Assembly (NCBI GenBank): GCA_022641775.1
Contig: JALCDS010000009.1
Coordinates: 1 to 64,000 of the forward strand
Source: Clostridiaceae bacterium
GTDB taxonomy: Bacteria; Cyanobacteriota; Vampirovibrionia; Gastranaerophilales; Gastranaerophilaceae
Direction of reading: 5' to 3'
DNA: 64,000 nt
Shown here piece by piece: positions 1-64,000 of the stretch. The notes under the pieces were generated by a model that worked only from the letters and a program-made list of their open reading frames with translations, was not told where the DNA came from and did no database searches. Made by a program: the position numbers and the translations under genes. Within the stretch, counting starts at the first letter, position 1. Each line of letters starts with the position of its first letter.

Positions 1-1320
1 GTTACTAAAAGGAATGCACCGTTACTTATAGGTGTTGGTGAAGGAGAATACTTTGTAGCATCTGACGTTCCGGCTATTATCAAACACACAAAAAAAGCAA
101 TTTATTTATCAGATAATCAAATTGCAACATTAACTCCAAACTCTATAGAGCTTTTGAATGCTGAAGGAGAAAAAATAGAACCTAAAATTGAAACATTACC
201 TTGGGAACCTGTTGCCCTCAGCAAAATGGGTTACAAACACTTTATGTTAAAAGAAATCCATGAACAACCTGACGTTGTTAGAAATATTTTGTTTGGTAAA
301 CTTCATACACCGACAGAACCTATTATTTTGGATGAAGTTAAACTTACAAAAGATAAACTTAAAGATTTGAACAGAATCCAAATTGTAGCATGCGGGACAT
401 CACTCCATGCCGCAATGATTGGGAAATATTTGATTGAACAATTTTGTAATATTCCGGTTGATGTTGAACCTTCAAGCGAATATATCTATAGACAAACTGT
501 AACAGATGAACATACACTTGTTGTTGGGGTTTCTCAATCAGGAGAAACAGCTGATACAATAACGGCAATAAAGCAATCAAAAGCAAGAGGGTCTCATATA
601 TTAATTATTACAAACAGACCGGACTCTGCTATGGCAAGACTTGCCGATAGTTTAATTCCTGTTAACGCAGGTATTGAAGTTTCTGTTGCTGCAACAAAAT
701 CTTACACTGCACAGGTTATGGCATTTTATTTGTTAGCATTATATATGGCAGAAATAAAACAGAGTGTCGATGAATCAGTCTTGATTAATTTAAAAACTGA
801 AATGATGATTTTGCCACAAAAAATAGAACAGATTTTAGCCTCAACGGAAGACATCCAAAAATGTGCCAGAGCATTTTCAACAACAAGAGATTTTATTTAT
901 ATTGCAAGAGGAATAAATTATCCTACGGCTTTAGAAGGCGCTTTAAAGCTGAAAGAAATTAGCTATATCAATGCAACAGGTTATCCTGCCGGAGAATTAA
1001 AACATGGACCTATAGCCATGTTGGATGAAACAATGCCGGTATTATCAGTATTGATGAAAGGTTCAGTTTATGAAAAAATTCTTTCAAATAGTGAAGAAGC
1101 AAAAGCCCGTAACGCAAGGATGATTGCACTTACAAACTCTAAAGATGAAAAATTGAAAGCTTTATTTGACTATATTATTGAAGTGCCTGATGTTCAAGAA
1201 TTGTTCTCCCCTGTCATTTCAATAATACCGTTACAACTTTTGGCATATTATATTTCTGAATTTTTGGGCAAAGATGTTGATCAACCTAGAAATTTGGCAA
1301 AATCGGTAACTGTAGAATAA
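1..1320 (+). CDS. glmS: glutamine--fructose-6-phosphate aminotransferase (isomerizing), 5' truncated by window
   Basis: Frame is open from base 1 (VTKRNAPLLIGVGEGEYFVASDVPAI...); SIS motif GVSQSGETADT; C-term DVDQPRNLAKSVTVE. The listed 154 start is an internal Met. Confidence 0.95.
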   Translation, partial: VTKRNAPLLIGVGEGEYFVASDVPAIIKHTKKAIYLSDNQIATLTPNSIELLNAEGEKIEPKIETLPWEPVALSKMGYKHFMLKEIHEQPDVVRNILFGKLHTPTEPIILDEVKLTKDKLKDLNRIQIVACGTSLHAAMIGKYLIEQFCNIPVDVEPSSEYIYRQTVTDEHTLVVGVSQSGETADTITAIKQSKARGSHILIITNRPDSAMARLADSLIPVNAGIEVSVAATKSYTAQVMAFYLLALYMAEIKQSVDESVLINLKTEMMILPQKIEQILASTEDIQKCARAFSTTRDFIYIARGINYPTALEGALKLKEISYINATGYPAGELKHGPIAMLDETMPVLSVLMKGSVYEKILSNSEEAKARNARMIALTNSKDEKLKALFDYIIEVPDVQELFSPVISIIPLQLLAYYISEFLGKDVDQPRNLAKSVTVE

Positions 1321-1487
1321 TGATAAAATCAACAACATTAAAACTTAAAAAATCAGATACAGTGTTGGATAATATAAAAATAGAAAAAGCTTTGTCCAAT
1401 ATGGGTTATGAACCAATTCGTTGGGCAATAACCGAAGTTGATGAGGATTTTTATACCATCAATTTGTCATATGATGCTGATTTTTAA
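1320..1487 (+). CDS. 55-aa small protein of unknown function, start overlaps glmS stop (TAATG)
   Basis: Hand-translated: MIKSTTLKLKKSDTVLDNIKIEKALSNMGYEPIRWAITEVDEDFYTINLSYDADF*. Below the ORF-track length cut-off. Confidence 0.6.
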   Translation: MIKSTTLKLKKSDTVLDNIKIEKALSNMGYEPIRWAITEVDEDFYTINLSYDADF

Positions 1488-1522
1488 CAATTTTATTTAA
1501 TATATATTAACCAAAATTTGCA

Positions 1523-1544
1523 TTTACATTTTTTTAAATGTAAA
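1523..1544 (+). other. 9-bp inverted repeat (TTTACATTT-TTTT-AAATGTAAA) between the glmS unit and metK
   Basis: Direct reading; could be a weak terminator, operator or 5'UTR hairpin. Confidence 0.4.
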
Positions 1545-1564
1545 CTTCTAGTTAACAATGATGG

Positions 1565-1593
1565 GCCGGGTTGGAATTTAAAAACTTACCGGC
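1565..1593 (+). promoter_or_regulatory. putative metK leader hairpin (GCCGG ... CCGGC)
   Basis: Only GC-rich stem in an AT-rich leader, about 30 nt before the metK ATG. Confidence 0.35.
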
Positions 1594-1624
1594 ATGTACA
1601 AAATAAATTAAGGAGAATTTGGAT

Positions 1625-2899
1625 ATGACACCAAAAAACTTTTTATTTACTTCCGAATCAGTTACGGAAGGACACCCCGACAAGGTATGCGATCAGATTT
1701 CTGACGCAATTTTAGACGAATTCTTGACAAAGGATTCACACTCTCGTGTTGCAGCTGAAACTACTGTTACGACAGGTATGGCTTTAGTATGTGGCGAAAT
1801 TACTTCTGACTGTTATGTTGATATTCCGTCAGTTGTTAGAAATACAATCAAAGACATCGGTTACACACCTGAAGATGGCGGAGGGTTTGATTACAAAACT
1901 TGCGCAGTTTTGACAAGTATTGATGAACAATCTTCTGATATCGCAGGCGGAGTAAACAAAGCTTATGAATCACGTTCAGATAACGCTGATACATCAAGTT
2001 CTGAAACCGAAAACATCGGTGCAGGCGATCAAGGTATTATGTTTGGTTATGCTTGTAACGAAACACCTGAACTTATGCCACTACCTATAAGTTTGGCTCA
2101 CAAACTATCATATAGATTGGCTCAAGTTAGAAAACAAGGTCTTGTAAATTATTTAAGACCGGATGGAAAATCTCAAGTTACTGTTGAATATGTTGATGGA
2201 AAACCTTCAAGAATTCACACAATTCTGTTATCAACTCAACACGATCCTGAAATTAACGGAATTTCTGATAATCACAAAGTTCAAGAAATAATTAAAAATG
2301 ATTTGAAAAAATATGTTATTGACTATGTTTTTGAATCAGAAGGAATAAAACCTGATAGTAACACAATTATTTTAATCAATCCGTCAGGAAGATTTGTAAT
2401 TGGTGGACCTCAAGGTGATTCAGGTTTGACAGGCCGTAAAATTATCGTTGATACTTATGGCGGATACTCTCGTCACGGTGGCGGAGCTTTTTCAGGAAAG
2501 GATCCGACAAAAGTTGACCGCTCTGCAGCTTATGCAGCTCGTTATGTAGCTAAAAATATTGTTGCAGCCGGCTTGGCTGACAAATGTGAGCTCGAACTTG
2601 CTTACGCAATCGGAGTTGCAGAACCTGTATCAATCATGGTTGATACATTCGGAACAGGTAAGATTTCTGATGACGAAATTTCTAAAATTGTTGAAAACAA
2701 TTTTGACCTCAGACCTGCTGCAATAATTTCAACATTTGATTTGAGAAACTTGCCGGCTAAAAATGGCGGTAAATTCTATCAGAAATTAGCTGCTTACGGA
2801 CATATGGGAAGAACTGACTTTGTTGTTCCTTGGGAACAAACAGACAAAGCTGATACTTTGAAATCATGTGCATGTTCTTGTGGTTGTAACTGTAAATAA
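1625..2899 (+). CDS. metK: S-adenosylmethionine synthase with Cys-rich C-terminal tail
   Basis: [59 protein letters not shown] upstream of ATG 1625 (the track starts at TTG 1619). Confidence 0.95.
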
Positions 2900-2922
2900 C
2901 AGACACATATAAGATAGAAAAA

Positions 2923-2957
2923 GGAGAGATAAATATTTATCTCTCCTTTTTTATTTT
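2923..2957 (+). terminator. Rho-independent terminator, probably bidirectional
   Basis: GGAGAGATAAAT/ATTTATCTCTCC perfect inverted repeat, T-tract after, A-tract before. Confidence 0.85.
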
Positions 2958-2971
2958 TATTAATTATCAAG

Positions 2972-3487
2972 CTATTTATTTATTTTTTCAATAACTTCAT
3001 CAACTTTTTTACATAATGACTCGTAATCAGAATTATTTTCTATTACATAATCCCAATCTTTAATATTATCAAGTCCGATTTCTGTTATATCGTCTTCCCC
3101 GACAAGAGTTCCTCTTTTTGAACGGGTATCACGTGATGCCTCTACTCTTATTGTAATAGCGCCTGCAGCTTTAAAAACTTCCAATTCATGCAAAACTCGA
3201 ACATCTGTCACCATAATGTTTCCATCTTGGGATACAATTTTTTTCAACCAGTAATCAGGATCTTGACTACGACCCCAATTTCCAAGTTTTATCAAATCAG
3301 GACGGTATTGAGGTTTGTTCTTTTCAATTTCGTCGTATGTCAAACCTTTTTCTTTGCCATAAGTGAGTTTTATAATATCACCCATTGCACAACGTCTATA
3401 TGTTGGCATCTTTGCTAACATAATTTTTGCAACGGTATCTTTCCCTGAAAATTGTTTACCTGAAAATATTATAATTTTATCTGCCAT
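2972..3487 (-). CDS. P-loop nucleotide/deoxynucleotide monophosphate kinase-like protein
   Basis: Walker A IIIFSGKQFSGKDTVAKIM; AAA/NMP-kinase-like fold features. Confidence 0.6.
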   Translation of the reverse strand: MADKIIIFSGKQFSGKDTVAKIMLAKMPTYRRCAMGDIIKLTYGKEKGLTYDEIEKNKPQYRPDLIKLGNWGRSQDPDYWLKKIVSQDGNIMVTDVRVLHELEVFKAAGAITIRVEASRDTRSKRGTLVGEDDITEIGLDNIKDWDYVIENNSDYESLCKKVDEVIEKINK

Positions 3488-3614
3488 AAAATCTCCTTTT
3501 TCAAAAATAATAGCACAAATAATGTTAAAAATTTTAATATAATATTTGATTTTTTACTATGTCCGTAATACGATGATAAAACGAGTGTACACTATACAAT
3601 AATGGAATTAGGTT

Positions 3615-4499
3615 ATGGCATTAAACTTTCAAGAACTTGTTTTAAATTTACAAAAATTTTGGGCTGATTACGGCTGTATAATTCAACAACCGTATGATAT
3701 CGAAAAGGGTGCTTCTACAATGAACCCTGCAACTTTCTTAAGAGTTTTGGGGCCTGAACCTTGGTCAACTGCTATGATTGAACCTTGCAGACGTCCAACA
3801 GATGCAAGATATGGCGAAAATCCGAACAGACTAGGTCATTATTACCAATTCCAAGCAATATTGAAACCATCTCCAGACAATGCTCAAGAGCTTTATTTAA
3901 AGAGTTTGGAAGCTATGGGAATAGATTTAAAAGAACACGATGTTCGTTTTGTTGAAGACAATTGGGAATCTCCAACACTGGGTGCAGCAGGTGTTGGTTG
4001 GGAAGTTTGGCTTGACGGTATGGAAATCACTCAATTCACATATTTTCAGCAAGTAGGCGGATTAGAGATTAAACCTGTCGCACTTGAATTGACTTACGGA
4101 TTAGAAAGAATTGCAATGTATTTGCAAAACAAAGAATCTGTATATGACATTATGTGGAACAATGAATTAAAATACGGCGATATATATTTACAAAACGAAA
4201 TTGAACAATCAAAATATAATTTTGAAGTTTCAGATTCAAAAACACTATTTACTCTTTTTGACTTGTATCAAAAAGAAGTTGATAATTGTGTTAAAGCTGA
4301 ACTTGTACTTCCTGCATATGATTACGTTCTAAAATGTTCTCACACATTTAACTTACTTGATGCAAGAGGAGTTATAAGCAAAGATGAAAGAATAAACTTT
4401 ATCAACCGCGTAAGAACTATGGCTTCAGCTGTTGCCAAGTTATACGTACAACAGAGAGAAAAAATGGGATTTCCTCTTTGTAATAAAGTTTTTGCGTAA
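3615..4499 (+). CDS. glyQ: glycine--tRNA ligase alpha subunit
   Basis: [41 protein letters not shown] signature. Confidence 0.96.
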
Positions 4500-4523
4500 C
4501 CCCAACAAACATAAGGAATATAA

Positions 4524-6128
4524 ATGGCTGAAAAATTTAACAGAGCTACGTTTACCAAAAATTTTCTAAGGAATATCACGAGAGTCAAAGCCCCAGATGA
4601 AATGCTTGCAGAAGCAAAATCTCAGGGTTTAGAAAAAACTCTTGGGGTAATTGATTTAATCGTACTCGGTGTTGGCGCAATAATCGGTTCCGGAATATTT
4701 GCCGTTGTCGGTATTGCCGCAGCAGGTGCTCCTGACGGTTCATCTGTAGGTGCAGGTCCTGCATTAATCGTTTCAATGATAATTGCAGCATTTGCTTGCG
4801 TGTTTTCAGCATTATGTTATTCTGAATTTGCAACAATGATACCTGTTGCAGGTGGTGCTTATACTTACACATTTGCAACACTCGGTGAATTTGCAGCCTG
4901 GATGGTTGGTTGGGTATTGATGTTAGAATACGCCATAGGTTTTATTGCCGTTGCTTGCGCATGGTCAAACCACTTTGTTGAATTTATGGCAGGTTTCCAA
5001 CATATTGCTTGGTTACCGCATTGGCTCACTGCACCTCCTGCATGGCTTACTAATGACATATTTACACTAACTGCACTAAAAGCAGATAATCCGGCAGTTC
5101 ATGTTCCGACATTATTTGGAATGCCAATCGGGATAAATTTGCCAGCTATATTAATTGTTATATTAATTACTGCAATTTTGGTTAAAGGAACAAAAGATTC
5201 CGCTAAAATCGCCGGAATTATGGTATTTATAAAATTATTTGTAATTGCACTGTTTGTAATTGCAGGAGCGTTCTTTGTAACTCCTGCCAATTGGACACCT
5301 TTTGCCCCGCACGGAGCTGAAGGTATATTTGCAGGTGCATTTTTAATATTCTTTGCATACATAGGTTTTGATGCCTTAGCAACTGCAGCAGAAGAATGTA
5401 AGAACCCACAAAAAGATTTACCGATAGGTATTTTAGGTTCATTGGTTATAACAACAATTGTTTATATACTTGTTGCAATAGTTTTAACAGGTATTCAAGA
5501 TACTTCAGGTGCCGTACCGTTAGCATTTCTAAAAGCTCCGCTTGCTTATTGTATGATTGCCGCACATCAAAATTGGGCTGCAGGTTTAATTTCAATAGGT
5601 GCATTAGCCGGTTTGACTTCGGTATTATTAGTTTTAGAAATGGCTTCAACCAGAATTTTATTCGCAATGAGCCGTGATCACTTTATATCACAAAGATTTC
5701 AGAAACTGGATAAAAAGACTAAAACTCCAGCTCTATTAACTTGGACAGTAGGAGTTTTAGCTATAGTCGGAATTTTGACATTGAATTTGAATGTTGCCGC
5801 AGAACTTTGTAACTATGGGACATTCACATCTTTTATAATTGTTTGTATAGCAGTATTGATTTTGAGACACACTGACCCGAACAGAGAAAGACCTTTTAAA
5901 GTTCCATTCTCCCCTGTAACACCGGCACTCGGAATATTATGTTGCGGCGGATTGATGATATACAAATCTATGCAATCTTCAGGTTCTGCTTTATTGTTCC
6001 CTGTATGGTTGGGTATTGGCGCAATTATTTATATTCTCTACGGATTCATTAAAAACAGAAATAATGAAAATGCTATCCATAGAGAACTTGTACACAACAA
6101 ACCAAAAGAACAGGAAATTTCAAAATAA
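4524..6128 (+). CDS. APC-superfamily amino acid permease (CAT-like)
   Basis: GVGAIIGSGIFAVVG, multiple TM segments, AAEECKNPQKDLPIGI. Confidence 0.88.
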   Translation: MAEKFNRATFTKNFLRNITRVKAPDEMLAEAKSQGLEKTLGVIDLIVLGVGAIIGSGIFAVVGIAAAGAPDGSSVGAGPALIVSMIIAAFACVFSALCYSEFATMIPVAGGAYTYTFATLGEFAAWMVGWVLMLEYAIGFIAVACAWSNHFVEFMAGFQHIAWLPHWLTAPPAWLTNDIFTLTALKADNPAVHVPTLFGMPIGINLPAILIVILITAILVKGTKDSAKIAGIMVFIKLFVIALFVIAGAFFVTPANWTPFAPHGAEGIFAGAFLIFFAYIGFDALATAAEECKNPQKDLPIGILGSLVITTIVYILVAIVLTGIQDTSGAVPLAFLKAPLAYCMIAAHQNWAAGLISIGALAGLTSVLLVLEMASTRILFAMSRDHFISQRFQKLDKKTKTPALLTWTVGVLAIVGILTLNLNVAAELCNYGTFTSFIIVCIAVLILRHTDPNRERPFKVPFSPVTPALGILCCGGLMIYKSMQSSGSALLFPVWLGIGAIIYILYGFIKNRNNENAIHRELVHNKPKEQEISK

Positions 6129-7700
6129 ATGGATATAAAACAACTGTGTAAAAATCTCTTAAAAAAGAAATCTGCGGACGAACTTATCGCAACGAGCAAA
6201 AAATCAGAATTAAAAAAGACATTGAATGTATTTGATTTAATCGTTATTGGTATCGGAGCCGTAGTTGGTACAGGAATTTTCACAATAATCGGAACAGCAA
6301 TCCAAGGCGGGCCGGAAAGCGTTGGAGCCGGTCCTGCAATTGTAATTTCAATGTTTATGGCAGCAATTGCATGCGTATTTTCAGCACTTTGTTATTCTGA
6401 AATTGCCGCAATGATACCTGTAGCCGGAAGCGCTTACACATATACATATGCAACAATGGGCGAATTTATGGCGTGGATGGTTGGTTGGATTTTGATGTTG
6501 GAATATGCTATAGGAAACATTACTGTTGCTTGCGCTTGGACAGGTTACCTTGCTCAACTATTAAAAGGTTTTAAAGCATATTTACCGTCATTTATTATAA
6601 ATTTTCCGCTATGGCTAAGAAGTGACTATAGAAGTATTTCTGTTTTATGCCAAAAATATGGTTGGGATATGCACGATAAAATCCCGTACCTGTTCGACAA
6701 AATTCCAATTTGTCTAAACTTACCGGCAATTTTTATTGTGATAGTTTTGACAATGCTATTGGTTAAAGGAATAAAAGAATCAACAAGATTTGCCAGCATA
6801 ATGGTTGGAGTAAATATGTTGATGATAATATCCTTCATCGCTGTCGGAGCTTTTTATGTAAAACCTGAAAACTGGGTACCTTTTGCACCTAACGGATTTG
6901 AAGGTGTATTTATGGGTGCTTTTTTGATTTTCTTTGCATATATAGGTTTTGATGCAATTTCAACGACAGCTGAAGAAACAGAAAATCCTCAAAGAGATTT
7001 GCCTATCGCAATCATTGGAACCCTTGTAATTTGTACAGTTTTATATGTATGTGTTGCACTAGTTTTGACAGGAATTGTTCCACTAGGACATATTGATGCA
7101 CAAGCCCCGATTGCACATGCTATGCGTGTTATTAATAAGGATTGGTTTGCCGGATTTATCTCTGTTGGAGCGTTGTGCGCATTGACATCTGTTATATTAA
7201 TATATCAATTAGGAACAACCAGAATATTATATGCAATGAGTCGTGACAGATTTTTGCCACGTTCATTAAGATTAATCCACAGAAAATACAGAACCCCATA
7301 CGTTTTGACTTGGGTGTCAGGTATTATCGTAATTTTATGTTCACTATTTATGGATTTGAATATATCAGCAGAACTCTGCAACTTCGGAACATTTACATCC
7401 TTCATTATTATATGTATTGCCGTTTTGATGTTGAGAAAATCAGATCCTGACAGAGAAAGACCATTCAAAGTTCCGTTTTGTCCGTGGTTCCCTATTTTAG
7501 GAATAATCACATGTGGCGGTTTAATGATTTATTCAATGAAGTTTTTAAAAACTTCATCAATATATTTCCCATTGTGGCTTTTAATCGGGATATTTATATA
7601 TGCCACTTACGGATACCAACAAAAAAGACTTGAAGACCAGGGTATAACTCACCGTACTGAAATTCAAAGAAAAAGTGCCGAAAAAACAGCTAAAAAATAG
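6129..7700 (+). CDS. APC-superfamily amino acid permease, tandem paralogue
   Basis: GIGAVVGTGIFTIIG, TAEETENPQRDLPIAI; high identity to the preceding ORF. Confidence 0.88.
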   Translation: MDIKQLCKNLLKKKSADELIATSKKSELKKTLNVFDLIVIGIGAVVGTGIFTIIGTAIQGGPESVGAGPAIVISMFMAAIACVFSALCYSEIAAMIPVAGSAYTYTYATMGEFMAWMVGWILMLEYAIGNITVACAWTGYLAQLLKGFKAYLPSFIINFPLWLRSDYRSISVLCQKYGWDMHDKIPYLFDKIPICLNLPAIFIVIVLTMLLVKGIKESTRFASIMVGVNMLMIISFIAVGAFYVKPENWVPFAPNGFEGVFMGAFLIFFAYIGFDAISTTAEETENPQRDLPIAIIGTLVICTVLYVCVALVLTGIVPLGHIDAQAPIAHAMRVINKDWFAGFISVGALCALTSVILIYQLGTTRILYAMSRDRFLPRSLRLIHRKYRTPYVLTWVSGIIVILCSLFMDLNISAELCNFGTFTSFIIICIAVLMLRKSDPDRERPFKVPFCPWFPILGIITCGGLMIYSMKFLKTSSIYFPLWLLIGIFIYATYGYQQKRLEDQGITHRTEIQRKSAEKTAKK

Positions 7701-7807
7701 CTTAATAATTATTAAAAAACCTTTTGCAATTCTTGTTTTTCAGGCTTGAGTATATACAATAAAAATAATGATGATAACGTTTAGATAGGAAAGGTAATAG
7801 AAGAAAA

Positions 7808-9199
7808 ATGATTAACTTGAATTACAAAAATGCCGATGCAAATGTAGTTGGCAACGAAAACGGATTAAACATCCAACAGGAATTTGCAAATTACAAAAAC
7901 CAAATTGCTGACATCATTACAAACTTAAACCAAAGAAAAGACAAACCAGGACAATGGCTACAATGGATGAATCTTGGTTACAATGAAGAAACTCTTTGGT
8001 ATGTAAAAGAATTTGCATCAATGGTTAAAGGGAAATTTGAAAATGTCTTAGTTCTTGGTATCGGCGGTTCAGCTTTGGGCGGAATTGCAGTAACAGAAGC
8101 ATTGCTAAAACCATACTGGAACTTATTATCAGAAGAACAACGTGAAGGTAATCCTAGAATATTCTTCCTTGATAACATTGATCCTGATTCAATTAATTCT
8201 ATGTTATCATTTTTAGATTTGAAAAAAACAATCGTTAACGTAATCACAAAATCAGGCTCAACAGCTGAAACAATGTCACAATTCATGATTGTAAAAAATA
8301 AACTTGAACAAGACCTTGGCGAAGATTACCGCTCTCACATTGTTGCAACAACAGATAAAAAGACAGGTATTTTAAGACAAATCGCGGAACAAGAAGGATA
8401 CAAAACATTTGTTGTACCTGATGATGTAGGCGGAAGATTCTCAGTATTTTCAGCAGTAGGTCTTTTACCATTTGCACTTGTAGGTATTGATGTTGACCAA
8501 TTAATTAACGGAATCAAAGATATGGATTTAGCTTTGAAAAATACCGACATCAATGAAAATATTGCAGCTCAAAATGCATTAATTCATTATTTGATGGATA
8601 CTAAAAAAGGTAAAAACTTATCAGTTATGATGCCATATTCAAGCAGATTGAAATATGTTTCTGATTGGTATGTTCAACTTTGGGCAGAATCATTGGGTAA
8701 AGAAAAGAATAAAAATGGTGATGTTGTTCATGCCGGCCCTACTCCAATCAAGGCTCTTGGCGCTACCGATCAACACTCACAAATTCAATTGTACAATGAA
8801 GGTCCTAACGACAAGGTTATCAACTTCATAAGAGTAAAAGATTACGATACTACTTTAGAAATTCCTAAAATATTTGAATATACAGGAATTGGTTATTTAG
8901 GTGGTAAAACAATCAATACACTTATTAATGCAGAAGCAGATTCAACACGTGTTGCATTGTCTGATTACAACAGACCAACAATCACAATTACAATTGATAA
9001 AGTTAACGGCTACAACATAGCTCAATTGCTTTATATGTTAGAAGTTCAAACAGCAATCGCCGGTGAACTTTATAATATCAACACCTTCAATCAACCTGGT
9101 GTTGAACAAGCTAAAAACTATACTTACGCTTTGATGGGTAGAGCAGGTTATGAAGAATCAGCTCAAGCTTTAAAAGATAAAATGGCTGCAGCTGTTTAA
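7808..9199 (+). CDS. pgi: glucose-6-phosphate isomerase
   Basis: VLGIGGSALGGIAV, ITKSGSTAETMSQF, GATDQHSQIQLYNEGP. Confidence 0.94.
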   Translation: MINLNYKNADANVVGNENGLNIQQEFANYKNQIADIITNLNQRKDKPGQWLQWMNLGYNEETLWYVKEFASMVKGKFENVLVLGIGGSALGGIAVTEALLKPYWNLLSEEQREGNPRIFFLDNIDPDSINSMLSFLDLKKTIVNVITKSGSTAETMSQFMIVKNKLEQDLGEDYRSHIVATTDKKTGILRQIAEQEGYKTFVVPDDVGGRFSVFSAVGLLPFALVGIDVDQLINGIKDMDLALKNTDINENIAAQNALIHYLMDTKKGKNLSVMMPYSSRLKYVSDWYVQLWAESLGKEKNKNGDVVHAGPTPIKALGATDQHSQIQLYNEGPNDKVINFIRVKDYDTTLEIPKIFEYTGIGYLGGKTINTLINAEADSTRVALSDYNRPTITITIDKVNGYNIAQLLYMLEVQTAIAGELYNINTFNQPGVEQAKNYTYALMGRAGYEESAQALKDKMAAAV

Positions 9200-9226
9200 T
9201 AAGTAGTTAAAAGTTAAATGATTTAA

Positions 9227-9258
9227 GAGGACAAGAATTTTCTTGTCCTCTTGTCTTT
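9227..9258 (+). terminator. Rho-independent terminator after pgi
   Basis: GAGGACAAGA-ATTT-TCTTGTCCTC followed by T-rich stretch. Confidence 0.75.
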
Positions 9259-9285
9259 TATAAGTTTTATCGTTAAAATATTCTT
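9251..9285 (+). promoter_or_regulatory. leaderless-type promoter TTGTCT-17-TAAAAT-6-ATG
   Basis: -35 9251-9256, -10 9274-9279, ATG 9286; no SD. Confidence 0.5.
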
Positions 9286-9819
9286 ATGCGAAACAAAATA
9301 AAAACAGGTTTAATAATAGGCTTATGTGTACTTATTCTTTCTATTAAAGGAATAAGTAATACAAGTTACGCTAGTGATATGAATAACATGACATTAAAAT
9401 CAGGAATATCTTTAGTGGAACAGGTACCAAATACATTTATGGGAAACTGGAGAGTTAGTGCACATTTATTGGATTGCACAAACCCTGCCATGTTCAAACA
9501 AAGCAGCATAGATATATGGAACTTATCAAGAAGTAATGACGTCATAAAGTTAGTAAATCCGTTTTCTGGAGCTGAGGCAGCAATCAATTTAGAATACGTT
9601 AAGGGTAATGTTGTAAAGTTCACCAAAACAGGAAATTACGATTCAAAGATATTAACGGATACGGTTGAAATCAAGCTTAACGGGAATTATTTCACAGGAA
9701 TTAATACCCTTAAACTTGACACGCTTTCTGATGTCGATAATACTGTTATAAAAACAGATAATGCAAAATATCTTTTAAAAGGTGAAAAAATTTCAGGAAT
9801 GAGTATATTAGGGAAGTGA
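9286..9819 (+). CDS. hypothetical secreted protein
   Basis: N-terminal signal-peptide-like segment MRNKIKTGLIIGLCVLILSIKGISNTSYAS. Confidence 0.7.
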   Translation: MRNKIKTGLIIGLCVLILSIKGISNTSYASDMNNMTLKSGISLVEQVPNTFMGNWRVSAHLLDCTNPAMFKQSSIDIWNLSRSNDVIKLVNPFSGAEAAINLEYVKGNVVKFTKTGNYDSKILTDTVEIKLNGNYFTGINTLKLDTLSDVDNTVIKTDNAKYLLKGEKISGMSILGK

Positions 9820-9826
9820 GGACTTA

Positions 9827-10768
9827 ATGGAGAATTATGAATTTGATACGGTTATATTAGGCGGTGGACCTGCAGGACTTGCCGCAGGTATTTATGCATC
9901 CCGAGGGGCAATAAAAACAGCAATAGTAGATACCAATATGATGGGCGGACAACCTTCAAACTATTTGGAATTAGAAAATTACCCCGGCTATCCACTTATT
10001 GGCGGTTATGATTTGATGGAAAAATTTGAAGAGCATGCAGACAAGTTTGGTGTTAACAAATTTCCTATGCAAGAGATAGAAAGTGTTGATTTACTTTCAA
10101 ATCCAAAAGTTATAAAAACTAAAGAAGCAGAATTCAAATGTAAGACCGTAATTTTAGCAATGGGCGCTCAACCGATGAAACTTGGAGTTCCGGGCGAAAA
10201 AGAGTTTGTAGGACGAGGAGTCAGTTATTGCGCAGTATGTGACGGAGCCTTCTATAGAGATAAAGTCGTTACAGTTGTAGGTGGTGGCAATGCCGCAGTC
10301 GAAGAAGCTATGTATTTGACAAAATTTGCGAGCAAAGTATATCTGGTTCACCGTAGAGATGAATTAAGAGCTGACAAAATAGTTCAAGAACGTGCATTTA
10401 AAAACGAAAATTTGGAATTTATCTGGAACAGTGTTGTAAAAGAAATTAAGGGGGATGATTTAGTTCACACTGCTGTTTTGGAAAATACAAAAACCGGCGA
10501 AAGAAAAAACCTTGAAACAAATGGGGTATTCCCATACATAGGAATACGCCCGAACGTTGAACTCATAAACGGTCAAGTTGAACAAGATAAGGGTGGTTTC
10601 ATCGTTACCGATAGTACAATGAAAACTTCAGTTGACGGCGTTTATGCAATCGGTGATATAAGGAATACTCCGCTTCGTCAAGTTATAACAGCTGCTTCAG
10701 ATGGTGCCATTGGTGCTGTTTATGCAGTAAAATACATTGAAACACTAAAAGAAACTGTTGTAAAATAA
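9827..10768 (+). CDS. trxB: thioredoxin reductase
   Basis: GGGPAGLAAGIYASR, CAVCDGAFYRDK, GGGNAAVEEA, YAIGDIRNTPLRQVITAASDGA. Confidence 0.94.
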   Translation: MENYEFDTVILGGGPAGLAAGIYASRGAIKTAIVDTNMMGGQPSNYLELENYPGYPLIGGYDLMEKFEEHADKFGVNKFPMQEIESVDLLSNPKVIKTKEAEFKCKTVILAMGAQPMKLGVPGEKEFVGRGVSYCAVCDGAFYRDKVVTVVGGGNAAVEEAMYLTKFASKVYLVHRRDELRADKIVQERAFKNENLEFIWNSVVKEIKGDDLVHTAVLENTKTGERKNLETNGVFPYIGIRPNVELINGQVEQDKGGFIVTDSTMKTSVDGVYAIGDIRNTPLRQVITAASDGAIGAVYAVKYIETLKETVVK

Positions 10769-10850
10769 CTTCTATTTGTAATAAATCGCTACATTTATTG
10801 AGAAAAAACTTTGTTTTATATAAAATTAGTTAATAAATAAAGGGGATAAG

Positions 10851-11576
10851 ATGAGAATAGAAGCAAAAAATCTTATAAAAATATACGGAGATAGAAGTGT
10901 TGTAAATGATGTATCTTTCAATGTTGATAAAGGTGAAGTTGTTTGTCTTTTAGGACCTAACGGCGCCGGCAAAACTACAACATTCTACATGATAGTAGGT
11001 TTGGTAAAACCAAACAAAGGACAAATTCTTATTGATGGGGAAGACATTTCCTCTTGGCCAATGAATATCAGAGCAAAAGCAGGTATCGGATACTTACCTC
11101 AGGAACCTTCTATTTTTAGAAAACTTTCTGTTGAAGATAATATCAAACTTGTTTTGGAAATGAATGATAAACTTACAGTAAATGAAAAGAAGTCAAAACT
11201 TGAAGAACTTTTAAATGAATTCGGTATAATGAAACTTCGTTCAGCAACAGCTATTTCACTATCAGGCGGAGAACGCCGTCGTGTCGAGCTTGCAAGAGCA
11301 TTAGCCGCAAGCCCGGATTTCATATTATTAGATGAACCATTTACCGGCATTGACCCGATTGCAATAGGCGAAATCAAAGAAAATATAAGAAAACTATCAG
11401 ATGATAAAGGTCTTGGAGTTTTAATCACAGACCACAACCCTAAAGCAACGTTATCTATAACTGATAGAGCTTATGTAATTTTTGACGGAAAAATAAAAAT
11501 TCAAGGTAAGAGTGAAGAAGTCGCTGTAAACCCAGTAGCAAAAGAATTTTATTTAGGGAAGGATTTCGAATTATAA
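10851..11576 (+). CDS. lptB: LPS export ABC transporter ATP-binding protein
   Basis: GPNGAGKTT, LSGGERRRVELARAL, ILLDEPFTGIDPIA; LptB-type sequence. Confidence 0.93.
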   Translation: MRIEAKNLIKIYGDRSVVNDVSFNVDKGEVVCLLGPNGAGKTTTFYMIVGLVKPNKGQILIDGEDISSWPMNIRAKAGIGYLPQEPSIFRKLSVEDNIKLVLEMNDKLTVNEKKSKLEELLNEFGIMKLRSATAISLSGGERRRVELARALAASPDFILLDEPFTGIDPIAIGEIKENIRKLSDDKGLGVLITDHNPKATLSITDRAYVIFDGKIKIQGKSEEVAVNPVAKEFYLGKDFEL

Positions 11577-12688
11577 TGAGATTCCCAAGAATTACAATAT
11601 ACGACAGGTTTATTTTCATACAAGTTTTGATGACATCACTTGTTGCAATTCTGTTGTTCACTATTGTTTGGATTGCTCCAGAAATGCTTTTGAATACAAT
11701 AAAAAGTGTTTTAGCCGGTGAATTCGGACCAAAGACAGGGGTGTTGATTTTAACATGTCAATTGCCTTTAATTTTGAGCAAAGCTTTTCCTGTAGGACTT
11801 TTACTGGGTTCTTTGTTCACATTTGATAAATTGAGTAAAGATTCGGAATTGACCATATTTAGAGCTGTTGGAATGTCTTTTGCCAGAATTATAGCTCCTA
11901 TATTAGTACTTAGCGTAATATTTACCGGATTGTGTTATGTAACAACTGACAGACTTGTTCCTTATGCGGCACACAAAATGGCTGTAATTAAAAATAATTC
12001 AATACTTACTCAATATATTTATACTAAAAAAGATGTAAATAAAGTTCCGGTACAATCAATTATCGTTTCAAAATTTTACCAAAATAAAATGGAAAATGTT
12101 ATAGTTTTAGATTTTTCCAACAAAAAATATACAGACGTACACCAATTATCAAATATATATTATGCCAAAACCGGAGTAACGCTTGATAACAAATGGGTTC
12201 TGAGCGACATAACAAGATATAATATATCATCGGATGGGATATTTATAGATATTGACAAAATTCCGACAATGGAAATTCTTCAGGGTGAATCGGCAAAGAA
12301 TGCATATACTTTAATGACTTATGCTACAAAAAAAGAACGTGAAATTACAAATCATGATATGCATAATTACATAAAACTTCTAAAATCCGAAGATTTGGAA
12401 GAAGAATATAGATACATGTTAAACAAATATTTCCAAAGATTCTTCCACCCATTCGTATGCATTTTACTTGCAATTTTAGGCGCACTGCTTGGATTCAGCA
12501 AACCTAGAGAGCAACGACTCGTTGGATTTACTATTGCAATTGCATGTATATTTTTATATTACATAACGTTGCCATTCTTTGATTTGTTGGCAGAAAAAGG
12601 AATTATGCTGCCTATATTAACTGCACTATTCCCGCCTATAGCATTTTCTTGTGCTATTGTCGCATTTTATAAAACTAAGGACTTATGA
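11576..12688 (+). CDS. LptF/LptG family permease (YjgP/YjgQ)
   Basis: Follows lptB with ATG/TAA overlap; N- and C-terminal TM bundles, family-like GALLGFSKPREQRLVGF. Confidence 0.87.
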   Translation: MRFPRITIYDRFIFIQVLMTSLVAILLFTIVWIAPEMLLNTIKSVLAGEFGPKTGVLILTCQLPLILSKAFPVGLLLGSLFTFDKLSKDSELTIFRAVGMSFARIIAPILVLSVIFTGLCYVTTDRLVPYAAHKMAVIKNNSILTQYIYTKKDVNKVPVQSIIVSKFYQNKMENVIVLDFSNKKYTDVHQLSNIYYAKTGVTLDNKWVLSDITRYNISSDGIFIDIDKIPTMEILQGESAKNAYTLMTYATKKEREITNHDMHNYIKLLKSEDLEEEYRYMLNKYFQRFFHPFVCILLAILGALLGFSKPREQRLVGFTIAIACIFLYYITLPFFDLLAEKGIMLPILTALFPPIAFSCAIVAFYKTKDL

Positions 12689-13515
12689 TTATGAAAAAAA
12701 TTTTATTAGCAATTTTGTTTACATTTTTAACTGTAAACACTGTATTAGCATCACCTGATATTGATGTTACATACAATGATGGAATTTATCATGCTGTTTT
12801 TAAAGGCGATGGAATAAAAAGACATATAAAATTTGTTTCTTCTGAAAACTTAATTACAACTTCTGAAGCACATAAAAAATATAATTCATATTTCACAATT
12901 AACACCGGATTTTTTGACCCAAAAACAGCACAATCAATGTCATATATTGTAACCGACAGACAAACCGCAGAAGATCCGTTATTTAGTGACAGTTTAGTTC
13001 AAAATTCATATTTAAGACAAAATTTGAGTAAAATAATAAATCGTTCGGAATTTAGAATTGTAGAATGTAACTTAGGCAAAACATCATACCGATATGAAAT
13101 AATGCCACATAAATCATCTGTAGATTTCGGATGTTCTATCTTGACATCAGCACAAGGAGGTCCGCAAGTTTATCCAGAATTAAAAATGGAAGATGAATTC
13201 TTTATTGTAAAAGATAAAGATGGAAATGTAATAAGAGAATCCGCAAGTGTTTTACATAAAACTTCTCGTACAATTATCGGAATAAAAAATAATGAGGCAC
13301 ATGTTTTGGTTATTACAGATAAACATCCTATGGATTTGTACGAAGTTCATGACTTGTGTAAACAGCTTGGATTTGATAGAGCAATGGCTTTTGATGGCGG
13401 AAGCTCAACCTCAATGAACTACTTGAATAAGTACAACGTAATTTCGACCAAGGGCGATGGTGCCGGTCGTAGTGTTAAGTCATTTATGATAGTTACAAAA
13501 GAAAAGACTAAATAA
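12685..13515 (+). CDS. phosphodiester glycosidase (NAGPA) domain protein, signal peptide
   Basis: MKKILLAILFTFLTVNTVLAS; RAMAFDGGSSTSMNY and GAGRSVKSFMIV typical of the NAGPA family. Confidence 0.8.
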   Translation: MIMKKILLAILFTFLTVNTVLASPDIDVTYNDGIYHAVFKGDGIKRHIKFVSSENLITTSEAHKKYNSYFTINTGFFDPKTAQSMSYIVTDRQTAEDPLFSDSLVQNSYLRQNLSKIINRSEFRIVECNLGKTSYRYEIMPHKSSVDFGCSILTSAQGGPQVYPELKMEDEFFIVKDKDGNVIRESASVLHKTSRTIIGIKNNEAHVLVITDKHPMDLYEVHDLCKQLGFDRAMAFDGGSSTSMNYLNKYNVISTKGDGAGRSVKSFMIVTKEKTK

Positions 13516-13516
13516 T

Positions 13517-14257
13517 TTAATCATTACCATGTCTTGATGACGGCTTAATAAGCAAACCGGCTATTGCACCTGCTCCGTCAAAATCTCTTTCACTCATCAA
13601 CTTTGCCGCTTTTTCTCTGTCGTAATCAACAAATCTGTGTTCAATAGAGAATCCACCGTTTTCGACATTTGCAATAACATAACATGGCTTTGCATCAGGT
13701 GTCATTGGTCTCCCCACGCTACCGACATTCACAACTGTGAGTTTTGAACCCGTTTGATATCCGCAAGGAATGTGCGTATGACCGCAAAATACAACATCAC
13801 TATCAACGCCTTGAGTTATTTCTTCAATTTTTGATATTGGCATATCCGGCATAATATCTTCATTATTACGTCTTGGAGAGCCATGAACCATAAGTATTTT
13901 AACACCATTTAAATTATATTTTTTATTTTCAGGCAAATTTTTCAAAAACTGCTTGTTATCTGTACTTATTATCTGAACATCATTTTCCAAAGAATTCCCC
14001 ATTGCAGGGAAAGCCTCTTTAACAATTTTCAAGATTTCTTCATTAAAATCTGCAATCATTTTATCAGTATTCCCCTGAATTATAATCCAGTCTTCTTGGC
14101 TTTTTATAAAATCAATAACCCTGTCAGGTTCCGGCCCTGCCAATGCCAAATCGCCTAAACACAATATCTTTTGACATCCTTGATTCTTAATATCTGCCAA
14201 AACTGCTTCAAGCGCCTGCATATTGCCATGAATATCTGATATAACTGCGATTTTCAT
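13517..14257 (-). CDS. YfcE/MJ0936-like metallophosphoesterase
   Basis: MKIAVISDIHGNMQALEAVL, GDLALAGPEPD, CGHTHIPC; GGAGG supports start at 14257, not 14278. Confidence 0.85.
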   Translation of the reverse strand: MKIAVISDIHGNMQALEAVLADIKNQGCQKILCLGDLALAGPEPDRVIDFIKSQEDWIIIQGNTDKMIADFNEEILKIVKEAFPAMGNSLENDVQIISTDNKQFLKNLPENKKYNLNGVKILMVHGSPRRNNEDIMPDMPISKIEEITQGVDSDVVFCGHTHIPCGYQTGSKLTVVNVGSVGRPMTPDAKPCYVIANVENGGFSIEHRFVDYDREKAAKLMSERDFDGAGAIAGLLIKPSSRHGND

Positions 14258-14298
14258 AAATATTACCTCCAAAAACATTTTTATGATATCATAAAAAT

Positions 14299-15354
14299 AT
14301 GATTAAACGAAGATTATCAAAAGAAATTTCAATCGGAAACGTAAAAATAGGCGGTAACAGCCCAATTAGTGTACAATCTATGTGTAACACAGATACACGA
14401 GATATCGAAAAAACACTTTACCAAATAAATGAAATGGCCGATTTAGGGTGTGATATTGTGAGACTTGCCGTATTGAATAAAGATGCTGCCAGTGCAATAA
14501 AAGATATTGTAAAAAAATCACCACTACCACTTGTTGCGGACATTCATTTTGATTATAGACTAGCTATTCAATGTATCAATAACGGAATTGATGCACTGAG
14601 ACTAAATCCCGGTAATATTGGTAAACGCGAAAATGTAGAAAAAGTTGTAACATTAGCAAAACAACAAAATATTCCAATAAGAATCGGAGTAAACGCCGGC
14701 TCTTTAGAAAAAGATTTAATTGATAAAGATATGCCATTGTCAGATAAAATGGTTCAAAGCGCAATTGGACATATCAAAATTTTAGAAGATTTAGATTTTG
14801 ATTTAATAAAAGTTTCATTAAAATCATCTGACGTTATGACAACCATTGATGCCTATAGAAGTATCGCAGAAAAGATCCCGTATCCGCTTCATTTAGGTGT
14901 AACTGAAGCAGGAACAATGCGCCAAGGATTAATCAAATCTTCAGTAGGTCTGGGAACTTTATTAGCAGAAGGTATCGGTGATACAATAAGAGTTTCTTTG
15001 ACAGAAAAACCGACTGAAGAAGTTACAGCCGGCATTGATATTTTGAAAAGTCTTGGTTTAAAAAAATCAGGTGTAAACTTTATTTCTTGCCCGACATGCG
15101 GGAGAACTCAAATTGACCTAATTGGATTAGCCAAAAAAGTAGAAGAAAAATTCAAGAATTTAAAAACACCAATTACAATTGCAACAATGGGCTGTGTTGT
15201 AAATGGTCCGGGAGAAGCCAGACATGCCGATTTTGGTATCGCCGGAGGAATAAAAGAAGGCTATATATTTAAAAAAGGCGAAATAATTGCTAAAGTTCCG
15301 GAAGCAGAATTATTACAAAAGTTGGAAGAAATTATAACAAAATCCATCAAATGA
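14299..15354 (+). CDS. ispG: 4-hydroxy-3-methylbut-2-enyl-diphosphate synthase
   Basis: PISVQSMCNTDTRD, ISCPTCGRTQIDL, MGCVVNGPGEARHADFGIAGG. Confidence 0.95.
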   Translation: MIKRRLSKEISIGNVKIGGNSPISVQSMCNTDTRDIEKTLYQINEMADLGCDIVRLAVLNKDAASAIKDIVKKSPLPLVADIHFDYRLAIQCINNGIDALRLNPGNIGKRENVEKVVTLAKQQNIPIRIGVNAGSLEKDLIDKDMPLSDKMVQSAIGHIKILEDLDFDLIKVSLKSSDVMTTIDAYRSIAEKIPYPLHLGVTEAGTMRQGLIKSSVGLGTLLAEGIGDTIRVSLTEKPTEEVTAGIDILKSLGLKKSGVNFISCPTCGRTQIDLIGLAKKVEEKFKNLKTPITIATMGCVVNGPGEARHADFGIAGGIKEGYIFKKGEIIAKVPEAELLQKLEEIITKSIK

Positions 15355-15439
15355 CATATAGCAATATTTTTGTAAAGAAATTATAATGAGTTGTATTCAG
15401 TAAAAAAATATTGTAAACTTGATAAAAAGAGGTGGATAT

Positions 15440-15760
15440 ATGAAAAAAGAATTATTAATAATCGGACTATTGGCATTTGTAACATTACCGGCTTGCGCTG
15501 AGCTTACAACCGCTGATACATCTTCTCCGGAATATTTGATTAACGGTGGCTATTCGGCTATATCATCAGAAATGGCTCAACGTTCAAAAGGTTTTGTAAA
15601 TGGGGTACCTTACACTTCAGCTGCAGAACAACAATATCAAGAACGTCCAATATGGGAAAAGCTTATGATAAGAACACACCAATACTTTGACCCTGCTGAT
15701 GATCAAGATACATTTATGAACCATGATATCCAAATTTCACCTAGTGTAAATGACCTATAA
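15440..15760 (+). CDS. small secreted hypothetical protein
   Basis: MKKELLIIGLLAFVTLPACAEL signal peptide; AGAGGTGG upstream of ATG 15440. Confidence 0.6.
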   Translation: MKKELLIIGLLAFVTLPACAELTTADTSSPEYLINGGYSAISSEMAQRSKGFVNGVPYTSAAEQQYQERPIWEKLMIRTHQYFDPADDQDTFMNHDIQISPSVNDL

Positions 15761-16295
15761 AAAGATTGTTATATCCACTCTTTTGATATTTGTAGCTTTG
15801 CAATTTACAACAATTGTTTTTGCTAAAGATAGTTTGGATTATAGTACATATTCTATTGATTATTCTAAACTTTCTGCAAAAAAATATAAAGAAACTGCAG
15901 ATTATTATTTCATACGTTCGCAAAAATCTCCTTCCGCAATGGAACGGAGACAAGCGGAGATGGCAGCTATAGCTGGCTACAACACATTATCAAAAATAGA
16001 ACCTTCTAATGTTTACCCTTTTGTTCAGCTCGGAAGAATCTATGCAAATAAAAAAGCTGATGATTTAGCCAAAGAAAATTACTCAAGAGCTTTGTGCCTT
16101 GACTCTATTGATCCATATGCAAATTATTTTTATGCTGAATATTTTTATGGAAAAAGAAAATACCGTCAAGCACTAAAATATTATTTAAAAGCCTATAATA
16201 ACGGTTATTCCGAAGTTAATAAGTTAAGGAACAGAATGGGTGAAATATACGATAAATTAGGTGACAGTCAAAAAGCAAAAGAATTCGGAAAATAA
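15750..16295 (+). CDS. TPR-repeat protein with signal peptide
   Basis: YPFVQLGRIYANKKADDLAKENYSRALCLDSIDPYANYFYAEYFYGKRKYRQALKYYLKAYNNG; overlaps previous CDS. Confidence 0.75.
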   Translation: MTYKKIVISTLLIFVALQFTTIVFAKDSLDYSTYSIDYSKLSAKKYKETADYYFIRSQKSPSAMERRQAEMAAIAGYNTLSKIEPSNVYPFVQLGRIYANKKADDLAKENYSRALCLDSIDPYANYFYAEYFYGKRKYRQALKYYLKAYNNGYSEVNKLRNRMGEIYDKLGDSQKAKEFGK

Positions 16296-16386
16296 TTGTA
16301 ACAACAAATATTAAAAATACATTTACAGTTAAGTTTGATTTATAATAGAAAAAGACATCATGGAATGAGGGGAGAGCGAAAAGCAA

Positions 16387-18315
16387 TTGAAACAATTTAA
16401 AAATATACTAACAATAATCGCAATAATTTTAATAACTACATTTACCAACTGTGCATGGGCTGATGCATTATCATTAGAAGATCCGTTGAGCGAAGATTAT
16501 CCGGCATTAAAGCCTGTCAGTGCAGAAACTCTTCCATCCTTCAAACCATACGACTTGAAAGACGGAGAAATACTTTTTAATAATAGCCAAAAATCAATAA
16601 ATTCAATCGACCCGAATGAGTTCAATAACAGAAGCGGAAGTTATTTCCCAGGTGCAAGAGGTGTAAACCAGCTTGTTATTTATACGCCAGCCTATGGCTC
16701 TCGTACCAATACAAATGAATTCGGAGCTGAAGCTATAGTTGACGGCAACACAGTATCTGAACTATCAGGAGCTGATTCCATAATTCCTCAAAACGGAATT
16801 GTTATAAGTGGGCATGGAACAGCCAAAAATTGGATGAATGCCAGCTTAAAAGTCGGCACAAAAGTTTATGTAGACAAACTTAACAGCATGATATACACAT
16901 ATACAACTTCAGAAAGTTACTTGTATGAATCTGAAAAGAAAATTGCTGAAGCTGAAGATATGATAAATTATTATAAAGCTCAAAATGACAATTATAATTC
17001 TAAAGTTCCAGAATCTTTTGTAGATGAGGCGAAAAACTATATTAGAAAAGCAGAAAAAAATCCTGATCAAATAGAAAAATATTCACAACTGGCTATCAAT
17101 TCTTCTGATTACGCTTTAAAAAGTGTTTTACCTTACAGACAGGGTGAATTAAAAGGTGTTTGGGTTCGACCTGTTGAAACTACTCCTATTCAAATAGAAG
17201 AAACACTAAACAGATTGAAAAACACCGGAATTGATAATATCTTTTTGGAAACGTATTTTCACGGAGTAACAATTTACCCAAGCAAAATAATGCAAAGTTA
17301 TAATTTTAAATCACAAAATAATGATTTTGTAGGCTTTGATCCACTTAACATCTGGGTAACCGAAGCTCATAAACGCGGGATAAAAGTTCACATATGGTTT
17401 GAAACATTCTATGCTGGAGTTGATAATCCTACCTCTACTCCATCCAGTATCTTGGGACAATGTCCAAGTTGGGGAAATAAAACAAAAAAAGATGCAGACG
17501 CTCCTTATGTGTCAAAATCAGTATCAGAACATAACGGATATTTTATAGACCCTGCAAATCCTGAGGCTCAAGATTTTTTGGCAAAATTAGTTAACGAAAT
17601 AATTACAACTTATCATCCGGATGGAATTAATTTGGATTACATAAGATATCCTCAATCAGTTTCAAAATCAGAAAACTCAAGTTGGGGATACACAAAATAT
17701 GCAAGAGATGAATTTGCATCACTCTATGGTATTGATCCAGCAACATTGACAAGAATTGATCCACTTTGGTCAGCCTGGGAAAATTATAGAAGAAACAAGG
17801 TTTCTCAATTTGTAAAACGTATCGGACAAATGTGTAAAGATAACAAAGTTTATCTTACAACAGTAATATTCCCGGATAGACTTGCTGCACTCGATATCAA
17901 GCAACAGGATTGGAAAACATGGTCACAAAACGGATACGTAAATGGATTTACACCATTATTTTTAACATGTGATTCAAAAATGTTGAATAATATGATGCAA
18001 GATATTATAAAATCAAAAGCTCCGTCAACAGACCTTTATGCCGGATTATTTGTAACATTTATGGGTGGCTCTGACGAAGATTTGATAAGAGAAATTCATG
18101 AAGCAAGAAAACTAAATGCGAAAGGGATAATTATTTTTGATTATGCACATCTTTCCGACAAATATGCAGACACATTAGCTGCCAGCGTATTTGCATCAAC
18201 AAGATCTGTTGCATCAACAAAAACAAATATCCAGAATCCCAGGCCCCGCTCTTTATCCAACAAAAAGAAAAAGAGTCATTGGTTTTTTCTAAGCAGCGAT
18301 ATTGATGCCGAATAA
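16387..18315 (+). CDS. secreted glycosyl hydrolase-like protein (GHL10/DUF187 family)
   Basis: Signal peptide; LKGVWVRPVETTPIQIEETLNRLKNTGIDNIFLETYFHG ... DGINLDYIRYPQ. Confidence 0.8.
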   Translation: MKQFKNILTIIAIILITTFTNCAWADALSLEDPLSEDYPALKPVSAETLPSFKPYDLKDGEILFNNSQKSINSIDPNEFNNRSGSYFPGARGVNQLVIYTPAYGSRTNTNEFGAEAIVDGNTVSELSGADSIIPQNGIVISGHGTAKNWMNASLKVGTKVYVDKLNSMIYTYTTSESYLYESEKKIAEAEDMINYYKAQNDNYNSKVPESFVDEAKNYIRKAEKNPDQIEKYSQLAINSSDYALKSVLPYRQGELKGVWVRPVETTPIQIEETLNRLKNTGIDNIFLETYFHGVTIYPSKIMQSYNFKSQNNDFVGFDPLNIWVTEAHKRGIKVHIWFETFYAGVDNPTSTPSSILGQCPSWGNKTKKDADAPYVSKSVSEHNGYFIDPANPEAQDFLAKLVNEIITTYHPDGINLDYIRYPQSVSKSENSSWGYTKYARDEFASLYGIDPATLTRIDPLWSAWENYRRNKVSQFVKRIGQMCKDNKVYLTTVIFPDRLAALDIKQQDWKTWSQNGYVNGFTPLFLTCDSKMLNNMMQDIIKSKAPSTDLYAGLFVTFMGGSDEDLIREIHEARKLNAKGIIIFDYAHLSDKYADTLAASVFASTRSVASTKTNIQNPRPRSLSNKKKKSHWFFLSSDIDAE

Positions 18316-18326
18316 AATAAGATAAC

Positions 18327-20903
18327 TTATTTAAACAATGACAATTGCGGAACTTCAGGTATTGTAGAATCAACTTTTTTACGAGTTGACAAGTTGTTTG
18401 AAAAATCCCTTTGCATCTTTGACATAAGTTCTTTTGCACGACCAACTACAGCATTTGGCAGTCCTGCCATTTTTGCGACTTGGATACCATAACTTTTACT
18501 TGCCCCACCTTGAACTATTTTTCTTAAAAATTCAATATGACCGTTTTCTTCAGAGATTGTAATTCTATAATTTTTAATCTGAGGATAAGTATTTGTCATA
18601 ACATTAAGCTCATGATAGTGAGTTGCAAAAATACATCTTGCTTTAATTTTAGTTGCAATATATTCAGCAACTGACCACGCAATTGCAACACCATCATAGG
18701 TGCTTGTACCTCTACCGATTTCATCTAACAAAATAAAACTTTTTTCGGTTGCAGAATTCAAAATACAAGCAGTTTCAATCATCTCGACCATAAATGTTGA
18801 TTGACCTAAAGTCAAATCATCACTGGCTCCGACACGAGTAAATATTTTGTCTACAATTCCCAATTTCAAATAATCCGCAGGAACCCAACTTCCCATTTGT
18901 GCCAAAATAACAATCAATGCATTTTGCCTCATATAAGTTGATTTACCTGCCATATTCGGACCAGTCAAAATCATAAACTGAGTTGTATCCTGAGAATTTG
19001 ATTTCAATTCCAAATCATTCGGAACATATTCGCCCAAAGGCAAAATATGTTCTAAAACTGCATGTCGTCCATTTTTTACAATAAAATCATCACTTTCATC
19101 AATTTCAGGTTTTGAATAATTGTTTTCAACAGCAACTTGCGCTAACGATGAATACACGTCGCATTCGGAAACACACTCGGCAATTTCTCTGATTTTTATG
19201 ACAAACTCTTTTGAATATTCTCTGAAATCAGAAAACAACTTGTACTCTAATTCTGATGACTTAAATTTAGCCGACAAAACATCGTCCTCATGATGTTTCA
19301 AGTCTTCTGTTATATATCTTTCACCGCCTGTCAGGGTTTGTTTCCTGATATATTCTTCCGGAACCAAATTCAAGTATGAATTTGTTACCTCAATAAAATA
19401 TCCAAAAACTTTGTTATACCCGACTTTTAAATTTTTAATCCCTGTTTTTTCTTTTTCGTCTTCTTCAAACTTTTTCAGCCAATTTTCGCCACCTGTCAAC
19501 AATTCTCTAAAATAATCAAGTTCGCCGGAAACACCATCTTTTATAATCCCGCCTTCTTTTATTAATAACGGAGGATTCTCAGAAATTGTCCTATCAATAA
19601 TGTCAACAAATTCCGCAATTTCATCTTTATAAGCCTCAACAACAGCCATAGGGTTGTTCTCAAGCGAGGTACAAACTTCTAACAATTCAGGCAAAACTCG
19701 TAATGAAGCTTTTAAACTCAAAAAATCACGAGGAGAGGCAGAAGAATTACTCATTCGTGTTGCTAACCTTTGTATATCATAAATTTTTTCCATTAATGAC
19801 ATGACAGAAAATCTTATATCTTGTTTTTCAACAAATTCTGTTACATAATTTTGTCTTTTTAATATATCAGAAACATTTTTCAAAGGCTGACAAATTCGGT
19901 TTTTCAAAAGTCTTGCGCCCATATTAGTTTTTGTTTTATCAATAGCCCACAATAACGAACCATATTTATTTTTTTCACGCAAAGTTTCTGTCAATTCCAA
20001 ATTTTTACGGGTAGCGCCATCAATTATTAAGTATTCAGACAATTCATAAGGTTCTATTCTGTCAAATTTTGGAACATTGTCTTTCAACGTTTCCCAAATA
20101 TATGCCAAAAGTGCACCGGATGCTCTGAATCCTATTTTGTATTTTGAATATCCGAAACTTTCCAAAGACTTTGCATCAAAGACAGCTTTAATATTATTTG
20201 TTGAAAAATTCTCTTCAAAAACACTGGCTGGAATTTTGGAACAATTATAAATACTTGTAATTTGTTCTGGTAAATCGATCTTTGTTTCAGGAACGATTTG
20301 AAACGGCATAATTTTTTGATTAACTGCAGGCGCAACTATTTCAGAAGGATTTATACGGTTCAGCTCTGCCATTATCAAATTTAATGGTGCCTGTGTTACT
20401 TTGAATTCACCGGTTGAAATGTCCGCATAAGAAAATCCGAATATATCAGTTTTTTCATCCTTAAACAATGCACAAATATAGTTGTTTGAATTTTGTACTA
20501 ATAAATCACTCTCCGTCAATGTCCCTGAGGTGACAATCCTTGTAATTCCACGTTTTACGAGTCCTTTTGCGAATTTGGGATCTTCTAATTGATCACAAAT
20601 AACAACCTTTATATTTTTTTGAACAAGTTTTTCCAAATAGTTGTTGACTGCTTTTGCAGGAATTCCAGCAAGCGGAACCTTCCCAATAATACTACCGGCA
20701 TCTTTACTCGTTAACGTTAGTTCTAACTCTTTTGACATCAAAACAGCATCTTCAAAAAAAGTTTCATAAAAATCGCCAAGCCTATACAAAAGCAGCGTAT
20801 CAGGATTTTGTTTTTTTACGTCCAAATACTGTTGCATAACAGGTGTAGTATCTTCAGGCTTCACCTCATATGATTTTATATTATTGATTTCTTGATTTTT
20901 CAT
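18327..20903 (-). CDS. mutS: DNA mismatch repair protein MutS
   Basis: TPVMQQYLDVKKQNPDTLLLYRLGDFYETFFEDA; TGPNMAGKSTYMRQ; DEIGRGTSTYDGVAIAWSVAEY. Confidence 0.97.
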   Translation of the reverse strand: MKNQEINNIKSYEVKPEDTTPVMQQYLDVKKQNPDTLLLYRLGDFYETFFEDAVLMSKELELTLTSKDAGSIIGKVPLAGIPAKAVNNYLEKLVQKNIKVVICDQLEDPKFAKGLVKRGITRIVTSGTLTESDLLVQNSNNYICALFKDEKTDIFGFSYADISTGEFKVTQAPLNLIMAELNRINPSEIVAPAVNQKIMPFQIVPETKIDLPEQITSIYNCSKIPASVFEENFSTNNIKAVFDAKSLESFGYSKYKIGFRASGALLAYIWETLKDNVPKFDRIEPYELSEYLIIDGATRKNLELTETLREKNKYGSLLWAIDKTKTNMGARLLKNRICQPLKNVSDILKRQNYVTEFVEKQDIRFSVMSLMEKIYDIQRLATRMSNSSASPRDFLSLKASLRVLPELLEVCTSLENNPMAVVEAYKDEIAEFVDIIDRTISENPPLLIKEGGIIKDGVSGELDYFRELLTGGENWLKKFEEDEKEKTGIKNLKVGYNKVFGYFIEVTNSYLNLVPEEYIRKQTLTGGERYITEDLKHHEDDVLSAKFKSSELEYKLFSDFREYSKEFVIKIREIAECVSECDVYSSLAQVAVENNYSKPEIDESDDFIVKNGRHAVLEHILPLGEYVPNDLELKSNSQDTTQFMILTGPNMAGKSTYMRQNALIVILAQMGSWVPADYLKLGIVDKIFTRVGASDDLTLGQSTFMVEMIETACILNSATEKSFILLDEIGRGTSTYDGVAIAWSVAEYIATKIKARCIFATHYHELNVMTNTYPQIKNYRITISEENGHIEFLRKIVQGGASKSYGIQVAKMAGLPNAVVGRAKELMSKMQRDFSNNLSTRKKVDSTIPEVPQLSLFK

Positions 20904-20944
20904 ATCCTTAATGATATTATACGAGATAAAACGAGGATTTCAAT

Positions 20945-21544
20945 ATGGGATGTTTAAAAAATACAGTTAGAGCAGTCATAATTACTCTTGCCGTTGTAGG
21001 TTTTGTATCTATAGGTGGTAAAGAATGGCTAATGCCGCATATAAACAACATTTTTCACCCATCACCTAATACCATTCTTGAAAAAGCTAAAAAAGTCGGA
21101 GATTTTTCAAAAGAATCAGACGAATTTGAACTTGAGAAAGCAACAGGAGTAATGGGATATAATGCCGTTGTCGCTCAACACAAAGCCTCGGGGCAAAAAA
21201 TGTTTGTGGTTGAATCAGGGAAAAAAGAAATTATAACGCAAGAAGATTTAAAATCTCCAAATATTCAATCCAAATTAAGACGCACTGCAAAGAGAGTAAA
21301 ATATCAATCAATTTCAGCACAAGATATTGTTGTTACCAAACAGGGAATGATTGATGCCTATGGTCAAAAAGTTCCATATGTAAAATTTAATGCTAAAGTA
21401 TCAAAACTTCCGATAGGAGAAGTATCAGGGATTGTTGCCGTGGTAAAGGACAAAGACGGCAAGCCAAGAACCCTTTTATCAGTTAATGAGAAACGTAAAT
21501 ACTCACAACTCGTAGCTGAAGATTTTTTCAAAAATATTCGATAA
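20945..21544 (+). CDS. hypothetical protein, N-terminal TM/signal anchor
   Basis: Intact ORF with GAGG upstream; VRAVIITLAVVGFVSIGG hydrophobic segment. Confidence 0.7.
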   Translation: MGCLKNTVRAVIITLAVVGFVSIGGKEWLMPHINNIFHPSPNTILEKAKKVGDFSKESDEFELEKATGVMGYNAVVAQHKASGQKMFVVESGKKEIITQEDLKSPNIQSKLRRTAKRVKYQSISAQDIVVTKQGMIDAYGQKVPYVKFNAKVSKLPIGEVSGIVAVVKDKDGKPRTLLSVNEKRKYSQLVAEDFFKNIR

Positions 21545-21573
21545 TATATTTAGATGATTTTTTATAAAAACAT

Positions 21574-21607
21574 GTGACATTTTAAAAAATTTGGGTATAA
21601 TATCATT
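21574..21607 (+). promoter_or_regulatory. leaderless-type promoter GTGACA-16-TATAAT-6-ATG
   Basis: -35 21574-21579, -10 21596-21601 (consensus TATAAT), ATG 21608. Confidence 0.6.
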
Positions 21608-21826
21608 ATGGGCGAATACGATAAACTTGTAAAACTTATAGACAAAGAAGTCGTAACCTTAAGCGATTTGAGGACCTTAACAGATTCTGAATTGGTCGCT
21701 AGCGTCGCTTTGGAAAAAAACGACAACAAACATCCTGAATGTAAGAAGTACAAAGTTCAATTTGCTAACGAAGAATTATATTGGGTTTATGTAAAAGAGA
21801 AAAAAGGTTTCTTTAATTTCTTTTAG
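21608..21826 (+). CDS. 72-aa hypothetical protein
   Basis: Consensus promoter directly upstream; acidic/lysine-rich intact ORF. Confidence 0.6.
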   Translation: MGEYDKLVKLIDKEVVTLSDLRTLTDSELVASVALEKNDNKHPECKKYKVQFANEELYWVYVKEKKGFFNFF

Positions 21827-22749
21827 ACATTACCCGTTGAACTGTTTCTATCATCCTCAAGTTGTTTTATGTCTATATTATCACTATCATCAGTATAGTT
21901 GGTATTTAATGTCGGAGTATCAATTTCGACATTTACATCTGCATCAACCATTTCAAGATCTGCTTTAGCAAATTCTTTTGTTTTGCCATCTTCAAGTTTA
22001 ACCGCAACAGTTCCATTCATAAATTGAATGAAACAAACTTTACCCAAACCATCCGGTGTCATAACTGATGAACCTATTGGCGGCATTCCTTTTGCAGCAT
22101 CAATATAATTTGAATATTCATAAGTTAAGCAACACAAAAGTCTTCCGCATGTACCTGAAATTTTTCCGGGATTTATAGGCATACCTTGATCTTTTGCTAA
22201 TTTAACATTTATTGTTGCAAATTTTCTCAGAAAAGATGAGCAGCAGAAAGGTCTTCCACAAATTCCCATACCTTCTAATATTGAGGTTTCGTCCCTCACT
22301 CCAATATGTCTCAAATCTATTCTAACACGTGTAAAGACTTGAGTTAAATCTTTCAACAATGCTCTGAAATCAACTCTTTCAGGAGCAGTATAGTAGAAAG
22401 TTATTTTACGTTTATCAAATGTAATTCTACACTGAACTAAATTCATATTTAGTTTATGCTGTTGAACTAGATTTTGACATTTAAAAAATGCTGTAACTTC
22501 CTCTTTTTTAATATCCTCTAATGTTTGAATATCACGTTGAGAAAGAGTTCTAATAACATGAAAAGCCTCCGGCTTTTCTGCTGACTTATCCCAAATTTTA
22601 GATATTTCTGAATTTACGCAATAAGCTTTCAAGGCTTCTTCACCCTTTTCAGTTCTAACCAAAACCATCTGCCCATCTTCCAAATTAATGGTATCCGGAA
22701 CATTAAGCGGATAATATGTATTTTTCAAATATCTTACTGCAAATTTCAT
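21823..22749 (-). CDS. PSP1 domain protein, RicT/YaaT-like
   Basis: GVRDETSILEGMGICGRPFCCSSFL ... GKISGTCGRLLCCLTYE cysteine pattern. Confidence 0.88.
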   Translation of the reverse strand: MKFAVRYLKNTYYPLNVPDTINLEDGQMVLVRTEKGEEALKAYCVNSEISKIWDKSAEKPEAFHVIRTLSQRDIQTLEDIKKEEVTAFFKCQNLVQQHKLNMNLVQCRITFDKRKITFYYTAPERVDFRALLKDLTQVFTRVRIDLRHIGVRDETSILEGMGICGRPFCCSSFLRKFATINVKLAKDQGMPINPGKISGTCGRLLCCLTYEYSNYIDAAKGMPPIGSSVMTPDGLGKVCFIQFMNGTVAVKLEDGKTKEFAKADLEMVDADVNVEIDTPTLNTNYTDDSDNIDIKQLEDDRNSSTGNV

Positions 22750-23750
22750 TATATATATCTTTCTTCTTCTTTTAGTTTTCTATTCATCAAATTTTCTAAC
22801 AATTCGCGAGGAGTAATATCTGTATAAACAGCCTCATATATTGCGTTAGAAACAGGTACTTCAATGTTCAATTTTTTAGCCAATTCACAAATCGCACGAG
22901 AAGTTTTTACACCTTCTGCAACCGAGCCTAACTCTTTCAAAATATCATCAATTTTCTTTCCTTTTGCAAGCATTGAACCAACCGTATAATTTCTTGACAT
23001 CGGACTTGAACAAGTGGCAATCAAATCTCCCATTCCTGAAAGTCCATATAATGTTGAAGGACTTGCACCAAGTTTTACACTGACCCTCACAATTTCAGCC
23101 ATCCCTCGAGTCAAAAGAGCACCGGCACAATTGTCACCCAACGTCATAGTGTGCGCAAACCCGGAAGCAATTGCAATAACGTTTTTTAAACTACCACCGA
23201 GTTCAACACCGATAACATCTGAATTTGTATATAGTCTGAATTTATTTTTAACAGAACAATGTTGTTGCACAAAAGTTGCAGCTTCCATATCGTCAGAGGC
23301 TACAGATGCAGCTGTAGGTAACCCTGCCAAAACCTCTTTTGCCAATGTAGGGCCTGATAAAATAACCAATCTTTGGCTTGGCAGAACATCTTTTATAACT
23401 TCTGACATTCTCATTAATGAAGGTAATTCAATACCTTTTGATGCATTAACTAAGATTTGTTCGGGTTTTACACCTGCAAGTTTTAAATGTTCACAAACAT
23501 CACGAGTACCTGATGTCGCAACAACAGATAAAATTATATCTGCATTATTAATAGCTTTTTGTAAATCAGAAGTAATTTCAACTTTTTCTTGCAATTGAAC
23601 TTCTAAAGGTTTAAGGCTATGTTTGTTCTTAATCAAATCTTCATTCAAATCAACAGAACGACCCCATACCGCAACCTCATCAAAGTTATCAGTTAAAAGC
23701 CAAGCTAACGTTAACCCCCAACATCCGGCACCTAATACAGTTAATTTCAT
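22749..23750 (-). CDS. gpsA: glycerol-3-phosphate dehydrogenase [NAD(P)+]
   Basis: GAGCWGLTLAWLL, SGPTLAKEV, LGGSLKNVIAIASG, GLSGMGDLIATCSSPMSRNYTVG. Confidence 0.94.
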   Translation of the reverse strand: MKLTVLGAGCWGLTLAWLLTDNFDEVAVWGRSVDLNEDLIKNKHSLKPLEVQLQEKVEITSDLQKAINNADIILSVVATSGTRDVCEHLKLAGVKPEQILVNASKGIELPSLMRMSEVIKDVLPSQRLVILSGPTLAKEVLAGLPTAASVASDDMEAATFVQQHCSVKNKFRLYTNSDVIGVELGGSLKNVIAIASGFAHTMTLGDNCAGALLTRGMAEIVRVSVKLGASPSTLYGLSGMGDLIATCSSPMSRNYTVGSMLAKGKKIDDILKELGSVAEGVKTSRAICELAKKLNIEVPVSNAIYEAVYTDITPRELLENLMNRKLKEEERYI

Positions 23751-23772
23751 TAAAGCTTCTCTCCCTACAATT

Positions 23773-24675
23773 CTATACTTTTTCTGTCAAATCCAATTCG
23801 TTTAATAATTTTCTCAAAACGCCAGCATGTTTACGTAATTCCAAACGTGATTTTTCAACGTCAAAACCGGTTTTCAAAGAAACTATTGCCGTTTTGATTT
23901 CCCAATCGCATTTTAACAATGCGGCAAGTGCTTCACTATGAGAAGTTCCTGCAATTTGAGCAACAATTCTTATTGCTCTATCTTTCAATTTTTCATTTAC
24001 AGCCTGCAAATCAATCATAAAGTTTTCGTAAGTTTTACCTATTTTTATCATTGAACCTGTAGATAACATATTCAAAATCATTTTTTGCGCAGTTCCTGCT
24101 TTCAATCTGCTTGAACCTGCAATAACTTCAGGTCCTACTTCTGCACAAATAACCAAACCGGCTTCAGTTGCAATTTTCCCTTGTGAATTACAAGTAATAG
24201 CAATAGTGTCACAACCTAAATCATCAGCTTTTGATAAAACACCGAGCAAATATTTCGGATTTCCACTGGCTGAAATAACAACCGCAACATCTTTGCTTGT
24301 CAAAACTTCTGCGTCTTTGTAACCTTGATCAAAATTATCTTCAGCGCCTTCAACAGAAGTCCTTATTGCTTTTTCACCACCGGCAATAACACCTTGAACC
24401 ATATCCGTTGGAACACTAAATGTCGGAGAGCATTCTGCGGCATCCAAAATTCCCAATCTGCCTGAAGTACCTGCTCCAAAATAAAATAACTTTCCGCCTT
24501 TGATAAAGTGTTTTGCAATAATATCAATTGCCTCAGCTATATGTTCAGATTCATCTTCAATTGCAAGGGCAACGAGTTTGTCCTCTTCATTCATTTTTTT
24601 GACCATATCTACAGTAGACAAAATATCAATATCTTTTGTATTTTCATTTCTGTATTCAGTAATTGCTTCACTCAT
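23773..24675 (-). CDS. murQ: N-acetylmuramic acid 6-phosphate etherase
   Basis: YFGAGTSGRLGILDAAECSPTF; GPEVIAGSSRLKAGTAQKMILNMLSTGSMI. Confidence 0.94.
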   Translation of the reverse strand: MSEAITEYRNENTKDIDILSTVDMVKKMNEEDKLVALAIEDESEHIAEAIDIIAKHFIKGGKLFYFGAGTSGRLGILDAAECSPTFSVPTDMVQGVIAGGEKAIRTSVEGAEDNFDQGYKDAEVLTSKDVAVVISASGNPKYLLGVLSKADDLGCDTIAITCNSQGKIATEAGLVICAEVGPEVIAGSSRLKAGTAQKMILNMLSTGSMIKIGKTYENFMIDLQAVNEKLKDRAIRIVAQIAGTSHSEALAALLKCDWEIKTAIVSLKTGFDVEKSRLELRKHAGVLRKLLNELDLTEKV

Positions 24676-24713
24676 TTTTCTTCCCTCACAAAACTACACT
24701 AATAAAACACTAA

Positions 24714-25178
24714 TTAAACTAATTCTTTAATAAGATTTGCCATTTCAATAGCACTTCTTGCTGCATCAGCACCCTTGTTGCCGGCTTTTGTACCTGCTCT
24801 TTCAATTGCTTGTTCAAGGTTTTCTGTAGTCAAAACGCCAAACATAACAGGTACACCTGTTTGAAGACTAACATTGGCAATACCTTTTGACAACTCTGCC
24901 GATACATATTCAAAATGTTGAGTAGAACCTTTAATAATAGCGCCAAGTGCAATGATTGCATTGTATCTTTTTGATTGTGCACATTTTTGAGCAATAATCG
25001 GAATTTCAAAAGCTCCGGGAACTTTTACAATATCAATATTCTCGTCTTGAACGCCACTGCGTTTCAATTCATCAACAGCTCCTGACAACAATTTTGAACC
25101 AATAAAATCATTAAATCTTGAAATTATGATACAAAATTTTTCATTACCTGCTACTAATTTTCCTTCATAAGTTTTCAT
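24714..25178 (-). CDS. ribH: 6,7-dimethyl-8-ribityllumazine synthase
   Basis: [58 protein letters not shown]. Confidence 0.94.
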
Positions 25179-25231
25179 AATATTTCTCCAATAGCCTGTT
25201 TATTTATAGTCCCATTCTAATACATTTAAAA

Positions 25232-25936
25232 CTATTTTACAACCAACGGAGCAAAAATCTTATAAAAAATATATATTGACGACAATATTAACAAAATTCC
25301 TCCGAATTTCATTAACATATCAGAAATTTTGTAGAACTTTTTCCAATTTTTCAACTGGGAAGTCAAAAAAGCTGCAAGTATCAATATTAAGCCTTGACCT
25401 ATTGAGAAAAGGAACAACATCAAAACTGATTCCATTATATTCGCACTCAATGATGCAAATGCCATAATACCTGCTAAAATCGGAGTAGAACAAGGTGTTC
25501 CTACAAGTGCAAATGTTCCGCCTAAAATAAACGGATACAAAAAATTATTTTCAACTTTGCCTTTTGGCATTTCTTTTATTAAAACAGGCATTTCAAAATC
25601 CAGAAATCCAACGAGTTTCAATCCCATTAACATAATTATACCGGCGAGAAATATCCCGAAATATCCGCCTGCAACAGCAATAAATACTTTTCCTGTTAAC
25701 GCACAAATAATTCCGACGCCTGAAAATATCACTGCCGTACCCATTACAAACGAACAAATCTGTAAAAAGGTCGTAATCGGTTTTTCTTTTGAATATCCTG
25801 CAACATAACCTATAATAATCGGTAGCATTGCAAGAGAACATGGAGAAACTGATGCAATCAAGCCACCCAAAAACGATAATGCAAAAAGCATTGAAACACT
25901 ACCTTGAGTTGTAAATAGCTGAGTAAGAGCTTCCAT
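25232..25936 (-). CDS. CcdA/DsbD-type thiol-disulfide transmembrane protein
   Basis: FLGGLIASVSPCSLAMLPIIIGYVAG; GTPCSTPILAGIMAFAS. Confidence 0.85.
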   Translation of the reverse strand: MEALTQLFTTQGSVSMLFALSFLGGLIASVSPCSLAMLPIIIGYVAGYSKEKPITTFLQICSFVMGTAVIFSGVGIICALTGKVFIAVAGGYFGIFLAGIIMLMGLKLVGFLDFEMPVLIKEMPKGKVENNFLYPFILGGTFALVGTPCSTPILAGIMAFASLSANIMESVLMLFLFSIGQGLILILAAFLTSQLKNWKKFYKISDMLMKFGGILLILSSIYIFYKIFAPLVVK

Positions 25937-25937
25937 A

Positions 25938-26351
25938 TTATTTCAAATCCTGTAATTTTTTATCCATCTGAGCTTGTGGTATTGCGCCTTCAATTCTATC
26001 GACAATTTTTCCTTTTGAATCTATCAAAATTATTGTTGGAACAAGTTCCACATTATACTTTTTCATTTGGGCACTATTAAAAGAATTTCTGTCTTGAACA
26101 TGAATTTCAATTAAAGCAATTCTATCAGTGTATTTTGGAAATATCTGTTTAAAAATTCCATTCATTGTTTGACAATCTCTGCACATAGCAGATGTAAATT
26201 TTATAACCTGAGGTTTTCCTTTAACATTTGCCATTTGTTGAGAGGAAGTTGTATTCTTTGCAGAAACAGATTCTGTATGTTTTGACAATCCAAAATATGC
26301 AACAAACGGAATAACAAAAATAATTAAAAGTGTAATAATATTTTTTTTCAT
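25938..26351 (-). CDS. thioredoxin-fold protein, membrane-anchored
   Basis: N-terminal TM; FTSAMCRDCQTMNGIFKQ (CxxC), VELVPTIILIDSKGKIV. Confidence 0.8.
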   Translation of the reverse strand: MKKNIITLLIIFVIPFVAYFGLSKHTESVSAKNTTSSQQMANVKGKPQVIKFTSAMCRDCQTMNGIFKQIFPKYTDRIALIEIHVQDRNSFNSAQMKKYNVELVPTIILIDSKGKIVDRIEGAIPQAQMDKKLQDLK

Positions 26352-26508
26352 GCTTTTATCTCCTTTTTTATTGTAACATAATAACTTATTTTTTCATTTT
26401 TCTAATTACCAATCGGGTGATATTTTGTACTAAATTGCAAAACTTGCAATAACACATCAAAAATGTTAAGATATAGCTTGTAAATAAGAAGAATATGAGG
26501 ATTTTTTT

Positions 26509-26679
26509 ATGGCAAGATTAATAAGACCGGTTTTGGCTATCAGATGCACACAATCAGGTTGCAAAACTCTTTTTGAAGTAGCTGAAGTTGAAGAAGGAAA
26601 ACAACAAGAAGTTGTATGCCCAAAATGTGGTGAACATTATGTTTATCCGATTATCGAAGGTCAAGAAGACGACAAATAA
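26509..26679 (+). CDS. 56-aa zinc-ribbon-like protein
   Basis: Hand-translated: MARLIRPVLAIRCTQSGCKTLFEVAEVEEGKQQEVVCPKCGEHYVYPIIEGQEDDK*; GAGG upstream; stop overlaps next ATG. Confidence 0.7.
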   Translation: MARLIRPVLAIRCTQSGCKTLFEVAEVEEGKQQEVVCPKCGEHYVYPIIEGQEDDK

Positions 26680-27632
26680 TGGAATTTAACGGTACTGATA
26701 AAAGATACAATCAGTATAGTGCGTATTTAAAAAATAAATTCGGCGCCAAAGTTTATAAAATAACACTTGACGCCGGTTTTTCGTGTCCAAACAGAGATGG
26801 TACTATTTCAAGCGGTGGATGTATTTTTTGTGATGACGGTGGAAGTTTCTCTCAAGCTCATTCAAACAAACTCTCAATTGAAGAACAGGTGAACATAGGA
26901 GCTGAAACTTTAAAAAGTAGATTTAAAGCTCAAAAATTTATGTCCTATTTTCAAGCGTTTTCAAATACTTATAAACCTGTAAAAGAATTGGAAAAAATTT
27001 ATAATTCATCACTTTGCAGAGATGATATTGTAGGTCTTTCAATAGGTACTCGCCCGGATTGCATCGATGATGACAAACTAAAATTAATTGCCTCTTACAA
27101 AGACGATTATTATACATGGATTGAATACGGACTCCAGTCCATGCACAACAAAACACTTGAAAAAATAAATCGAGGACACGATTTTGATTGTTTTTTAAAA
27201 GCCTATGAAAAGACAAAAGCTCTTGGCATAAACGTTTGTGTGCACATAATAGTAGGACTTTGGGAAACTGATGAAGAAATTATGCAAACAGCTCAAAAAT
27301 TATCAGAACTTAATATTGACGGGATAAAAATACATATGTTATGTGCCTTAAACAACACAAAACTTGCCGATATGTATAACAATGGCGAAATAACATTCCG
27401 AGAAGAAGACGACTATGTAAATCTTGTCTGTAACATATTGGAAGTTTTACCTCAAAATTGTACAATACACAGACTTGCAGGTAATGGTGATAAAAATAAT
27501 CTTATAGCTCCAAAATGGCTCGGCAAAAAATTTGACTGTTTAAATAAAATTGATAGAGAGCTGATAAAACGAGGTACTTTTCAGGGTTACAAATGTTTGC
27601 AATACGGTTTACAAAACAACAATCATGTGTAA
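26679..27632 (+). CDS. TIGR01212/YhcC-family radical SAM protein
   Basis: ITLDAGFSCPNRDGTISSGGCIFCDDGGS; YGLQSMHNKTLEKINRGHD. Confidence 0.88.
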   Translation: MEFNGTDKRYNQYSAYLKNKFGAKVYKITLDAGFSCPNRDGTISSGGCIFCDDGGSFSQAHSNKLSIEEQVNIGAETLKSRFKAQKFMSYFQAFSNTYKPVKELEKIYNSSLCRDDIVGLSIGTRPDCIDDDKLKLIASYKDDYYTWIEYGLQSMHNKTLEKINRGHDFDCFLKAYEKTKALGINVCVHIIVGLWETDEEIMQTAQKLSELNIDGIKIHMLCALNNTKLADMYNNGEITFREEDDYVNLVCNILEVLPQNCTIHRLAGNGDKNNLIAPKWLGKKFDCLNKIDRELIKRGTFQGYKCLQYGLQNNNHV

Positions 27633-27751
27633 TAATACGTTTGTAGTAGATTGTAACAAAATTTTAATATTTTAAAGTAAAATCGTCAAAAATTTTTTTT
27701 ACGTGTGTTAGAGATGAATGAAAAATAAATATTAAAATTGGAGATAAATGT

Positions 27752-28504
27752 ATGTTAGCAATTCAATTAGGACTTAACAAATCATGCAGACAACCGGCAT
27801 TCAAAAGTAATGAAGATTTTGACAATGAGTCAAATATTGATGCATTTGATGATGCAAAACTAGAAAAGCAGCCGGCAGATGATTCTTTTGATATAATGAA
27901 AGCTAATGAAGAAGATTATAATAAAGAAGAAGGTTTTTGGAAAAATCAAAAAGCAAAATTTGATGACCTTTCTTCAGACAAAAATATTCCACCTGTTGTA
28001 AAAAAAGGTATGGAAGTAGCTTCTGTTGGCGTATCCGGAATTTTAGGCGGTATGGCTATGGCTTGGGGCTCTAAAAAGTCAATAACAGCCTTGGAAGATT
28101 TTTCTAAAACTAAACCGGTTATGAAATTTAATAATCAAGTAAAAACTGCAACTAAAGACTTTAAAAAGGCTATGACTAATGCAGTTGATACATATAAAAA
28201 ATCGGAATTTGCTACAAAACTTGATTCTAATATAAAAGTTAAAACAATCAAAATAAAGAATTCAAAATTCGGTAAAAATGTAATAGTAAAAGCCTTTGTA
28301 AATTGCTTCAAAGCTATAAAAAATGCAATTAAAGGAGTTTACAACTTCATAGTTAAGACAATTAAAGGTATTAAACCTGAACAAGCTAAAAAGGCTACCG
28401 TAAATACATTAGGTGTTTCAGGTGGCGTAACAAGCGGAATTGCTACACTAAAAGAAATCAAAAAAGAAAATCGTAAAGCTGAATTTGCAGATAGGGATGA
28501 ATAA
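27752..28504 (+). CDS. lineage-restricted hypothetical protein
   Basis: GGAG upstream; N-term LNKSCRQPAFKSNEDF; hydrophobic VGVSGILGGMAMAWG and VSGGVTSGIATL segments. Confidence 0.7.
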   Translation: MLAIQLGLNKSCRQPAFKSNEDFDNESNIDAFDDAKLEKQPADDSFDIMKANEEDYNKEEGFWKNQKAKFDDLSSDKNIPPVVKKGMEVASVGVSGILGGMAMAWGSKKSITALEDFSKTKPVMKFNNQVKTATKDFKKAMTNAVDTYKKSEFATKLDSNIKVKTIKIKNSKFGKNVIVKAFVNCFKAIKNAIKGVYNFIVKTIKGIKPEQAKKATVNTLGVSGGVTSGIATLKEIKKENRKAEFADRDE

Positions 28505-28977
28505 TGTCAGTTTCTGTAGACAATCAATATTATAATAGATACGAAACTTGTAACGGTCGTGACGATAAAAACAAAAAGCATGTCACTACAGGCGAAGTTG
28601 CAACAGCCACAGGCGCAACAGCTGCCGGAGCTAATGCAGCTCGTACAGGTACATTTAATATGTTCAAAAATGCCAATAAAATAAAAAGGATGTCAAAAGA
28701 AACAACTGATGCGGTACAACTATCTACAAGAACAGCAAAACAAACAAGAAGTTTATTCTCATCATTTTCCAAAAATGCAAGCTCTTTCAAAAGAGCAATT
28801 GTAAAATGGGGAGAAACAGCTACAAATTCAAGAATATTAAAACCATTACTGGCAAGCAAAGCCTTCCACGGTGTTGCAGGTTGTTTAGGTTTTGGAACTG
28901 CAGTATTCGTTACTATTGCCGGAATCGGTGATATTTTTAATACCGTAACCGGTAAAGTTACAAAATACGAATCTTAA
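28504..28977 (+). CDS. hypothetical protein with C-terminal hydrophobic segment
   Basis: TAATG coupling to previous CDS; FHGVAGCLGFGTAVFVTIAGIGDIF. Confidence 0.7.
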   Translation: MSVSVDNQYYNRYETCNGRDDKNKKHVTTGEVATATGATAAGANAARTGTFNMFKNANKIKRMSKETTDAVQLSTRTAKQTRSLFSSFSKNASSFKRAIVKWGETATNSRILKPLLASKAFHGVAGCLGFGTAVFVTIAGIGDIFNTVTGKVTKYES

Positions 28978-28990
28978 GATTAGAATTTTA

Positions 28991-29025
28991 TTGTTAAAAA
29001 TTTCAAATCGTGCTAAGCTTACGCT
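28991..29025 (+). promoter_or_regulatory. leaderless-type promoter TTGTTA-17-TAAGCT-6-ATG
   Basis: -35 28991-28996, -10 29014-29019, ATG 29026; no SD. Confidence 0.45.
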
Positions 29026-30162
29026 ATGCACGATTTTGTTTTAAAAGAGATTAAAAACGCAAACCTTACAAAAGAGATTGAGAATATAGGATTTGATAAA
29101 TCTTATATTCCAAAGGTTGTAAATAAATTTGAATATAAAAATATTAAAATTTATAAGCTTTCAGTTGCTCAAGCAAATATTCTAAAACAACTTGCTCTAT
29201 CTACAGGGACGGACTGTGCCACAAATAGAGATGTTATAACGGGTAAAGCCGAATTGACAGATGTAATTCTTGCAGGTTCTATTTCTCAACTTTTAAAAAT
29301 CGCAGATAAATTACAATTTCAACCCTTCGGATTGAAAGATTTAAGTAATAAATTAAAAGAAATTTGTAATAAAAACAACACTTGTCAAACAAAAATAATG
29401 GGGATTTTAAACATCACCGACAACTCATTTTCAGATGGTGGAATGTATAATGATTTTGAAAAAGCTAAAAAACATCTACTTGAGATGATTGAGGATGGCG
29501 CTGACATTATTGATATAGGAGCAGAATCTACAAAGCCTTATTCAACACCTGTTGATTCTGAAACTCAAATAAAAAAAATTATTCCAATCTTGGATTTTAT
29601 AAAATCAAACAATATGAAAACCGAAATAAGTATTGATACACGTTCTGCCAAAGTGGCTAAAGAATGTATAAAATATGACGTCCAATATATAAATGACGTA
29701 TCAGGGCTGGATTATGACAATGAAATGATTAAAGTTATTTCTCAAAATAATGTCAAGATAATTATTCAGCACAGCCTTGGAACTCCTGAAAATATGCAGA
29801 ATTCTCCGCATTATGACAATTTAATTGATGAAATATATTTAAAGCTAAAAGATAAAATCAACTTTGCAATACAAAATGGAGTTTCAGCGGAAAACATACT
29901 GATTGATGTAGGAATAGGATTTGGTAAAACGAGAGAAGATAATTTTGAATTAATAAGAAGAATTGAAGAATTCAAAAGCTTAAATTGTCCTATTGTACTT
30001 GGACTTTCTAGAAAAAGTTTATTAAATATGCCTGATGAATCAAACGAAGCAAAAGATATCTTTACGGTTGCCTTAAACGCTCTTGCAATCGAAAGAAATG
30101 TAGATATAATAAGAGTTCACAATGTAAAATTGCATAAAAAGTTAATCAATTTATTGAACTAA
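29026..30162 (+). CDS. folP: dihydropteroate synthase with N-terminal extension
   Basis: KIMGILNITDNSFSDGGMYND, DIGAESTKPYS, INDVSGLDYD. Confidence 0.92.
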   Translation: MHDFVLKEIKNANLTKEIENIGFDKSYIPKVVNKFEYKNIKIYKLSVAQANILKQLALSTGTDCATNRDVITGKAELTDVILAGSISQLLKIADKLQFQPFGLKDLSNKLKEICNKNNTCQTKIMGILNITDNSFSDGGMYNDFEKAKKHLLEMIEDGADIIDIGAESTKPYSTPVDSETQIKKIIPILDFIKSNNMKTEISIDTRSAKVAKECIKYDVQYINDVSGLDYDNEMIKVISQNNVKIIIQHSLGTPENMQNSPHYDNLIDEIYLKLKDKINFAIQNGVSAENILIDVGIGFGKTREDNFELIRRIEEFKSLNCPIVLGLSRKSLLNMPDESNEAKDIFTVALNALAIERNVDIIRVHNVKLHKKLINLLN

Positions 30163-30396
30163 TTCATAAAGCGTTGGAGCTTCTTGCACACTGACATTAG
30201 TCGTAGGTATCTTTAGTATTTTTGCTTTAAGTGTACGATTTGCATATTCAATTTCTATAACATCGCCTTCTTTTAATTGTTTAGAAGGTTTTGCAGGATT
30301 AGAATTCACAAAAACTCTACCCATATCCGAAACTTCGTTTGCTACAGTTCTTCTTTTTATTAACCTTGATACTTTTAAAAATTTATCTAATCTCAT
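30151..30396 (-). CDS. S4-domain RNA-binding protein (RqcP/Hsp15-like)
   Basis: MRLDKFLKVSRLIKRRTVANEVSDMGRVFVNSNPAKPSKQLKEGDVIEIEY. Confidence 0.88.
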   Translation of the reverse strand: MRLDKFLKVSRLIKRRTVANEVSDMGRVFVNSNPAKPSKQLKEGDVIEIEYANRTLKAKILKIPTTNVSVQEAPTLYELVQ

Positions 30397-30458
30397 AATT
30401 TACATTCTAACATATAACATAAATTCATGATATACTTTTATTAAAATAAGAGGTACCA

Positions 30459-31280
30459 ATGAAAAAATTTTTATCAATAATATTTTTTACTATTATATCA
30501 ATATTTTATCTTAGTGGCTCAGCCAGTGCAAATGAAATCAAATTTGCTCAAGTTACTGATACCCATTACTCTTTGAATAATACATTTAAGACTAAAGTTC
30601 TGACAGATACTGTTGATAGCTTGAATAAACGGAATGATATAGCTTTTGTAATCTTTACCGGAGATAACATTGATACAGCCCATGTTGATAACTTAGAAGG
30701 TTTTATGGGCGTCATCAAAAAATTAAACAAACCTTATTATATAGTTATAGGAAATCACGATGTATTCAAATCTAACGGATTATCTAAAGAAAAATACATG
30801 GAAATAGTTAATGAATACAATATTTTTTCAAGAAATAAAAAGCCAAATTACATATTTAAGAAAAACGGATTCGTATTTATGGTAGTTGATGGAGCAAAAG
30901 AGGTAATTCCCGGAGCAAACGGCTATTACAGAAAAGATACCCTAGATTGGCTTGACAAACAGCTTACAAAATACAAAAAATATCCTGTAGTTATATGCCA
31001 ACACTTCCCTGTTGTTCCGCCAAGAGACGTAAAGAGTCATACCACATATCAAGCAGAGAAATATATCGAAATAATAAACAAACACAACAATGTTATCGCT
31101 GTAATTGCAGGACATTATCATATGAATGGTGAAAAAATGCTGAACGGAGTATATCATATTTCATCACCGTCACTTTTGGTAGAGCCTAACAATTACAAAA
31201 TTATAACTGTTGTAACAACTCAGGGCTTTTCCCCAATGATTTATACAGAATTAGTTCCTGTTGAAAACGTTACAAAATAA
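30459..31280 (+). CDS. secreted metallophosphoesterase
   Basis: Signal peptide; VTDTHYS, FTGDNID, VIGNHDVF, AGHYHMNG. Confidence 0.83.
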   Translation: MKKFLSIIFFTIISIFYLSGSASANEIKFAQVTDTHYSLNNTFKTKVLTDTVDSLNKRNDIAFVIFTGDNIDTAHVDNLEGFMGVIKKLNKPYYIVIGNHDVFKSNGLSKEKYMEIVNEYNIFSRNKKPNYIFKKNGFVFMVVDGAKEVIPGANGYYRKDTLDWLDKQLTKYKKYPVVICQHFPVVPPRDVKSHTTYQAEKYIEIINKHNNVIAVIAGHYHMNGEKMLNGVYHISSPSLLVEPNNYKIITVVTTQGFSPMIYTELVPVENVTK

Positions 31281-31357
31281 TATTGTTGCATTTTATCTGA
31301 AATAATACTATAATAGGGAAAGAATTTACATTTTAGAGGAAAAAATCAAAGTAAAAG

Positions 31358-32710
31358 ATGAGTGAATCTGTAGACGTTTTATTTAATTTGTTTGTAATAG
31401 CCTTACTGCTATTGTCAAACGGTTTTTTTGTAGCTTCAGAATTTGCAATAGTAAAAGTTAGAAAAACAAGAATTGAACAACTTGTTAATGAAGGAAATAG
31501 CACTGCAAGCGTAGTTCTTGATGCAATAAAAGATATGGACAAATCAATTGCATCAGTTCAACTCGGTGTAACAATTTCCAGTATTGGTTTAGGCTGGGTT
31601 GGACAAGACACCTTGGCAGAACTCATTGAACCGTTATTTTCATTTTTACCTGGAATGAGCCAAACAATTGCAGCGCATAGCATATCAGTTTCTATAGCAT
31701 TTGCTTTGATAACGTTTTTACATGTAGTAATCGGTGAACTTGTTCCAAAATCAATAGCCTTAGAATTTACTGAAAAAACAGCATTAATCATTGCACGACC
31801 AATGAATGCAATTACATTTATATTTAATCCGTTTATTTGGTTATTAAATGGTTTCGGGAATTTCTTATTAAAGATATTACATATTCCTCACTCCCATAGA
31901 GGTTCTCTTGTACATTCAACAGAAGAACTGGACATGTTGGTTGATGCAAGCTATGACGGCGGAGTATTGAACAAAACCGAAAAAGACATGTTGCATAATG
32001 TGTTCAAATTTTCTGATTTGACTGCAAAACAGGTAATGATTCCTCGTACTGATATGGTTTGTGTACCTATAGATATGTCTTTTGATGAATTGAATGACGT
32101 AGCATCACAAAATCAATTTACACGTTATCCGGTTTATAATGAAGATATTGATGATATTACAGGATTTATTCATGTAAAAGATCTATATTTGTTATCTTTA
32201 AAAGACGAAGAACGCCCGATTGAAAAAATTCAAAGACCAATAATGATGGTACCTGAGACAATGACACTTGACAATTTGGTTAGAGAATTCAAAAAACGTA
32301 AAGTTCAGGTTGCAATTGTCATTGATGAATTTGGAGGAACATCCGGATTGATAACATTAGAAGATGTTATTGAGGAAATCGTTGGGGATGTTCAAGATGA
32401 ATTTGATGAAGAAGAAGAAGTTAATATACAAGAAATAAACAAAAATACATATGAAGTAAATGCAATGTTTAGATTAGATGAAATGGCAGAGTACTTCGAT
32501 ATGCCTGAAAACAGCTTTGAAGATGAAGATGTTGATACCGTCGGCGGTCTTGTAATGAAAATATTGGATAGACTTGCAAAAGTCGGAGATTGCGTTTCTT
32601 ATAACGATTTAACATTTACGGTAAAAGAAGTAGACGGAGCAAGAATTACCAAATTAGAAATAAAACGAGAACCTCCAAAACCGGTAGCTGAAGAGACACA
32701 AGCCCAATAA
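31358..32710 (+). CDS. CNNM/CBS/CorC_HlyC domain transporter (hemolysin-like)
   Basis: SNGFFVASEFAIVKVRKTRIEQL, HVVIGELVPKSIALE, MIPRTDMVCVP, VIDEFGGTSGLITLEDVIEEIVGDV. Confidence 0.92.
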   Translation: MSESVDVLFNLFVIALLLLSNGFFVASEFAIVKVRKTRIEQLVNEGNSTASVVLDAIKDMDKSIASVQLGVTISSIGLGWVGQDTLAELIEPLFSFLPGMSQTIAAHSISVSIAFALITFLHVVIGELVPKSIALEFTEKTALIIARPMNAITFIFNPFIWLLNGFGNFLLKILHIPHSHRGSLVHSTEELDMLVDASYDGGVLNKTEKDMLHNVFKFSDLTAKQVMIPRTDMVCVPIDMSFDELNDVASQNQFTRYPVYNEDIDDITGFIHVKDLYLLSLKDEERPIEKIQRPIMMVPETMTLDNLVREFKKRKVQVAIVIDEFGGTSGLITLEDVIEEIVGDVQDEFDEEEEVNIQEINKNTYEVNAMFRLDEMAEYFDMPENSFEDEDVDTVGGLVMKILDRLAKVGDCVSYNDLTFTVKEVDGARITKLEIKREPPKPVAEETQAQ

Positions 32711-32806
32711 TTAATCAGATTATGACAATCAACCTTTTAAATGATGTCATTTATTTAATATTCTGTAGAATAGAAGAGTGGTCTACAAAATAGATTCACG
32801 ATTATA

Positions 32807-33661
32807 TTGGACAATAATTTGGGCGAATTAATGGGCGAAGGCTTGGAATCATCTACATCTTATAATAATATAAAACGTCTTTCCGAAGAAGAACTGACAG
32901 CTATTTGGAATGAATATTTTGTTGATAAAACGAATAAAAAAGTACGTGACACACTAATCGTACAATATATTTATTTAATCAGATATGTTGTAGGTCGTGT
33001 AAAAGTAACCTTGCCTGCAACAATTTCCGTTGAAGATATTACAAGCTACGGTGTTGAAGGACTTATTGATGCTATCGAAAGATATTCAATTCAAAAAAAT
33101 ACTCGTTTTGAAACTTATGCACTTATTAGAATTCGTGGCGCAATCTTGGATAAAATAAGAAAAGAAGACTTTTTACCAAGAAGTTTACGCATAAAAATAA
33201 AGGCAATAAAAGAAGCACAAGAACACTTGAAACAAGAATTGGGGAGAATGCCAACAACAAATGAAATTTCACAATATGTTGATATGCCGGCAGAAAAAGT
33301 TACAAAGATTATGTCAGAAGATATGTCTATAACATCAATCTATGAAAGAAAAGGCTCATCTGATGACAGTATGGAAATAATTGATACAATTGAGGATACA
33401 AAAAAACTTAACCCTCAAGAGAACATGGAAGAAAAAAACGTAAAAGAGGACTTGCAAAGAGCTTTGAAAAGATTACCTGAAAGAGAACGTATTATAATGG
33501 TCTTGTACTATCAGGAAAATATGACTTTAAAAGAAATCGGAACTACAATCAATATGTCAGAATCAAGAGTCTGCCAACTTCATGCACAAGGCATCATGAA
33601 GTTGAAGAACATCCTGTCAGAAGCACGTTCTGAACGATTGAAAAAGAGTATTATCGCTTAA
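32807..33661 (+). CDS. RNA polymerase sigma factor, FliA/SigB-like family (start uncertain)
   Basis: VEDITSYGVEGLIDAIERY, FETYALIRIRGAILDKIRKEDFLPRSLR, LPERERIIMVLYYQENMTLKEIG. Confidence 0.9.
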   Translation: MDNNLGELMGEGLESSTSYNNIKRLSEEELTAIWNEYFVDKTNKKVRDTLIVQYIYLIRYVVGRVKVTLPATISVEDITSYGVEGLIDAIERYSIQKNTRFETYALIRIRGAILDKIRKEDFLPRSLRIKIKAIKEAQEHLKQELGRMPTTNEISQYVDMPAEKVTKIMSEDMSITSIYERKGSSDDSMEIIDTIEDTKKLNPQENMEEKNVKEDLQRALKRLPERERIIMVLYYQENMTLKEIGTTINMSESRVCQLHAQGIMKLKNILSEARSERLKKSIIA

Positions 33662-34178
33662 ATTCATATTCCATAAATACAAAATCAACCCTGTTATCAG
33701 CATCCCCAGCGTTGCAGCTATTTATTTTTGCAGGTTCACTTTCTCCAAGTCCAAGTGAAAATATTCGTTCACTAAGGTCTTTATTTTTGCTTATAACATA
33801 TTCCGTAATCTTATCGGCTTTTATCATTGAATGCTCCCACTCAGTTATATTCTTTGTATTACTTGAATGCCCTTCAATTGTACAATTATTCGAAATTTCA
33901 CCTAATATCCGGACAACTTTATCAAGCAGATTTTTTCCATTTTGACTAAGTTTTAAAGAATCAGGTTCAAATAACTCACTATCATTAAAACTCAAAATTA
34001 CGCCACGGGGGACATCCGTCACAAAACATAAATACCTTGATGGAAACTTTTCTTTTAAAAGAGTATTAATTACCGAAATACTCGAAAGATTTTCTTCAAC
34101 ACCATTGCCAAGACTCTCTGAAAATGCAACATTTTGAATAATTGAAAACAAAATAATAAATGATAAAAAGTTTTTCAA
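33651..34178 (-). CDS. OmpA/MotB-like C-terminal domain protein with signal peptide
   Basis: LDKVVRILGEISNNCTIEGHSSNT ... SLGLGESEPAKINSCNAGDADNRVDFVF; GGAGG before TTG 34178. Confidence 0.65.
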   Translation of the reverse strand: MKNFLSFIILFSIIQNVAFSESLGNGVEENLSSISVINTLLKEKFPSRYLCFVTDVPRGVILSFNDSELFEPDSLKLSQNGKNLLDKVVRILGEISNNCTIEGHSSNTKNITEWEHSMIKADKITEYVISKNKDLSERIFSLGLGESEPAKINSCNAGDADNRVDFVFMEYEFKR

Positions 34179-34234
34179 CAGTTCCTCCGCTTGATTATCA
34201 AAAAGAATCAAGTCAAAGGCAATTCATCTATCGG

Positions 34235-35449
34235 TTATGGTTTTAAAATTGCAGTAGTTGATATATCAGTAAAATTCTTTATCGCACAACGTTTTATATC
34301 TTCAGGAGTTACCGCTTTTATTTTTTCTTTTATCCTATCCAAAAAGTCAAAGCCGATACCAAATATCCCGTAATGAGCGAGGGTAGAAGCCTGTTGTGCA
34401 TTAGTTTCCAATATAAATGCCAATTTACCAAACAAGTTATTTTTAGCATTTTCGAGTTCTTCTACACTAACCAATTCTTCTTGGATTTTTTTAATTTCTT
34501 CTTCAAAACCCTTTAACGAAACCTCTATATTTTTGGGCTCGGTTGCAATATAAATACTAAAATTGCCGCATAACATCAAAGGTTCATAAGAACTTCTTAC
34601 GACATAGGCGAGACCTTTCTTATCCCTCAATTCGCAAAACAATCTTGAAGATAATCCACTGGCACCCAAAATTATATTTAACAAAGATAATGAAGCATAA
34701 TCCTCAGACAAATAACTGCCGGTTAACCATCCTCTCAAGATATGGGCTTGATTTGCATCAGATTTAATAACTTCTGCATATTTACCTTCAGCTAAAAATG
34801 GAGGTTCTGTTTCATTTGCAAAATCTGATGATTTTTCCAAATCAAAAAACTTGTCATTCAATTTTGCTTGAACATCATAAAAATCCAAATCTCCGACAAA
34901 TGAACATACTTTTTTACTTGTATGCTTAATCATTTTGTAGGCCTCAATAACATCTTCTTTTGTAAATTTGTCCAAATTTTCTAATACTTTTGATGAAGTG
35001 TTACCATAAGGATGATTTTCAAATAATGTTGCATAATATTTATCAACTACCATTAATCTTGGAGAATCTAATTTGGCAGTGATTTCACCTCTTGCTTTGG
35101 CAACTTCTTTATCAAATTCTTCAAACGTAGTATTCTTTATTATATCAGCCATAATTTCTAAGGATTTTTCAAAATCTTCATTCAAACAAGTAAACCTAAA
35201 TCTTAAATAATCTTGTTTTAAATCTACAGAAAACTCAATGGCATATTTGTCTAATTCATCAGCTAACTGCTTTGCTGACATATTTGTTGTTCCTTGCAAT
35301 AACAATTGAGTCATTATTGAATATATACCTACTATTTTTTCAGGCTTATTTATCGAAAAATTTAAACACGCAGTGACTCTTGGAGTATTCTCATTTCTCT
35401 TATAAACAAAATCTATATCATTAACCAATTTTGTGGTTTCTATATCCAT
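34235..35449 (-). CDS. M16-family peptidase-like protein
   Basis: QLLLQGTTNMSAKQLADELDKYAIEFS; ILGASGLSSRLFCELRDKKGLAYVVRSSYEP; the HxxEH zinc motif is not evident. Confidence 0.85.
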   Translation of the reverse strand: MDIETTKLVNDIDFVYKRNENTPRVTACLNFSINKPEKIVGIYSIMTQLLLQGTTNMSAKQLADELDKYAIEFSVDLKQDYLRFRFTCLNEDFEKSLEIMADIIKNTTFEEFDKEVAKARGEITAKLDSPRLMVVDKYYATLFENHPYGNTSSKVLENLDKFTKEDVIEAYKMIKHTSKKVCSFVGDLDFYDVQAKLNDKFFDLEKSSDFANETEPPFLAEGKYAEVIKSDANQAHILRGWLTGSYLSEDYASLSLLNIILGASGLSSRLFCELRDKKGLAYVVRSSYEPLMLCGNFSIYIATEPKNIEVSLKGFEEEIKKIQEELVSVEELENAKNNLFGKLAFILETNAQQASTLAHYGIFGIGFDFLDRIKEKIKAVTPEDIKRCAIKNFTDISTTAILKP

Positions 35450-35503
35450 AACACTCTCCTCTTAGCCCCAATTTTATCATAATTTATCACAAATTACAAA
35501 TAG

Positions 35504-35538
35504 TTGAATAAAAAACATATTTCCAATATAATTTTCTT
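35504..35538 (+). promoter_or_regulatory. leaderless-type promoter TTGAAT-17-TATAAT-6-ATG
   Basis: -35 35504-35509, -10 35527-35532, ATG 35539; no SD. Confidence 0.6.
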
Positions 35539-36363
35539 ATGGAAAATATAAAAAATATAAAATTAAACAATTTTGAAATAGGGAATGGCAAATTAACAAT
35601 ACTTGCCGGACCTTGTGCAATAGAAAGCCAAGAAATTCTTGACGTCACTGCATGCAAACTAAAAGAAATTACTCAAAAACTTGGAATAAACTATATATTC
35701 AAATCTTCTTTCGACAAGGCAAATCGCTCATCATTGACTTCATACAGAGGTCCCGGAATAACAAAAGGACTTGAGATGCTCGCCAAAGTCAAAGAAAAAT
35801 ATAGCCTTCCGATAGTTACAGATATCCATACTCCTGATCAGGCCGCAATAGCAGCTGAAGTTGCTGATATTATTCAGATTCCGGCGTTTTTGTGCAGACA
35901 AACAGATTTGCTCGTAGCTGCAGCAAAAACAGGCAAAATTATAAATATTAAAAAAGGTCAATTTTTAGCTCCTGAACAAATGGGACCTTTAGTTAAAAAA
36001 GTTGAAGATAGTGGAAATCACAATATATTGCTAACCGATAGAGGAACATCATTTGGATACAACAATTTAGTTGTAGATTTTAGAGGAATTCCTATAATGC
36101 AGTCTTTCGGCTATCCTATTGTATTTGATGCAACGCACAGTGTACAATTACCGGGAGCAAACGGCACATGCTCCGGTGGAGACAGAAGATTTGTACCGCT
36201 ATTGGCAAAAGCTGCAATGGCAGCCGGTGCTGAAGCTTTATTTTTTGAAGTTCATCCGGAACCTGACAAAGCACTTTGTGATGGTGCAAATATGATAGCT
36301 TTAGATAAAGCAGAAGAACTATTTTCTATGTGCAAAAAAATACATGACCTTGTGAGAAATTAA
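35539..36363 (+). CDS. kdsA: 3-deoxy-8-phosphooctulonate synthase
   Basis: LAGPCAIES, FKSSFDKANRSS, RGPGITKGLEMLAKVKEKYSLPIVTDIH, DATHSVQLPG. Confidence 0.96.
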   Translation: MENIKNIKLNNFEIGNGKLTILAGPCAIESQEILDVTACKLKEITQKLGINYIFKSSFDKANRSSLTSYRGPGITKGLEMLAKVKEKYSLPIVTDIHTPDQAAIAAEVADIIQIPAFLCRQTDLLVAAAKTGKIINIKKGQFLAPEQMGPLVKKVEDSGNHNILLTDRGTSFGYNNLVVDFRGIPIMQSFGYPIVFDATHSVQLPGANGTCSGGDRRFVPLLAKAAMAAGAEALFFEVHPEPDKALCDGANMIALDKAEELFSMCKKIHDLVRN

Positions 36364-36366
36364 ACG

Positions 36367-36984
36367 ATGATTATAAAACAATTTGTGGCAGGACCTATTG
36401 ACGCCAATAACTACCTTGTAGTTGACCCCAAGACTTGTGATGCGGTATTAATTGACTGTTCTGAATATAAAAAAGAAATTTTACAAGAAATTATAGATTT
36501 AGATGCGAATGTAAAACACATTCTTTTAACTCATGGCCATTTTGATCACATTTTAGGACTTGATAAAATGCGCAAAGAATTGGGCTGCGATGTTTTGATG
36601 AACGAAAAAGATATGTGGTGGGTAGAAAATGTTAACAAATTACTTCCGCAATTTGATGTTGCAGAAATAGTTCCACCCAAAATAGACAAGTTCATTTCAG
36701 ACGGGGACATTATAACTGTCGGGACTATGAATTTTAAAGTTATATCTACTCCGGGACATACAAAAGGTTCAGTTTGCTATCTGCTTGAAAATGTTTTATT
36801 TTCGGGGGATACTTTATTTAGAGGCTGTGTTGGAAGATGTGACCTTCCGGGCGGTAGTTTTGATGAGATAAAGCATAGTGTTAGAGATGTCTTATTCAAA
36901 CTGCAGGATGAAACAACAATTTGTCCCGGACACAGTGCATCATCAACAATAGGTTACGAAAAAAAATATAATAATGAAGTTTAA
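36367..36984 (+). CDS. MBL-fold metallo-hydrolase (glyoxalase II-like)
   Basis: LLTHGHFDHILGLDKM, TPGHTKGSVCYLL, FSGDTLFRGCVGRCDL, CPGH. Confidence 0.9.
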   Translation: MIIKQFVAGPIDANNYLVVDPKTCDAVLIDCSEYKKEILQEIIDLDANVKHILLTHGHFDHILGLDKMRKELGCDVLMNEKDMWWVENVNKLLPQFDVAEIVPPKIDKFISDGDIITVGTMNFKVISTPGHTKGSVCYLLENVLFSGDTLFRGCVGRCDLPGGSFDEIKHSVRDVLFKLQDETTICPGHSASSTIGYEKKYNNEV

Positions 36985-37005
36985 TTATCATAAGGATTAA
37001 GTGTA

Positions 37006-38040
37006 ATGAAGGAACAGTTAGAAAAAATTTATAATTCAGCAAGTCAAGACTTGGACAATGCAAATTCAATCAGCGATATTGAAAGCATAAAAGCTAAATA
37101 TCTAAGCCGCAAAGGTGAATTTAACGAAATAAAGAAAAACCTTAAAAACTTGTCTGACGAAGATAAAAGAATTGTTGGTTCTTTGGCTAATGAAATCACT
37201 CAAAAGCTTGAAGGTGCCATCAAAACTAAATTTGAAGAATTCTATAACAAAGAATTAAATGAAAAACTTCAAAAAGATAAAATAGATATTACACTTCCGG
37301 GAAAATCAGTTAGAATGGGTAATATTCACCCTCTAACATCCACAACAAATGAAATCGTAACTATATTACAGGGCTTAGGATTTTCTGTTGTTCCGTCAAT
37401 ACAATCACCGGAGGTTGAAACAGAATATTACAATTTCGATATGTTAAATGTTCCTAAAGATCACCCTGCAAGAGATATGCAAGATACTTTCTACACAAAG
37501 GGGGCTTCTAATGTAGTATTAAGAAGTCAAACTTCCGGCGCTCAAATACATGCAATGGAAGGTAAAAAGCCACCAATCAGAGTAATATCTCCGGGTAGAG
37601 TTTATAGAAATGAAGAAGTTTGCGCAAGAAAAAATAACTTCTTCCATCAAATCGAAGGTTTATATGTAGATAAAGGTGTAACTTTCGGTGACTTAAAAGG
37701 TGTATTAAACGAATTTATCAGAATATATTTTGGCGCAAGCCGCCCAACTCGTTTCAGAAGCAGTTTCTTCCCATTCACAGAACCGTCAGCTGAAGTTGAT
37801 GTTCAATGTATTATGTGCGAAGGAAAAGGTTGCAGAACTTGTTCAGGAACAGGCTGGCTAGAAGTTTTGGGCGCCGGAATGGTTGACCCGAACGTTTTGC
37901 GCGGTGTAGGCATTGATCCTGATGTATATTCAGGTTTTGCATTCGGAATGGGCGTTGAACGTTTTGCAATGCTAAAATATGCAATTGACGATATCAGATT
38001 ATTCTTCAATGATGATGAGAGATTTTTAAATCAATTTTAA
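37006..38040 (+). CDS. pheS: phenylalanine--tRNA ligase alpha subunit
   Basis: HPARDMQDTFY, LRSQTSGAQIHAME, FPFTEPSAEVDVQC, GFAFGMGVERFAMLKY. Confidence 0.96.
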   Translation: MKEQLEKIYNSASQDLDNANSISDIESIKAKYLSRKGEFNEIKKNLKNLSDEDKRIVGSLANEITQKLEGAIKTKFEEFYNKELNEKLQKDKIDITLPGKSVRMGNIHPLTSTTNEIVTILQGLGFSVVPSIQSPEVETEYYNFDMLNVPKDHPARDMQDTFYTKGASNVVLRSQTSGAQIHAMEGKKPPIRVISPGRVYRNEEVCARKNNFFHQIEGLYVDKGVTFGDLKGVLNEFIRIYFGASRPTRFRSSFFPFTEPSAEVDVQCIMCEGKGCRTCSGTGWLEVLGAGMVDPNVLRGVGIDPDVYSGFAFGMGVERFAMLKYAIDDIRLFFNDDERFLNQF

Positions 38041-38139
38041 AATATCTTGTGAACTAATGTAAAAATTTATTGTTTCTCTATTCAAGTATTTTTGTCATAG
38101 GGTTTGATAAAATGTGATACATAAATGGAGAGTAAATAA

Positions 38140-38517
38140 TTGGAATTTTTAGCTTCAGGATGGGAAACAAGAGTAAACGGCAAATCCTTGTTACTTACAA
38201 CTAGCAAAAGTGAAAGAACAGGCACAGTCGCAAAAGAAATTTTATTACCATGGACAAAACTCGCTCAAGGTAAAAAAATAAAAGATAGAAAGATGAAATC
38301 TTTTATCAAAACTGTAAAATTGGGTGATAACACAAAATTAAAAAGCCTTGGTATAGATTTTTTTTTCAAAGAAACTCAGTATGAACAAGCACATAGCGGG
38401 CTTATAAAAACAGGCTGTATAATGAAAGTCATGACAAACGACGGTCAAAAGCTTGCATTTGAAAAGATTAAAGATGCAAGAAAATACTTTACGCAATTAT
38501 TAAAAGCTTCAAAATAA
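38140..38517 (+). CDS. hypothetical protein
   Basis: GGAGAG upstream of TTG start; intact 125-aa ORF between pheS and a convergent gene. Confidence 0.6.
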   Translation: MEFLASGWETRVNGKSLLLTTSKSERTGTVAKEILLPWTKLAQGKKIKDRKMKSFIKTVKLGDNTKLKSLGIDFFFKETQYEQAHSGLIKTGCIMKVMTNDGQKLAFEKIKDARKYFTQLLKASK

Positions 38518-38521
38518 AAGT

Positions 38522-39580
38522 TTATTTTACAACTTTATGAAGGCCATGAGGCTTGTCTACATTTCTGTGTAAACATTTTGCAACTTCCATTGCCAACATT
38601 TGTGCTATAACAATCAAACAAAATGATTTTACAACAGAACTTTCACAATCAACATTCAAATTATATTCTGTTTTTATCTTGTCATTTGGTGAACCCAAAA
38701 TGCACATCGTTGTCTTATATTCTTCTTTAATTTTATTTAAGTTCTTTATAGCAGTATAATTCAGCTCGCTATTTGTTATATAAATAAGAATAGATTTGTT
38801 GTTTAACACTGCAACATGTCCATGCATAAATTCGCCCAATATCGCACTTGAAATATTTATATAAGACGTTTCTTTGGTCTTTAAGCAGGCTTCACGAGCC
38901 AAAGCATAAGATATTCCATCTGCCGCGATTACAACGTTTTTATAACGTGCAATATGTTTTGCAAACTTTTTTACCTGTGGCATAAGTGCATAACTTTTTT
39001 CGATATCTTTTCCTATTGTACTAAAAGCTTTCAAATACGGTGTAATATCAATACCGTTTAATTTTGCATATTTCAAAACCAGCATTGCAAGACAAAACAT
39101 CTGTGCCGTTAATGATTTTGTAGCTGCTATACTCAATTCTTCGCCGGCGTGACAATCCATTTTAAAATCTGAAGCTTGCCAAATTGTAGAATCTTTTTTG
39201 TTGGTAATACAAAATGTTGTAACTCCAAACTCCTTTGCTTTACTAAGCGCCTTATTCGTGTCTGAAGTTTCACCGGATTGTGTAATAAAAACATACATCA
39301 TATCTGTTGCATGCGGAACAGCAGATTTTAACAAAAACTCACTTGAATAAATCGCTCTGGCTTCAATACTTGCAATATCGCCAAACAAATCGGCAGCATA
39401 TCTTGCACTATTGTATGAGGAACCCGAAGCAACAAAGACAATATGTTCAATGCCTTTTGGAACATCAACCAAGATTTCACCATCATCTGATACATAAGTT
39501 TCAAACAAATGTGCCAAAATATCAGATTGCTCAAATATTTCTTTTTCCATACTTGTTTTTTTAGGTTTGAAAAACAGCAA
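38522..39580 (-). CDS. SIS-domain sugar isomerase, GlmS-isomerase-like without GATase domain
   Basis: VASGSSYNSARYAADLF, ITQSGETSDTNKAL, SIAATKSLTAQ, C-term NVDKPHGLHKVVK. Confidence 0.82.
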   Translation of the reverse strand: MLFFKPKKTSMEKEIFEQSDILAHLFETYVSDDGEILVDVPKGIEHIVFVASGSSYNSARYAADLFGDIASIEARAIYSSEFLLKSAVPHATDMMYVFITQSGETSDTNKALSKAKEFGVTTFCITNKKDSTIWQASDFKMDCHAGEELSIAATKSLTAQMFCLAMLVLKYAKLNGIDITPYLKAFSTIGKDIEKSYALMPQVKKFAKHIARYKNVVIAADGISYALAREACLKTKETSYINISSAILGEFMHGHVAVLNNKSILIYITNSELNYTAIKNLNKIKEEYKTTMCILGSPNDKIKTEYNLNVDCESSVVKSFCLIVIAQMLAMEVAKCLHRNVDKPHGLHKVVK

Positions 39581-39601
39581 TTTATTCTCCTTTGTGGTTT
39601 A

Positions 39602-41044
39602 TTAACCCAGAATTTCTTTTAAAATCTTATTTACAGCTTGAGGATTAGCTCTACCTTTAGTTTCCTTCATTACTTGACCTACAAAGAAACCAAATAGCTG
39701 GTTCTTACCGCCTCGATAAGCTTCTACCTGAGATGCATTATTATCAACCACTTTTTGAGCTATATCTTTTAATGCACTCTCATCTGTAATTTGGCTCAAG
39801 CCTTTTGCTTCAACAATTTTTGTTGCACTTGTTCCATCTTTTAACATATCAAATATAATTTGTTTACCTATATTATTTGAAATTGTTTTCTTTTCAATCA
39901 AATCCAACAATTCAGCCAAATTTTCAGGAGTCAATTTGGTATCTGATATTTCACAATGTTGTTCTTTCAAGTAAGCTGAAATTTCACCCATTATAAAGTT
40001 TACTGCAGTCTTTGGATTAGCACCAAGTGTCAAAACTTTATCAAAGAATAATGCTAAGCCCATTTGTTCAACAATGATATTTGCATCGTATTCACTCAAG
40101 CCAAGACCCATATATCTTTCACGTTTTGCTCTAGGAAGTTCCGGCATTGTTGCTCTGATTTTTTCAACCCATTCATCAGAAATTTCTAAAGGCATAAGGT
40201 CAGGTTCAGGAAAATATCTATAATCGTGCGCATCTTCTTTGCCACGCATTGTCATAGTTTCCTTCATACCTTCATCCCAAAGACGAGTTTCTTGAACAAC
40301 TTCACCACCTTCTTCAACTATTTCGATTTGTCTGTCAATTTCAAATTCAAGGGCTTTTTCCAATGCTGCAAAACTATTCAAATTCTTGATTTCTGCACGT
40401 GTTCCAAATTCTTTTGAACCTTTTGGCATAATTGAAATATTGGCATCACATCTCATAGAACCTTCTTCAAGGTTTCCGTCACAAACACCTACATAACGAA
40501 CTATACTACGAAGTTCTTCCATATAATTTCTTGCTTCTTCAGGGCTTCTCATATCAGGTTCTGATACAATTTCAAGAAGCGGAGTTCCGGCACGATTCAA
40601 GTCAACTAGAGAATATGTTGAACCAGCAATACCGTTTGCTCCTGCGTGAACAAGTTTACCTGCATCTTCTTCAAGGTGAGCACGAGTAATACCTATTCTT
40701 TTGCCGTTTATATCAATATAACCGTTTACACAAATAGGTTCATCGTATTGTGAAATCTGATAACCTTTTGGAAGATCAGGATAAAAATACTGTTTTCTAT
40801 CGAATTTGCAACGATGAGGGATAGTACAATGCAATGCCAAACCTGTTAAAATTCCCATATTAACACATTCTTTGTTTAATACAGGCAAAACTCCCGGCAT
40901 TCCAAGTGTGATAGGGCAAGTCAATGAATTTGGTTCTTGTCCGAATTCTGTACTGTCAGGTGCAAATATTTTTGATTTGGTTTTCAACTGAGCATGAACT
41001 TCCAAACCGATAACTACTTCGTATTTATCTCTCAAATTTTCCAT
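39602..41044 (-). CDS. gatB: Asp-tRNA(Asn)/Glu-tRNA(Gln) amidotransferase subunit B
   Basis: YEVVIGLEVHAQLKTKSKIF, DLPKGYQISQYD, HLEEDAGK, EGSMRCDANIS. Confidence 0.96.
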   Translation of the reverse strand: MENLRDKYEVVIGLEVHAQLKTKSKIFAPDSTEFGQEPNSLTCPITLGMPGVLPVLNKECVNMGILTGLALHCTIPHRCKFDRKQYFYPDLPKGYQISQYDEPICVNGYIDINGKRIGITRAHLEEDAGKLVHAGANGIAGSTYSLVDLNRAGTPLLEIVSEPDMRSPEEARNYMEELRSIVRYVGVCDGNLEEGSMRCDANISIMPKGSKEFGTRAEIKNLNSFAALEKALEFEIDRQIEIVEEGGEVVQETRLWDEGMKETMTMRGKEDAHDYRYFPEPDLMPLEISDEWVEKIRATMPELPRAKRERYMGLGLSEYDANIIVEQMGLALFFDKVLTLGANPKTAVNFIMGEISAYLKEQHCEISDTKLTPENLAELLDLIEKKTISNNIGKQIIFDMLKDGTSATKIVEAKGLSQITDESALKDIAQKVVDNNASQVEAYRGGKNQLFGFFVGQVMKETKGRANPQAVNKILKEILG

Positions 41045-41114
41045 AATCTCTCCTTGTAACTTATGGCTCTATTTTACCACAAATAAAGAATTATGAAATA
41101 AAAATTTGTGAGAA

Positions 41115-41471
41115 CTAATGTATTTCAGTAACTTTGTTATTATCATCAACTAAAACTATTGTCGGGGTAAAATCTTTTAGTTCTTCTTCTTTAAAATAAC
41201 CGTAAGAAACGATAATAACCTTGTCTCCGGGTTGAACTTTTCTTGCTGCAGCGCCATTCAGACAAATACAGCCGGAATCAGCTTTCCCTTTAATTACATA
41301 AGTTTGAAATCTTTCACCATTATTGACATCCAAAATTTCAACTTTTTGCCATTCACGTATTTTTGAAGCTTTCATCAAAGTTTCATCAACTGTGATTGAA
41401 CCAACATAATTGAGGTTTGCATCAGTTACCGTTGCTCTATGTATTTTTGATTTTAAAAATTCAAGTAACAT
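41115..41471 (-). CDS. panD: aspartate 1-decarboxylase
   Basis: [50 protein letters not shown]. Confidence 0.94.
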
Positions 41472-41524
41472 TTTTTATTTCCTTCAATTCTTATTTTAGC
41501 TTAAACAAAAAATTTTGCATAATT

Positions 41525-41553
41525 AAATGCAACCGAAATTTTCGATTGCATTT
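41525..41553 (-). terminator. possible terminator hairpin downstream of GH13 operon
   Basis: AAATGCAATCGAAA ... TTTCGGTTGCATTT on minus strand (one T-G wobble); weak T-tract. Confidence 0.45.
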
Positions 41554-41576
41554 CCTTTGGTTTATTTAATGTGTGC

Positions 41577-43295
41577 CTAATTATTTTGTTTATAAATATT
41601 TTTAAAATATTTTTCTACATCCGGTGTATAAATTTCAAACACATGTGCTCTTGCGGGCCCTAAATCAACATTCAATGCGTTATTTTCAGCCTGGATAATA
41701 CTTTCTTTGCCATAAGAAGGCAACAAGTTCTTTAACGGTTGATTTTTTTGTAATGATGGAACTTTTATTTTGGCAGCTACAGAACGATTTACATTTTTGT
41801 TAGCAACAACCAACAAGGTCTTTCCGTTATAATGTCTCAAATATGCAATAATCTGATCATTTTCATCCATTTCTTTGTCTAAAGGAATAAATGTGCCATG
41901 TTCTATTACATCTGCATATTTATCTCTCATGGTGAAACATTTTTTCATAAAATCACCGATTTCAGGATTGGAACCCTGAGGCTTCCTTGAAAGATTGAAT
42001 ATATCTAATTTACCTCTGTGAACATCCATAACGTTGTTATCAGTATCTGAAACATCCATAGTTTTACCTTCATAAGGATACATATAGTAGTCACCGGATT
42101 GATAACCATCTACAATATACGGATTCATCATTGGCAAAGTAGATTGCAATGCCATAGTCAAATTACAATAATCAACGCCCCCGTTAAACATTGGCGACAT
42201 ATCATCATGAGTTGCAAATGAACCTATATAAGATTTACCTTTTGGTAAATCATAAGAAGATTTCATATTTTCTTCCACATATTTATTAAAATCTTTTGCA
42301 CTGGTCCATTCATTGAAAATGTGGTATTGTCCATATGCTGCATCAAAACCTGCTCTCAATAAATCTGCCGGTCTATCATATGGCATATTTGCCTGAGGAG
42401 AAGCATCTTCATAAGTATAGGTTTCTGCAAGCCAGCCAAATTGAGGGTCAAGCTTTCTTGAATAAGGAATAATAATGTCCCAAAATTCTGTAGGTTTTGA
42501 CCTTGCAACATCAGCTCTTATACCATCAACACCTAAGTCAACGCACATTTTTACATATTGTTTATGTAAATCTACAAGTGCAGGATTAAGAGTTCTTTTA
42601 CCTTCATCTTGCCAAGGTTGAAACATTCTGATATCATTCCAGCCCTGAGGTGTCTTAGCTAGCCCGTCAGGGGCTTTAGCCATCAAATCAGGCTTAGCTA
42701 AAAACATATCATATGAGGCACAACTAGGTAAATCTAACAAAACTTTTATTCCACGTTTATGACATTCATCAATAAAAGCTTTGAACTGCTGTTTCGGAGT
42801 TCTTGAATCAGTAGGATCAACAAGGGTCGGATCTATTTCCAACAAATCTTTTGGTGAATATATAGAACCTGCCGTTCCCATTGCTTTCAATTTGCCAGGT
42901 TCGTGAATAGGCAACAGGTGGATAGTATTAAAGCCATCTCGTTTTACTTCATCCAGTCTTTTAATTGCATTCAAGAAGGTTCCGTGTTGCTCATTATCTT
43001 CAATATATTCATTATGATTCAAATCTCTGGCATTAAAGGTTCTCGGAACAATTGCCAATATTTTTGCTTGATTGTTTGCAAACATAGATTTTAAATTATT
43101 ATGATAATTTTTAAGATTACCGTTATCAATATTCACTTTTGCAGTATTAATAACAGATAAATTGTTCAAATATGATGCCAATAAGTTTGAATTTTCATTA
43201 ACAGCAGGCTTTAACTCTGTTTTTTGTTGAGGTAACTGCTGAATAGAATTATTTAAATTTGCCTTTTGAGGAGAAATTGTCGTTGTATTAATCAT
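41577..43295 (-). CDS. GH13 alpha-amylase-family protein, no signal peptide
   Basis: GVDGIRADVARSKP (nucleophile region), GWLAETY, FATHDDMSPMF; region I divergent (LLDLPSCASYD). Confidence 0.82.
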   Translation of the reverse strand: MINTTTISPQKANLNNSIQQLPQQKTELKPAVNENSNLLASYLNNLSVINTAKVNIDNGNLKNYHNNLKSMFANNQAKILAIVPRTFNARDLNHNEYIEDNEQHGTFLNAIKRLDEVKRDGFNTIHLLPIHEPGKLKAMGTAGSIYSPKDLLEIDPTLVDPTDSRTPKQQFKAFIDECHKRGIKVLLDLPSCASYDMFLAKPDLMAKAPDGLAKTPQGWNDIRMFQPWQDEGKRTLNPALVDLHKQYVKMCVDLGVDGIRADVARSKPTEFWDIIIPYSRKLDPQFGWLAETYTYEDASPQANMPYDRPADLLRAGFDAAYGQYHIFNEWTSAKDFNKYVEENMKSSYDLPKGKSYIGSFATHDDMSPMFNGGVDYCNLTMALQSTLPMMNPYIVDGYQSGDYYMYPYEGKTMDVSDTDNNVMDVHRGKLDIFNLSRKPQGSNPEIGDFMKKCFTMRDKYADVIEHGTFIPLDKEMDENDQIIAYLRHYNGKTLLVVANKNVNRSVAAKIKVPSLQKNQPLKNLLPSYGKESIIQAENNALNVDLGPARAHVFEIYTPDVEKYFKNIYKQNN

Positions 43296-45847
43296 TATTT
43301 TTTCTCCTTTCCTGTAGGATTTTGAATTTTTGCAGTTTTTTGTACAGGCATTTTACCAAAGAAAAATTGAGCCAAAACAGTTATACCTAACAGCCCTGCA
43401 CCAAATCCTGCAAACATTTTGAACCATTTGTTGCTATTGAAACGTTTTGAAGCTTGTTCATGAACTAATTCATCAAGAGGTTTGCCTATTAACATAAACT
43501 TTAATTTGTCAGGTATTTCAGCATTTGCACCACATTCAGGTTTAGCAAAATACAAAGCATCTGCGACTGTCTTAATCATATTATCTCTATATTCAGCAAT
43601 TGTTGTCATCAAATCACCTTTTTTAGCTAAAAGCCCAGCCGTTTCAGGATGTAAATCATCTTTATATATCAGAGAAATTACACGATTGAAGAAACTTGAA
43701 TCAAATTGGATATCACCTTTATCAACATTTTGTCCGTATTTTCTAAACAATCGTCCATTCTTAATTTCAATACTACTCTTATCTTCCATATTAGGATGTA
43801 AATTTCTATCAGTAATAAACTTAACAGCATAATCTGCAGAATGTCCATCTACCATAATTTTTCTTGCAAATTCTGCAATTTCTTCTTTAATTTCACGAGG
43901 CGTAGTATTATCTGTTAATAAGCCTACATTTTTCAAATCCGCAATACGTCTGTACAAATCCATTGTCGCAATAAGTCTGTTCATAGTAGATTGAACTGAT
44001 AAGGTTGTTTCACGCATAAATTTCTTTTGTAATTCTCGTGAACTTGAGCTTACAACTTCTTTTGTATCAACACCTATTTCATTACCATCAAGAGCTTTGT
44101 GTAAATGTTTAAAGCCAAAGCTATCAAATTCTTCAAGGAATTTGTCATACAATTTGTCAGATTTCTCATCATATGTTTTATCTAAATGCAATGTTGATGT
44201 AAATTTATCTTTTATCTCGATAATTTTTGTTAGTGCATCTTGATAAGATTTTGAATTCGCCGTTATACCTTCAATTTTCTTTGTAAATAACTCACCTGCG
44301 AACAATCTGTCTTTTTTCATTTTTTCAACTTCTTGTTTATTAAAGCCAAAAATATTAACAAGTTTTTCTACAGATTCATTCCAAGATGTAGCCAATACAG
44401 AATCCTGAGTCGGTGAGGTTTTCATAAATACATATTCATTCAAAACACTTCTCTCTGCATTAAAATCAGAAAGTTTTTTAGCAATTCTCCTGATATTTTC
44501 CTGTTCTTCAAGTGTAAGTATCTTAACCTTATTTTTCTTGAATAACTCTGTAAATACGTTGTTTGTATCTTCTGCATCATCCCACAATAAATCCTGCATA
44601 TCTTCAATATCTAAACGAATATGAGGATATTTAGCTTTACATTGTTCAAATTTTTCTAAAACCGGTTTTGAAAGCAAAATTTTCTTTGCCCTGATTTCCT
44701 TCTGAGTTGCGTTGAATGATGTTTCATATAAATTGTTAGATTTTAAGAAATCAATATATTCATCTTGCGTAGGTACAATGTCATTAATAAATTCAGGAGG
44801 TAAACCCTCTTTTAATCCGGGTATTTTTCTACCCTTGAAAAACTGTCTGAGATTTTTTGTCATATCTTGTGCCGCAGTTAAGCCCAAGGTAACCTCATTA
44901 CATTCAAACATTTTATTAAAATCTTTTTTGAATGCGATAACTTCTGAATTAAACATACCTGATGTTAATACATCAGAGAGCTTGCTTAACAATTTTGCAT
45001 CGAGTCTGCCATCTTTGTTTGCGGATATAACCTTTTCAAGATTTGCTAACATATCTTTATCCTGATATTTTGACGCATTACCTGCTATATCAGAAATCAG
45101 TCTGTCAGCTTTTTTATTTTTAACTTCTTCAAAATATTTATCCAATGGCTTTTCTGCAACATTACAAATCAACGCACTCATAATAGGAGTTGCAAAGCCT
45201 GCAGTTAGCATCCACATTGTATTATTTTGAACAGCTATTTTTTTCATTTTTTCTTGAATATATTCACGGCGATTTTTCATATCTGCCGGAATATTCATTC
45301 TATCACCGATTTTGTTGATATCTTTGTCTGAATACAAATCCCATTTGATATATTGCGGATCTTCAAAGAAAGGTTTTCTTCTACCAAAACTATCTTCTGA
45401 TTGTTGTTGAACGTTAAATCCATGAATCAAATAAGCGGGTAATTGCAATGCAACTTTAGGCCAAATTGCCATAGACGCTAAGAATGAACCCAAACCGATA
45501 AATTCCATAACTTTTGTTTTTGGAGTACTTTTCAATGTAGATAGATATCCTGCAATCCCAAGACCTCCGACAACAAGACCAATATCATTTATTTTTCCGA
45601 GTTGATGGTCATTTGCATCTCCCTTATAACTATCATGAACAGCTTTAGCATTATAGATAGTATTGTGTGCGAAATTTGCAGGCCAATCAAACAACCCACC
45701 ATTTACTAATCTTCCTTTTGGAGGTAACGGTTTTTTCAGAACACTATAGTCTGGAGTAGTATTTTCCAACGTAACTGCCGGCTGTTTTTTCAGAGTCGTA
45801 TTCGCCGGTACCGGATTTATGTAGTTTTGAACCAAATTCGTTGTCAT
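43295..45847 (-). CDS. 850-aa lineage-restricted membrane protein
   Basis: Hydrophobic N-term and C-term (WFKMFAGFGAGLLGITVLAQFFFG) flanking a long charged helical region; start 2 nt after upstream stop. Confidence 0.75.
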   Translation of the reverse strand: MTTNLVQNYINPVPANTTLKKQPAVTLENTTPDYSVLKKPLPPKGRLVNGGLFDWPANFAHNTIYNAKAVHDSYKGDANDHQLGKINDIGLVVGGLGIAGYLSTLKSTPKTKVMEFIGLGSFLASMAIWPKVALQLPAYLIHGFNVQQQSEDSFGRRKPFFEDPQYIKWDLYSDKDINKIGDRMNIPADMKNRREYIQEKMKKIAVQNNTMWMLTAGFATPIMSALICNVAEKPLDKYFEEVKNKKADRLISDIAGNASKYQDKDMLANLEKVISANKDGRLDAKLLSKLSDVLTSGMFNSEVIAFKKDFNKMFECNEVTLGLTAAQDMTKNLRQFFKGRKIPGLKEGLPPEFINDIVPTQDEYIDFLKSNNLYETSFNATQKEIRAKKILLSKPVLEKFEQCKAKYPHIRLDIEDMQDLLWDDAEDTNNVFTELFKKNKVKILTLEEQENIRRIAKKLSDFNAERSVLNEYVFMKTSPTQDSVLATSWNESVEKLVNIFGFNKQEVEKMKKDRLFAGELFTKKIEGITANSKSYQDALTKIIEIKDKFTSTLHLDKTYDEKSDKLYDKFLEEFDSFGFKHLHKALDGNEIGVDTKEVVSSSSRELQKKFMRETTLSVQSTMNRLIATMDLYRRIADLKNVGLLTDNTTPREIKEEIAEFARKIMVDGHSADYAVKFITDRNLHPNMEDKSSIEIKNGRLFRKYGQNVDKGDIQFDSSFFNRVISLIYKDDLHPETAGLLAKKGDLMTTIAEYRDNMIKTVADALYFAKPECGANAEIPDKLKFMLIGKPLDELVHEQASKRFNSNKWFKMFAGFGAGLLGITVLAQFFFGKMPVQKTAKIQNPTGKEKK

Positions 45848-45848
45848 A

Positions 45849-46871
45849 CTAATTTACCACATACTTATCTTCAGGTTTTATAACGTTTGATGCATCGATT
45901 TTAGAAGGTTTATCCAATCCGAAAACGGAATGCATAACCCCAAAACATGATGCGGCAATTGGAACTAACAATAACAATTTACCTGAATATTTGCCGAACT
46001 TACTTGTTGAAGGTCCTTCCCAAAATTCTTTACTTGCTTTTTTTATAGAATCCTTAAATATTTTGAATGTTTCATTTATATTGTCCCGATGGAAACAGCC
46101 TTTTTCACAAACACGTTTGAGAGCTCTATCCCATCCCTGTTGCATTGCAAAACCGACACCGGCAGCTGCCCAAAGATAAGATGTTATAGATTTTGCCATA
46201 GATGAACGGGCTATAATTTGTTTTACAAGCGGTTTTACTTCCTGATCGGAATCATTCAAATCAGTACCTAAACCGTTTTTCTTAGCAATCTTGTCATATT
46301 TTTCGTTACGTTTTTTACCCTTAGCTTCATCACCATACAGCATTGCCCAATAAGGAAAATCAACACTTTCAAACACCTTATGATATTCAATACTTGTAAT
46401 ATCGGTATCATTTACGTTTTCAGGCAACTTATAATTTACTTTTGCATAAGGAGTATTGCCATCAACACCGGTCAACCATTTTACCGGAGCATTAATAAAA
46501 CTCTTTGACAACGACTTCATTACGCCATATAAAATGACACCCAAAGCCATCCTTCTGCCTACTTTATTTGCTCTTTCCTTATCAAATACATTAAAGTGTT
46601 TATTTGCGGAATTAAACACTGACATTAAAGTTAAACTTCCTATTAAATATGGTACGGCACCCATAGTCAAAAACTCATAAAAATTAGAGTTTTTATCACC
46701 TTTCAGACCTTTTGCAGGATAAAGAGTAAACGCATTTGATAACTTGTCAAAACCTATACGAGTACGAGTAATAAGGTTATTTTTGAGTAGAGTATCTTTT
46801 GTGTATTTTTTATCACTGTCATTGTCGCCAGTGAATGCTTGACTATTAAAATTATTTACCGGTAAAATCAT
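45849..46871 (-). CDS. lineage-restricted membrane protein, first gene of operon
   Basis: GGAG supports start MILPVNNFNSQAFTGD at 46871 rather than 46886; several hydrophobic segments. Confidence 0.72.
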   Translation of the reverse strand: MILPVNNFNSQAFTGDNDSDKKYTKDTLLKNNLITRTRIGFDKLSNAFTLYPAKGLKGDKNSNFYEFLTMGAVPYLIGSLTLMSVFNSANKHFNVFDKERANKVGRRMALGVILYGVMKSLSKSFINAPVKWLTGVDGNTPYAKVNYKLPENVNDTDITSIEYHKVFESVDFPYWAMLYGDEAKGKKRNEKYDKIAKKNGLGTDLNDSDQEVKPLVKQIIARSSMAKSITSYLWAAAGVGFAMQQGWDRALKRVCEKGCFHRDNINETFKIFKDSIKKASKEFWEGPSTSKFGKYSGKLLLLVPIAASCFGVMHSVFGLDKPSKIDASNVIKPEDKYVVN

Positions 46872-46977
46872 TTTAACTCCGCACACATTTAACTAGAAAT
46901 ACAAGACCTGTAAACAATATTTTTTGTTACCCTATATAAATTTCATTTACATTTTTTTACAATAAAAAACGGCAATT

Positions 46978-47823
46978 TTACTTATATATTTCAAAAAATA
47001 CTGCGGTAAACAATCCTACAATTATGCAATAATAACCAAAAAATGCCAAAGAAAATTTGGAAACAAATTTCAAGAAATATTTTATACACAAATAACCTAC
47101 AATAGCAGAAACAATAGTTCCAACAATTATTGCAGACCAATTATAAGTAAGTGCCTCTGCAACATCAATCTTTATCAACGGGAATACCATTGAAGCCCCC
47201 AAAATTATCGGAATACTCAATAAAAACGAATATCTTGCTGCAGTAATTCTATCCAATCCTGAAAACAAACCTGTAGCAATTGTCCACCCGGAACGTGAAA
47301 AGCCCGGAAGAACTGCAATGCCTTGAGCAATACCAATTAATATTGAATTTTTTAAAGTCAATTCGCCTTTTTTATCACCCATCTTTTTATGTTGATATTC
47401 ACTCAAGAAAAGGATAATACCAGTTCCAACAAGCAACATCCCAACAATAGATGGTGAATATACAAGCTTTTCTGCAAAATCATTAAAAGGAAGCGCCAGT
47501 GCAATTGTTATAATAGTTCCAAAAATTATATATAATCCAAGCTTTGCTTCTGTATTTTCAAAATTTTTCTTCTTTATTGCATCAAATAATGCTTTACAAA
47601 TATCTAAAATATCTTTTCTAAAATAAATTATAACGGCAATTAGTGTGCCTAAGTGTAGCATAATATCAAAAAACACTTCTTGATTTGATTGTTTCGCAAT
47701 TGCGATATGTCTAAAAACTTTGAAAAAATTTGATGTAAAAACCAAATGTGCAGAACTTGAAACAGGTAAAAACTCGCTCAAACCTTGAACTATACCCATC
47801 AATATTGCTTGTATTAAATTCAT
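46978..47823 (-). CDS. uppP: undecaprenyl-diphosphate phosphatase
   Basis: GIVQGLSEFLPVSSSAHLVF; GIAQGIAVLPGFSRSGWTIATGLFSGLDR. Confidence 0.94.
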   Translation of the reverse strand: MNLIQAILMGIVQGLSEFLPVSSSAHLVFTSNFFKVFRHIAIAKQSNQEVFFDIMLHLGTLIAVIIYFRKDILDICKALFDAIKKKNFENTEAKLGLYIIFGTIITIALALPFNDFAEKLVYSPSIVGMLLVGTGIILFLSEYQHKKMGDKKGELTLKNSILIGIAQGIAVLPGFSRSGWTIATGLFSGLDRITAARYSFLLSIPIILGASMVFPLIKIDVAEALTYNWSAIIVGTIVSAIVGYLCIKYFLKFVSKFSLAFFGYYCIIVGLFTAVFFEIYK

Positions 47824-47873
47824 CTCAACTATCCCTTTTTACTGTTATAACCTGTAATTTTTCTATTTACCAA

Positions 47874-48236
47874 CTAATCTTCTTCGTAATAAGTTGCGCA
47901 AGAAGTCTGAGTTTCCCAAACAGAAACCTTGCTCAGCTGAACGACATGCTCTTTCATCTTGTTATAAATAAATCTTGCAATCATTTCGCTTGAAGGGCTT
48001 TCACCTTTAAATTCTTCAACTTCATTAATATCTTTATGATCTAAAAGCTCTAACACTTTGTGCAATTCTTTTTTCAAAACCTTGTAATCAATCAAAATAT
48101 TGCTTTTATCAAGTTCGGCACCTTTAACAAAAACTTCAACCATCCAATTATGACCATGTTGGTTTTCACATTCACCATCATAATTTAATAAATGATGTGC
48201 TGCTGAAAAAAATGCTTGTGTTTTAATTTCGTACAT
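47874..48236 (-). CDS. queD: 6-carboxytetrahydropterin synthase-like protein
   Basis: FSAAHHLLNYDGECENQHGHNWMVEVFV; DHKDINEV; ETQTSCATYY. Confidence 0.87.
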   Translation of the reverse strand: MYEIKTQAFFSAAHHLLNYDGECENQHGHNWMVEVFVKGAELDKSNILIDYKVLKKELHKVLELLDHKDINEVEEFKGESPSSEMIARFIYNKMKEHVVQLSKVSVWETQTSCATYYEED

Positions 48237-48255
48237 AAATTTGTTCCTTTACTTA

Positions 48256-48792
48256 TTACTTACTGCTTGTTTCTGAAACGATGTATTCTTTTTTTATACC
48301 TTGAGCTTCAAGGATAAAATCACAAAGTTCACGAACGGCACCACGACCACCGTCTTTTGTAGAGATAAAATCAGCTTTAGCCAAAACTTCATCTACAGCA
48401 TCTTTTGGACAACATGCCAGTCCGGCTTTTTCCAAAATACATATATCAGGTAAATCATCACCCATATATGATACATTTTCAAAAGTGCAATTATATTTTG
48501 CCATAATTTCTTCTAATGCCGGCAATTTATAAAGTCTACCTTGATAAATTTCTTTTATTTTAAGGTTTTCAGCTCTATGTTGAACTGTTCCGTTATGGCG
48601 GGCGGTAATAATTGCTGTTATAAACCCTGCATTATTCATTCTTACAATACCGTGACCATCTTTTACGTTGAAGGTTTTATATTCAACACCATTTTCATCA
48701 TAGGTTACGCCACCGGTTGTCATAACACCATCAACATCAAATGCCAAAATTTTAATTTTTTTTGCTTTTTCTATCAGTGCTTTTGAATACAT
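48256..48792 (-). CDS. kdsC: 3-deoxy-D-manno-octulosonate 8-phosphate phosphatase
   Basis: LAFDVDGVMTTGGVTYDENGVEYKTFNVKDGHGI; MGDDLPDI; DGGRGAVRELCDFIL. Confidence 0.93.
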   Translation of the reverse strand: MYSKALIEKAKKIKILAFDVDGVMTTGGVTYDENGVEYKTFNVKDGHGIVRMNNAGFITAIITARHNGTVQHRAENLKIKEIYQGRLYKLPALEEIMAKYNCTFENVSYMGDDLPDICILEKAGLACCPKDAVDEVLAKADFISTKDGGRGAVRELCDFILEAQGIKKEYIVSETSSK

Positions 48793-49766
48793 TATGCAAC
48801 CCCTGCCTTCAAAATATCATGAACATGTATAACTCCGATAGGTTTGTTAGCCTCATCTACAACACCCAATGCTGTGATTGAATATTTTTCCATAAGATTA
48901 AGCGCACTTGCACCATAATCATTGGCAGATATCTTTTTCGGATTAACAGTCATAACATCACGAACTTTCAAGCCGTTTATATCTTTGTATTTCAAAACAG
49001 TACGTCTGATATCACCATCTGTAAGAACTCCTGCAAGCTCTCCATTTGAATTTACAATCATTGCCATCCCAAGTTTGTGAGAAGAAATAACTTCAACAAC
49101 TTCTGTAAATAACATATCTTCTTTTGCAATAGGAAGTTTGTCAGCATCCGATAACATCAAATCACGAACCTTAAACCTAAAGCCTTTTCCCAACGCTCCG
49201 CCCGGATGAAAGATTAAAAAGTCTTCTTCGGTAAATCCACGCATTTTCAAAAGACAGACAGCCAAAGCATCTCCCATTGCAAGAGTTGCTGTTGTACTAG
49301 CTGTCGGAGCCTTATTCAAAGGACATGCTTCTCTTTCAACAGATATATCCAAAACGACATCAGAGGAAGTAGCAAGAGTAGATGACAAATTCCCAGTCAT
49401 ACCAATCATTGGAACACCAAATCGTTTTATCAATGGCAAAAGATTCAATAATTCCTGAGTTTCACCACTGTTTGAAATTGCAATAACTACATCTTCACGC
49501 GTTATTATTCCGCTATCACCGTGGGTACTTTCTGCAGGATGTAAAAAATATGACGGAGTACCTGTAGATGTCAGAGTTGAAGCTATTTTTCTTCCAATAT
49601 GTCCTGACTTTCCCATACCGGTCACAATAACACGACCTTTACAATCCAATATCAACTGTACAGCCTTATCAAAATTATCTCCGATATTTTCTTTTAATTT
49701 CAAAATTGAATTTGCTTCAATATCAAAAACTTGTTTTGCAAGTTCATTAATTTTACTCGTTGTCAT
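48792..49766 (-). CDS. kdsD: arabinose-5-phosphate isomerase, SIS + CBS
   Basis: VTGMGKSGHIGRKIASTLTSTGTPSYFLHPAESTHGDSGII; two CBS domains. Confidence 0.92.
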   Translation of the reverse strand: MTTSKINELAKQVFDIEANSILKLKENIGDNFDKAVQLILDCKGRVIVTGMGKSGHIGRKIASTLTSTGTPSYFLHPAESTHGDSGIITREDVVIAISNSGETQELLNLLPLIKRFGVPMIGMTGNLSSTLATSSDVVLDISVEREACPLNKAPTASTTATLAMGDALAVCLLKMRGFTEEDFLIFHPGGALGKGFRFKVRDLMLSDADKLPIAKEDMLFTEVVEVISSHKLGMAMIVNSNGELAGVLTDGDIRRTVLKYKDINGLKVRDVMTVNPKKISANDYGASALNLMEKYSITALGVVDEANKPIGVIHVHDILKAGVA

Positions 49767-49838
49767 ATAAGTTGCTTCCATTTTTTACCCCTTCATCTTG
49801 TCTCAAATTATACACTAAAAATATGTTTGACACACATT

Positions 49839-50339
49839 TTATCTGTAATTTGTAAATTGAAGAGGATAGTCATACTTTTCATCATTTTTTCTTAAAAGTG
49901 CAATAACTTCTTGTAAAGTATCTTTATCTTTACCGGAAACTCTTACACTATCACCTTGGATTGAGGCTTGAACCTTTAACTTAGCATCTTTTATATCTGA
50001 AACTATTTTTTTAGAAAGTTCTTGAGACAAACCTTTTTTAAGATTATACGCCCTACGAACTTTACCACCTAGAGCATTTTCAATAGGTTGCGCATCAAGT
50101 ATTTTAATACTTATATTTCTTTTTATGAGCTTTGACTGCAAAATATCAGAAATATTACGTAATTTCATTTCATCAGGAACTGTAATTGTAATCGATTTAT
50201 CCGCATCAAGCGTAATCTCAGCACCACAATCTTTTAAATCGAATCGTGAGGAAACTTCTCTATTCACCTGATCCACAGCATTTACAAGCTCTTGCTTGTC
50301 AAATTCTGATACAATATCAAAACTGCTTTCTTTACCCAT
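49839..50339 (-). CDS. YajQ-family cyclic-di-GMP/nucleotide-binding protein
   Basis: SSFDIVSEFDKQELVNAVDQVNREVSSRFDLKD; DSVRVSGKDKDTLQEVIALLR. Confidence 0.92.
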   Translation of the reverse strand: MGKESSFDIVSEFDKQELVNAVDQVNREVSSRFDLKDCGAEITLDADKSITITVPDEMKLRNISDILQSKLIKRNISIKILDAQPIENALGGKVRRAYNLKKGLSQELSKKIVSDIKDAKLKVQASIQGDSVRVSGKDKDTLQEVIALLRKNDEKYDYPLQFTNYR

Positions 50340-50342
50340 AAC

Positions 50343-50885
50343 CTATTCTCCTTTATATTTAAGCATTGAAACTATATTACTTGTTTCTGATAACAAACGG
50401 TCTCTGCCTTTTAAATCAACAAGTTCAATCAAGAAACCGATACCTACAAGGTTTGCTCCGGTTTGTTTAATAAGTTTGCATGCGGCATCTGCAGTTCCGC
50501 CGGTTGCCAACAAATCATCTACGATAAGCACATTGTCGCCGCGTTTAAACGCATCTTTGTGTACTTCTATTGTATCTTTACCATATTCTAAATCATAACT
50601 TTGAGAAAATGTTTCTGCAGGAAGTTTTTTAGGTTTTCTGATAGGTACAAATCCTGCATTCATCTTATATGCCATAGGCATTCCAAAAATAAATCCACGG
50701 CTTTCAATACCAGCAACATAATCTATTTTTACACCTTTAAATTGTTCACACAAATAATCTATCATAACCTTTAATGTTTCAGCATCCTTCAATGCTGTTG
50801 TAATATCTCTAAAAATTATCCCTTTTTTAGGAAAATCTACTACGTCTCTTATTTTTGATTTAACATCCATAATTGTTTCTGTCAT
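50343..50885 (-). CDS. apt: adenine phosphoribosyltransferase
   Basis: DFPKKGIIFRDITT, AGIESRGFIFG, VLIVDDLLATGGTA. Confidence 0.93.
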   Translation of the reverse strand: MTETIMDVKSKIRDVVDFPKKGIIFRDITTALKDAETLKVMIDYLCEQFKGVKIDYVAGIESRGFIFGMPMAYKMNAGFVPIRKPKKLPAETFSQSYDLEYGKDTIEVHKDAFKRGDNVLIVDDLLATGGTADAACKLIKQTGANLVGIGFLIELVDLKGRDRLLSETSNIVSMLKYKGE

Positions 50886-50902
50886 ATTTTTTATCTCCAT
50901 TT

Positions 50903-52417
50903 CTATCTATTCTTTAAAATAATTCTAATTTTTTCCTTTGCTGCATTAAGATTTTCTTCAGCCTTACATTTTACAGATTTCAAATTTTCTTCTGCCTTTG
51001 CTTGAACTGCTCTCAAATTTTCTTCTGCTCTTTCTTTCGCTAATCTCAAGCTTTCTTCTGCTTTTTCTTGGGCAATTCTCAAATTTTCTCTTGCTTTTAT
51101 AAGAGCATGTTCACTTCTAACCAAACCATGTGTTGTTTTTCCCCAGTTCATATTCTTTTTAGTAAATAAGATTTTACATCCGATTAACAAAACTAACGGG
51201 AACCAAATTATAAATAAATAAACTGAAGTTTTTACAGCTTCTAACAATGCTTCAATTCTACTCATATGATCATATACACGTAAGGCATATCTTGCTGCAG
51301 CAATAAAGCCTATTCCTATAACACCGCCCATAATAATTGAAGAGAACCAAATATGAGGAGATGCATCTCTAACTAAGAATTTAAAAGCAACTATTGCAAG
51401 TTCAATAATAAACCATGCCGGAGTAATAAATTCAGAAATATATGCTGTCATATCAAGGCTGGCTCTTAATGACATTTTTTTAGAGGTTAGAACAGCTCCG
51501 CAATATTCTAAATATCTTCTTATTGTTCCCTCTAACCAACGTCTGCGTTGTTTAAACAATGGGAACAAATAAATTACACCTTCTTCATAAACACAAACAT
51601 CAGGACAAAATCTGATATCCCAACCATTTATATGCAATCTGGTAGACATATCCAAATCATCGGTAATAGTATAATTGTTCCACCCACCGATATCATCTAA
51701 GGCCGTTCTTTTAATCAATTCACCATTTCCACGAAGTTCCACGGCACCTTTAACAGCATCACGCCCTACCTGACAGTGTGTATCTATTGTATATTCATTA
51801 TTTTGACATTTAGTTAAAAAGTTTACATCTTTATTTCTTATAACTTTTCTGGCTTGAACGGCTCCAACATCTTTTGGTTCCAATGATGGAACAAGTTTTG
51901 CCAAAAAATTGGGTTCTACCGTCGCATCGGCATCAAAAACTAAAACGGCTTCACCTTTAGCAAACTTTAACGCATCATTCAAAACTGCAGATTTACCCGG
52001 AAATGCTTCTTTATCCCTAACAAGAGCCATGACTCTCGGATGCTTCATTTCCAAATCTTTTATAACAGAAGCTGTATTATCCGTACTTCTATCATCAATT
52101 ACAATAATTTCAAAATTCGGATAATCCATGCTTAATATATTTTCAACAGTATTTGTAATAACTGATTCTTCATTATGAGCCGGAATCATAACTGTTACAA
52201 ACGGTTTGTAATTCTGATTGATAACCGGAGGATTTTTAAGCATTTTTCTGTTTCTTATAGTATTAGCAAGGTTTGAGCCTAAGGCATAAAGTGCCATCAA
52301 GCCTACTAATATAGCAAGTCCCCATTGCGTATAACTCTGAAACCAGTATATAAATAACGTAAGGCATGTAATTATTAAAAATAATAAAACGCGTTCCTTC
52401 ATAGCCATCCTTCCCAT
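50903..52417 (-). CDS. processive family 2 glycosyltransferase, membrane, with C-terminal 11-aa repeats
   Basis: VMIPAHNEESVITNTVENIL, IDDRSTDNTA, FDADATVEP, QRRRWLEG (QxxRW). Confidence 0.88.
   Translation of the reverse strand: MGRMAMKERVLLFLIITCLTLFIYWFQSYTQWGLAILVGLMALYALGSNLANTIRNRKMLKNPPVINQNYKPFVTVMIPAHNEESVITNTVENILSMDYPNFEIIVIDDRSTDNTASVIKDLEMKHPRVMALVRDKEAFPGKSAVLNDALKFAKGEAVLVFDADATVEPNFLAKLVPSLEPKDVGAVQARKVIRNKDVNFLTKCQNNEYTIDTHCQVGRDAVKGAVELRGNGELIKRTALDDIGGWNNYTITDDLDMSTRLHINGWDIRFCPDVCVYEEGVIYLFPLFKQRRRWLEGTIRRYLEYCGAVLTSKKMSLRASLDMTAYISEFITPAWFIIELAIVAFKFLVRDASPHIWFSSIIMGGVIGIGFIAAARYALRVYDHMSRIEALLEAVKTSVYLFIIWFPLVLLIGCKILFTKKNMNWGKTTHGLVRSEHALIKARENLRIAQEKAEESLRLAKERAEENLRAVQAKAEENLKSVKCKAEENLNAAKEKIRIILKNR
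50915..51079 (-). repeat. five tandem 33-nt/11-aa units (xxAxxKAEENL)
   Basis: RIAQEKAEESL RLAKERAEENL RAVQAKAEENL KSVKCKAEENL NAAKEKIRIIL. Confidence 0.9.
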
Positions 52418-52609
52418 CTAATTACTATAATATTGTATCAAAATCCTTTTAAAATGCCTAATTTGTTTCAAAAATTCTTACTTTTCTACACATTTTTTAC
52501 AACAAATAGAGGTTTTTTTGTTAATAAAATGTTAAAAAAGCTTAAAATACTTGCGTTTAGAAAAATTATGTATATAATTGAGCATGTACATAAGAAAAGG
52601 AGTTTTAAA

Positions 52610-52888
52610 ATGAACAAAGAAGAATTAGTACAAGAAATTTCAAAAAAAGCAAGTGTAACACAAAAAGAAGCTTCTGAAGTATTGAGCGCTTTAATCGAAA
52701 CTATCCAAAAGACAGTTTCTAAAGGTAAAAAAGTTACTTTAGTTGGTTTTGGGACATTTGAATCTCGTAAGAGAGCTGCTAGAACTGGTAGAAACCCTCA
52801 AACTGGTAAGGAATTGAAAATCCCTGCTAGAACAGTTCCTGCTTTCTCAGCTGGTAAAAAATTCAAAACTATCGTTAACGGAAAATAG
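52610..52888 (+). CDS. HU-family DNA-binding protein
   Basis: MNKEELVQEISKKASVTQKEASEVL ... GFGTFESRKRAARTGRNPQTGKELKIPARTVPAFSAGKKF; AAAAGGAG before ATG 52610 (the track start at 52433 is too far upstream). Confidence 0.95.
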   Translation: MNKEELVQEISKKASVTQKEASEVLSALIETIQKTVSKGKKVTLVGFGTFESRKRAARTGRNPQTGKELKIPARTVPAFSAGKKFKTIVNGK

Positions 52889-52914
52889 TTTTTCTGAAAA
52901 ACGATAATTGTGAA

Positions 52915-52945
52915 AGGCGTCAGGTATTTTCCCGACGCCTTTTTA
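52915..52945 (+). terminator. terminator after HU gene
   Basis: AGGCGTC ... GACGCCT + TTTTATT. Confidence 0.85.
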
Positions 52946-52970
52946 TTATACATTTTTATATAACGAGATA

Positions 52971-53003
52971 AAAAAAGAAGAGCTAAAAAGCTCTTCTTTT
53001 TTA
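52971..53003 (-). terminator. bidirectional terminator between HU gene and secF
   Basis: AAAGAAGAGCT-AAAA-AGCTCTTCTTT flanked by A- and T-tracts. Confidence 0.85.
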
Positions 53004-53018
53004 TTATATTGTTTACAC

Positions 53019-54005
53019 TTACGCTAACTGTTTAGCTGTACCTGTTTTATCATTCCAGAAGTCAATTAACATTGAACAGAAGAAGATACTTGAATAAGTA
53101 CCAATAATGATACCTAAAATCATTGCAAGTACGAAATCTCTTGTTGTAACGCCACCAAAGAAATACAATGCAAACAATGTAATCAATGTTGTCATTGATG
53201 TATTAATACTTCTTGCTAATGTTTGGTTAACTGAAGCATCAACAATTTCTCCGAATGTCATCTTCTTAGAATAATATCTCAAGTTTTCTCTAATTCTATC
53301 AAATACAACAATTGTATCGTGAACAGAGAACCCGATTACTGTTAATACAGCTGTCAAGAACAATCCGTCAACCTGAACGTTATAAAACAATCCCAGTAAC
53401 GAAAATGCACCTATTACGAAAATAGTATCGTGAACCAATCCTAATATTGCGGATATCGCATAATCAAACCTGAATCGGAATGACAAGTATGCAATAATTG
53501 CTAAAATAGCAAGCGATAAGGCTATTAATGAATTTTTAAACAATTCTTTGCCTAAAGTAGGTCCGACAGAACTTACCTGAATCAAATCGGCATCTTTGTA
53601 TTCTTGTTTTACCGCATTTGTAATAGTATCTGCAGCATCTTTACTTTCTCCGATAAATTTCGTTCTTATTGAAATTATTGAAGTTATGTTTTTATTTTTT
53701 GCAGTAGGTTGAACATTCAAAATTTGAATATAAGGATCTTCCAAACCTGCTTTTTCCAAACTTGTTCTAGTCTTGCCCAAGCCTGAATTATCAATTTTAT
53801 CTTTTACACCATATTGCAAAATTGAACCACCGGTATAATCAATACCAACTTTCAACGGTGCATGACTTTCGTAATGAATTGATGAATAAATCATTGCGCA
53901 TATACCTGGTATTAACAGACAAGCTGATAATCCCATCCATAGCCATCTATATTTAACAATATGAACTTTATGTTTTTTTGACTTATTTGCTTCTATATCT
54001 GTCAT
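53019..54005 (-). CDS. secF: protein translocase subunit SecF
   Basis: GIDYTGGSILQYGV, VSSVGPTLGKEL, VIGFSVHDTIVVFDRIREN. Confidence 0.95.
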   Translation of the reverse strand: MTDIEANKSKKHKVHIVKYRWLWMGLSACLLIPGICAMIYSSIHYESHAPLKVGIDYTGGSILQYGVKDKIDNSGLGKTRTSLEKAGLEDPYIQILNVQPTAKNKNITSIISIRTKFIGESKDAADTITNAVKQEYKDADLIQVSSVGPTLGKELFKNSLIALSLAILAIIAYLSFRFRFDYAISAILGLVHDTIFVIGAFSLLGLFYNVQVDGLFLTAVLTVIGFSVHDTIVVFDRIRENLRYYSKKMTFGEIVDASVNQTLARSINTSMTTLITLFALYFFGGVTTRDFVLAMILGIIIGTYSSIFFCSMLIDFWNDKTGTAKQLA

Positions 54006-54019
54006 TATTATTTTCCCCC

Positions 54020-55327
54020 TTAATCCAACACGCCAAAACGAGCTTTTTCACGTTTTGTTTCTGTTGCAGTGTAACTTGTTCCTATTTCGTCTTTGCTAAG
54101 ACCAAATAGTGCCGGATATTTTAATTCACCTGTACCAAATATCAAGTGCATAAAGTTCTTAGTAATTGTAATCGCACTGAACATTGATACCATAACACCT
54201 ATTGCCAATGTTAAAGCGAAACCTTTAACAACACTGGTGCCTAAGAAATAAAGAATTGTACAAGTAATAATTGTCGTCATATTTGAATCGAAAATACTTG
54301 TAAAGGCTCTGTCAAAACCTGCATTGATTGCGGTAAATAAATTTCTACCGGCTCTCAACTCTTCTTTTGTTCTTTCAAAAATCAAGATGTTCGCATCAAC
54401 CGCCATACCTATTGACAAAATAAAACCTGCGATACCTGCAAGAGTCAATGTTACAGGGATTGCTTTAAACAAAGCAAACAAAATCAAACTATAAATGCAT
54501 AATGCGATATCTGCAATCAAACCAGGTAATCTGTAATATGCGATCATAAATAACATTACAAGACCAAGCCCGATAATACCTGCAAATTTTGATTTTGCAA
54601 TACTATCAGCACCAAGAGTAGGTCCGACAGTATTTTCTTCAATAATTTGAGCAGGAACAGGTAATGCACCTGCATTCAACAAGTCAACCATCTTTTTAGC
54701 TTCTGCATATTCAAATCCTGCATCACCACCGGAAATTTGAGCATTCCCACCGTAAATTGCTTCATTTACTCTAGGTGCTGATACCATTTGTCCATCAAAG
54801 AATATAGCCATATCCTTGCCAACTAAAGCACTTGTCAAATCTGCAAATTTCTTTGCACCTTTTGAATTAAATTCCAAACCTACAACCCAACGTCCTGCTG
54901 AGTCAGTAGTTAATGTTGATTTTGACAAATCACGACCTGTCAAACCTGTGTCTAGCCATATTTCAGAACCGTCTTTACCTTTACCAGGTTTTTTGAATTC
55001 CAATTGAGCAGTCTCGCCCAAAAATGCTTTTGCTTGTTTTAAATCTGTTACGTTAGGAATTTCAACAAGTAATCTTTTTTCGCCAACTTGTTGAACAACT
55101 GTTTCCGCAACACCAAGCTTATTAACACGAGTTTCAATTGCAACTTTTAACCTATCCATAACATCAGGAGTAATTTTACTTATATCCTTTGTAGTTTCGG
55201 CTTCAAGTGTCAATCTTGAACCACCGACAAGGTCCAGACCCAATTTCGTCGGTTTCATAATGATTGTAGCTATAGATATAATAGCTATTATAACAATCAT
55301 CCAGAACATTAAAATTTTGTTTTTCAC
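54020..55327 (-). CDS. secD: protein translocase subunit SecD (GTG start)
   Basis: GLDLVGGSRLTLEAE, TVGPTLGADSI, GMAVDANILIFERTKEELR. Confidence 0.95.
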   Translation of the reverse strand: MKNKILMFWMIVIIAIISIATIIMKPTKLGLDLVGGSRLTLEAETTKDISKITPDVMDRLKVAIETRVNKLGVAETVVQQVGEKRLLVEIPNVTDLKQAKAFLGETAQLEFKKPGKGKDGSEIWLDTGLTGRDLSKSTLTTDSAGRWVVGLEFNSKGAKKFADLTSALVGKDMAIFFDGQMVSAPRVNEAIYGGNAQISGGDAGFEYAEAKKMVDLLNAGALPVPAQIIEENTVGPTLGADSIAKSKFAGIIGLGLVMLFMIAYYRLPGLIADIALCIYSLILFALFKAIPVTLTLAGIAGFILSIGMAVDANILIFERTKEELRAGRNLFTAINAGFDRAFTSIFDSNMTTIITCTILYFLGTSVVKGFALTLAIGVMVSMFSAITITKNFMHLIFGTGELKYPALFGLSKDEIGTSYTATETKREKARFGVLD

Positions 55328-55386
55328 TTTTTATTCCTCTTATCTTCTACATATATTTTATATTTTAATATAATTTTTTGTTTACC

Positions 55387-56289
55387 TTACTTGGTTAATT
55401 CACTTTTAAATCCGTCTACAACTTTGAACAATTCTTTTTTCTCTTTATCTGAAAGTTCAACTAACGGACGTCTTACATATTCTTCAATCAATCCTTTATG
55501 GGCCAAAGCTGCTTTTACAGGGACCGGATTTGGAGCCATAAACAATTTTCTAAATACAGGATAAAGTTTTTTATGCATATTAACTGCTGCATAATATTCA
55601 CCTGTTTTATAATTTCTTATCATTGATTTCAATTCTTTGCCAAACAAATGCGAAGCAACCGAAACAACACCTCTTGCTCCAAGAGACATCATAGGCAAAG
55701 TCAAACTGTCATCCCCTGAATATATTGAAAAATCTTCAGGACATTCAAGTTTTAATTCTGTTATTGCATCCATATCAGGATAACTTTGCTTTACGGCTAC
55801 GATATTTTTAAAATCGTTCGCAAGTTTTGCAACAGTTTGTGGCAAAATATTTACGCCAGTTCTTGACGGAATATTGTAAATTATAATAGGTAACTTTGTA
55901 CTTTTGGCAACTGAAGCAAAATGTTCATACATTCCTTCTTGATTAGGTTTGTTATAATAAGGAACTACAGATAATATTGCATCTACTTCTTCTTTTTCTG
56001 AAAGCTTTGCTGTTTTTACAGCAGTTTCTGTAGAATTTGAGCCCGCATTCATAATAACTTTAGCACGTCCTGCTACAGCGCGTCTTACAGTACTCAAAAG
56101 TTCCAGTTCTTCATCATAAGACAAAGTAGGACCTTCCCCTGTTGTTGCAGCAACCAATAATGCATCGCTACCATTTGAAACAAGGTATTTTGCTAATTCT
56201 TCCGCTTTATCATAATCAATTTCTCTAGCACTATTCATTGGTGTAACCATTGCGGTTATAACTTCGCCGGCATCATATCTTAATGGCAT
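55387..56289 (-). CDS. dapA: 4-hydroxy-tetrahydrodipicolinate synthase
   Basis: TTGEGPTLSYDEE, VVPYYNKPNQEGMYEHF, IIYNIPSRTGVNI, SGDDSLTLPMMSLGARGVVSVASH. Confidence 0.95.
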   Translation of the reverse strand: MPLRYDAGEVITAMVTPMNSAREIDYDKAEELAKYLVSNGSDALLVAATTGEGPTLSYDEELELLSTVRRAVAGRAKVIMNAGSNSTETAVKTAKLSEKEEVDAILSVVPYYNKPNQEGMYEHFASVAKSTKLPIIIYNIPSRTGVNILPQTVAKLANDFKNIVAVKQSYPDMDAITELKLECPEDFSIYSGDDSLTLPMMSLGARGVVSVASHLFGKELKSMIRNYKTGEYYAAVNMHKKLYPVFRKLFMAPNPVPVKAALAHKGLIEEYVRRPLVELSDKEKKELFKVVDGFKSELTK

Positions 56290-56395
56290 AATGAACCTCT
56301 TTCTTCAATTCTCCTATATTCCAAGTCTTATCATGAGTATAATACAAACCAGAATATTTTAATTAAAATATTAAGAATAGTGAATAAAATCAAGT

Positions 56396-59300
56396 TTATT
56401 TTGAGGTTAATATCAATTTTGAACCGACATAATCAACTTTTTTATTATTATAAACATTATTATTCAATGAAATAAAATGATATTGAGGATTATACATAGT
56501 TTTCTTTGAGCCAAAGGCCGGTTGTGAAGCGTTAGGTTTTGCAGGCTTTGGTTCCAAATGATATAAATTTAATGTAGTATCAGAAATCGTAATAGGAACA
56601 GGTTTTTCAAAACTATCCAATTTTATCAAAACATATCCGGTATCATCAAAATATCTTACAACATATTTTGCATTTTCTTTATCAGCACTTCTGAAAACAG
56701 TACCATCAGGAAGCCCCGCACTAAGTCCGGCTTTAAAATCTTCACTTCCCTGACGTGCATCACCATACCCTCCAAGATATATCTTATCCACAGTTATAGG
56801 CGCTTTAGCAGGGTTGTAGTAATTTTCAGGACTAATTACACTACCATCATCATTTTTTATATTATTCAAATTCATTAAAGATACAGCCATATCACCATTT
56901 GGGCTTTGTCTTAATATTCCTGTAATTCCTGATTGTTGACGCAAAACATAAGGTGTACCATCATTTAAAGAATGCATTCTTGGATCATTTCTCAATCCCA
57001 TAATGTCATCAAATTCTTTATAATGTTTTGCTACAAATTCTTTATATTTATAAATATTCTTTTCATCTATCCATTCGTAATGGTTAGCATTTCGGTTTTG
57101 TTGATAAATATTTTTAGTCTTTTCTTCAAAACCTGAAGATGCCAAATCATCTCCGGAGAATAGCGTTGGAATCCCAGGCAAAGCTACTAAAACTTTCATC
57201 ATTCCCAAAAGTTTTGAAATTCCTCTATCCATAATAAATTCAAATGTTTGATTTTTTAAAGCCTTTTCATCATCTCTTGTTAATACAAGATTATGAGCAT
57301 ATTTTGCCTGATCAATTACCAATGGTATTGTTGCAGTAAAGTCTTTTACTCCAAAACCGTCAGCTTCAAAATAATGATCTTTATATTTTCCGTTTGTTAA
57401 ATCACATAAGGATTCTGCAATAGCGCTATAAACTTCAGAAGCTTTTTCGGGATTATTAGGATACATTGTTGCAATAGCATTTCCAAATCCACTGTTCAAT
57501 GCCCAACCCATAGCGCAAGCTTTTGGACTTGTATGGCTAAAATCTGTTGAATTTACTTCATTTATATCAACATTTCCGTCCATAAGTTTATTATGAGTAA
57601 GTTTATAAGCTTTTTCTCTTATTGCAGTATTAGAAGGATTGCTTAAATCGCCAAAGAACAAACTCATATCCATAGCCAAACAATGTAACATTCTTGGTTT
57701 ATCATGGTTACTTATAAAATTATACGAATACAATAATGATTCCAATTGCGCAGATTTCAAATACGGATTTGGAACATCATAAGATTCGTTATGCGTCAAT
57801 TTATCATAAATAGCATCTATTGATTTTTGTTTATCAAATGTTAATTCTCCATCTCTTTCTGTTGCAGGACCAAACATCTTGGCTATTGTTGAAAAGAAAT
57901 ATGAATAATTTGCAATTGTAGTCATTTCAGTTTTGTTCAAAAATTTAGGTACTATTTCATTTCTGTTATAACTTGAATTTTTACCATTTCCAATATTATA
58001 TAATGTATTTTCATCGGTAATTTCTGCCGCCATATATGCATTAGGATTTACTTTATGAATGTTTTTAGAAAAGTTCGCCCAAAAATCAGTGACTCCATTC
58101 CAAGTCTCATCAAAAGAAACTTCACCATTTCTCAACGCATCAATATCTGCCACATCTTTTGCAGCATCAATTCTCCAATCCAAACCGGCGCCGGTTTTAT
58201 CAACAATTAATCGGGCAAGTTCATAACTCTTTGGAGTTGTATCTTTTATACTCAAACGAATCGCTCTTGCGAGTTTGTCTTTATCAGATTGTCCAATATG
58301 TTTAATTCCTGATCTGATTTTTGTTGTCAAGTCAGCAACTTCATTTTCAACACTTATAGTATTTATACCCAAATCCTGCATATGAACATTTTTTAATTCA
58401 TCATATTTATATGACAGTTCACCTGTCTTACTATCATACCAATATTCCGCATTTGGAACCAAACTTTTGATAATGGCAAATTTTGCTATTTCTTTGGATA
58501 TAAGAGGTAAAACTTCTTGTCCTAAAGGTGTACAACCGTTCTTTTTATCATACAGTTGCATATTATTGCTCATTTCGCTATTAACCTTTGCCAAAATTTC
58601 TTTTGTAAAATCGCCAAGCTCATTTTCATATATTTTTTGAGTTTTTAAATATAAATCCTTATTGTCATCTTTCAGGTGAGGATTTCCCATTTCATACATT
58701 TCATATTTTGTCTTTCCTATTTGCTCCGGAGAAGATGCTCGTTTGCTCATAAAATGTGATGAAAATGCCGCAACAATATCATCACCCAGTTCCACAGTGT
58801 CAAGAGGGAAATTCATTATCGAACTCAATACCATCTCGTCATAATTCTTTTTAGAATTTATATGGTTACCAATATAGGTATCATCCATAACGTTTCTTAC
58901 CATATTTTCAGTTAATGAATCTCTTAATGAAAGTGGTAATTGAGGATTTGGTTTTCCATTTCGTCTTTCATTAACTTTATCCATAATAAGAGCATATGCT
59001 TCATCAGGTTTATTCGGATCAACACCTTTTAACTGTTGTGCAATATATGTAATTAAAGTATCACGTGTCTTTTCGCTCCAATATATACCTGAAGTTATTG
59101 CATAATCTTTTGCTTCACATGAATATCGATTATCAATAGCTTTTTTGTATGCACGTTCATTTTTAGGTACATTTAACATTTTCCAGTCATCTGCAGTAGA
59201 AGACATATATCGCAATTTCAAGATATCCGGGTTTGCATCCCAAGTATAAAAACCACTTTCAATATTTCTGTCTTCCAAGCTATAATTTTCAAATTGGGCA

Positions 59301-60607
59301 ATTAACCTGAGTGCATTATAACTATCAAGTTTAATTTTCTTATCTGCAGGTAATTCTTTATTAAGTTTGTTTATTTCATCTATATGTCTTTTTACAACAT
59401 TTTCGTCCACAACCATAAAACTGTTTGGAACAACAGTATCATTAGAGTTATTAACCTCTAATTTGTTTGGAAGACTCAATTTGTCATAAGATTGTATAAG
59501 CTTGTCTTCTTTAGTAAATTTATTTTTTACAAATCTCTTATCAAAAATTTGAATGTAAGTAGGTGCATATTTGTCATAATTACGACTCGCAGGACTATGT
59601 ATCTGACCTGTTTCGTCTTGATAATAATCATTTTTAGAATTTACGAATCTATAAGATATAACATCCTTTTTGGCACTAAAAACTCCGGGTTTTAATGGAG
59701 CCAAATCAAAACCTTCAACATTAAACCAATGGTAGAACGGTGAATCTTTTCCACGTTTCAAAACATCAGCAAAATGAATTCCCTCAATACCTTCATTTGT
59801 AAGTGCAGCATCAAAAACGAAGTTTTTATCTTTGATAAACATTTTTCTCATCAAAGATTGAAAATTATTAATATTCCCTAATGACAATGCCATCTGCATA
59901 TTATTCTTGGACCAATAGGCATGAGATGTTAAACTGTCATCAGTTCCTATTGGGGTTGAAATAATTCTTGAAAAGCTGTCGAACCTTCCATCATCCAAAT
60001 CACGTTCGATACCTGCTAAAGAACCGCCTATCTTGTTTGAAAACGTTTTGTTTGATTCTTGAACCTTAAGTAAAGCCACATTCCCGATTTTTTTGGGTTC
60101 ATTATCTCTGTCATAAACCCAAGCAGGATTGTATGAATCAGGGATAACCAACTTCATCGCGCCACCTTTTTTCAATCTCATATCATTTGGATACATAATA
60201 TTAAATTGATCATTTTCGCCCCCGTTTATGGCTTTGATTACCAAGCCGGCATCGGTTCTGTATGAAACATCTGACGGATTATTTTTACTAACAAGTTTAA
60301 ATCTGTACGCAAAAGGTTCATCTTTCTTTAGTCCGAAATGAGAGGTAATATTTACCTTGTTTGGTCCGTAATGAATCTGCAATGCATCTTTATCTGTAGA
60401 CAAGTCTTTTAACGGCTCATCTCCGGCTTTTGCATGTTTATCGTCATCTAATATTGCATCACGAAACTCAATATAACAATCATAATTTATGTCATCAAAA
60501 GGATAGAAAAATTTAAGTTCATTTTTCCCATCATCATTTTTCTGCTTGTAAAACCCTGTGAATCCGGTATTTTTTGAGGATATTTCAGAGTTCAGATTGA
60601 CCTTCAT
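56396..60607 (-). CDS. 1403-aa GH13 alpha-amylase-like protein, no signal peptide
   Basis: GLDWRIDAAKDVADI, NAYMAAEITDENTLY, FISNHDKPRML, LVALPGIPTLFSGDDLAS; AAGGAG upstream of ATG. Confidence 0.82.
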   Translation of the reverse strand: MKVNLNSEISSKNTGFTGFYKQKNDDGKNELKFFYPFDDINYDCYIEFRDAILDDDKHAKAGDEPLKDLSTDKDALQIHYGPNKVNITSHFGLKKDEPFAYRFKLVSKNNPSDVSYRTDAGLVIKAINGGENDQFNIMYPNDMRLKKGGAMKLVIPDSYNPAWVYDRDNEPKKIGNVALLKVQESNKTFSNKIGGSLAGIERDLDDGRFDSFSRIISTPIGTDDSLTSHAYWSKNNMQMALSLGNINNFQSLMRKMFIKDKNFVFDAALTNEGIEGIHFADVLKRGKDSPFYHWFNVEGFDLAPLKPGVFSAKKDVISYRFVNSKNDYYQDETGQIHSPASRNYDKYAPTYIQIFDKRFVKNKFTKEDKLIQSYDKLSLPNKLEVNNSNDTVVPNSFMVVDENVVKRHIDEINKLNKELPADKKIKLDSYNALRLIAQFENYSLEDRNIESGFYTWDANPDILKLRYMSSTADDWKMLNVPKNERAYKKAIDNRYSCEAKDYAITSGIYWSEKTRDTLITYIAQQLKGVDPNKPDEAYALIMDKVNERRNGKPNPQLPLSLRDSLTENMVRNVMDDTYIGNHINSKKNYDEMVLSSIMNFPLDTVELGDDIVAAFSSHFMSKRASSPEQIGKTKYEMYEMGNPHLKDDNKDLYLKTQKIYENELGDFTKEILAKVNSEMSNNMQLYDKKNGCTPLGQEVLPLISKEIAKFAIIKSLVPNAEYWYDSKTGELSYKYDELKNVHMQDLGINTISVENEVADLTTKIRSGIKHIGQSDKDKLARAIRLSIKDTTPKSYELARLIVDKTGAGLDWRIDAAKDVADIDALRNGEVSFDETWNGVTDFWANFSKNIHKVNPNAYMAAEITDENTLYNIGNGKNSSYNRNEIVPKFLNKTEMTTIANYSYFFSTIAKMFGPATERDGELTFDKQKSIDAIYDKLTHNESYDVPNPYLKSAQLESLLYSYNFISNHDKPRMLHCLAMDMSLFFGDLSNPSNTAIREKAYKLTHNKLMDGNVDINEVNSTDFSHTSPKACAMGWALNSGFGNAIATMYPNNPEKASEVYSAIAESLCDLTNGKYKDHYFEADGFGVKDFTATIPLVIDQAKYAHNLVLTRDDEKALKNQTFEFIMDRGISKLLGMMKVLVALPGIPTLFSGDDLASSGFEEKTKNIYQQNRNANHYEWIDEKNIYKYKEFVAKHYKEFDDIMGLRNDPRMHSLNDGTPYVLRQQSGITGILRQSPNGDMAVSLMNLNNIKNDDGSVISPENYYNPAKAPITVDKIYLGGYGDARQGSEDFKAGLSAGLPDGTVFRSADKENAKYVVRYFDDTGYVLIKLDSFEKPVPITISDTTLNLYHLEPKPAKPNASQPAFGSKKTMYNPQYHFISLNNNVYNNKKVDYVGSKLILTSK

Positions 60608-60660
60608 GCATGCACTCCTTGTTACTCATTTATAACTCAACTGAATATATATTTTTGCGC

Positions 60661-60694
60661 TTATGTAAAATCTTGTTAACAAAATTTTACATAA
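60661..60694. promoter_or_regulatory. 34-bp near-perfect palindrome in divergent intergenic region
   Basis: TTATGTAAAATCTTGTT|AACAAAATTTTACATAA, 16 of 17 pairs complementary. Confidence 0.6.
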
Positions 60695-60726
60695 CTATAT
60701 TTCTGTTTACAATTTATTGAAAACCC

Positions 60727-60754
60727 TTGATAAAATAATATTACAAGATAAAAT
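60727..60754 (+). promoter_or_regulatory. putative sigma70-type ahcY promoter TTGATA-16-TAAAAT
   Basis: Read directly; 48 nt upstream of ATG 60802. Confidence 0.45.
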
Positions 60755-60756
60755 AA

Positions 60757-62070
<1,314 letters not shown>

Positions 62071-62101
62071 TTACTAACCTCGTTTATATAATCAATTTTA
62101 G

Positions 62102-62130
62102 AAGAGTCGGTATTCATACCGGCTCTTTTT
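62102..62130 (+). terminator. Rho-independent terminator after ahcY
   Basis: AAGAGTCGGTAT-TC-ATACCGGCTCTT + T-tract. Confidence 0.85.
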
Positions 62131-62214
62131 GTAATATATCTTTACATAAATAGCAATTCTGTATAGGATAGATACTTTATATATATACGAGGGAAAAATT
62201 AAGGGGAATCAATT

Positions 62215-62994
62215 TTGTTTTCATTTGGGTTTAACATTATAAATACAAGTCCTACACCATTATCAATGATGAACAATATGATGATGCTTAACAATTCAGC
62301 GAGTACATTTTCTCCACACGAATTTGAACTCAACGTATTGCAAGCCCCATCAATGAATATGAGTTTCCCAGGTAGCTTATTCAATACTGTAGATTTTAAC
62401 AATCCTTCTACAGCTCCTTTACCGGCAAGCAACTTTAGTTGTGTAAACTATCCACTTCCAATGATGCCTATGATGCCGATGTCTAATTTTGCATATATGC
62501 AAATGCCAAATGTATTTAGCATGTTCTCAAATATGGGTTCAATGTTTTCAAATTTATTCAACTTCAATTATAACAGTTTCAATACAAAATCAAATTTGCC
62601 TCAATTAAAAAATATTAATTACAATGCATCAAAAGGTGAAAGTTTGGCACAAAATGTAGCATCTTCAGTTGAAAAAGGTTCTACAGGATGGTGTGCTAAG
62701 TATGTAAAAAATGCTATTGCAAAAGCAGGCTTAGGAAATAAAACAGATGGCAATGCTTATCAATGTGCAGCAAAACTTGCAAACAACCCTAATTTTAAAG
62801 AAGTTAATGTTACAGGAAATGATTTAAAAAATCTTCCTGCAGGATGCGTAATTGTTTACAACAGAGGAGCCGCAGGCTACAGTTCTAAATACGGACATAT
62901 TGAAATATCATTAGGCAATGGCACTGCAGCAAGTGATTTTCTTAACAAAAATATAAAAGCATCAAATGATGTCAGAGTATTCGTTCCGGTTTAA
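62215..62994 (+). CDS. Met/Asn-rich protein with C-terminal CHAP/NlpC-like domain
   Basis: GWCAKYVKNAIAKAG (Cys), KYGHIEISLGNG (His); N-terminal half Met-rich; AAGGGG before TTG start. Confidence 0.7.
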   Translation: MFSFGFNIINTSPTPLSMMNNMMMLNNSASTFSPHEFELNVLQAPSMNMSFPGSLFNTVDFNNPSTAPLPASNFSCVNYPLPMMPMMPMSNFAYMQMPNVFSMFSNMGSMFSNLFNFNYNSFNTKSNLPQLKNINYNASKGESLAQNVASSVEKGSTGWCAKYVKNAIAKAGLGNKTDGNAYQCAAKLANNPNFKEVNVTGNDLKNLPAGCVIVYNRGAAGYSSKYGHIEISLGNGTAASDFLNKNIKASNDVRVFVPV

Positions 62995-63565
62995 GTTTAA
63001 CAAGAATATCATCAATTTGTTTAAAAACCTCACTTCTGGAAGAATTATTATAAACAACAAAATCAGACTTTGCTACCTTTTCATTTTGAGACATTTGAGA
63101 AGACATCCGTCTTTTCGCGTAATCAACATCATAGCCGTTACGTTTGATAAGCCGTTGTAAACGTATTTCATCATCCGTATAAATCATAATAATTTTATCG
63201 TAATCATTTTCCAAATGAGATTCAAATACTAAAGGAATTCCAACAAACACAATATCTTCACTTTTATTTTTGTCAAAAAATTTGTATATTTCTTCTCTTA
63301 TCCACGGATGCATTAAATTAGCCAAATATTTCACTCTTTCAGGGTGTCCAAATACATAGTGTGCAAGTTTAACTCTGGAGATTTCTCCGCTGCTTTTTTG
63401 GATATCAAGGCCACTATAAGCTGCAACGATATCGTCTTTTCTTGAAATACGGAGTTCACTTGCAACCTCATCAGTATCAAGGGTCTTATACCCTTTGTCA
63501 ACCAAATATTTTTGCACAGTAGACTTTCCAGCTGCAATATTTCCGGTTAATGCTACTTTAATCAT
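62972..63565 (-). CDS. coaE: dephospho-CoA kinase
   Basis: VALTGNIAAGKSTVQKYLVDKGYKTLDTDEVA; LVFESHLENDYDKIIMIYTDDEIRLQRLIKRNGYDVDYAKRRMSSQM. Confidence 0.93.
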   Translation of the reverse strand: MIKVALTGNIAAGKSTVQKYLVDKGYKTLDTDEVASELRISRKDDIVAAYSGLDIQKSSGEISRVKLAHYVFGHPERVKYLANLMHPWIREEIYKFFDKNKSEDIVFVGIPLVFESHLENDYDKIIMIYTDDEIRLQRLIKRNGYDVDYAKRRMSSQMSQNEKVAKSDFVVYNNSSRSEVFKQIDDILVKLKPERIL

Positions 63566-64000
63566 TTTTATTGTTTATCCTACTTAAAAAGCCTTTTAAT
63601 TCTTTTATTTGCGCCGGTTTTATAGGTTTATATTCTCCACGTTTCAAACCATCTAAGTTCAATGTCGCATGTTGAACCCTTTTCAGAGATTTTACCTGAT
63701 ACCCTAAGGTTTCAAACATCTTTCTGATTTGCCTGTTCATTCCCTGATATAAAGTAATTTGTAATGCCGTGCCACTACGTGAATTTGAAATGACAGATAC
63801 ATCGGCATAAGCTTTTTTACCAGGCTCAATTTCAATACCTCTAGTCATCTGTTCTGCATCGTTTTGAGATAATTCTGAATCTATTTGTACAAAATAAATT
63901 TTAGGAACCTTTACCTTCGGATGAGTTAAGAGATTTATCAAATCGCCATCATTTGTCAAAATCAAAAGTCCTGTCGACTCTCTATCCAAACGACCTACAG
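63558..64000 (-). CDS. RsuA/RluB-family pseudouridine synthase, truncated by window end
   Basis: VGRLDRESTGLLILTNDGDLINLLTHP; YQGMNRQIRKMFETLGYQVKSLKRV; frame remains open to base 64000. Confidence 0.92.
   Translation of the reverse strand, partial: VGRLDRESTGLLILTNDGDLINLLTHPKVKVPKIYFVQIDSELSQNDAEQMTRGIEIEPGKKAYADVSVISNSRSGTALQITLYQGMNRQIRKMFETLGYQVKSLKRVQHATLNLDGLKRGEYKPIKPAQIKELKGFLSRINNKND

What the first reader, a model, noticed from the sequence alone, without database searches (positions are those of the whole stretch)
41577..46871. Coupled operon of two uncharacterised membrane proteins and a signal-less GH13 enzyme
Seen: three minus-strand genes are packed with 1-2 nt junctions (45849/45847; 43295/43295 start-stop overlap). 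They encode a 340-aa membrane protein, an 850-aa protein with hydrophobic ends and a long charged middle, and a GH13-family protein without a signal peptide. Known: GH13 enzymes act on alpha-glucans using a conserved Asp/Glu/Asp set, visible here in GIRADVA, LAETY and THDD. Inference: the membrane proteins may anchor or organise cytoplasmic alpha-glucan metabolism. I recognise no domain in either, so this is my leading candidate for an undescribed system.
Basis: partly seen in the sequence, partly recalled or inferred. Interest (0 to 1): 0.72.

Follow-up and report, generated by a model that had tools for sequence, protein, structure and literature searches.

The report
Membrane-anchored sugar-polymer enzyme operon
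In non-photosynthetic gut relatives of cyanobacteria, a starch/glycogen-type enzyme is always inherited with two unknown membrane proteins, and in some relatives is physically joined to one of them, so these cells probably do part of their sugar-polymer chemistry on a membrane.

Summary
A (340 aa), B (850 aa) and C (572 aa, GH13) lie on the minus strand with a 1-nt gap and a 1-nt stop/start overlap. The window is from a Candidatus Gastranaerophilales MAG. Among 59 relatives the three genes are present or absent together (45 all three, 11 none, 3 cut by contig ends); order A-B-C in 43 of 44 contiguous cases, in 79 of 80 GTDB loci, and in two further families of the class. In one of those families three genera encode B and C as ONE protein (986-1082 aa; a single fusion origin): direct evidence that B carries the enzyme. 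A and B are paralogues, each with four hydrophobic segments at matching positions, and match nothing in Pfam, NCBIfam, PHROGs, PADLOC or PDB (sequence or fold). C keeps the GH13 triad, lacks a signal peptide (a separate paralogue has one), and most resembles Thermotoga maltosyltransferase and alpha-amylases. A second, giant GH13 (window 56396-60607) adjoins A-B-C in 19 related loci. Best reading: A+B are a membrane scaffold holding a cytoplasmic alpha-glucan enzyme. Anchoring is well supported; substrate, reaction and topology are inferred.

The parts
45849..46871 (-). Gene A: 340-aa hydrophobic protein with four predicted membrane segments (aa 68-86, 108-126, 225-243, 299-317); paralogue of the N-terminal part of B
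   Evidence: hhalign to B, probability 97.6, E 3.7e-12; AlphaFold pLDDT 82.6
43295..45847 (-). Gene B: 850-aa protein with three N-terminal and one C-terminal hydrophobic segment and a ~580-aa, mostly helical charged middle; fused to C in three relatives
   Evidence: (pLDDT 83.6)
41577..43295 (-). Gene C: 572-aa signal-less GH13 enzyme, resembling maltosyltransferases/alpha-amylases
42204..42512 (-). GH13 catalytic core of C: nucleophile D262 (42510-42512), acid/base E291 (42423-42425), third Asp D364 (42204-42206)
   Evidence: invariant in 118 C, 3 fused and 6 secreted-paralogue proteins; in 9 distant separate C proteins D262 and E291 are invariant and D364 aligns in 8
43358..43414 (-). B segment 4 (aa 812-830), the last hydrophobic helix; in the fused relatives the GH13 part follows it within some tens of residues
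41525..41553 (-). Hairpin with a 13-bp stem and 3-nt loop between C and panD, terminator-like, in an AT-rich tract; probable end of the transcription unit
   Evidence: MFE -18.5 kcal/mol for the 86-nt region, z -4.46
56396..60607 (-). Gene D: 1403-aa divergent GH13 with a large insertion in the barrel; its homologues adjoin A-B-C in 19 related loci, here ~10 kb away

Best explanation
A and B are a pair of paralogous membrane proteins that together form a scaffold in the inner membrane. B carries C, a GH13 enzyme, at the cytoplasmic face, so that alpha-1,4-glucan (glycogen or malto-oligosaccharide) chains are remodelled at the membrane instead of free in the cytoplasm. C probably works by the ordinary GH13 retaining mechanism (D262 nucleophile, E291 acid/base) and is more likely a glucan/maltosyl transferase than a bulk digestive amylase. 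The giant GH13 D is a probable partner enzyme, as it lies beside A-B-C in many relatives. Shown by sequence: linkage, co-loss, fusion, paralogy, conserved catalytic residues. Inferred: membrane insertion, cytoplasmic side, substrate, transferase activity, stable complex.
For: (1) A, B and C occur together or not at all in 59 relatives: A and B in the same 47 genomes, C orthologue in 46; the three mismatches sit at contig ends; four genomes of the window's own family lack all three and keep only the secreted paralogue. (2) Order A-B-C with near-zero junctions in 43 of 44 and 79 of 80 loci, and in two more families of the class; flanking genes vary more (uppP upstream in 77 of 127 loci, panD downstream in 42). 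(3) B-C gene fusion in three genera (L227, L230, L231), one origin (support 100/98), GH13 soon after B's last hydrophobic helix. (4) A-B-linked C is one clade apart from the secreted paralogue (100/100); separate C has no signal peptide, so the GH13 in the fusions is most simply cytoplasmic too. (5) A and B are homologous with the same four-segment layout. (6) Catalytic triad conserved. (7) Glucan context: D beside A-B-C; a GT5-type glycosyltransferase beside them in two genomes; the own genome has GlgA, GlgC and a short phosphorylase.
Against: No experiment, substrate or localisation exists. Hydrophobicity of the segments is moderate (family mean Kyte-Doolittle 1.0-1.7) and charge bias gives no clear topology, so A and B might be monotopic. 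C lacks the usual Asn-His of GH13 region I (it has D-x-P-S-C-A), so its activity could be unusual. Fusion is seen in only three genera. The AlphaFold models have no matching solved structure, so nothing independent indicates a scaffold rather than a transporter.
Confidence: 0.62

Rival explanations
1. A and B form a transporter or channel for oligosaccharides (or another solute), and C is its coupled enzyme or ancillary subunit, as the GH13-like heavy chains are for the heteromeric amino acid transporters.
For: Two paralogous four-segment proteins could form a heteromeric pore; GH13-like domains serve transporters elsewhere (rBAT/4F2hc, PMC8537225).
Against: No similarity to any transporter family in Pfam or PDB; few helices; in B nearly 600 residues lie outside the hydrophobic segments; C keeps a full catalytic triad, unlike a degenerate ancillary chain.
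Confidence: 0.15
2. C acts on a cell-envelope or lipid-linked glycan rather than on storage alpha-glucan, the membrane pair presenting the lipid-linked substrate.
For: In the window's clade the genes upstream are kdsD, kdsC, a QueD-like gene and uppP, envelope-related in part.
Against: Those neighbours are absent from ~40% of loci and from the distant families; the neighbour recurring across families is a GH13 (D), with a GT5-type synthase in two genomes.
Confidence: 0.1
3. The GH13 domain faces the periplasm (B inserts it across the membrane) and degrades imported dietary starch or maltodextrin.
For: Gut bacteria use starch; the N-side of B's last segment is basic, which would allow an N-in/C-out helix.
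Against: In over 100 genomes C is a separate protein without a signal peptide or hydrophobic segment; the family has a different, signal-bearing GH13 paralogue for export.
Confidence: 0.06
4. An operon of convenience: three unrelated genes co-transcribed without physical interaction.
For: Bacterial operons often group loosely related genes.
Against: Strict co-loss in 59 genomes, conservation across families whose flanking genes differ, translational overlaps, and a B-C fusion.
Confidence: 0.03

Closest known systems
Thermotoga maritima maltosyltransferase (1gju/1gjw), GH13
   Same: Best single-sequence PDB match of C (E 2.6e-16); shares the PRT...GTF stretch, the G-x-R-x-D and (L/I)AE regions and a region I without Asn-His
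   Different: Second after 4gkl with the family profile; TmMTase has a longer insertion and, to my knowledge, no membrane partner; transferase activity of C untested
GlgE (alpha-maltose-1-phosphate maltosyltransferase, GH13_3)
   Same: Catalytic regions align (RVDNPHTKPVAFW...FLAEAFT vs RADVARAKPVEFW...FLAETYT)
   Different: Weaker match (E 2.7e-15 by profile); residue after the nucleophile is Val, not Asn; C is ~570 aa against ~660-700; no comparable partner proteins known to me in GlgE systems
4gkl / 3dhu alpha-amylases
   Same: Best profile match (4gkl, E 2e-26), same barrel core
   Different: Both keep Asn-His at region I; neither record mentions a membrane partner
MFP1 (plant thylakoid-anchored starch initiation protein, PMC10801857)
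   Same: Membrane-anchored, largely helical protein that decides where alpha-glucan enzymes work (analogy of function only)
   Different: No sequence relation tested; MFP1 has one membrane helix and a coiled coil, carries no enzyme and is eukaryotic
rBAT/4F2hc (SLC3) heavy chains (PMC8537225)
   Same: GH13-type domain physically coupled to a membrane protein
   Different: Extracellular, described as fake or orphan glucosidases, partners are SLC7 transporters; here the triad is intact and the enzyme signal-less

Membership tests
GH13 (alpha-amylase family), for C | Catalytic triad Asp/Glu/Asp in barrel regions II, III and IV | tested here: met
   D262, E291, D364 invariant in 118 C, 3 fused and 6 secreted-paralogue proteins; among 9 distant separate C proteins D364 aligns in 8
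GH13 (alpha-amylase family), for C | Profile match above Pfam cut-off | tested here: met
   PF14701 30.2 bits (cut-off 27) and PF00128 22.8 bits (cut-off 22); marginal
GH13 (alpha-amylase family), for C | Region I D-x-x-x-N-H (common but not universal in the family) | tested here: not met
   C has D-x-P-S-C-A-S; Asp kept, Asn-His absent; also absent in the related T. maritima maltosyltransferase stretch
GlgE (GH13_3) | Equivalog-level similarity and the V-D-N motif at the nucleophile | tested here: not met
   No GlgE equivalog reported in the NCBIfam scan; Val replaces Asn after the nucleophile
Maltosyltransferase (T. maritima type) | Maltosyl transfer between malto-oligosaccharides | not testable with these tools
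   Only sequence resemblance
Any known membrane protein family, for A and B | Profile, sequence or fold match | tested here: not met
   Pfam, NCBIfam, PADLOC, PHROGs; PDB by sequence (A none below 0.1; B only coiled-coil-like weak matches, best E 1.7e-4); Foldseek PDB none at E <= 0.001
Secreted amylase systems | Signal peptide on the enzyme | tested here: not met
   Absent in C, present in its paralogue

The most novel reading that the evidence does not exclude
These non-photosynthetic cyanobacterial relatives possess a dedicated membrane platform for alpha-glucan biogenesis: the A-B pair holds GH13 C, and the giant GH13 D and a GT5-like giant glycosyltransferase, which share a short N-terminal F-x-G/A leader with A, are recruited to the same site. 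It would be a bacterial counterpart of membrane-directed starch initiation in chloroplasts.
Probability: 0.2. Interest if true: 0.78.

Novelty: new variant of a known kind. Interest (0 to 1): 0.55.

Why it matters
Bacterial glycogen enzymes are usually treated as soluble; the held part of a 2024 review of prokaryotic alpha-glucan enzymes (PMC11046441) does not contain the words membrane-bound, membrane-anchored or inner membrane. Here two protein families without any annotation are tied to a catalytic enzyme by co-loss, overlap and fusion across a class of gut and environmental bacteria related to Cyanobacteria. That gives a testable function to two dark families and raises the question of why these cells need alpha-glucan chemistry at a membrane.

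Tried and rejected
Defence system: only a weak GlgB-like PADLOC hit for C (1.3e-5), none for A or B. Phage origin: no PHROG, no relative in viral contigs. Chance packing: rejected. GlgE membership: rejected. B as a transporter or pyrophosphatase from Foldseek: best E 0.014 with TM-scores near 0.1, meaningless. PDB sequence hits of B (designed helical proteins and the like; best E 1.7e-4) are taken as coiled-coil composition effects. Membrane topology from charge bias: tried twice, unresolved. General N-terminal F-x-G/A leader: only weakly enriched in 292 ORFs of the own genome with a loose pattern (4.8% against 3.0%), so not claimed as a genome-wide signal. Promoter scan: fewer sites than in shuffles, uninformative.

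Full report
WHAT IS THERE. A 45849-46871, B 43295-45847 and C 41577-43295 are on the minus strand, with one nucleotide between A and B and a one-nucleotide stop/start overlap between B and C. A hairpin with a 13-bp stem follows C at 41525-41553, before panD (z -4.46), so the unit probably ends there. Related loci from named genomes are titled Candidatus Gastranaerophilales, Melainabacteria or uncultured bacterium, which places the window in that order of non-photosynthetic cyanobacterial relatives. The own assembly is 1.7 Mb, 94% complete.

CONSERVATION. Fifty-nine genomes (own and relatives) were searched with each protein. A and B are each found in the same 47. An orthologue of C (as opposed to the secreted paralogue) is in 46. 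Three mismatches remain, all at contig ends: in G006 and G031 the contig stops right after B, and in G051, a 66% complete genome, only C is seen at the end of a contig. Eleven genomes have none of the three, among them four of the window's own family that keep the secreted paralogue. In G039 A lies on another contig because the B-C contig ends there. Where all three are contiguous the order is A-B-C in 43 of 44; the exception, L132, is C-A-B. In the collection of named GTDB genomes 304 pattern hits encode relatives of B; of the best 80, 79 have A-B-C in order and in one A is off the contig. Junctions are nearly fixed: A-B +1 nt in 48 of 79, B-C -8 or -4 nt in 41 of 79. Flanking genes change more: uppP, a QueD-like gene, kdsC and kdsD upstream in 66-78 of 127 loci, panD downstream in 43. 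In a phylum-wide draw of 292 genomes every match lay in the same class.

DISTANT RELATIVES AND FUSION. B is detected in two more families of the class, labelled f9 and f15 by the tool; their names are not given. There A precedes B, and C follows B, mostly with 4-nt overlaps; B is only 477-625 aa. In three f9 genera (L227:9229-12189, L230:9000-12248, L231:9820-12912) B and C are one ORF of 986, 1082 and 1030 aa, with no stop between the B part and the GH13 part. The GH13 part starts some tens of residues after B's last hydrophobic helix. A tree of 38 GH13 parts puts the fusions in one clade (100/98), and the A-B-linked enzymes apart from the secreted paralogues (100/100). Gene fusion is a strong sign that two products work together; here it says that the enzyme sits on B.

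A AND B. Neither matches any family, and neither AlphaFold model (pLDDT 82.6 and 83.6) has a PDB match at E <= 0.001. Profile comparison joins A to residues 38-238 of B (probability 97.6, E 3.7e-12), and in the distant families the B profile also finds A directly. Family-averaged hydropathy shows four segments in each, in matching places: two close together, then a loop of 75-98 residues, a third, an insertion (55 residues in A, 583 in B), and a fourth near the C-terminus. So A and B are a duplicated pair and B has gained a long helical insertion. Topology could not be settled from charges. Both are single-copy in the own genome. The conserved residues (for example PWDLY in B; NFYEFL and ESVDFPRWDLLY in A) do not look catalytic; this is inference.

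C. C is a divergent GH13. The triad D262/E291/D364 is invariant in all but one distant separate copy, where the D364 region does not align. Region I reads D-x-P-S-C-A instead of D-x-x-x-N-H. The nearest solved proteins are 4gkl, T. maritima maltosyltransferase 1gju, 3dhu and then GlgE. From the PRT motif through region I, C runs nearly gap-free along the maltosyltransferase, which is why I favour a transferase; this is not proof. GlgE proper is excluded by the missing Asn after the nucleophile and the absence of a GlgE equivalog hit. C has no signal peptide; its paralogue C' at G000:C1 (L233:8276-9829) has one. Since C alone has no route for Sec export, the orthologous GH13 in the fusions is best placed in the cytoplasm (inference).

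ALPHA-GLUCAN CONTEXT. A second, giant GH13 (D, 879-1493 aa in the copies held, the shortest cut by contig ends) adjoins A-B-C in 11 loci directly downstream on the same strand, and divergently upstream of A in one Gastranaerophilales and seven f9 loci. In the window D is 56396-60607, 1403 aa; phmmer links it to a GH13 alpha-amylase and a cyclic maltosyl-maltose hydrolase (E 3-5e-8), and the motif residues D814, E862 and D969 are kept in all 20 copies aligned. A GT5-type protein lies beside A-B-C in two f9 genomes. The own genome has a canonical glycogen synthase, GlgC and a short alpha-glucan phosphorylase (GlgC named by eye from its sequence), whereas the Pfam alpha-amylase model finds only C. 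Papers on the group state a potential to store or use glycogen (PMC5877343, PMC4040986, PMC3787301); none of the passages read describes these genes.

HOW IT PROBABLY WORKS. A and B assemble in the membrane; B's C-terminal end binds, or in some genera is continuous with, the GH13 enzyme; the enzyme rearranges alpha-1,4-glucan chains at that surface, possibly with D. The steps shown are linkage, co-loss, fusion, paralogy and a conserved active site. The steps inferred are membrane insertion, side, substrate and reaction. In kind it resembles membrane-directed starch initiation by MFP1 in chloroplasts (PMC10801857), by analogy only.

NOVELTY. The enzyme belongs to a known family; the membrane pair and its obligate coupling to the enzyme do not correspond to anything I could find. 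I call it a new variant of a known kind rather than categorically new, because the active part is a GH13 and no activity has been measured.

Noticed in passing
window 56396-60607 (-): Giant divergent GH13 (1403 aa) with the barrel split by a ~500-residue insertion, no Pfam hit at all; homologues lie beside A-B-C in 19 related loci.
   Followed up: partly
L247:4063-6708, L251:5575-8859, L225:2435-5380: GT5-type glycosyltransferases of 880-1094 aa, much longer than the canonical GlgA (483 aa, L249:5533-6984) of the own genome.
   Followed up: partly
N-termini of A, D, the long GT5-like proteins and some C (e.g. window 46871 and 60607; L251; L262:4546-6273): A disordered leader with a short F-x-G/A motif (FTG, FSA, SFKG, FSGYR) precedes the folded part; F13 of A is invariant in 70 sequences and the motif is kept in nearly all D. 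Genome-wide enrichment is weak with a loose pattern.
   Followed up: partly
L233:8276-9829 (own genome contig 1): Secreted paralogue of C with a signal peptide, nearly universal in the family, retained where A-B-C is lost.
   Followed up: yes
own genome: The Pfam alpha-amylase model finds only gene C; no canonical GH13 branching enzyme was detected although GlgA, GlgC and a phosphorylase are present. A GH57 branching enzyme was not searched for.
   Followed up: partly
window 46978-49781 (-): uppP, a QueD-like gene, kdsC and kdsD precede A in most close relatives, a stable block in this clade only.
   Followed up: partly
L209 (ONYB01000132.1): A contig labelled uncultured Brachyspira carries A and B at 34% identity to the window's B; probably a misnamed Gastranaerophilales bin.
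   Followed up: no
L227 and L228 (genome G081): One genome of family f9 has two copies of the system, one with B and C fused and one with them separate.
   Followed up: no
window 62215-62994 (+): ORF with a low-complexity Met/Asn/Pro-rich N-terminal half and a CHAP/NlpC-like C-terminal part (by eye).
   Followed up: no
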